DNA of 28,766 nucleotides from a virus: IMG/VR virus record IMGVR_UViG_3300031775_000029, positions 1 through 28,766 of that record; one strand, given 5' to 3'. A program made the translations under genes and the position numbers. Below, in pieces: positions 1-28,766 of this stretch. The notes beneath the pieces are model-generated. The model did no database searches. It saw only the letters and a list, made by a program, of their open reading frames with translations, and was not told where the DNA came from. How positions within the stretch are numbered: the first letter of the stretch is position 1; each line of letters starts with the position of its first letter.

Positions 1-869
1 TCTATAAGAAATGAAATAGAAGATTCAGCAGTAGCACCACTAGCAGGCCCTTGACCTATTATATAACGAGTATTCCCTTGGTCTTCATAAGAATAAAACC
101 ATGCTTCAGCAGTAAAATTATTTGTACCAAACGTAAAATCACTACTGTCGGCTGTTTGTAAGCCTGCGCTAGTAGATCCATCAAAGTAAACAGAGTATCT
201 GTCGTTCTTAGCAAATGGTAAATAAAAACCATTTGTGCCGTAAGAACCTCCACCATATTTCTTTGGAATCCACTGCCCTGTCTCAGAATCGGTTTCTCCA
301 AATGATGAAGGTGTAAGCTGCGTTCCGTCAATAAAATTAATGTCTGCTAGATAGCCGCTAACTCTATTATAGTCATTGTTTGCAATACTTTGAGGTACTG
401 TATGGTTAACACCAAAATCAAAGTTTTGAGAACAATAAGTTTCCGTTCCAAAAGAAGTTTCTTGAACCCCATTTATATAAATTTTAATTCTATTTGATGC
501 TGTTCCTTGCGTACTGTCTACTGCTAAAACTATATGATACCAAGCCGAAATATCCCGAAAGACCCTAGTAGTCATTAAATTAAAATTAGCACCATTAAAA
601 CCTTGGAAGGTAAACTTATCATCATTATAGAACATCAAGGAATCTATAGTGTTTGATGAATTAGTAATTGATGCAAATATACTTTGGTATGCTCCATTTT
701 TAGTTTTTTTAACCCATCCGCTCCAAGTAAAAGTTCTTCGGTTGCCTCCCGAACTTGGAGTTCTTTTAAGAGATAGAGCACCACCATCAGCCTCGATCAT
801 CAAAGACTGTTCTATTTCATAGGCTTTTCCACCTGAACTTGCCATTAATTTGTGTGCGGTTCTACTCAT
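1..869 (-). CDS. LamG/concanavalin A-like lectin-domain fibre protein (3' end outside window)
   Basis: An open frame starts at ATG 869 and stays open for 289 codons to the left edge, so the C-terminus is missing. I see two laminin-G/ConA-like lectin modules. The first covers about residues 30-195, with FTWSGWVKKTKNG (47-59), SAWYHIVLAVDST (108-120), RIKIYINGVQ (127-136) and GYLADINFIDGTQLTPSSFG (172-191). A second begins near 225 with YSVYFDGS and continues with NFTAEAWFYS (251-260). These signatures are typical of LamG-like adhesins in marine phages. The likely role is carbohydrate binding on the host surface by a distal tail fibre. The start overlaps the upstream stop by one base (TAATG), which suggests translational coupling. 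The fold is a family inference; the receptor is unknown. Confidence 0.85.
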   Translation of the reverse strand, partial: MSRTAHKLMASSGGKAYEIEQSLMIEADGGALSLKRTPSSGGNRRTFTWSGWVKKTKNGAYQSIFASITNSSNTIDSLMFYNDDKFTFQGFNGANFNLMTTRVFRDISAWYHIVLAVDSTQGTASNRIKIYINGVQETSFGTETYCSQNFDFGVNHTVPQSIANNDYNRVSGYLADINFIDGTQLTPSSFGETDSETGQWIPKKYGGGSYGTNGFYLPFAKNDRYSVYFDGSTSAGLQTADSSDFTFGTNNFTAEAWFYSYEDQGNTRYIIGQGPASGATAESSISFLI

Positions 870-1489
870 TATGCCATTGCCTGTCCTGCGGTAAATCCGT
901 ACCAGATTGTTCCGCCATCTGAAGTTGCAAATACGAAGAAATCATCATCTCCGCTTCCTGTTGAAATTGTTGGTGCTGTTGCAGACGCCCAGTCTACTGA
1001 ATTAGGCCATGTAACTGTTTTAGCACTAGCAGCCTGTATCAAGTGAAGTACAAAAGAAAAACCTGTTCCACTTGCAGGAGGATTAGAAAATGTAAATGTA
1101 GTATTCTCTGTAAGTGTATGTTTGAAATAATTCCCTCCCCTACAGTTAATAGTAGTAGCATTAGATGAACTTGTCGGTGCAAGATAAGTATCAGCGTAAG
1201 CTGTTGCTTTAGTAACTAGATTCTCGTCAATACTTATAGCGGGTGTAGTTCCGACTGCGGAACCTAGTCCGATTAGTAAGTCATCTGCTGAATCATCTAG
1301 TCCAATGTAGAAATCTTGTGCATTTCCATCAAAAACTATTTTTGTATCTTCCGCACCGGCATCTCCAATCGTTAATGTTGGAGTAGTGCCCGACAATAAT
1401 AAATTATCAGCTACTAACCTATCTGCGGCAGGAATTTCCTTTATATTATTGTTTGTTGAATCTACAACAAGTGCGTACCTATCTGCCAT
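869..1489 (-). CDS. Tail fibre-like structural protein, 206 aa
   Basis: A 206-residue protein with no signal peptide or membrane segment. The N-terminal third opens with MADRYALVVDSTNN and is beta-rich and acidic. The C-terminal half (about 125-206) carries the pattern ENTTFTFSNPPASGTGFSF followed by TVTWPNSVDWASATAPTIST and a GGTIWYGF ending. I recognise this as a recurrent C-terminal module of marine phage fibre and virion proteins. No enzymatic motif is visible. It lies between a 46-codon ORF and the LamG-like gene with 1-nt overlaps on both sides, so it is part of the adsorption operon. The likely role is a fibre segment or adaptor; the exact position in the virion is unknown. Confidence 0.75.
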   Translation of the reverse strand: MADRYALVVDSTNNNIKEIPAADRLVADNLLLSGTTPTLTIGDAGAEDTKIVFDGNAQDFYIGLDDSADDLLIGLGSAVGTTPAISIDENLVTKATAYADTYLAPTSSSNATTINCRGGNYFKHTLTENTTFTFSNPPASGTGFSFVLHLIQAASAKTVTWPNSVDWASATAPTISTGSGDDDFFVFATSDGGTIWYGFTAGQAMA

Positions 1490-1629
1490 TATTCTACTCC
1501 TACGCTCACCGTTCCGGACCTAGTTGTTACTGTTATGGTACCGGCTGTTAATTCGACTGTAACTGTAGCGGATCTACCCACTACTTTTAAACTTGCTGCT
1601 TCTGCTGGTTGTTCTCCTATAAAAGGCAT
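1489..1629 (-). CDS. Small 46-aa beta-strand-rich protein
   Basis: A short ORF of 46 codons, MPFIGEQPAEAASL then alternating Val/Thr residues and a VSVGVE end. It is supported by a strong ribosome-binding site: AAGGAG ends 6 nt before the ATG at 1629, just after the stop of the preceding gene. Its stop overlaps the next start (TAATG at 1489). The opening MPFIG mirrors the MPFLG start of the 362-aa fibre gene just upstream, so it may be a shortened relative of that N-terminal module. The alternating hydrophobic/Thr pattern suggests a beta hairpin. Function unknown; possibly a small tail-fibre connector. It fills what would otherwise be a 140-base gap in a tightly packed operon. Confidence 0.7.
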   Translation of the reverse strand: MPFIGEQPAEAASLKVVGRSATVTVELTAGTITVTTRSGTVSVGVE

Positions 1630-1639
1630 ATTATTCTCC

Positions 1640-2728
1640 TTATCCTATTAGCATTATTCCACACTGATCATACCCCCAACTAGTAGCAATATGAGGGGCA
1701 CCGTATCCGCTATTATACCCTGGCCAAATCTTATCATTTGCCGCAGCTTCAACTAACGCAAAACATACCAGATTAGCATATTGGCTAGGATTCTCAAGAT
1801 GGCTTACCCATGCCTGCCCTACAACCTTCGCGTTCCACATCATATATGCGCTAGTCCAATTAGTATTTATATGATAGTTAAGATTAAACCATGCAAGGTA
1901 TCTTCCAGCAATAGGGCACGTAAATACTCCTGTGGTATTACTGAAATGACTACCAATGTTAATCCATATTTTAGCAAACCCTACCCCTTGTATAGTGCCT
2001 GCTGTGTTCCCAGTACTATATTCATAAGAACCTTCGGTATGTAATGAACCACCAGAAACCGCATTTATAGTAGTAGCATAAAACATTGGTTGATTAGGAG
2101 TAACAATACGTTCACTGCTATCAATAGTCATGGCCGTACCATCTGCGCTAGTTGTAATTCCGGCAACGGAAGCCGCCACAGCAGCCCATGTTAACTTGCC
2201 CGTATTTCCGGACTGGTAAGTTAGCGCATGCCCGTTCGTACCAGAGTTACTAATTTGTAGTCTGGCTTCGTCTACTGCATCATCTGCGATTTTTGCTTGT
2301 GTTACTGCATCATCTGTTATTTCTGAAACTGTAATCGAGTTTGCTGCTAAGTCTTCCGCTACAATTACATCCACTCCAATTTTGGCGGAAGTTATTGCAT
2401 TGTCTGCTATCATTGCCGTAGTTATAGTACCGTCATCAATATCACTAGCATTTATAGCTTGTCTCGGCCCTTCAAATGCTATAATGTAGTCGATTACGTC
2501 ATTACTTGTAAGTGCACTTGCAAAAACTATTGTTGAGCCGCTCACTGTATATGCGGCTATCGGTGCTTGTGTTACACCGTTTAAAGAAACCATCAAAGAT
2601 TGTGCGCTTACTGGTGTATACGCTACACTATCCTTTGTCAAATTATAGGTAGCAGTAGCTGAAGTAGTAATTGCATCTAGCAATACATTATGATTTCCGT
2701 CCGATGGTGATTTTCCTAAAAATGGCAT
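1640..2728 (-). CDS. Tail fibre protein with decapeptide repeats and C1q-like C-terminal domain
   Basis: A 362-residue protein when started at ATG 2728. This start was chosen because it forms a TAATG junction with the 62-aa gene and begins MPFLGKSPSDGN, a start I know from marine phage fibres; the in-frame ATG at 2821 lies inside the upstream gene. Residues 1-85 form an N-terminal module (SATATYNL, MVSLNGVTQAPIAAYTVSG). Residues 98-157 carry degenerate ADDAIT-type decapeptides. Residues about 210-362 resemble a C1q/TNF-like jelly roll, with the diagnostic stretch INIGSHFSNTTGVFTCPIAG (256-275). The likely role is a trimeric fibre whose C1q-like head contacts the host. Cys271, Cys322 and Cys356 are the only cysteines. 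The domain call is by pattern recognition. Confidence 0.8.
   Translation of the reverse strand: MPFLGKSPSDGNHNVLLDAITTSATATYNLTKDSVAYTPVSAQSLMVSLNGVTQAPIAAYTVSGSTIVFASALTSNDVIDYIIAFEGPRQAINASDIDDGTITTAMIADNAITSAKIGVDVIVAEDLAANSITVSEITDDAVTQAKIADDAVDEARLQISNSGTNGHALTYQSGNTGKLTWAAVAASVAGITTSADGTAMTIDSSERIVTPNQPMFYATTINAVSGGSLHTEGSYEYSTGNTAGTIQGVGFAKIWINIGSHFSNTTGVFTCPIAGRYLAWFNLNYHINTNWTSAYMMWNAKVVGQAWVSHLENPSQYANLVCFALVEAAANDKIWPGYNSGYGAPHIATSWGYDQCGIMLIG
2258..2437 (-). repeat. Degenerate decapeptide repeat array in the 362-aa fibre gene
   Basis: This encodes residues 98-157, about six diverged 10-residue units such as AMIADNAITS, EITDDAVTQ and KIADDAVDEA. They keep the hydrophobic-x-D-D/N-A-V/I spacing of the arrays at 6378-6767 and 3973-4092. 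The units differ too much for a recent tandem duplication. They probably form a regular fibre shaft between the N-terminal module and the C1q-like head. Confidence 0.6.
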
Positions 2729-2916
2729 TAATCTGCATCCTGTATTGTTAGCGTACCTGCCGCTACTTGCTTTTGTATTTCTGCGTAATGTCTGTTCATA
2801 GGGTCGGTAGGTACGTGACATTGTTCCCCATCAATCATGGCTACAATTCCTCCTTTATCTGTAAGAAGGGTATCTCCCGCATAAACTTTTTCCCATTTCG
2901 CTGAAGTAATATTCAT
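2728..2916 (-). CDS. Small 62-aa tail-associated protein, marine phage type
   Basis: A 62-residue protein beginning MNITSAKW, with the characteristic tail MNRHYAEIQKQVAAGTLTIQ. I recognise this short family (NITSAKY ... DPxNRHYAEI ... GTLTI) as a common companion of fibre genes in marine phages. Its function is not known to me. A GGAG lies about 7 nt upstream of the ATG. The start directly follows the stop of the 401-aa fibre gene (TAAATG), and its own stop overlaps the start of the C1q-like fibre (TAATG). The position suggests a small virion or fibre-assembly component co-produced with the fibres. Confidence 0.75.
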   Translation of the reverse strand: MNITSAKWEKVYAGDTLLTDKGGIVAMIDGEQCHVPTDPMNRHYAEIQKQVAAGTLTIQDAD

Positions 2917-4122
2917 TTACATCTCCGCATCAAAAGTGACTGCATCGTCTGTGGAATTGAAGTGTGCATAAGCACCTCCCGTTATGGTAGTGCCACTAAA
3001 ACCTAAAGTTGCACTCATTTTCGTTTTGTAGCCGGCGTTAGTCCAAGACCCTGCGTTGTTTGTACCCCAAGTACCTAAAATTGTAGTTGTTGGGATTACT
3101 CTCATTTCTACTGGAAAATTCATTGTCCAAAAAGGATTCCACCCAGAAAAACGTGCTGATGACCATTGCACTAAAAATCCATAATTATTCGAGTAGTCTT
3201 GCCCTTCGTCTCCACGAATTGTCCACCAATAACGCTGGCATTTTTGAAGCTCTGTCGTATAATCTGGCTTTTCAAACGTGGTTGCGCTTTGACCAACCTC
3301 TAATTTAACGCCTGTAAGTTCCCAAGTCGCATTTGCAGTATTAAACCATGACTGTGCGAAGTCTGTAGTAGTCTTAGAGTATGATGTTGATCTATCAGCC
3401 CAAGCGTTAATAGTAGCGTCAGAAGCTGTATAATCTGTACCTAAATCCATCCGTATATCTATATAAAAACCAATACCAGTATCATCATTTAGTACAATGT
3501 TTGACCCGCCAGGAATAGTTTTTGTTATCTTCGTCCAAGTGTCTGCTGATAAAGTAAAGGGAGTGGAATAAACCTGAGCATTTCCTGAATCTGGTCCGTC
3601 AAAACTTAAAAAGTAAGTTCCCGCTAAAGAAGACTTAACCCAAAAAGACATCGTTATGTAAGAACTACCTGATGTATATTGCCATCCAAAATTTCTAATA
3701 TCTTTTGCTTCTGGCATATAACGTATTTGTGCATACCTGCTATTCGCACTACTTGTAGAAGTTACGGCCATCTTAAAAGCGTGTCTATGGCCTTCGTCGT
3801 AAGCTCCTCCTGACGTTAAAGCAACTTGAGATTGAGTAATTCCTCCTCCTGTCCATGTAGAATACCATCTGTCACAAGTTTTTGGGCCTGTGCCAACAGA
3901 CGTAGTATTCCTTTGAGCTATAGCCATATCTCCATTAATTATAAGATTGGGATTTATACTTGTTACTGTAGTTTTAGCAGAAGTAACCGCATCGTCTGCA
4001 ATTGCTGCCGTAACTACTGCGTTATCAGCAATTAAAGCACTTGTAATAGCATCGTCCGCAATTTTTGCTGATGTAATAGCGTCATCTGCTAGACTTAAAG
4101 TATTTAGCTTAGTTAAAGCCAT
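2917..4122 (-). CDS. Tail fibre protein with IADDAITSA repeats and carbohydrate-binding-like domain
   Basis: A 401-residue protein. Residues 11-50 hold four in-register decapeptides (LADDAITSAK, IADDAITSAL, IADNAVVTAA, IADDAVTSAK). Then comes the module NLIINGDMAIAQRN (59-72), with CDRWYST, a beta-rich body, ATWELTGVKLEVGQSATTFE and ELQKCQRYWW. That combination is typical of phage fibre and receptor-binding proteins with a carbohydrate-binding (jelly-roll) fold. A GGAG precedes the start, which overlaps the previous stop by one base (TAATG at 4122). The likely role is a side or tip fibre binding host glycans. No glycosidase residues can be assigned, so binding rather than hydrolysis is the safer call. 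Confidence 0.8.
   Translation of the reverse strand: MALTKLNTLSLADDAITSAKIADDAITSALIADNAVVTAAIADDAVTSAKTTVTSINPNLIINGDMAIAQRNTTSVGTGPKTCDRWYSTWTGGGITQSQVALTSGGAYDEGHRHAFKMAVTSTSSANSRYAQIRYMPEAKDIRNFGWQYTSGSSYITMSFWVKSSLAGTYFLSFDGPDSGNAQVYSTPFTLSADTWTKITKTIPGGSNIVLNDDTGIGFYIDIRMDLGTDYTASDATINAWADRSTSYSKTTTDFAQSWFNTANATWELTGVKLEVGQSATTFEKPDYTTELQKCQRYWWTIRGDEGQDYSNNYGFLVQWSSARFSGWNPFWTMNFPVEMRVIPTTTILGTWGTNNAGSWTNAGYKTKMSATLGFSGTTITGGAYAHFNSTDDAVTFDAEM
3973..4092 (-). repeat. Four-unit decapeptide repeat at the N-terminus of the 401-aa fibre
   Basis: Four tandem 30-bp units encode residues 11-50, consensus (I/L)ADDA(I/V)(T/V)(S/T)A(K/L/A). The protein units are nearly identical to those in the 448-aa fibre gene at 6378-6767, making this a shared exchangeable shaft module. 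Confidence 0.75.
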
Positions 4123-4457
4123 TAGGTAATCTCCATCATTCCTAACGTTGCATCAATAGCAGATGCAGTTCCTGCTTTTACTCGTAATACGTCTGTTGTT
4201 TCTAAAATATATTTCTGTCCAGCTAGTACTTCCAAGGTTGTTCTTGCTGGTATACTCACAGTATCGAGAACTTGGAAATCTGCGTTTGATGCAGAAGTAT
4301 CTTGCATTTGCACTGTAACATTTACAGCATTTGCTGTCTTATTACAAAGTGCTAAACCAAGAATTACCGTAGTTGTGCTAGACGGAACAGTATATAAATC
4401 AACATAAGCTGAGTGATTTACACTTGCTGCGAATGCATTTTTAAATGTATTTGCCAT
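4122..4457 (-). CDS. Small virion protein, 111 aa, beta-sandwich-like
   Basis: A 111-residue protein of alternating hydrophobic residues. It includes SAYVDLYTVPSSTTTVILGL (17-36), followed by NVTVQMQD, VSIPARTTLEVLAGQKYILE and DVLRVKA. This resembles a family of roughly 110-residue structural proteins found beside marine phage tail fibres. There is no signal peptide and no catalytic motif. AGGA precedes the ATG at 4457, and its stop overlaps the start of the 401-aa fibre (TAATG). The likely role is a fibre or baseplate accessory subunit; the name is held generic because I cannot place it in a characterised family. Confidence 0.7.
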   Translation of the reverse strand: MANTFKNAFAASVNHSAYVDLYTVPSSTTTVILGLALCNKTANAVNVTVQMQDTSASNADFQVLDTVSIPARTTLEVLAGQKYILETTDVLRVKAGTASAIDATLGMMEIT

Positions 4458-4461
4458 ATTT

Positions 4462-4938
4462 TTATCCTAATGCGATTGCCAGTGCTGTGGCATCGTCTAC
4501 TGTCGCTCCCGAGGAAGCAAAAGTAATAGTATCTGACCCAGCCGCTGTAGTAATAGTTACATTTGACCCCGCTGCTAAAGTGAGAGTATCTGTTGCTGAA
4601 TCTGCTACTACATCTGTCTGCCCTGATACTGAAATAGTTTTAAAAGCTCTGTCTGCTAATGTTGCTGCTGTGGCAGTAAATGTTAATTTATCAGTATTTA
4701 TAGTTAATACATCGTCTGCTGCTGCACCATTTGTCAATACTACAGAAGTTCCATTAGATGCCGTGTAATCTACTCCGTTATCTAAAAGGATACCGTTTAA
4801 GAATACCATTAGTTCGCCCACAGTATAAGATATTGTAAAAGTAGTTTGATTACTTGTACATACAAATTCAGTAACAGAATTAGTATTTACTGTTGCTGTT
4901 ATGTCTGATACTGCTGAGGCTACTGGTGATGTTGACAT
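4462..4938 (-). CDS. Tail fibre-like protein, 158 aa
   Basis: A 158-residue Thr/Ala/Val-rich beta protein. Residues 22-66 contain VTEFVCTSNQTTFTISYTVG and MVFLNGILLDNGVDYTASNG, a beta-sandwich module often seen in phage fibres (compare the related SLNGVTQ...YTVSG stretch in the 362-aa fibre). The rest (about 95-158) has short repeating strands such as TLTLAAGSNVTITTAAGSDT, suggesting a fibrous shaft. An AGGA lies about 8 nt upstream of the ATG at 4938, with 3 nt to the preceding stop and 4 nt to the next start. A structural adsorption component is likely; the exact location is unknown. Confidence 0.7.
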   Translation of the reverse strand: MSTSPVASAVSDITATVNTNSVTEFVCTSNQTTFTISYTVGELMVFLNGILLDNGVDYTASNGTSVVLTNGAAADDVLTINTDKLTFTATAATLADRAFKTISVSGQTDVVADSATDTLTLAAGSNVTITTAAGSDTITFASSGATVDDATALAIALG

Positions 4939-4941
4939 ATA

Positions 4942-5271
4942 TTATCCTAATTCTGGTCTTGTGGCTGGAAAATCGGATGTGCTAGGCCAATCCCGTAACT
5001 TGGTGCGATAGGCAATGTACTTGTCTCGGTCAGGCCAATCGGGAATCTGGGCCATATTATCCGTTTTTACTAACTCAAGATCACGCCACTCCCTTGCGTC
5101 TTCTATTAGCTGCCTGTCCCGTTCCGCGATATCTTCTGCGCTAGTGGGTTCCGGTACTTCTGGAGGTGACCAATGATAGCGTGAGAAAGTGCCTCCCCCC
5201 ACCAGGTCTTCTTCAATATAATCCCCGTGTTGAACTTCTTGTCCGGGTCTGCTGATATTTCTAATCGCCAT
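4942..5271 (-). CDS. Putative tail fibre assembly chaperone (Phage_tail_APC-like), 109 aa
   Basis: A 109-residue protein when started at ATG 5271, two bases after the stop of the 220-aa gene; a longer in-frame ATG at 5328 lies inside that gene and is rejected. The C-terminal half has the signature WRDLELVKTDNMAQIPDWPD then AYRTKLRDWP and DFPATRPEL. This matches the W/R...D..Q.PD.P...YR..LRD.....FP layout of tail fibre assembly chaperone C-termini. Such proteins help fibres trimerise and usually sit directly after the gene for the distal fibre, which would make the 220-aa protein its client. Family assignment rests on the motif only. Alternative: a structural protein that reuses this domain. 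Confidence 0.65.
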   Translation of the reverse strand: MAIRNISRPGQEVQHGDYIEEDLVGGGTFSRYHWSPPEVPEPTSAEDIAERDRQLIEDAREWRDLELVKTDNMAQIPDWPDRDKYIAYRTKLRDWPSTSDFPATRPELG

Positions 5272-5273
5272 AA

Positions 5274-5936
5274 TTATTTTCCTAAATATCTCCATGCACA
5301 TGCTTGATTCATCCCAAAATAAGGCCATGCAGTTCTTATATTGGCGGCTTTTATTTCGACCCTCATGGAATGTTCTGCAACCAGAACCGGCATCCCTCTA
5401 TTGATTGCTTCATTTGTCTCTACAGGACAAGCACGGGTGAAGTATGATTTTCCATCAGACCCACCCCCATAGCTTGTGGCTTCGGACCCAAAACGCTCTC
5501 CACTTCCAGTGTATTTCGTACTTCCACCATAAGTCTTTGACACGAAATCGAAACACCCCCAAGCAGCGTTATTGGTTGTAGAATGTTTGGTATCCAGCGT
5601 ATACACGACATCATCCACCGTAAATCTCATATATGTAATTGCAGCCGAGTCACACATTGGGCCTATTACACAACTGACTGCAATCGGATAGCTTGAATCA
5701 CTGATGTTAATGATATCGGTAAAAGAAGAGGTATTTGAATAGAGAACCGTTCCGATACCGTTGAAAGTAGACCAAAAATTGGTGCTACTTGTAGTTCCGG
5801 GGTAGCCTGAGGTCATCGTATCTTGGCTTGCCACCATCCAAAAAGTAGAAGTTTGTGTATATATCGGCATGTAACGAGGATCTCTGACACAGTTGCCAGG
5901 TAATCCATTCCCATAAAATTCTTGTGTTGAAGCCAT
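5274..5936 (-). CDS. Cysteine-containing fibre tip candidate, 220 aa
   Basis: A 220-residue protein I do not recognise. It is rich in Ser, Thr, Tyr and Gly, has six cysteines (in GNC, VSC, PMC, WGC, RAC and QAC), and ends MNQACAWRYLGK. That composition suggests a compact beta domain rather than a repeat shaft. It lacks decapeptide repeats and any visible enzyme motif. An excellent AGGAG lies upstream of ATG 5936. It is flanked by the 448-aa repeat fibre upstream and the fibre-chaperone-like gene 2 nt downstream. By position it is a candidate distal fibre tip or receptor-binding domain; this is inference from gene order. Confidence 0.65.
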   Translation of the reverse strand: MASTQEFYGNGLPGNCVRDPRYMPIYTQTSTFWMVASQDTMTSGYPGTTSSTNFWSTFNGIGTVLYSNTSSFTDIINISDSSYPIAVSCVIGPMCDSAAITYMRFTVDDVVYTLDTKHSTTNNAAWGCFDFVSKTYGGSTKYTGSGERFGSEATSYGGGSDGKSYFTRACPVETNEAINRGMPVLVAEHSMRVEIKAANIRTAWPYFGMNQACAWRYLGK

Positions 5937-5945
5937 TTTCTCTCC

Positions 5946-7292
5946 TTACCCTACTGGAAGCCAACCAGGGGTTGCATGAACATACATCCAGTTTGTTGAC
6001 CAATTTTGTGTATTAATAACCCCATCTGCTGCTGCTCTTAAAACATTAACACTATTCCGGCCCAACGCTAGATTGTTAATATGGAAGGTTCCTGCATAAT
6101 CAATCACTCCGACTGTATCTCCTACGCTAGGGGACGCAGGAAATGTCATTGTGAATGCAGAACTACTTGTGTCCACAATATACTGTTCTCCTGCAACGGC
6201 TGTAAAATTGGCAGTTTTAGGGGTTGCCTGAAGGGACAATCCTCCTCCAGCTGCATCTGCAAATGTTGGTGGACTTCCGGCCCCAGCAGAGGTTAGAACC
6301 TGCCCTGCATTTCCTGTTACTATCGCCACTGGGTTACCAGAGGCATCGTAGCTAATGATATTCCCATCCGTTCCACTTGCCATCTTCGCAAGGGTCACGG
6401 CATCGTCTGCAATCTTCGCCTGAGTTACACTGTCGTCTACAATAGACGCTGTTACCACGGCACTTGCAGCGAGTTGATCCGCACCTACAGCATCGTCTGC
6501 TATAAGTGCTGAAGTAATTGCATCATCGGCTATAGCGGCTGTTACCACTGCATCGTCTGCAATAAGTGCTGAAGTAATAGCATCGTCTGCTATAAGTGCT
6601 GAAGTAATAGCATCATCGGCTATAGCGGCTGTTACAACTGCATCGTCTGCTATAAGTGCTGAAGTAATAGCATCGTCTGCTATTTTTGCACTTGTGATCG
6701 CATCATCTGCTAAGTCTGCTGTTACTATGGTACCATTTACTATCTTTGCTGAGGTTACTGTGTTATCACCAGGTACTACAGATGCTGTCCCATTTACTAT
6801 TAGATTCGTGGGGCGATAAGGATAAACAAAAATAACATTAGCACTTTCTACATATACTAAAGGCTGTGAAATTGTAGGTTCAGTGGCTGTTAGTGCACCC
6901 GCAGTTGAGGCATCTAAGTAGTACCATTGTCCTACTGTGAGACCATGAGAAGATATTGTAAATCTTCCTGATTGTGCAACTGTAAAAGTATTTGTAGCCG
7001 CTTCAGTTACTATTCCAAGTGCTAAAGTAGCACCATCATCTGCTTGTGCTTTTACCCATGCTGTACCATTGTGGCGAATTGCATCTTTTGCTGATAGACC
7101 ATGACTACTTTGGGTTACCTCAGTAGTTGACCCACCTGCTCCACCACCACCAATCTCAATTATAGTATTAGCATTATCTCTAACATATAACTTCTTATCA
7201 GCGGTATTAATTGCAATTTCGCCCTCTACAATATCAGAGGTTGTCGGAGCCCCAGCAGTAAATTTACGCTTTGGCTTAATTACCATTGCCAT
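5946..7292 (-). CDS. Tail fibre protein with 13 in-register decapeptide repeats, 448 aa
   Basis: A 448-residue protein with three parts. The N-terminal module (1-50) has FTAGAPTTSDIVEGEIAINT and ADKKLYVRDN, a typical start for phage fibres that attach to a baseplate. Residues about 55-165 form a beta-rich domain. Residues 176-305 are 13 consecutive 10-residue units with consensus (S/T)A(L/K/A)IADDA(I/V)(T/V). Residues about 330-448 form a C-terminal module (ANFTAVAGEQYIVDTSSSAF ... GWLPVG) that I know from other marine phage fibres. AGGAG lies 6-7 nt before the ATG. The likely role is a trimeric side-fibre shaft whose repeat length sets its reach. The repeat fold (triple-stranded beta helix or similar) is inferred. 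Confidence 0.8.
   Translation of the reverse strand: MAMVIKPKRKFTAGAPTTSDIVEGEIAINTADKKLYVRDNANTIIEIGGGGAGGSTTEVTQSSHGLSAKDAIRHNGTAWVKAQADDGATLALGIVTEAATNTFTVAQSGRFTISSHGLTVGQWYYLDASTAGALTATEPTISQPLVYVESANVIFVYPYRPTNLIVNGTASVVPGDNTVTSAKIVNGTIVTADLADDAITSAKIADDAITSALIADDAVVTAAIADDAITSALIADDAITSALIADDAVVTAAIADDAITSALIADDAVGADQLAASAVVTASIVDDSVTQAKIADDAVTLAKMASGTDGNIISYDASGNPVAIVTGNAGQVLTSAGAGSPPTFADAAGGGLSLQATPKTANFTAVAGEQYIVDTSSSAFTMTFPASPSVGDTVGVIDYAGTFHINNLALGRNSVNVLRAAADGVINTQNWSTNWMYVHATPGWLPVG
6378..6767 (-). repeat. 30-bp tandem coding repeat with a duplicated 90-bp higher-order unit
   Basis: Thirteen 30-bp units encode residues 176-305 of the 448-aa fibre. Within them, 6511-6600 and 6601-6690 are two copies of a 90-bp unit differing at only about 7 positions, 4 of them in the last ten bases. 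This is much closer than the outer units and indicates a recent in-frame duplication. Copy-number change here would alter fibre length in 10- or 30-residue steps. Confidence 0.85.
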
Positions 7293-7304
7293 TGCTATCT
7301 CCTA

Positions 7305-8429
7305 TTAAGAATAAGTTCCGCCGTCTATAGCGTTTGACCATGAAATCGTATCTGACGATGCTGTGTATAATAACATTTTATCTGTTGATCCGCCGCCATC
7401 TACAGCAGTAAGTACGTTTGCTGAGTTTGCTGCAAGTATCGAACCTTTTGCTATTGCTGAAAGTCCTGTTCCACCATCTCCAACTGCTAAGTCTGTGATA
7501 CCTGTAATTGTTCCTCCTGTAATATCTACAGCCGAACTTTCTATATTTGCTATAAGTGTTGCTACAGAGTAGCCTGTTCCAGAAGTATTTACAGTTGTTG
7601 TTGGAGCTGCTTGATTATCTTTAAAAAGCTTCCATTTCTCATCTGTTGCATCTCGGAAAAGACCTGAATATTCATCTTGTGATCCTGAGGTGTCGTATAA
7701 GCCATAAAAACCAATATCAATTGCATCACTAGAGTTATTACCTGTTGCAAGCGCAAGCATAGAGTCTGCTACATTTACCGTAGTAGATGAAACAGTAGTA
7801 GTTGTACCTGATACAGTAAGATTTCCAGAGATTGTTACGTTTGTTGGAAACCCAATGTTAATTTTATTATCAGATACAGTAGTTTCAATTTCATTCGCTG
7901 TACCCTCAAAAGTAAGAGTATCACTACCAACTGTAACATTATCATTTGACCCGCTATCTGCAGCTATTGTTAAAGTTGTTGATAAAGCAGCAAAAGATAA
8001 GTTTCCAGAACCGTCTGTAGTTAAAAACTGACCATTTGTTACAGTTCCTGGAAGCGTATATGTTATATCACTAGCAATACTTGCGGGAGCCAAGAGCTTA
8101 ATTGAGTTAGTGCCATTAGAAGAAGCCTCAAATAGTTCAACGCTTCCTGCATTGTTTGAGTTTCCTATTTTAAGGGCATCAATTTTTAAATTTGAGTCTG
8201 CAAGAATCGCACTACTAGCAGTAAGGGTTCCTGCGGTATGGTCGAGCATATCCATAAATAGAGATCCACCAATGATCTCAGGAGTGTTTCCACCACCATT
8301 GACATGACCAATAGCAAGACGCTTTCCATAAGTACCCCCAGATCCATACGCATAAAACAGCTCTCCTTGTTCTACAGAACTATCTTTGCCTGTACCTGTA
8401 GTACGTTTAATTTTAATTGTTTGAGCCAT
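7305..8429 (-). CDS. Tail fibre/structural protein, 374 aa
   Basis: A 374-residue protein starting MAQTIKIKRTTGTG, an opening typical of marine phage fibre proteins, followed by VEQGELFYAYG and a beta-rich body. Recognisable stretches are SIKLLAPASIASDITYTLPG (about 108-127), NVTISGNLTVSGTTTTVSST, FYGLYDTSGS and a C-terminal segment VGDGGTGLSAIAKGSILAAN. The VGDGGTGLS element recurs in many fibres upstream of the distal domain. There is no catalytic motif and no transmembrane segment. GGAG precedes the ATG at 8429, with 17 nt to the preceding stop. The likely role is the proximal part of a side fibre or a virion appendage. Confidence 0.75.
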   Translation of the reverse strand: MAQTIKIKRTTGTGKDSSVEQGELFYAYGSGGTYGKRLAIGHVNGGGNTPEIIGGSLFMDMLDHTAGTLTASSAILADSNLKIDALKIGNSNNAGSVELFEASSNGTNSIKLLAPASIASDITYTLPGTVTNGQFLTTDGSGNLSFAALSTTLTIAADSGSNDNVTVGSDTLTFEGTANEIETTVSDNKINIGFPTNVTISGNLTVSGTTTTVSSTTVNVADSMLALATGNNSSDAIDIGFYGLYDTSGSQDEYSGLFRDATDEKWKLFKDNQAAPTTTVNTSGTGYSVATLIANIESSAVDITGGTITGITDLAVGDGGTGLSAIAKGSILAANSANVLTAVDGGGSTDKMLLYTASSDTISWSNAIDGGTYS

Positions 8430-8446
8430 TTATAACTCCGAATATC

Positions 8447-8860
8447 CTAATAGGATCCTGCGTCTACTGTGTCTGAGTCAGCTGATATGTTTCCAACCAT
8501 TATTGGAACCCATGCAAAGACCCCAGAACTCGTTTCTCTATAGACTTTTAATTGATCGTCATCTGTGTCATACCAGGTATCCCCTTCCGACACAGTTGAA
8601 CCTGTTGGAGCAGAGGTACCCCTAAAATCTTGATCTGCTAACCCTTGTAAAACTGTTTGTAAATTTGTTGAAGCAATAGTATTATAAGGAGTAACAGTTA
8701 CATTATTTGCAGTAATTTGACCAGGTACTTCAAAGGGTATAGCTAATGTATACGCTTGTATCTCAGTAACATCATCGGTAAGAGTAATTGTCAATGTATC
8801 ACCAGAAGCACTGACTTCTGTAACATTTTCAGTAACTTCCAAAGTAGTTTGTCCACTCAT
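8447..8860 (-). CDS. Tail/baseplate structural protein, 137 aa
   Basis: A 137-residue acidic, Thr-rich protein. The N-terminal part (1-45) alternates Thr/Val (TLEVTENVTEVSASGDTLTI). Residues about 65-120 hold LQTVLQGLADQDFRGTSAPT and GDTWYDTDDDQLKVYRE followed by VPIMVG. That second stretch resembles the short GDxWYDTxxxxLxVY module found in many phage fibre proteins. Its start overlaps the stop of the 112-aa gene by 4 nt (ATGA at 8857-8860), so the pair is probably translationally coupled. The likely role is a baseplate-to-fibre linker; no characterised homologue can be named. Confidence 0.7.
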   Translation of the reverse strand: MSGQTTLEVTENVTEVSASGDTLTITLTDDVTEIQAYTLAIPFEVPGQITANNVTVTPYNTIASTNLQTVLQGLADQDFRGTSAPTGSTVSEGDTWYDTDDDQLKVYRETSSGVFAWVPIMVGNISADSDTVDAGSY

Positions 8861-9195
8861 CGAGTTACCTCAGGTGTAAGAGTTACCTCTCCCTGTATTA
8901 TTCTTTTAACAATAGAATCGCTAGACGTAAAGATTTCTAAGTCGTATACATACTGTCCTGCTGAAATACCGGAAGAAGTTGCTGCAGGTAACTGCATTTT
9001 TAATGCTCCATTCGCTGCATTTGTTACAGTAACAGTAAAAGAGGCAGAAGCAGAGCTGGCATCCACAGACGTACGCAGCTGCGCTCGACCTGAATAGTTA
9101 GACAGGTTTAGAGCTGTTCCTGCTTGTTTAATCACCAAGTCAAGAGCAAAGTCGGAGCCTTGGTCGATTACTAAGTTATATGTTCCCGCACTCAT
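8857..9195 (-). CDS. BppU-like baseplate/tail protein, 112 aa
   Basis: A 112-residue protein: MSAGTYNLVIDQGSDFALDL, then LNLSNYSGRAQLRTS, a small beta body and GQYVYDLEIF...IVKRIIQGEVTLTPEVTR. The layout (initial GSDF/L strand, 'SGRAQLR', 'YDLEI..S...v.RiiqGeVtltPEVTR') resembles the N-terminal domain of BppU-like baseplate proteins and related small virion proteins next to tail fibres. It is the first gene after a consensus promoter and has GGAG 7 nt upstream of the ATG, so it heads the adsorption operon. The likely role is to anchor fibres to the tail tip. Medium certainty: the fold is inferred from the pattern. Confidence 0.7.
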   Translation of the reverse strand: MSAGTYNLVIDQGSDFALDLVIKQAGTALNLSNYSGRAQLRTSVDASSASASFTVTVTNAANGALKMQLPAATSSGISAGQYVYDLEIFTSSDSIVKRIIQGEVTLTPEVTR

Positions 9196-9214
9196 GTATT
9201 TTCTCCATTTTGAA

Positions 9215-9243
9215 ATTATATCTCAAAGGACATGCTTAGTCAA
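9215..9243 (-). promoter_or_regulatory. Consensus sigma70 promoter of the fibre operon
   Basis: On the minus strand: TTGACT (9243-9238), a 17-nt spacer and TATAAT (9220-9215). This is 11 of 12 consensus positions at ideal spacing. It lies in the 69-base gap between the gpJ-like stop and the ATG at 9195. A start site would fall near 9208, leaving a leader of about 13 nt that still includes GGAG. It would let the fibre genes be transcribed independently of the tail-tip operon. Confidence 0.85.
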
Positions 9244-9264
9244 GTTTTATTTTTGGGGTGGTTC

Positions 9265-12200
9265 TTATAGCTTACCAATCGTAACCCTAGCCACAGTTCC
9301 GTCATAGATTACAATTCTATTTGCATTATTTGTGGCCTCAATAACTATACTATTTTCTCTTGTTGCTGTGGCAGAAGATTGTTGCAAACTCATATTATTA
9401 CTTACTAATTCAATTCTTCCTGCTGTTATATCTGTTGTTGCTGTGCCAAAAGGAGTATTTGCAGATAGAGCAATACCTGCAGCAGTAAGAGCGCTTTTAA
9501 ATTTAGCAATATTATTCCCGGTAAGAGTGCTTCCTCCCGCCTCTGTGTTTACATCTTCTGCGAGTTGCTCTGTTAGACTAGCACTAAAAGCAACTCCCTC
9601 GCTTGAAAGCTCCCCCGCTAAGTCAGTAATTGTTAACTTGGCTCCTAAAGCAGTATTCATTGCACTAGTTGTGGAATAAGCACTTAATGCACTATTCAAC
9701 GCACTAGTTGTTAGATAATTCGATAGAGATTGATGAGATGTTAAATATCCAGCATCATTAGTTAAGTCACTTACATTTTTCCCACTCAAGGATATACGAG
9801 CAGCATCAATAGTACCTGTAGTAATCTTGCCCCCATCAATAGTAGTTGTACCAGAAGAACCAAAACTTAAACCACCTCCGCTTCCGTCCGCCACGCTATT
9901 GGTACCGGTAAATCTTACAAGCCCTACAAAATTTGTTGCAGTATGAACTGTACTTCCTAAAGTTACTGCACTTGTAGTTGCCTCATTTTCTACATCATCA
10001 TCGGTTTGTTCCACATTATAATATACATAATACATCTTGGAACCTGAAGTTCCTCCAGTCGCAATAGGAGCTATTTGATTCCAGTTTGTGGAGCCTGTAC
10101 CTATTACTCCTCCTGATAGAACTCCTGTTGACCATGTAATAACTACATTACTAGAAGAGGGAGCAGAAGGTGCACTTGCTTGTTGAGTATTATAATAGAG
10201 ATACCCAGTAGTACTTTTCTTTCCATTATATCCTAACTGACCATCCTGTATTTTACTAATTCTAAATGTCTTACTTTTTACATTACTTTGATCAGAAGAC
10301 TCCCTTACTGAAACCGTGAACTCAAGAGGAGATTTATCCCCCATGGCTATATTAGTGCTTCCATTATGTATTTGCTTAGTTAGTGTTTGCCCACTTACTC
10401 CAGTTGTACTATAGCCTCCATCCGCACTTGTACTTACGCCAGAGAAGCCTCCTCCAGTTACTTGAAACTCTGGAGCTGTATAAGCAGTTGCATCCGCAGT
10501 TATAGTAATTGCAGCATTGTTTTGTAGTGCTCCTGCGGCATTATAGTTTAGTATTGTTATATCTGAAGAAACTATAAGTGCCCGCAACCCTGTAAGCAAT
10601 ACATCTTCTATCCAATTTAGAGGAGCGTGAGTATAAGTGCTACCACTTCTATATATTCGTGCTATAATAGCATCATTTGCAGTATCATAACGTAAGGCAT
10701 TTCTTGCAATTGCCTTGGCTTCATCTACACTTGTAATAGTAGAAGTAGTATGATTAAGTCTTCTATCTACATATAAAGTATCGTCATCCTCTATAAAAGC
10801 TACTTTTGCACCAACATACTTATTAGAAGCATACTTTATTCGAATTATATCTCCTAACTCAAACCTAGTTTGAAAAGCGGTTGTTCCTTCGCTTTTAACA
10901 ACTTTATTTGATCTAGGAGCAACGGTTACTCTCGCATCTGCACTATCAGTACAGTCTGTCCAATCATTTTCAGAGTTTGCTGTATATTGTGTTAAATCTC
11001 TCCAGTATGCTTGAGAAGTATTCTCAAAATCGGCAGCAACACTAGAAGTTAACTTAAAATAGTCAGAAGTAGAATCTGCATCAAAATAAATATATGCGTG
11101 TTTTCCGTCTCCGAGAGCAGTTAAACTTTGTTGATATGTTGCGCCTGTCCCTGTATTAGCATTATCTACTACTGTGCCGGGGGCTCCAGGGGATTGCATT
11201 GCCCAGGCAGCTTTATCCATAGACCATGTGCTAGTACCTGAGGACATTTTTGTGTTTGATCGTATACCAAGAGGCACTCCTTCTGTTGTTCTAGCGCAAG
11301 AAATTTTAAATTTATCTTTTACATCTATTGCCTGCCACTTAATTTCTGACCTTTTGCTTTCCTTAGATATGGTTTGAACTCCAAAACTATATACACCATC
11401 AGGGATATCACTAAAGCGCATCAACCTTCTGGAAGCATTTTCAATTTCTATTACGTCAGTTCCATCAGGTAATTTTGGCTCTATATGCATAACAAAAGAT
11501 GATACGTGTTCATATTCTGTACCATCTGTATTTAAAGGAGTTTCCCACATAACATGTAATTCTTGAAGCTGTTGTTTATATCTGGGTGTCTCAAATACAT
11601 ATACCGATTCAGGCTGGGGAACAATAGTAGGTTCTGGACGATAAACAGGATCTTCTACAGCTGTTTGCATACCTTTATCAATTATATCAAATTTGTTATT
11701 AGAAAATTCTACGCCTGTTAATTCATAATTATTGTCTTTATCTTGTTTTATACCTAAAAGTTTATATTCTTTATATGAAGGTAAAGTATTTACGCCTTTA
11801 AAGGTTTCTTTAATAGCCCATACTGTAGAGGACGGGATAGTACCAGAAAAAGCACTGGAAATTGCTATTTGGGTTACTCCATTCACGATAGATACATTAG
11901 AAGAAGTAAATGGCTTACTCTCAACAGAGGTAGAATTTCTGAACTCTACTAGTATATCGTTGCCATCATCATCCTGTATATTTGAAATATTTTTTTCTAC
12001 CTGTTCGTCGGAATCACTAGTACCAATAAGTTCAGTTGAGGTTCCTGAAATTTTTCCATAAGTAACAGTGTCTCCTCGATTATACGTATAAGTAGTTCCT
12101 CCATGAGTTACATTTACAGCAGCATCTTGTGAAAGAACTACAACACGATTCATAACCAACAGGGCTAAAGTGTATGTATAGTCAGAACTTGATTGAAAAG

Positions 12201-14811
12201 AAAAAGTCTCTGCATTCCCCCGAGCTTCCTGTGCTTCGGAAGAAATAGTTGCAATATCTCTATCTAATGTGATAGCAGAGTTGGAAGAAGCAGTTATTCT
12301 TCCACTAAAACTGACTCCTGTTTCTCCTTTGTTTTGTACATTTACTATATCTCCTGGCACCAGAAAACTAGCGTTACTAGCAGTTTTAAATCTAATAATT
12401 TCTGTTTGATTTACTGCTGTCCATGCCTTCCATCTTCCCACTCTTATTGCCTGACCTTCCGAAGTACAACCAAAAGCAACTGCTTTACCAGGAAGAACTC
12501 TTCCTGTTTCAATTATGTTTTCTCTGTCTTCTATTAACAGGGGTTCCTGTGCATAGCTCGCTAAGGGATTATTCCACATGATGGTATACTGGTTTTTTCT
12601 GGTTTTACTAGCAGTATTTTGAGTTGTAAGTGTGCCTTCAAGTATATTTGATTCCGAAAAGTTGTAGATAGGAGTTGCAGGAGCATCCTGTATTGTTGAC
12701 ATCTGTCCATCCATCCAATACAACATACCCCTAAAAATTGTTGCCATATCTTTAAGAACTTTATATGCTTCCGTGGCTTTAGTAAGGTATAAATTTGCAG
12801 TAAAACGAGGTTCTGTTCCACCGTTAACTGTAGGAACTAACTCATCACAATACTTTGCAATTTTATAAAGTTGAAATTTATTTATCTCTTGTGCTTGTAA
12901 AAAGTCTCCCAAACCATATCTATTATTTATAAGTATATCATAAAATATCCATGCAGGGTTATCCGTATAATATGTACCTAGTTCAAGACTACTAGAATTA
13001 CTGGTGCCTTCATCACTGAACTCTCCGTTCCATAATCCTGTATAAGTTGCTACACCTGTATCTGTTAGGTGTCTTGGCACATAGTTTGATGGAATTTTTA
13101 CTTTCAGCCCTCGCACATGATAAGCACGTTTAGGGGGTCCACTAAAGCTTTTTGAGCTAAATCTTACTGCAGCCATAGCAGCAAAAGGATGTTCAAGTTT
13201 TTCATCAATAACTGCTATAATTTGTGCAATTTTTACGCCATCTACGACAGCACTTATCTCGTCGGTTCGCCCTCGAATAATGTAACCTCCAGCAGTCAAT
13301 CTGCCAGTATGGTTATTATCATTAGTCTGTCCATCGGGAGTTAGACGGGTAACTACTAATTTTAAATCTTTTATATTTAAGAAAGTATTTATAGGAATGT
13401 CAACGGTGTATGCAATAGAAGTTTTTTGAAGTCCAAACCATTTTTGATATTTAAAGGCCCCTCCTGTAAGGTCTTTCCAATCTGTAGGATTTGCTCCTCC
13501 GCTTTCAGATCCTTGAAGTTCTATATTAAAAGCAGCTCCTGCAGATAGATCAGTTCCTTCTTCGTCCATTGCATAGTGACCGCCGGGGAACTCAAACTGT
13601 ACTTTTACACGATCAATTTCATTTATTTGTGCGCTTGTAAAAGAGCTACTAAATACTATGGTTTTCTGTACCATTCCGGTCGGTAGCGGATCTACAGTGG
13701 GGTAGCCTGAAGGTATAGAGGTAGGGTAGGCGTTTGTAGTATCAAACACCTCGCTTTGATTACTTGTTAGTGTAACTGGAAAAGAAGCAACCCCCGTACC
13801 TGACATCTGATAAAAAGGTTCTTGAGTACGATTTCCTATACGAAATTCAAGGGAAGATCCGGGGTATTTCTGTGTATTAGCGGGAGTTCCTCCATTGGTG
13901 CTTGATCCTTTTATTGTTATCTCAGACCCTAAAGTAAATTCTTTATCCGTAACGGCAAGAGATGAACTGTTTTTTGGTATATAAATAACGTTATTACTAC
14001 TAACTTCTCTTAGTTCTACTTTTAGAACTCTATCTATAAATACTTCTCCATAGACTTCATTTGTTCCTGCTGCAAATATTTCTTTATCTGTATCACCTAT
14101 AGTTGCAACGGTCGACCAAGGTCTAAAAATAGCACGTTTTGTATTTCCTGAATTCAATTCAGAGCTATAGCTTGTATCATGAGTAGAGATTAAATCACCT
14201 TTCATAACTTGACCGTTAGGTAACTTAATTCTAATTATTGGTTTTAGATTAAAAAGTATTCCACCCTGCTGAGTAGTTTTAGTACTTTGAGTAAAAAATG
14301 TAGTTTCTCCAAAAGGAGAAGTATTAGCCACAGCACATAATCTTACACTTCCTATGCCTGTGAGCATACCCTCCCAGCCTTTTTTAACTATTCTTTCTAT
14401 TTTTACTTTTGAGGAAGCAACTGAATGGACCGTTATCCAACGATAAATATGTGACTTACTATAAGTTTCTGTTAAATCATTATAATACGCTGTATTTCCT
14501 GCTCTGTCTTTAAGAGAAGCAGTAACGGGTTGATTTGACGAAGAAGCTGCGGCAAAAGTTATAGTATGGGGCTCTCCTGTTTCTGCCTCTGCTGCTTTAG
14601 GGCTTTCTTTTAAAATTCTATTTGTATCAGATAAGGCATCCCCCGCCAAATAAACAGATGCTTCTCCATTTACCAAACCTTCTATAGGTCCTTCGGAAAT
14701 TAAGTCAGTGACAGAGATTTCCTGAATATCAGAACCACGTTGCGCAGCCCCCACAGGATCATTATATCCCGGAGTCCCTGGTATTGGTCTATTTGGATCC
14801 CAATCAAACAT
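9265..14811 (-). CDS. J: Lambda gpJ-like tail tip / central fibre protein, 1848 aa
   Basis: This protein forms the hub and central fibre at the tail tip, contacting host and tail tube; lambda J is about 1130 residues, so this one is much longer. The N-terminus has the gpJ hallmark DIQEISVTDLISEGPIEGLV (28-47). Around 625-715 lies the hub domain with RYGLGDFLQAQEINKF and MLYWMDGQMSTIQDAP. Residues about 1057-1160 look like a fibronectin-III domain (ELHVMWETP ... GVYSFGVQTIS). Residues about 1660-1760 carry fibre motifs VSDLTNDAGYLTSHQSLSNY and TTSALNSALSAYS. The C-terminus (NRIVIYDGTVARVTIGKL) is probably the distal tip. It follows gpM-L-K-I in lambda order; its start overlaps the gpI stop (TAATG). 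The extra length lies between the FN3 region and the tip. Confidence 0.93.
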   Translation of the reverse strand: MFDWDPNRPIPGTPGYNDPVGAAQRGSDIQEISVTDLISEGPIEGLVNGEASVYLAGDALSDTNRILKESPKAAEAETGEPHTITFAAASSSNQPVTASLKDRAGNTAYYNDLTETYSKSHIYRWITVHSVASSKVKIERIVKKGWEGMLTGIGSVRLCAVANTSPFGETTFFTQSTKTTQQGGILFNLKPIIRIKLPNGQVMKGDLISTHDTSYSSELNSGNTKRAIFRPWSTVATIGDTDKEIFAAGTNEVYGEVFIDRVLKVELREVSSNNVIYIPKNSSSLAVTDKEFTLGSEITIKGSSTNGGTPANTQKYPGSSLEFRIGNRTQEPFYQMSGTGVASFPVTLTSNQSEVFDTTNAYPTSIPSGYPTVDPLPTGMVQKTIVFSSSFTSAQINEIDRVKVQFEFPGGHYAMDEEGTDLSAGAAFNIELQGSESGGANPTDWKDLTGGAFKYQKWFGLQKTSIAYTVDIPINTFLNIKDLKLVVTRLTPDGQTNDNNHTGRLTAGGYIIRGRTDEISAVVDGVKIAQIIAVIDEKLEHPFAAMAAVRFSSKSFSGPPKRAYHVRGLKVKIPSNYVPRHLTDTGVATYTGLWNGEFSDEGTSNSSSLELGTYYTDNPAWIFYDILINNRYGLGDFLQAQEINKFQLYKIAKYCDELVPTVNGGTEPRFTANLYLTKATEAYKVLKDMATIFRGMLYWMDGQMSTIQDAPATPIYNFSESNILEGTLTTQNTASKTRKNQYTIMWNNPLASYAQEPLLIEDRENIIETGRVLPGKAVAFGCTSEGQAIRVGRWKAWTAVNQTEIIRFKTASNASFLVPGDIVNVQNKGETGVSFSGRITASSNSAITLDRDIATISSEAQEARGNAETFSFQSSSDYTYTLALLVMNRVVVLSQDAAVNVTHGGTTYTYNRGDTVTYGKISGTSTELIGTSDSDEQVEKNISNIQDDDGNDILVEFRNSTSVESKPFTSSNVSIVNGVTQIAISSAFSGTIPSSTVWAIKETFKGVNTLPSYKEYKLLGIKQDKDNNYELTGVEFSNNKFDIIDKGMQTAVEDPVYRPEPTIVPQPESVYVFETPRYKQQLQELHVMWETPLNTDGTEYEHVSSFVMHIEPKLPDGTDVIEIENASRRLMRFSDIPDGVYSFGVQTISKESKRSEIKWQAIDVKDKFKISCARTTEGVPLGIRSNTKMSSGTSTWSMDKAAWAMQSPGAPGTVVDNANTGTGATYQQSLTALGDGKHAYIYFDADSTSDYFKLTSSVAADFENTSQAYWRDLTQYTANSENDWTDCTDSADARVTVAPRSNKVVKSEGTTAFQTRFELGDIIRIKYASNKYVGAKVAFIEDDDTLYVDRRLNHTTSTITSVDEAKAIARNALRYDTANDAIIARIYRSGSTYTHAPLNWIEDVLLTGLRALIVSSDITILNYNAAGALQNNAAITITADATAYTAPEFQVTGGGFSGVSTSADGGYSTTGVSGQTLTKQIHNGSTNIAMGDKSPLEFTVSVRESSDQSNVKSKTFRISKIQDGQLGYNGKKSTTGYLYYNTQQASAPSAPSSSNVVITWSTGVLSGGVIGTGSTNWNQIAPIATGGTSGSKMYYVYYNVEQTDDDVENEATTSAVTLGSTVHTATNFVGLVRFTGTNSVADGSGGGLSFGSSGTTTIDGGKITTGTIDAARISLSGKNVSDLTNDAGYLTSHQSLSNYLTTSALNSALSAYSTTSAMNTALGAKLTITDLAGELSSEGVAFSASLTEQLAEDVNTEAGGSTLTGNNIAKFKSALTAAGIALSANTPFGTATTDITAGRIELVSNNMSLQQSSATATRENSIVIEATNNANRIVIYDGTVARVTIGKL

Positions 14812-15476
14812 TATTCAGCACTCGCAGGATAACGAACGATATTTCCTTCATCATCTCCTAAAAGGGCATAAGACCCTCCCGCATTTTCAGAAGACATTAT
14901 TGTTTCTGTTGTATTCCTTAGATCAAATGAAACTGCCTTACCAGGCACTCGTAGTTCTCCGTATAATACAGGAACAGGAGCCCCTTCAGGAATAGATTGT
15001 TCTGACCCTTGAAATAAATACCCTTCCTTTTGACCCTCTTCTTCATCTGTCGCAGGATCGGGCATCATCAACTCCATTATTCCCATCATTGCTAACATCA
15101 GTCCTGCAGCCATCATACCATAATACACCCAAGAACTCATTGCTGCCAGCCACGCTGGATTCATTAGAGCGATTGTTATCAGTATAACTCCTATTATAAC
15201 TTTAAAAACTCCTTTTGACCCTACGGGAACAGGGGTAATAATAATATCTCCTTTATCTAAAGGCAATAAACATTCTTTTTCATCTGTTATATATTCATCT
15301 GCAATTTTAATTTTAAAGCCTATTTGGTTTTCAGTTTTATCTATAAGATACTTCCTCAATCCATCATGGTTTGCCTCAAGATATTGCATAACTTCTTGCA
15401 CACTACTAGCTGCCACCTCTACAACATCCCCGAATTTCTCTCCCATGTCTCCTGCTAAATATAATTTACGCAACAT
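14811..15476 (-). CDS. I: Lambda gpI-like tail tip assembly protein, 221 aa
   Basis: Required in lambda for tail-tip assembly with gpK, gpL and gpJ. The N-terminal 85 residues resemble the ubiquitin-like part of the family (MLRKLYLAGDMGEKFGDVVE). Two hydrophobic helices follow at about 91-112 and 114-137 (KVIIGVILITIALM, MMAAGLMLAMMGIMELMM). Then comes the diagnostic IPEGAPVPVLYGELRVPG (162-179). It starts inside the gpK-like gene (11-nt overlap) with AGGAG about 9 nt upstream of the ATG, and its stop overlaps the gpJ start. Order and motif make the assignment firm; length is close to lambda I (223). Confidence 0.9.
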   Translation of the reverse strand: MLRKLYLAGDMGEKFGDVVEVAASSVQEVMQYLEANHDGLRKYLIDKTENQIGFKIKIADEYITDEKECLLPLDKGDIIITPVPVGSKGVFKVIIGVILITIALMNPAWLAAMSSWVYYGMMAAGLMLAMMGIMELMMPDPATDEEEGQKEGYLFQGSEQSIPEGAPVPVLYGELRVPGKAVSFDLRNTTETIMSSENAGGSYALLGDDEGNIVRYPASAE

Positions 15477-16164
15477 ATCTATAAGCTCCTACTAAGTATT
15501 GATGCCAAAAAGGGTATAAACTCTCCCTGCACGACAATCTATTAACTGCATGGTGGTAAAAAACATCATTTCCAATGTATACACCACAATGATTGTTTAT
15601 TTCTTCTTGCACTCTAAATATAAGTACATCATTTTCTTTTAATTCGGATAAGTCTATTTCTTTTCCGCCCCAGTTTTTAATTACTTCTGGGCAAAAATAA
15701 TCAAGTCCTTTATTATACCAATTATCTTCAAATAAAGCCCTTCTTGGTATTTCAATTTTTTTAGTAAGTAAGTAATCCCTCATTGCCTCAAAACAGTCTT
15801 TTACCCCAAACTTATACTCTCTACCAAAAAGATTAGTTGTACTTTTTTCTGGCTCAACCACGGTTAGGTCCATATTAGGGTAACTAAAGATATAGTAAGG
15901 TATTCCCATAGTATTACATGATTCTATATCTGTTTTTCCCGGAGTTGAGCTATCTCCTATATGATTATGTACTATTCCTATAATATCTGTCGTTAAAAAT
16001 AGTTTAAAGTATTCTTCGGAATCCATAAGAAAATCATCATTATCTTTTGCTATATTAGTAACGGGAGTCCATTGCTTCTTTCCTTTTACAACGGTAATAA
16101 GACCACATCCCTCTCTTGGGTACTCTTTATCAAAATGTTCTTTTATTTCTGTGTATAAATCCAT
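15466..16164 (-). CDS. K: Lambda gpK-like tail tip protein: JAMM + NlpC/P60 hydrolase, 232 aa
   Basis: A two-domain protein. Residues 1-105 are a JAMM/MPN metalloprotease-like domain with Glu18 (REGCG), His66-x-His68 and Asp79. The motif HxH-x7-S-x2-D has Gly76 where Ser is expected, so hydrolytic activity may be reduced. Residues about 115-232 are NlpC/P60-like: Cys124 (KDCFEAM) as nucleophile, His192 (NNHCGVYIG) and a third polar site near His204-His205. In lambda, gpK acts in tail-tip assembly, and the NlpC part is thought to cut peptidoglycan peptides. The start overlaps the gpL stop (TAATG at 16164). Catalytic residues are assigned from motifs, not from an alignment. Confidence 0.9.
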   Translation of the reverse strand: MDLYTEIKEHFDKEYPREGCGLITVVKGKKQWTPVTNIAKDNDDFLMDSEEYFKLFLTTDIIGIVHNHIGDSSTPGKTDIESCNTMGIPYYIFSYPNMDLTVVEPEKSTTNLFGREYKFGVKDCFEAMRDYLLTKKIEIPRRALFEDNWYNKGLDYFCPEVIKNWGGKEIDLSELKENDVLIFRVQEEINNHCGVYIGNDVFYHHAVNRLSCRESLYPFWHQYLVGAYRYVA

Positions 16165-17648
16165 TATATTTTTCTACTTCCTGGGAATCCCCCGTAAGGA
16201 AGAGCTTGAATTGTATCTAACTCTACAAGTGGGATTGTATTTTGATTTGCGTTTGCACTACCTGTTGTATTTTTGGCTTGATAGCGTATTTTACAAGAAT
16301 TTAATAGTTTTCCGCATTGATCGCCCCGAATCCAATAATTAGAAGGAGTTGTGGGAGCAACACTATTATTTGTTGAAGTTACTTTATAGACTGTAGAAGT
16401 TGCTGTAAAATCAAAACTTGCGTCTGCTACACTTCCTGCATTATTTACTGGATAAACAACATAGTCACTTCTCAGAGCATCTGTAGCATGTGTAGAAAAA
16501 GTGGTTCCAGAAACATAAGGTACGTATACTCTAACTTGTTGCCAAGCACTATTAGTAGCAGAAGGAACCGTAGTATTAGAAGCAGTTTCAGATCTCCAAT
16601 AGGTGTAGCCTCCAGAACCGTCTGATAAAGCAACTAAAGCATCTATAGCAAAGGAACTACTTGTATTCCCTGGATGCGTTTTTCCGGATTGTATAGTGTT
16701 ATTTGAATTATGAATTACATATTTCCAAACTATAGGCTCATCAAGATCGGTAAAATAGATATAATATTTTCTTTCGGTACCCGCGTCATCTACCGATACC
16801 TCTCCATTCTTATTCCAAGAACATGCCCCACTAGGAGTGGAAAAGGATAAACCTTGGTACGCCCAAGGACAATATTTTCCTATAATCTGTCTACGGGGTA
16901 ATTTTATTCCTTGAAGATCGAAAGGGTTTGCAAGCTCAAAAACAACAGAATTTTCTGTTTTTTGTTTAACAGAATCAAGTATATAGGATCTTTTAGGGTA
17001 CTCAACTATTGCTTTTGTGCTTACAGCTGTGGGGTCTAGAGTTAAGTACTTTTCTAAAGTTTGTCTTTTGACTATTCTTTTGCCTATTAGCTTGTCCATA
17101 GAGAAATCTGTTAAGCCTGCAGAACCTCCGTCGTCACCATTCTGAAAAACTGAAGAGGTACGCAAAATACTTTCTACATTTCCTACTGCAAGAGTTGGTC
17201 TAGCATGTGCCCCATCTGATTTTACTTCAAAATCAGTCATTTCCATAGGGAGTGCGTAATAAGTATTTCCATCAAAAACTATAGGTGAATAATCTGTGGT
17301 TGTAATTCCTGGCCCTGTAAGGGTCATTCCCACGTGTAAACTACTAGTGTTATTAAGAGTAAGAGTATTAATGTCTGGATTTCCTCCAGCAACAGTTTTT
17401 GTAACAGAAACTGCACTACCTGCTGTGTCTAATCCTGAAAAAGTAAGAGTTGTACCCACTGTTAGATCTTGAGAGCTATTTAAAGTAAGTGTAGCCCCAT
17501 TTATATTTGTAATTCTAACATCCGAAGAAAGCCCCGGATGAAAATAAAGAGTCGAATCAGCATCATATTCTAGCTCAAATAGAGAAACTAGAGGACTAGA
17601 TATCTCTAGACTTTGTACATCTGCTACTAGTAAATTTGCATTGCTCAT
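16164..17648 (-). CDS. L: Lambda gpL-like tail tip protein with four conserved-type cysteines, 494 aa
   Basis: A tail-tip protein placed between gpM and gpK as in lambda; lambda L is 232 residues, so this one has about 260 extra. The family core is visible at 137-270 (MTDFEVKSDGAHARPTLAVG, LDPTAVSTKAIVEYPKR, FDLQGIKLPRRQIIGKYCPW). Four cysteines fit the gpL iron-sulfur site: Cys260 (KYCPW), Cys276 (GACSW), Cys445 (DQCGK) and Cys452 (NSCKIRY). They are the only cysteines I find. A beta-rich insertion (about 283-435) separates the second and third, and another lies near 45-118. The ATG overlaps the gpM stop by 4 nt (ATGA). Iron-sulfur binding is inferred from the family. Confidence 0.9.
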   Translation of the reverse strand: MSNANLLVADVQSLEISSPLVSLFELEYDADSTLYFHPGLSSDVRITNINGATLTLNSSQDLTVGTTLTFSGLDTAGSAVSVTKTVAGGNPDINTLTLNNTSSLHVGMTLTGPGITTTDYSPIVFDGNTYYALPMEMTDFEVKSDGAHARPTLAVGNVESILRTSSVFQNGDDGGSAGLTDFSMDKLIGKRIVKRQTLEKYLTLDPTAVSTKAIVEYPKRSYILDSVKQKTENSVVFELANPFDLQGIKLPRRQIIGKYCPWAYQGLSFSTPSGACSWNKNGEVSVDDAGTERKYYIYFTDLDEPIVWKYVIHNSNNTIQSGKTHPGNTSSSFAIDALVALSDGSGGYTYWRSETASNTTVPSATNSAWQQVRVYVPYVSGTTFSTHATDALRSDYVVYPVNNAGSVADASFDFTATSTVYKVTSTNNSVAPTTPSNYWIRGDQCGKLLNSCKIRYQAKNTTGSANANQNTIPLVELDTIQALPYGGFPGSRKI

Positions 17649-18049
17649 ACATATATTCTTTTAAATTGTGCGGTTACATTATAATGGTTTGCATTTCCGT
17701 ATTGAAGTGCCCAATTAGTACACACAACTTTAATAGTTGTTACCGGAGATCCATCACTGTCATTTGTAGAACTATTTGCATCAGGAATCGTAAAGTCAAA
17801 GCTAGAAACAGCTCCTTTATCCTCAAAAAACTGTACTATGTCGTCTGCTACTGTTCTTTCTCTATTTTTCATATTAATTTTATAGGTTTCTTCAATATGA
17901 TTTATTCCTTTGGCGGCACGTTGTTCATATCCATCACCAAATCTTGAAGTTCTTACTTTTGGTTTTGCATTTCTTGTAAGATCGTTATCTGGACGGATTG
18001 TTGCTGTAGTTATATTTGTACCAGAAATTTGAAATCCAATATCAGGCAT
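17645..18049 (-). CDS. M: Lambda gpM-like minor tail protein, 134 aa
   Basis: A minor tail protein at the tape-measure/tail-tip junction. The family hallmark is clear: KVRTSRFGDGYEQRAAKGIN (31-50), followed by EETYKINMKNR and the conserved end (YNVTAQFKRIYV). Length is close to lambda M (109) with a small loop near 95-105 (ANSSTNDSDGS). The start overlaps the tape-measure stop by one base (TAATG at 18049) and the stop overlaps gpL by four. It probably forms the ring above gpL in the tip. Order H-M-L-K-I-J is intact. Confidence 0.92.
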   Translation of the reverse strand: MPDIGFQISGTNITTATIRPDNDLTRNAKPKVRTSRFGDGYEQRAAKGINHIEETYKINMKNRERTVADDIVQFFEDKGAVSSFDFTIPDANSSTNDSDGSPVTTIKVVCTNWALQYGNANHYNVTAQFKRIYV

Positions 18050-21000
18050 TATCCTACTCCATAAGGGCTAAGAAGTCCGCCATTTCGTTTTTGGTCCATT
18101 AATTCCTCTTGTATCATAGCTGCAAGTTTTTCGCCCAGTGCCTCCATCTGTTGACTATCCCCGTCTGTTTCGGTAGTAGAACCGCCCTCACCATCCATAT
18201 TTATAGTTACTCCTACATTATTGGTTTGCATTCCACCAGCAGCACCTGCGCCTTTCGGGAAAGTAACAGGTATGTCTTTACCATTCGGTAAAGGAACTAC
18301 TGCCTCGTTTCCGTGGAGTATGGCAGGATACCCAGCCCTGGGGCCCCTTGCAACTCCTCCAGCAGCAAATCCCATTGGAGGGTATAGCCCAGTCTTTGCA
18401 ACTCCTACAGTAGCGGATGCATAGAGCGCAGTGATCAAGGCTGCACGAGAAGTCTCTTCTGCGGCCGCCAGCGCCTTGTCACGTATGTCTTTAAGTTTCT
18501 CCCAAAGAAGTTTTCCTTTGTCCCATATATACATTATTGCTATTATCTTTTGTAATGCTTGTGCAACTTTACTATTACCTAGTAAAGCAGTAACGGCTAA
18601 TCCAAGACCTAAAGCCATTTTTCCAGCTTCAACTTTTAATTCCCCCATGGTTTTCTCAAGTCCCTCCGAACCACCTTTACCACCTCCTGGTTTATCAGTC
18701 TGGCCAGCATCTATTGTTCCGCCACCGGCTCCGTTTTCGCCTTCACCTCCACCAGCACCAGCGGCTGCGACACCTGTAGTGACTGTAACACTATTGGCCT
18801 GGATAGGTATACTATCCATCATGCCACCCTCCATAGGGTCACCAAAAGCGTTCATATGCCCGGCTGAGCCCGATAAGTCGCCGCCGCCCGGGTTTGAAAA
18901 GCCGCTGCCGACTGTAAGACCTGAGCCATACACTTTGTTGCTATCGAATACATTATTGCTATCGAATGGGAGCCCATCATTTATCCAAGGAGGGTTACCA
19001 GTATTCAAACTCTGTGAGCCCCCGCCTGAATAGCTGCCTCCGCCTCCGCCTCCACTACATCCCATGCAGCAAGAAGAACAGGCCTCTCTAATAGCGGTAG
19101 CAAATCTCGTAGCTGCCTCATCGAAGGCTTGAACAAATTTAACAGAACCTGCTTCTATTCCTGCTTCTGTTTCTGTTTTAACTGTTGGTGCTGCATCTTC
19201 TACACCCTTTTTAGCTCCTTCTGCCACATTTCTTTTCATTCTTTCTTCTTCTGTCTCAAAATTCAACCAGCTCATTATTTTATTAGTAACGTTTTTAGCA
19301 AAAGCATCAATCATACTATCTACTACACTCTTCATTATATTTAGAAGAGCATCTTTTATACTAGATTCTTCTCCTTTTAATATTGCTGCTATATTGGTAG
19401 ATAGACCTGTTTCTAGGCCTTGTCTGGCTGCATCTACTAGTGACGTTCTTATGTCTAGCTGTCTTTCTAGTGCTCTATTTTGGAGTTCTAGTATTTTTAC
19501 TTCCTCGTTACGATGCGCCAGCATCGTAGGGGTCATTTTGATGCCTTTTAATCTCATGGCCTCTTCTAGTGCTTGGAGTTTATTTATCTCTACGTCATTA
19601 TCTAATATTTGTCTCCGTATATTCAGATATGCTTTTTCTCCTGAAGCTTTTCCAATAGATGCAGCTAGAAGAGATTTTTCATTTCTTAACTTTTGAGTTG
19701 CGTACTCAACTTCCTGCCTAGTAAGCTCTCTTAATAACTTTAACTGTGCGGTATATTCTGTGATCTTAGCGCCTTCCATGCCTTTATCTTTTGTAAAGCC
19801 TAAGTCTAGAAGGGCCTGCCGATCTGCTACTATTTGCTCTATCAGGTCACTATGAGTAGTTTTGAACGTAGTCAGTCCATTTTCTACTTCCAAATATTGC
19901 TGACTTAATGCACTCCAAGCTTCCATGGAGCCTGCAGCTGTGGCTCCGGTTTTTGAAAGCCTTGCAGTTAGATCGTCAAACTCTTTTCCACTTTCTTCTA
20001 CTTTAAATGTTCCATCTACAATTTGGTCTAAGAGCTCTTTGTACCGGGTTTGATGTATTGTTAGTTCAGCTGTTCTAAAGCTACCATAATACGCGCTCAT
20101 GATTCCTGCTGCTTTTTGCTGTTCTTTACTTAATTGTTTAATTCCTTCTGACAATGCGTTTGTTGCTTTTACTTCTGGCATAGTGGCTGCTGACAATGCT
20201 TTTATACCCGAGATTGCTACACCTGCCTTATGTAAGTCTCCATATGACGCGGTTAATTCATCTATTTCTTTTTTAGATAAGCCGTTTGATACCCATCGAC
20301 CCCTGTTCGCTCCACCTCCTGACCTAGGATTTTGACTTTTTCGCTCCATCCTATCAAGCATCTCTACAAGTCTTGCTTGTGCAGGGGTTAGCATCGCCAC
20401 TTCCGCCCTAGCATCTTTTAAGTCTTTTTTCCAGCTTTTCATCTTGTTTGAAGCCTCGGATATTTTCTGTCCAAGATTTTCAATCATTTTTCCTTCTATT
20501 TTTAGTTCGTGTAGTCTATCTCTTTCTACTTCGCTGCTCTTCTCTCGTTCTTTTCGTGTATCTTCCTGTATCTGTACAAAATCTTTATATTCTTTATTAG
20601 CTGTTACTAAGCCGTCATTCATCTCTTTAAACTTATTTATCACATCTTGCATATGCTTATCTTCTTTAAAAAAGCCCATCATCTGTAATACTTGAGTGCC
20701 TAAATCTTTTACCATGAGAATAATACCTATAAGTCCCATGCCTTTCATCAGCAAGTCTACGCCTCTAGTAAATTTTGCAGCGGTTGCTTGCATCATAGCC
20801 ATAGCGGCTTTCCAACGAGCAACCATTTTCTTATTCTGGACATCCATTCTTTGGCCCATAGATCTCCAGTATAAAACTATTTTTTCAGTAGCAGTATAAG
20901 AACCTCTAACTTTAGCTTTTAAATGAATTCTATAAGTAGATAATTGTTTTTTATCCATGTGTGCAAGTTTTTTGTTTTTATCATGGGCATGTCTTAGTAA

Positions 21001-22152
21001 CGCAGCGGCTTCGTTCTTTTTAAGCTTACTAATATCTCCGCCTGCATCTACTAGTCCTTTACTAGGGTTTTTTATACCTGCTGTAGTACTTTTTCCACTC
21101 GCTATATCTTTTTGTTGTTGTTCTAATTCTTCTAACTCTTCTTTAGCTTCTCTATACGCTTTTGACGCTTCCTCTGCGTTCTCTTTTGATTTTTTACCCC
21201 ATTCATTCAGTCCTGGAACGATTGCTTTAATTATAGGAACCGCCATAAGAGCAAGAGCTGCAGTTAAAGATACAACATTCTTTGTAAAAAATTCTGCTAC
21301 CGGTTCCGCTATTACTGCTATCCAGCCTTTTAGTACTTTTAGTACTTTGTCGAAAGCAACCCCTAGTTTGGCAATTTTATTTGCTTGAACATCTGTTGCT
21401 TTTGCAACTCCGTTATATTTTGTCTCTAACTGACCTTGTACTTCTACAAATACTGCTTGTTTTTTCTCATACATTGATAAGTCTTGGGCTGTTTTACCAA
21501 GAGTGGCAGCATATTTAGATTGAGCATCTGCAAGACGAAGTGTAATACCTAGTTCGTCTAAGAGTTCGGGTTCTGCTTTTGTAACACCTCTAATTAAACG
21601 ATTAAAAGAATCGGTAGTATCTCGTCCTAGAATTTTTGAAAGGTTTGCTGCACCTGCGGCTAGCTCCTCTATTTGTCCCGCACCTAATCCTGATGCGATA
21701 CCAATAGAAGCTGCTTCTGATGAAGCTTGAAAGTCCAACATAGATCCAGAGGCTGCTTGTATATCTGCAGTAAGACTTTGCATACCTACACCGGTAGCGC
21801 CTGTAAAAGCAACTTGAGATTCTTGCATGACTCTCATATCCGCTGCTTTTTTAAGAAAATTAAATGCCGCAGTAATTGCAAAGACGTTAGCAGCAAGAAC
21901 AGCGTAAGCAGGAACAAGAGTTCCTGTCATTCCTTGCGCCATCTTAGAGAAGTTTTTGGTACTGTTAGAGGACTGTTTAGATAGCCCTTTCATGTTTCGG
22001 TCTAAATTTGAAGAACCCTTACCGGCTTTCCCACTAGCTACACCTACATCATCAAGTGCAAGACCTAGTTTTTTAGCACTAACAGCCACTCTCTGCATAG
22101 ATCCACCATCAGAGGTTTGAATATCAATATATACTGTATCTTTTTTTGCCAT
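18049..22152 (-). CDS. H: Tape measure protein (lambda gpH-like), 1367 aa
   Basis: This sets tail length and is ejected during infection. The N-terminal 290 residues include the usual tape-measure region with hydrophobic stretches (81-100, 271-310). The middle (about 320-970) is helical and charged, with coiled-coil segments (EEASKAYREAKEELEELEQQ at 327-346). Residues 1025-1032 form CSSCCMGC, the only cysteines I find, followed by a Gly-rich stretch to about 1165. The C-terminus has the tape-measure signature GGVARGP then AILHGNEAVVPLPNGKDIPV (1277-1296). At roughly 0.15 nm per residue the tail would be about 200 nm (inference). It directly follows the gpT frame (TGATG overlap), the classic chaperone-tape measure order. 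Confidence 0.95.
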   Translation of the reverse strand: MAKKDTVYIDIQTSDGGSMQRVAVSAKKLGLALDDVGVASGKAGKGSSNLDRNMKGLSKQSSNSTKNFSKMAQGMTGTLVPAYAVLAANVFAITAAFNFLKKAADMRVMQESQVAFTGATGVGMQSLTADIQAASGSMLDFQASSEAASIGIASGLGAGQIEELAAGAANLSKILGRDTTDSFNRLIRGVTKAEPELLDELGITLRLADAQSKYAATLGKTAQDLSMYEKKQAVFVEVQGQLETKYNGVAKATDVQANKIAKLGVAFDKVLKVLKGWIAVIAEPVAEFFTKNVVSLTAALALMAVPIIKAIVPGLNEWGKKSKENAEEASKAYREAKEELEELEQQQKDIASGKSTTAGIKNPSKGLVDAGGDISKLKKNEAAALLRHAHDKNKKLAHMDKKQLSTYRIHLKAKVRGSYTATEKIVLYWRSMGQRMDVQNKKMVARWKAAMAMMQATAAKFTRGVDLLMKGMGLIGIILMVKDLGTQVLQMMGFFKEDKHMQDVINKFKEMNDGLVTANKEYKDFVQIQEDTRKEREKSSEVERDRLHELKIEGKMIENLGQKISEASNKMKSWKKDLKDARAEVAMLTPAQARLVEMLDRMERKSQNPRSGGGANRGRWVSNGLSKKEIDELTASYGDLHKAGVAISGIKALSAATMPEVKATNALSEGIKQLSKEQQKAAGIMSAYYGSFRTAELTIHQTRYKELLDQIVDGTFKVEESGKEFDDLTARLSKTGATAAGSMEAWSALSQQYLEVENGLTTFKTTHSDLIEQIVADRQALLDLGFTKDKGMEGAKITEYTAQLKLLRELTRQEVEYATQKLRNEKSLLAASIGKASGEKAYLNIRRQILDNDVEINKLQALEEAMRLKGIKMTPTMLAHRNEEVKILELQNRALERQLDIRTSLVDAARQGLETGLSTNIAAILKGEESSIKDALLNIMKSVVDSMIDAFAKNVTNKIMSWLNFETEEERMKRNVAEGAKKGVEDAAPTVKTETEAGIEAGSVKFVQAFDEAATRFATAIREACSSCCMGCSGGGGGGSYSGGGSQSLNTGNPPWINDGLPFDSNNVFDSNKVYGSGLTVGSGFSNPGGGDLSGSAGHMNAFGDPMEGGMMDSIPIQANSVTVTTGVAAAGAGGGEGENGAGGGTIDAGQTDKPGGGKGGSEGLEKTMGELKVEAGKMALGLGLAVTALLGNSKVAQALQKIIAIMYIWDKGKLLWEKLKDIRDKALAAAEETSRAALITALYASATVGVAKTGLYPPMGFAAGGVARGPRAGYPAILHGNEAVVPLPNGKDIPVTFPKGAGAAGGMQTNNVGVTINMDGEGGSTTETDGDSQQMEALGEKLAAMIQEELMDQKRNGGLLSPYGVG

Positions 22153-23005
22153 CAGCCTTTCACATTATGAGTGTACGATTTACCACTCGCCTGGTTTCTT
22201 TTACGTTCATCAGCCTTTCGTTTACGTTCTTGTTCGTCTGCTCTGTGAGATACTACTGTACGTTCATACATTTTCATAAAATATAAAACAGTCTTTTGAT
22301 CCTCTATTTCAAATAAACTAAATAAAGTATCTATATGACTCCAGTTTTTTCCCATATAAGAACCTGACATACCTTCCCAAACATCTGATAGATAGCTATA
22401 TACAAAAAATGCCACTTGAACCTCTGCAGGAAATGCAGTTGCTTCAAGCGGCATTCTTTCGGGATCGGGTTCCTCGCCTAATTGTTCACAGATAAGAAAA
22501 TATTTCTCAATATCAATAGAATTTGATTCTTTTACAAATCTTTCAAGTAGAGACTGTATCTCGTCTACTTGTTTCCAGTAAAATTTTCTAAATCACCTAC
22601 TGTTTCTGTGACCCACGTATCAAAGTCTGCAGCGTTTTTCATGAGTAACTCTGCGTTGTCCTTTGTATACGGCAATTCATCATCAGGCTTAAAGGAAGAG
22701 ACATCAACCAAAAGAAGCTCTTCTAGGTATCGATATTTCAGTCCTTTCCACCCTTTTATTACTGCTTCACAATAATTAACTAAAAATTTATCTTCATCCA
22801 GTTCTTCTTCAAGCTGTCGGGTTTTCTTATTCCACTTATTGGATAAGCACCTTTTACGTAGCTTGACTAGCTCTTCTCGTGCTAAATAACACAAGTCTAC
22901 TATCATTCCTTCAGACCCCGGAAAGTCACAGGAAACTGTCTTACTTGGAGTCATAAGACTCGCTAATGATACTGGCTCTTTCTTTGGTTCTGTTGTTTTT
23001 GTCAT
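22152..23005 (-). CDS. GT: gpGT tail assembly chaperone made by -1 frameshift, about 284 aa
   Basis: A fusion product of gpG and the downstream T frame. The T frame is open from just after a TGA at 22595-22593 and so overlaps the last codons of gpG. It continues to its stop at 22152, where it overlaps the tape-measure start (TGATG). A -1 slip at 22586-22580 would join gpG residues 1-142 to YWKQVDEIQSLLERFVKES and on to the basic tail RKRNQASGKSYTHNVKG. The product is about 284 residues. In lambda, gpG coats the tape measure and the T part of gpGT recruits tail-tube protein. An internal ATG at 22454 could give a separate 100-aa T-like protein, but it lacks support compared with the frameshift model. 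Confidence 0.85.
22544..22586 (-). promoter_or_regulatory. Programmed -1 ribosomal frameshift signal
   Basis: The slippery heptamer A AAT TTT (22586-22580) is in the gpG reading frame and fits X XXY YYZ. After an 8-nt spacer (22579-22572) comes a perfect 8-bp stem, CAAGTAGA (22571-22564) with TCTACTTG (22551-22544), loop 12 nt. The gpG stop TAG sits inside the 5' arm. Frame, spacer and structure all match the known arrangement for tail-chaperone frameshifts. Confidence 0.85.
22565..23005 (-). CDS. G: Tail assembly chaperone gpG, 146 aa
   Basis: The unshifted product of the chaperone gene. It is a 146-residue, charged, mostly helical protein (CYLAREELVKLRKRCLSNKW at 39-58; EEELDEDKFLVNYCEAVIKG nearby) ending DLENFTGNK. 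Family members coat the tape measure in the cytoplasm while the tail tube is built and are absent from the mature virion. Size and place (between major tail protein and tape measure) match lambda G (140 aa). AGGGA lies 9 nt before the ATG, just downstream of a consensus promoter. Sequence similarity in this family is low, so the call rests on position and the frameshift signal. Confidence 0.88.
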   Translation of the reverse strand: MTKTTEPKKEPVSLASLMTPSKTVSCDFPGSEGMIVDLCYLAREELVKLRKRCLSNKWNKKTRQLEEELDEDKFLVNYCEAVIKGWKGLKYRYLEELLLVDVSSFKPDDELPYTKDNAELLMKNAADFDTWVTETVGDLENFTGNK

Positions 23006-23031
23006 GCGAATAAATCCCTATTAAAAATTAA

Positions 23032-23060
23032 ATTATACGGTATAAGAGACGAAATGTCAA
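23032..23060 (-). promoter_or_regulatory. Perfect-consensus sigma70 promoter before the tail chaperone gene
   Basis: On the minus strand: TTGACA (23060-23055), a 17-nt spacer and TATAAT (23037-23032), 12 of 12 consensus positions. The predicted start is near 23025, about 20 nt upstream of the gpG ATG, leaving room for AGGGA (23019-23015). It sits just downstream of the hairpin that follows the major tail gene, so it restarts transcription for the gpG-to-gpJ operon. Confidence 0.9.
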
Positions 23061-23079
23061 GAATTATTTTTGTGAGGTG

Positions 23080-23110
23080 ATAAGTGAAGGGGCCGAAGCC
23101 CCTTACTTAT
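23080..23110 (-). terminator. UUCG-capped hairpin after the major tail protein gene
   Basis: A perfect 7-bp stem AAGGGGC-TTCG-GCCCCTT (23104-23087), extended by six more pairs across a one-base bulge (ATAAGT/ACTTAT). It begins at the stop codon of the major tail gene. The loop is the very stable cUUCGg tetraloop. The downstream run is not T-rich (TCACTTATCACC), so it may act as a terminator, a 3' stabiliser, or both. Its position just before the next promoter favours at least partial termination. Confidence 0.65.
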
Positions 23111-24825
23111 TAAGAGTATGTGGCTGGTGCGTAGTAAACAAGGTTGGTGACCTCGTTTGCTGTACCAAAATCCGCAGGTAATGCGTGAAAGTTACTCTCA
23201 AGTGAAATTACATCTTCTACAGAATGAGAAGGTACTTCAAAGTGAACATTCGGCATTGTTATTACAAGGGCAGGTGTTCCTGCCTGAGCTGCTCCACCGA
23301 TTTCTAATACTACTGTAAACTTATTTACAACTTGTGACATAGCACTTGTAGATACAAGATCATTAAAGAACTGTCTAGAAGTACCTGATGTTGTATCAGA
23401 GTCACTTAGTGTTAGATAACATGTTGCAGAACCTGTAACGTTACGGGCGCCTGTTACGTGCTCCAACGGCTTGTTAACAAATCCTAATTCATCAGGTACA
23501 AGATACGTGATATTATTAGCGATTGTAAAACTTCCGCCTGTCATTGTAAGATTATACTTTCCATCTCCGTTTGTTACCATTCCTCCAGGGAAGACTGTTT
23601 TATTATCAGAGGTGATTTCAATCTTAGTTAAACGATTTCGTATAAAGGTATTAGTACTTGTTACTGCTTCATCAATTGCTTGAGTAAGAGTAAGGTTTCC
23701 TGATCCCGGTACAGTTTTAACCATGTGAACCGCAGTACCTTGAGCATTATCAGTCTGGAAGTAAAAGTCTCCAGCCTGTAGTAAGGCTCCGTCAGTACCG
23801 TCCTGAGTACGCTTCGGAGTTGTAGCATTTCCAGTTTGTCCAACTGTTAATGTAGTACCTGTTCCAGTTCGGAATGCAGTAGAAACGTCTTCAATCTCTT
23901 TTGCAAATCCAGACCAGTTCAAAGTAGCAATTCCTTCTACATCAAAATCAACACTTACTTCATTTGCAACTGCCTCTGCACACTTATAAATAACTGGATT
24001 TAAAGCGTCAGTTTCAATTACAAAGTAAAGATGCATTGGATGTAAAGCTGATCTATTTGACTCAGTCATCACAATAGTATTAGTTGAAGTAGCAGGAGTA
24101 ACAACAGGGCCGCTTACTTTATTTACAGCTCTTCGGAAGCCTTTTGCTCCTGCAGTTAAAGTTGCTACATCAAAAGTAAATGCCGTATCACCTGCAGCTG
24201 CACCGATAAACTCACTTGCAATACTAATGGTTTCATCTACTGCCCATCCATCACCAGGAGAAGCAACTGCAACTGTTGTAACTCCACTTCCATTTACTGA
24301 TACAGTGAACGATGCTCCTGTTCCTCCACCACTTACATCAGTGGTATAGTCACTTTCTGTAATTGTGTATGTGCCTTCAGTACGATCAGTATCTGTTGCA
24401 CCACCAAGAGTATCAACAGTTGCAATACCTGTTGAGCTATCGTATACGTCTGCACCTGACATCGCTGCCCAGAGGACTTCTTCCACTGAGTGAACATCGG
24501 TTCCTGACCCGTCTGCACTAGCAACACCACTTGCTACGCTTCCGCCTTTTGACTTAAAGGGTCGAATATATGTACTAAAAGACCATTCTGCAGGAGCAAG
24601 AGAGTCAGTAAATAGTCGTCTACCTCTACGAGATACACCTACTGTGCTTTCCATTTCCGAGAGTAGTATTTCAGAAGTATTTGTAGTCTGAGAGAAACTA
24701 TATCCATCAAGAATAGGTACCTCCCATAACTGCCCCGCTCCCGCGGTGTTAGCATCTTCGTCGTCTTGATTACGAAACTGAACAAACAGTCTCGTGTCAC
24801 GACTAAAATACAACTGATCTGCCAT
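23110..24825 (-). CDS. Major tail (tube) protein, 571 aa
   Basis: Its position between the tail terminator gene and the tail chaperones defines it as the tube protein (lambda V position). Features include the N-terminal YFSRDTRLFVQFRNQ, a tube-like segment ILDGYSFSQTTNTSEILLSE (38-57) and WSFSTYIRPF (81-90). At 571 residues it is over twice the size of lambda V (246). Residues about 150-225 hold an added beta domain (GTYTI ... GVTTVAVASPGDGWAVDETI), and others may project from the tube surface. AGGAG lies 7 nt upstream of the ATG. A stable hairpin follows the stop, fitting a highly expressed gene. Alternative: a fusion of tube and decoration domains. Confidence 0.85.
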   Translation of the reverse strand: MADQLYFSRDTRLFVQFRNQDDEDANTAGAGQLWEVPILDGYSFSQTTNTSEILLSEMESTVGVSRRGRRLFTDSLAPAEWSFSTYIRPFKSKGGSVASGVASADGSGTDVHSVEEVLWAAMSGADVYDSSTGIATVDTLGGATDTDRTEGTYTITESDYTTDVSGGGTGASFTVSVNGSGVTTVAVASPGDGWAVDETISIASEFIGAAAGDTAFTFDVATLTAGAKGFRRAVNKVSGPVVTPATSTNTIVMTESNRSALHPMHLYFVIETDALNPVIYKCAEAVANEVSVDFDVEGIATLNWSGFAKEIEDVSTAFRTGTGTTLTVGQTGNATTPKRTQDGTDGALLQAGDFYFQTDNAQGTAVHMVKTVPGSGNLTLTQAIDEAVTSTNTFIRNRLTKIEITSDNKTVFPGGMVTNGDGKYNLTMTGGSFTIANNITYLVPDELGFVNKPLEHVTGARNVTGSATCYLTLSDSDTTSGTSRQFFNDLVSTSAMSQVVNKFTVVLEIGGAAQAGTPALVITMPNVHFEVPSHSVEDVISLESNFHALPADFGTANEVTNLVYYAPATYS

Positions 24826-24886
24826 AGTTTTTCTCCTATGAAACTTGAAAAGACTGGTCGTGAATTTTTATTCGTGCCAGAATTTT

Positions 24887-25342
24887 CTAATAACGAACCT
24901 CTATAAGTATTTCTCCTACTCCAAGTGGCTCAAGTACACCCTCATCAGTATCAATACTGAGGATTGTGATTTGGTGGGTAGATTGCTCTAACCCTAATCT
25001 ATCATTGTAAGTTAACTTACTATTTGTCTCTAATACTGTTTCTACATCTTCTAATAATTCGTCTAATGCAGTTACGGCATCTTCTTGATTTACATAACAA
25101 CGGACTGTAAGATTTAAAAAACGATCTTTATATCCTCCTGTCTGATATGTTCTTGATTCGCTTCCTGCGTTTATATGTATTGCCGGAAACTCCTCTACTT
25201 CATCCCAGAATTTCAGCCTAGGGCTAGTTTCTGCTACTGCTGTATGATATATTCCTCTTCCATCAATTAAAGCAAGTTTATCCGCCAGAGCTTTAGTAAT
25301 AGCTGATCTACGAGTAGTATATGATCTTGCTGTGCTGGCCAT
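24887..25342 (-). CDS. Tail terminator protein (lambda gpU-like position), 151 aa
   Basis: A 151-residue protein that likely caps the end of the tail tube and joins it to the head. The N-terminal helix (ARSYTTRRSAITKALADKLA) is followed by EFPAIHINAG, then RFLNLTVRCYVNQEDAVTAL, DELLEDVETVLETN and STHQITILSIDTDEG. This alpha/beta pattern (helix, strand 'P.i.i..g.e', 'l.v.v.c.v', helix 'l..l..dve..l') is typical of siphophage tail terminators. It starts one base inside the neck gene stop (TAATG at 25342) and precedes the tube gene by 61 nt, the standard order. The 61-nt gap holds the tube gene's ribosome-binding site and nothing else I can see. Confidence 0.8.
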   Translation of the reverse strand: MASTARSYTTRRSAITKALADKLALIDGRGIYHTAVAETSPRLKFWDEVEEFPAIHINAGSESRTYQTGGYKDRFLNLTVRCYVNQEDAVTALDELLEDVETVLETNSKLTYNDRLGLEQSTHQITILSIDTDEGVLEPLGVGEILIEVRY

Positions 25343-26703
25343 TACTGTCTCCTAGTGTAAAATCTTCCTAAAGCATACCCTGAAGCGATTTCTCTTATTG
25401 AAGCGTCAATCAAGGTTCTAGGGTCTCTATCTGTGCTAGCAAATCTGGAACCACTTGAAGATTCATATACTTCATAGGGGTTTTTTCTATATGTATACCC
25501 AAAACTTGGGTACCCCTGTGGAGTTTGTATAACATCTGTCAATTTTACGCTTCCTGCTAATCTTCCAGATTGATTTTCTAGTCTTGGAGCTCCCATATTC
25601 TTTCTTACTGTTTCTGGTAGCTTATCATTTATAAGAGCCATTACAGTATATAAACTTGCTTGAGGATTAGCGGTACTAGCTTTTTGTGCCGCTAATTTTG
25701 TCTTTGCTCTATATGATTTTCCTTTGCTTTTCAGTTTGCTATTTGACACGCTAGACGTGGTCGAGCTAGTTCTATTAACTGGTTTAACATTTGAAGTAAT
25801 TCGTAAACCTTTCTTCCTAAGTGCCGAAATTAGTAGCCATCTAGCATGAATTCTTGCGTCTGTTCTTATACTATTACTTGCTTCTTGATCGGCCCATCCA
25901 TTATTTTTGGCCCATTTCATCATCATTTTTTCAAGTTTCGGTTTAAGTGTTGACCAATCTGTTGCTAAAGCTCCTGCTGCGTTACTTGAATCCGGACCTA
26001 CTTCAATATCAACTCTCATTTTAGGCTCAAAAGCTACTTTACTCTTTCCTTTATATGCGCCTTTTTTAAACCTGGCTTCTATTTGACCAAAACGATCCAC
26101 AAACTTTGTAAGGGGCTCAAAAGTAGCAAACTCACCCCATGTAGGTGATCTCTGTGCCCATTCTGCGGCAGCAAGTAATTGTAACGCACCAACTGATCTT
26201 TTAGTCTTATGTAACCGTTGAGTTCCTTGCGCCATTAAAGAGCTTTCAGAAGCCTCTTCACCTCTCACTGATCTATGTTGCGTTAATGTATCGTGCCCTT
26301 CTTCCTCTAACTTCTTATTAACTTCTGTTCTAGCAACTCGCTTTAAAGTAGTGAAGGGTGTTTTAATTGCTCTACTTTGATGAAAACTAATACGTTTGCC
26401 GGCATCCCATGAAACAAGCTTTGCATCTGTTCTTGATCTCATTACATGTGTATGAACTGCCTCTAAAGCGGTTTTTGCCACTTTTTTAAAAAACCCTATT
26501 TTTAACTTAACAGGTTTATAATCTTTATTTTGTGCTTTTCGTCTCTTAACTACTGCATTATAGCCTTCTAAAAAAGATTGTGCTACGGGTCCTACCGCCA
26601 TTGTTACACGCTGTGGTCTTCCGTCTATTGCACCTCTGGCTGCTTCTGAATCCAGAAACTTTTCCATTCTTTTTAGTGTTCTTCTTACCTCTGACGCAGC
26701 CAT
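25342..26703 (-). CDS. Large neck/tail-completion-like protein, 453 aa
   Basis: A basic 453-residue protein at the place where short head-closure and tail-completion proteins normally sit. The N-terminal half is helical and Lys/Arg-rich (SEVRRTLKRMEKFLDSEAAR; RISFHQSRAIKTPFTTLKRV). Residues about 379-410 contain SGRLAGSVKLTDV then GYPSFGYTYRKNPYEVYE, which recalls the 'tGRL..S' stretch of HK97 gp10/lambda Z-like tail-completion proteins. No catalytic motif is visible. It overlaps the adaptor stop by one base and the tail terminator start by one base. It may combine two neck functions in one chain; a separate stopper is not seen. The exact function is inferred from position. Confidence 0.6.
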   Translation of the reverse strand: MAASEVRRTLKRMEKFLDSEAARGAIDGRPQRVTMAVGPVAQSFLEGYNAVVKRRKAQNKDYKPVKLKIGFFKKVAKTALEAVHTHVMRSRTDAKLVSWDAGKRISFHQSRAIKTPFTTLKRVARTEVNKKLEEEGHDTLTQHRSVRGEEASESSLMAQGTQRLHKTKRSVGALQLLAAAEWAQRSPTWGEFATFEPLTKFVDRFGQIEARFKKGAYKGKSKVAFEPKMRVDIEVGPDSSNAAGALATDWSTLKPKLEKMMMKWAKNNGWADQEASNSIRTDARIHARWLLISALRKKGLRITSNVKPVNRTSSTTSSVSNSKLKSKGKSYRAKTKLAAQKASTANPQASLYTVMALINDKLPETVRKNMGAPRLENQSGRLAGSVKLTDVIQTPQGYPSFGYTYRKNPYEVYESSSGSRFASTDRDPRTLIDASIREIASGYALGRFYTRRQ

Positions 26704-27290
26704 TAAAAAGTTTTATACAAGTCTAAGACTCTCTTAATGTGATCTGGGAAGCTAACATTGTTTTGTTGGCTAGTACTACCTTGATTTTGTAAGGTTGCTC
26801 CAGCTATAGATTGTCTTTGCTTATGCTCGTCTTTTAAATAATAAGTAATTAAATCAAGTACTGCAAGTTTTAAGTCCCCTGGAACTGCTGAGTACCCTGC
26901 AGTATAAACTACCTTTACTGCTCCCACTCCTGTGGGCCAGTTTTTATACCCAGAAGAAGTAGTACGTAAAACACTATCTGTATGTGTGTCTAGAGCATAC
27001 TCATATGCTCCTGTTGTAAGTGTTGTATAAGAATCACTATATGAATCCCTTTCTTGAACACTTACTATTGCATTAACTGGGCTTTCTGTTAGTTGTACAG
27101 CATGAGTCCCCCAATTAATATTAAATTCTTCAGTTTTATTTGAAGAGTAAAAATCAACAAATGTATTACCACAATAAGTTTTTACTAATTGACTCACGGA
27201 AGGAATTAATACATTCAGACGCGCATCATCCTTTGGTTGGGTGATACCTTCTGCCGTTTTATAATCCTGTAATGTTATTAAATTAGCCAT
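26703..27290 (-). CDS. Head-tail adaptor (HK97 gp6-like connector), 195 aa
   Basis: A protein of the ring-forming adaptor family that sits under the portal. The helical start LITLQDYKTAEGITQPKDDA is followed by LNVLIPSVSQLVKTYCGNTF, the typical 'L...I..vs..i..yc.r.f' of gp6-like adaptors. A beta part follows (SPVNAIVSVQERD, AVKVVYTAGYSAVPGDLKLA), then the C-terminal helices LDLITYYLKDEHKQRQ. The phrase VVYTAGY.A.P.DLK.A is a strong family marker. It lies after the capsid gene and its terminator. No good Shine-Dalgarno lies before the ATG at 27290 (AT-rich leader), so translation may be moderate. Confidence 0.85.
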   Translation of the reverse strand: MANLITLQDYKTAEGITQPKDDARLNVLIPSVSQLVKTYCGNTFVDFYSSNKTEEFNINWGTHAVQLTESPVNAIVSVQERDSYSDSYTTLTTGAYEYALDTHTDSVLRTTSSGYKNWPTGVGAVKVVYTAGYSAVPGDLKLAVLDLITYYLKDEHKQRQSIAGATLQNQGSTSQQNNVSFPDHIKRVLDLYKTF

Positions 27291-27311
27291 AAGTTAATTA
27301 ATAAAAACTTA

Positions 27312-27329
27312 GGGGAGGAGAACCTCCCC
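27312..27329 (-). terminator. Rho-independent terminator after the capsid gene
   Basis: Minus strand: GGGGAGG (27329-27323), loop TTCT, CCTCCCC (27318-27312), then TAAGTTTTTATT. A 7-bp GC-rich stem is followed within four bases by a T-run. It lies between the capsid stop and the adaptor gene. It probably terminates part of the transcripts, keeping capsid mRNA above that of the neck genes. Confidence 0.75.
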
Positions 27330-27338
27330 CAGTTTCCA

Positions 27339-27356
27339 TGATTACCAAGGTAATCA
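27339..27356 (-). repeat. 8-bp inverted repeat next to the capsid stop codon
   Basis: TGATTACC-TT-GGTAATCA on the minus strand (27356-27339), perfect 8-bp arms with a 2-nt centre. In RNA it would more likely fold as a 7-bp stem with a CUUG tetraloop. It lies 10 nt after the capsid stop and 9 nt before the terminator stem. It could protect the capsid mRNA 3' end or be a protein-binding palindrome. Confidence 0.6.
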
Positions 27357-27366
27357 GTGGTATCAA

Positions 27367-28766
27367 TTACTGATACTCGATTCGTACTGCAGGCTCATTG
27401 TTTGTTACGCCAGCAACCAACTCGTTAAATCCGAGTGATTGAGCGGCAACAATAGCCGTGCGCTGACCAGCTACTTCGTAGTCGGTCTCGATGCTAACAC
27501 CCTTAAGTCGGGGGATAACATAGTTACGTACGTTAACGGCACAAGCAGCGGTTCCTGTAAATCCACCAGCTTCTTTTGTACCTTGAGCAAGTGCGTCAGT
27601 AGCAATTACGGGAGATCCGTACATGCTTCCAACTTGACCAACTAGCTTCATTGCTGTATCGGAACCAACTTCTGACACGTCAGAGAAGGCTGCATCAGCA
27701 ATCAAGTTGTAATATTGGTCAATACCTACGATGTAAGCAACATCAGCAGGATTAACACCATACTTGCCCATTTCAGATCGAATTGAAAGCAAGTTAGCAC
27801 CTGTAACTGCATCGGAAGTACCGGATGCATCAGGATCAGCTACGAGAGCAGAATCTGCTGCCATGAAAGATCCAGCACCATCAGTACCGGCTCCACCTAC
27901 AAGACCAACAAAAGAAGATGTACCATTCATGATAGCTGCATCAATAGCTTTTGCGTGTGCTCGTGCGATAGCAGAAGTAATAATCGGCAACATGCTGATA
28001 ACTACTTGCTCATCAGTATCGTTCGCTATGAACGTACCTGAGATTAGCCTGAAAGCTTGGAGCAATACTCGGTTAACATTATAGTTGTTATCCGTTGCAC
28101 CTGACTCTTCCAGAAGGTTAGCAGTAGTCTCAAGACCAGTGCCATTCCAGTTGGCATTCTCAGTATCAGGAGCAATTGGTAGTACAGTTGCACCAGAAGC
28201 CACTTGAATTTCACGGAAGAGAGGAGCAACTTTCTGCTCTAGTCTTACTTCCTCTTCAAATGCCTGAGAAACACTTACGTCGATACCAGCTGAGCTAGTA
28301 GCATCATAAGTTACGCCAGCTTTTTGTAGAACATCTCGGCCGAAGCTAGTGTCCCAACCCTTGCGAGTAATTTTTCCAAGGATATGCGCTTGTAGCATTT
28401 CCTTCCTATGAGAAGCCATATCATTACGACCACGATTTTCAAATACACGCTTGGATTCACGCATCTTCTCAATCTCGTCAGCTTTCTCTTTGAGATCAGC
28501 CTCATGCTGCTTAAGGACTTGGTCCATTTCAGCATCTTTCTCAGCCATCTTTGCTTCAACGTCTTTAACAAGACGCTCTGTACCTGATTCAACAGCAGTT
28601 ACAACAGCAGTTTTGACCTGGGCTTCTTGTTGAGCTTTAGCTTCTGCTTCCGCAGTTGCTTTTTCCTCAACTTCTTTTTGTACAGCCTCATCGGCTGCTT
28701 TTTGCTCGGCTTGCTTCATTGCAATTTTAGCAGCAGTTTCCTCAGCTACTTTTTTAGCAAAAGCTT
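27367..28766 (-). CDS. Major capsid protein, HK97 fold (5' end outside window)
   Basis: The shell protein. The frame is open to the right edge, 15 sense codons beyond the first visible ATG at 28719; that ATG has no Shine-Dalgarno, so the real start is probably outside. The visible chain has 465 residues. The first 105 or so are a Glu/Lys/Ala-rich coiled coil (VEAKMAEKDAEMDQVLKQHE), like the HK97 delta (scaffolding) domain removed by a head protease. The capsid core follows: FEEEVRLEQKVAPLFREIQV, then ATVLPIAP near the E-loop region, RAHAKAIDAAIMNGTSSFVG, DVAYIVGIDQYYNLI and a C-terminal VAGVTNNEPAVRIEYQ. Terminase, portal and protease are expected upstream, beyond the right edge. No protease domain is visible here. 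Confidence 0.92.
   Translation of the reverse strand, partial: AFAKKVAEETAAKIAMKQAEQKAADEAVQKEVEEKATAEAEAKAQQEAQVKTAVVTAVESGTERLVKDVEAKMAEKDAEMDQVLKQHEADLKEKADEIEKMRESKRVFENRGRNDMASHRKEMLQAHILGKITRKGWDTSFGRDVLQKAGVTYDATSSAGIDVSVSQAFEEEVRLEQKVAPLFREIQVASGATVLPIAPDTENANWNGTGLETTANLLEESGATDNNYNVNRVLLQAFRLISGTFIANDTDEQVVISMLPIITSAIARAHAKAIDAAIMNGTSSFVGLVGGAGTDGAGSFMAADSALVADPDASGTSDAVTGANLLSIRSEMGKYGVNPADVAYIVGIDQYYNLIADAAFSDVSEVGSDTAMKLVGQVGSMYGSPVIATDALAQGTKEAGGFTGTAACAVNVRNYVIPRLKGVSIETDYEVAGQRTAIVAAQSLGFNELVAGVTNNEPAVRIEYQ

Follow-up and report, generated by a model that had tools for sequence, protein, structure and literature searches.

The tail assembly chaperone gene of the analysed virus very probably (roughly 94%) contains a -1 programmed ribosomal frameshift element, by which the short protein gpG and the extended protein gpGT would both be made. 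The window, i.e. the whole stretch of 28,766 nucleotides that was analysed, carries a slip site, a downstream hairpin (SL1) and an open -1 frame (T) on its minus strand (Table 1). These features are conserved among relatives, with covariation in the hairpin, and both halves of the fusion are homologous to tail assembly chaperones.

In the proposed mechanism, the majority of the ribosomes would stop at the gpG TAG and release the 146-aa chaperone. A minority would pause on A AAT TTT owing to the hairpin, the base of which lies 8 nt downstream, and slip back by one base, with tRNA-Asn moving from AAU to AAA and tRNA-Phe from UUU to UUU. The slipped ribosomes would then read the T frame, resulting in a gpGT of 284 aa. 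By analogy with phage lambda, gpG would coat the tape measure protein and gpGT would recruit tail tube subunits. We infer the slip and its efficiency, the stimulating effect of the hairpin and these assembly roles. To our knowledge, A AAT TTT is not one of the best-known bacterial heptamers, and for this reason its efficiency in the host is uncertain.

Table 1. Features of the chaperone region, with positions in the window.
Feature	Position	Strand	Details
GC-rich hairpin GGGGCTTCGGCCCC	23102-23089	(-)	after upstream gene (probable major tail protein)
sigma-70-type promoter	23060-23032	(-)	TTGACA-17-TATAAT; 12/12 consensus match; upstream of gpG
gpG ORF	23005-22565	(-)	146 aa; TAG stop 22567-22565; ORF call
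open -1 frame (T)	22592-22152	(-)	preceding TGA 22595-22593; closing TGA 22154-22152
slippery heptamer A AAT TTT	22586-22580	(-)	gpG frame GA A-AAT-TTT
spacer ACTGGAAA	22579-22572	(-)	8 nt
SL1 hairpin	22571-22544	(-)	perfect 8-bp stem; 12-nt loop
SL1 5' arm CAAGTAGA	22571-22564	(-)	contains gpG TAG
SL1 3' arm TCTACTTG	22551-22544	(-)	
SL2 hairpin	22459-22404	(-)	inside T; ~120 nt beyond slip site; -30.7 kcal/mol
tape measure protein	22152-18049	(-)	1367 aa; PHROG 3779, E 3.2e-40

Reading frames and encoded proteins

The heptamer is the sole in-frame X XXY YYZ motif within gpG on the minus strand of the window. An earlier note on this DNA had described the heptamer, the 8-nt spacer and an 8-bp stem with the stop codon in its 5' arm, and all of these coordinates proved to be exact. 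Its further statement that the T frame is open from 22592 to 22154 and yields a 284-aa fusion after a -1 slip was confirmed on the minus strand. The T part of the predicted fusion is read from 22580 to the closing TGA, which overlaps the ATG of the tape measure ORF, so that the chaperone pair immediately precedes the tape measure gene; the junction reads ...DLENF/YWKQV. For SL1, RNAfold gave the 8-bp stem and 2 further pairs. With the window sequence alone, this local fold was better than 195 of 200 dinucleotide shuffles (z -2.4). By itself, the window sequence places the element moderately beyond chance, and the comparative tests place it far beyond.

Both predicted proteins could be assigned by profile search. 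gpG matches the PHROG 313 tail assembly chaperone (E 9.6e-14), as do 47 of the 47 members of alignment A4, and T matches the PHROG 3914 tail assembly chaperone (E 6.8e-18). The searches of Pfam and NCBIfam gave nothing useful for gpG, and a sequence search of the PDB returned no match. The AlphaFold2 model of gpG (mean pLDDT 81) has modest fold matches in the PDB, the best being YqbN (3klu, Z 6.4) and the HK97 tail assembly chaperone (2ob9, Z 5.9), with a Z of 3 or less for the remaining rows. In a viral structure library, T5-like tape measure chaperones rank first for this model. gpG is a tail assembly chaperone. A weak hint at the host is given by one relative (L175), which is located on a MAG contig titled Gammaproteobacteria.

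The reading of the gene pair as gpG/gpGT with a -1 frameshift, as put forward in the earlier note, is supported; no other reading accords with the heptamer, the open frame, the covarying hairpin, the chaperone homology and the position ahead of the tape measure gene.

Conservation of the heptamer and the SL1 hairpin

Several hundred loci were collected from viral contigs in overlapping scans. Many of them are metagenomic, and the counts given here are therefore counts of sequences and not of independent events, an overlap that the use of representatives and shuffles is intended to offset. AAATTTT is present in 242 of the 244 loci with a -1 frame and GAATTTT in the other 2; a later scan, partly overlapping with the earlier contigs, revealed AAATTTT in 80 of 80 loci. 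Among 66 divergent representatives, the codons AAT and TTT as well as the next T-frame codon TAC are 100% conserved and never synonymously varied, compared with a median majority of 0.76 for comparable two-fold codons in the same representatives. Among about 150 distinct relatives, every contig of sufficient length has an open -1 frame. The earlier note had named relatives that lack both the heptamer and an open -1 frame as evidence against the element; in the clade as sampled, the element is universal. A sequencing error or a decayed gene was ruled out as its origin, since the same architecture is found in 150 distinct relatives.

Several peculiarities were observed in individual members. The two loci with the natural variant heptamer G AAT TTT (L077, L079) have the rest of the element intact. 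In another relative (L259) the T frame has no stop: it continues for 602 codons beyond the gpG stop and enters the tape measure gene; in its sisters L260 and L262 it ends normally. Away from the slip site, synonymous codons of the gpG stretch YLEELLLVD (~22730-22700) are unusually frozen (GAA GAG, TAC). An upstream AGGTGA as a possible Shine-Dalgarno stimulator was only weakly favoured, with a mean z of -0.67 compared to about 0 in synonymous shuffles.

To count as a hairpin, a stem had to have 7 or more base pairs and to begin 3-10 nt past the slip site. Such a stem was found in 61 of the 66 representatives, whereas 11.5 were expected from synonymous shuffles preserving the T protein. Among 150 distinct sequences, the stem reaches 7 bp or more in 144, and the spacer measures 3-10 nt in 143, with a mode of 8. 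As had been proposed in the earlier note, the heptamer and stem were compared in related phages: the heptamer is near-invariant and compensatory changes in the stem were found. In 80 distinct sequences with the stem type of the window, the inner pair takes all four Watson-Crick forms (C-G 29, A-T 24, T-A 7, G-C 4), and a core pair has undergone a double change from G-C to A-U. The third base of the stop codon covaries with its partner, TAG occurring with CTA and TAA with TTA. When the partner was shifted by up to 6 nt as a slid-register control, the pairing was lost. A second clade has an identical 5' arm, while its 3' arm is located 8 nt nearer (CCAAGTA...TACTTGG). No match to the covariance models of Rfam 15 was obtained in the region 22100-23100 at E values up to 1.

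The element had originally been described as A AAT TTT with a stem enclosing the stop. The enclosure is not essential. The stop of some relatives falls within the loop or the 3' arm, or precedes the stem, and heptamer and hairpin persist, which rules out enclosure of the stop as a functional requirement. The enclosure is a common by-product of CAAGTAG. Judged by comparison among relatives, the conserved features are the hairpin and its spacing from the slip site. A strong stem is missing from the expected position in 5 of the 66 representatives, and the hairpin may therefore be dispensable at times. It is also conceivable that SL1 is retained for transcription or RNA processing and that the heptamer alone is enough for the shift, in line with the few members without a strong stem and with the T5-like relatives described below, which have no comparable conserved structure. 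However, the presence of SL1 and its spacing from the slip site are conserved while its sequence and the position of the 3' arm vary, and such a separate role is considered unlikely.

A further explanation for the fusion is transcriptional slippage, in which the RNA polymerase would add or drop a base in the AAAATTTT run and ordinary translation would yield the fusion. The site is A/T-rich, and the L235-type members have TTTTT. Yet the runs consist of just 4 A and 4 T, whereas transcriptional slippage usually needs runs of 8-9 nt. Furthermore, A AAT TTT is conserved in its exact codon phase, and a hairpin 3-10 nt downstream corresponds to a ribosomal spacing and not to that of a polymerase; slippage of the polymerase is very improbable. 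For the ribosomal -1 frameshift, the sequence features known from such signals are present: a constrained in-frame heptamer before the stop, a structure ~5-9 nt downstream and an open, coding -1 frame.

Further RNA features of the region

A second hairpin (SL2) is located within T and consists of 17 bp with an extra inner stem, its 3' arm terminating in TTTTTT and its 5' arm carrying an in-frame ATG (22454-22452). Its z is -5.8 with dinucleotide shuffles, and the clade mean z is about -3.5 with synonymous shuffles. Compensatory pairs are found among relatives, whose more divergent members in some cases have a degraded SL2 or none. It looks like an intrinsic terminator and would also bury the in-frame ATG; possible roles are attenuation of the tape measure gene, suppression of an internal start or RNase III processing.

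This ATG bears on the question whether T arises as a protein of its own, through reinitiation or from an internal start, with the hairpins serving T initiation. In favour of this are the T-frame ATG inside SL2 and the many T5-like records in which T is annotated as an independent ORF. Against this, conservation of the coding -1 frame extends as far as the slip codon, and in the alignment the fusion joins the T5-like one without a break at the invariant F142. Moreover, the heptamer is frozen, and a strong stem encloses the internal ATG, which is not preceded by a Shine-Dalgarno sequence at a suitable distance. Separate synthesis of T is thus hardly to be expected, and the -1 frameshift remains the preferred reading.

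Upstream of gpG, a promoter matching at least 11 of the 12 consensus positions was found in 38 of 65 representatives, compared to 1 of 330 shuffles. The GGGGCTTCGGCCCC hairpin or a similar one is present in many representatives. The recurrence of promoter and hairpin in many relatives suggests that gpG, T and the tape measure gene form a separate transcription unit.

Known systems and relatives with T in the +1 frame

The -1 frameshift of phage lambda gpG/gpGT was reportedly described by Levin in 1993 and by Xu in 2004, 2013 and 2014. Frameshifting in tail chaperone genes is well known, and the lambda case has been reviewed (PMC5009743). In lambda as in the window, a short chaperone and its form extended by a -1 shift are encoded immediately ahead of the tape measure gene, and by this analogy a low level of the fusion would be expected here. 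The slip site is A AAU UUU in the window and G GGA AAG in lambda. Unlike lambda, the clade of the window has a conserved hairpin, 8 nt downstream in the window, with the stop in the 5' arm in most members. Other XXXYYYZ sites for a -1 shift in phage chaperone genes are, for example, AAAAAAC in phiCbK and GGGAAAC in Colossus (PMC3556154). These phages share with the window a tandem-slip heptamer near the end of the chaperone gene preceding the tape measure gene, but their heptamers differ and they are unrelated phages. Among the hits listed in a literature search, AAAUUUU/AAATTTT was not recognised as a phage chaperone slip site, and priority for the heptamer is not claimed.

The closest named homologues comprise 903 records, mostly of T5-like phages (Demerecviridae). 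Both halves are homologous to those of the window (T5.143/T5.142 in T5), with 28-34% identity in alignment A1, and the gene order is the same, with the junction at the same invariant Phe codon. In the 12 T5-like phages examined, however, the -1 frame is closed and T is in the +1 frame at an in-frame TTT CG(A/T), which aligns with the slip Phe of the window (F142 in alignment A1). TTT_CGN is present in every T5-like phage examined that has an annotated gpG (T5-like loci L082-L092, L094 and L344, the last being T5). T5 itself has ACT TTT CGT at this site and would make a 277-aa fusion by a +1 shift. The window differs from this pattern, as its slip Phe codon is read as TTT_ACT in the gpG frame and T is in -1. 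No conserved structure comparable to SL1 was seen at the T5-like site. The homologue in Aeromonas phage AhSzq-1 (L093) is located in an unannotated stretch and has in-frame stops within T as deposited.

All 80 loci of a second, uncultivated marine group (L263-L342) have TTT CG(T/C/A); here, too, T is in the +1 frame and the -1 frame is closed. Of the 1017 other Phe codons of this group, 235 are TTC, a codon that never occurs at the slip site. UUU_CGN is known as a +1 motif from influenza A PA-X. It is likewise the established +1 frameshift motif of plant amalgaviruses (PMC5052127). In both cases the likeness is to the motif of the +1 sister groups and not to the mechanism of the window itself, and here, unlike there, tail chaperones of bacterial DNA phages are concerned. 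A genome report on a T5-like phage states that no frameshift signal is predicted in the chaperone gene of T5 or of Sugarland (PMC6256483). In Salmonella phage Shivani the chaperone gene is annotated as joined, which means that a fusion was assumed by at least one annotator.

The same frame would be entered by a -2 shift as by +1, and the joined gene of Shivani (L343, KP143763), with 832 bp for 277 aa, implies a 2-nt overlap. Nevertheless, a -2 step on ACTTT finds no matching codon, and the invariance of TTT_CGN in the 80 marine loci and the T5-like phages examined fits a +1 re-pairing from UUU to UUC. A -2 shift in the two groups is accordingly improbable, and the +1 reading is the one that we infer for these phages.

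In a protein tree with 109 rows, the -1 rows form one clade with a support of 100/100. On this tree, two changes, the minimum, are enough to account for the three groups, so that a single reversal of direction suffices, and the frameshift direction seems to have switched once. By parsimony, the ancestral direction would be +1, with a tree root that is not fixed. The L235 subclade of 8 contigs (L235, L349-L356) has AAATTTTTCG, i.e. GCA AAT TTT TCG; if one T were removed, the site would read AAT TTT CGA and T would be in the +1 frame. Gain or loss of one base at the slip site would convert one direction into the other. The sister groups probably make homologous fusions by opposite shifts at one Phe codon, T5 and its relatives shifting +1 at UUU_CGN. 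The direction would have flipped a single time, by a one-base indel from TTT_CG to AAT_TTT_TCG, a form that the L235 subclade retains; gain of the hairpin and replacement of the CG would have followed.

The element of the window is the known gpG/gpGT device, a well-supported further case with a less usual heptamer. The comparison outweighs the element itself: if true, a conserved fusion has survived the reversal of its frameshift direction, and the L235 subclade looks like an intermediate of this reversal. For T5, a concrete candidate frameshift site is gained where none was predicted in the published genome report.
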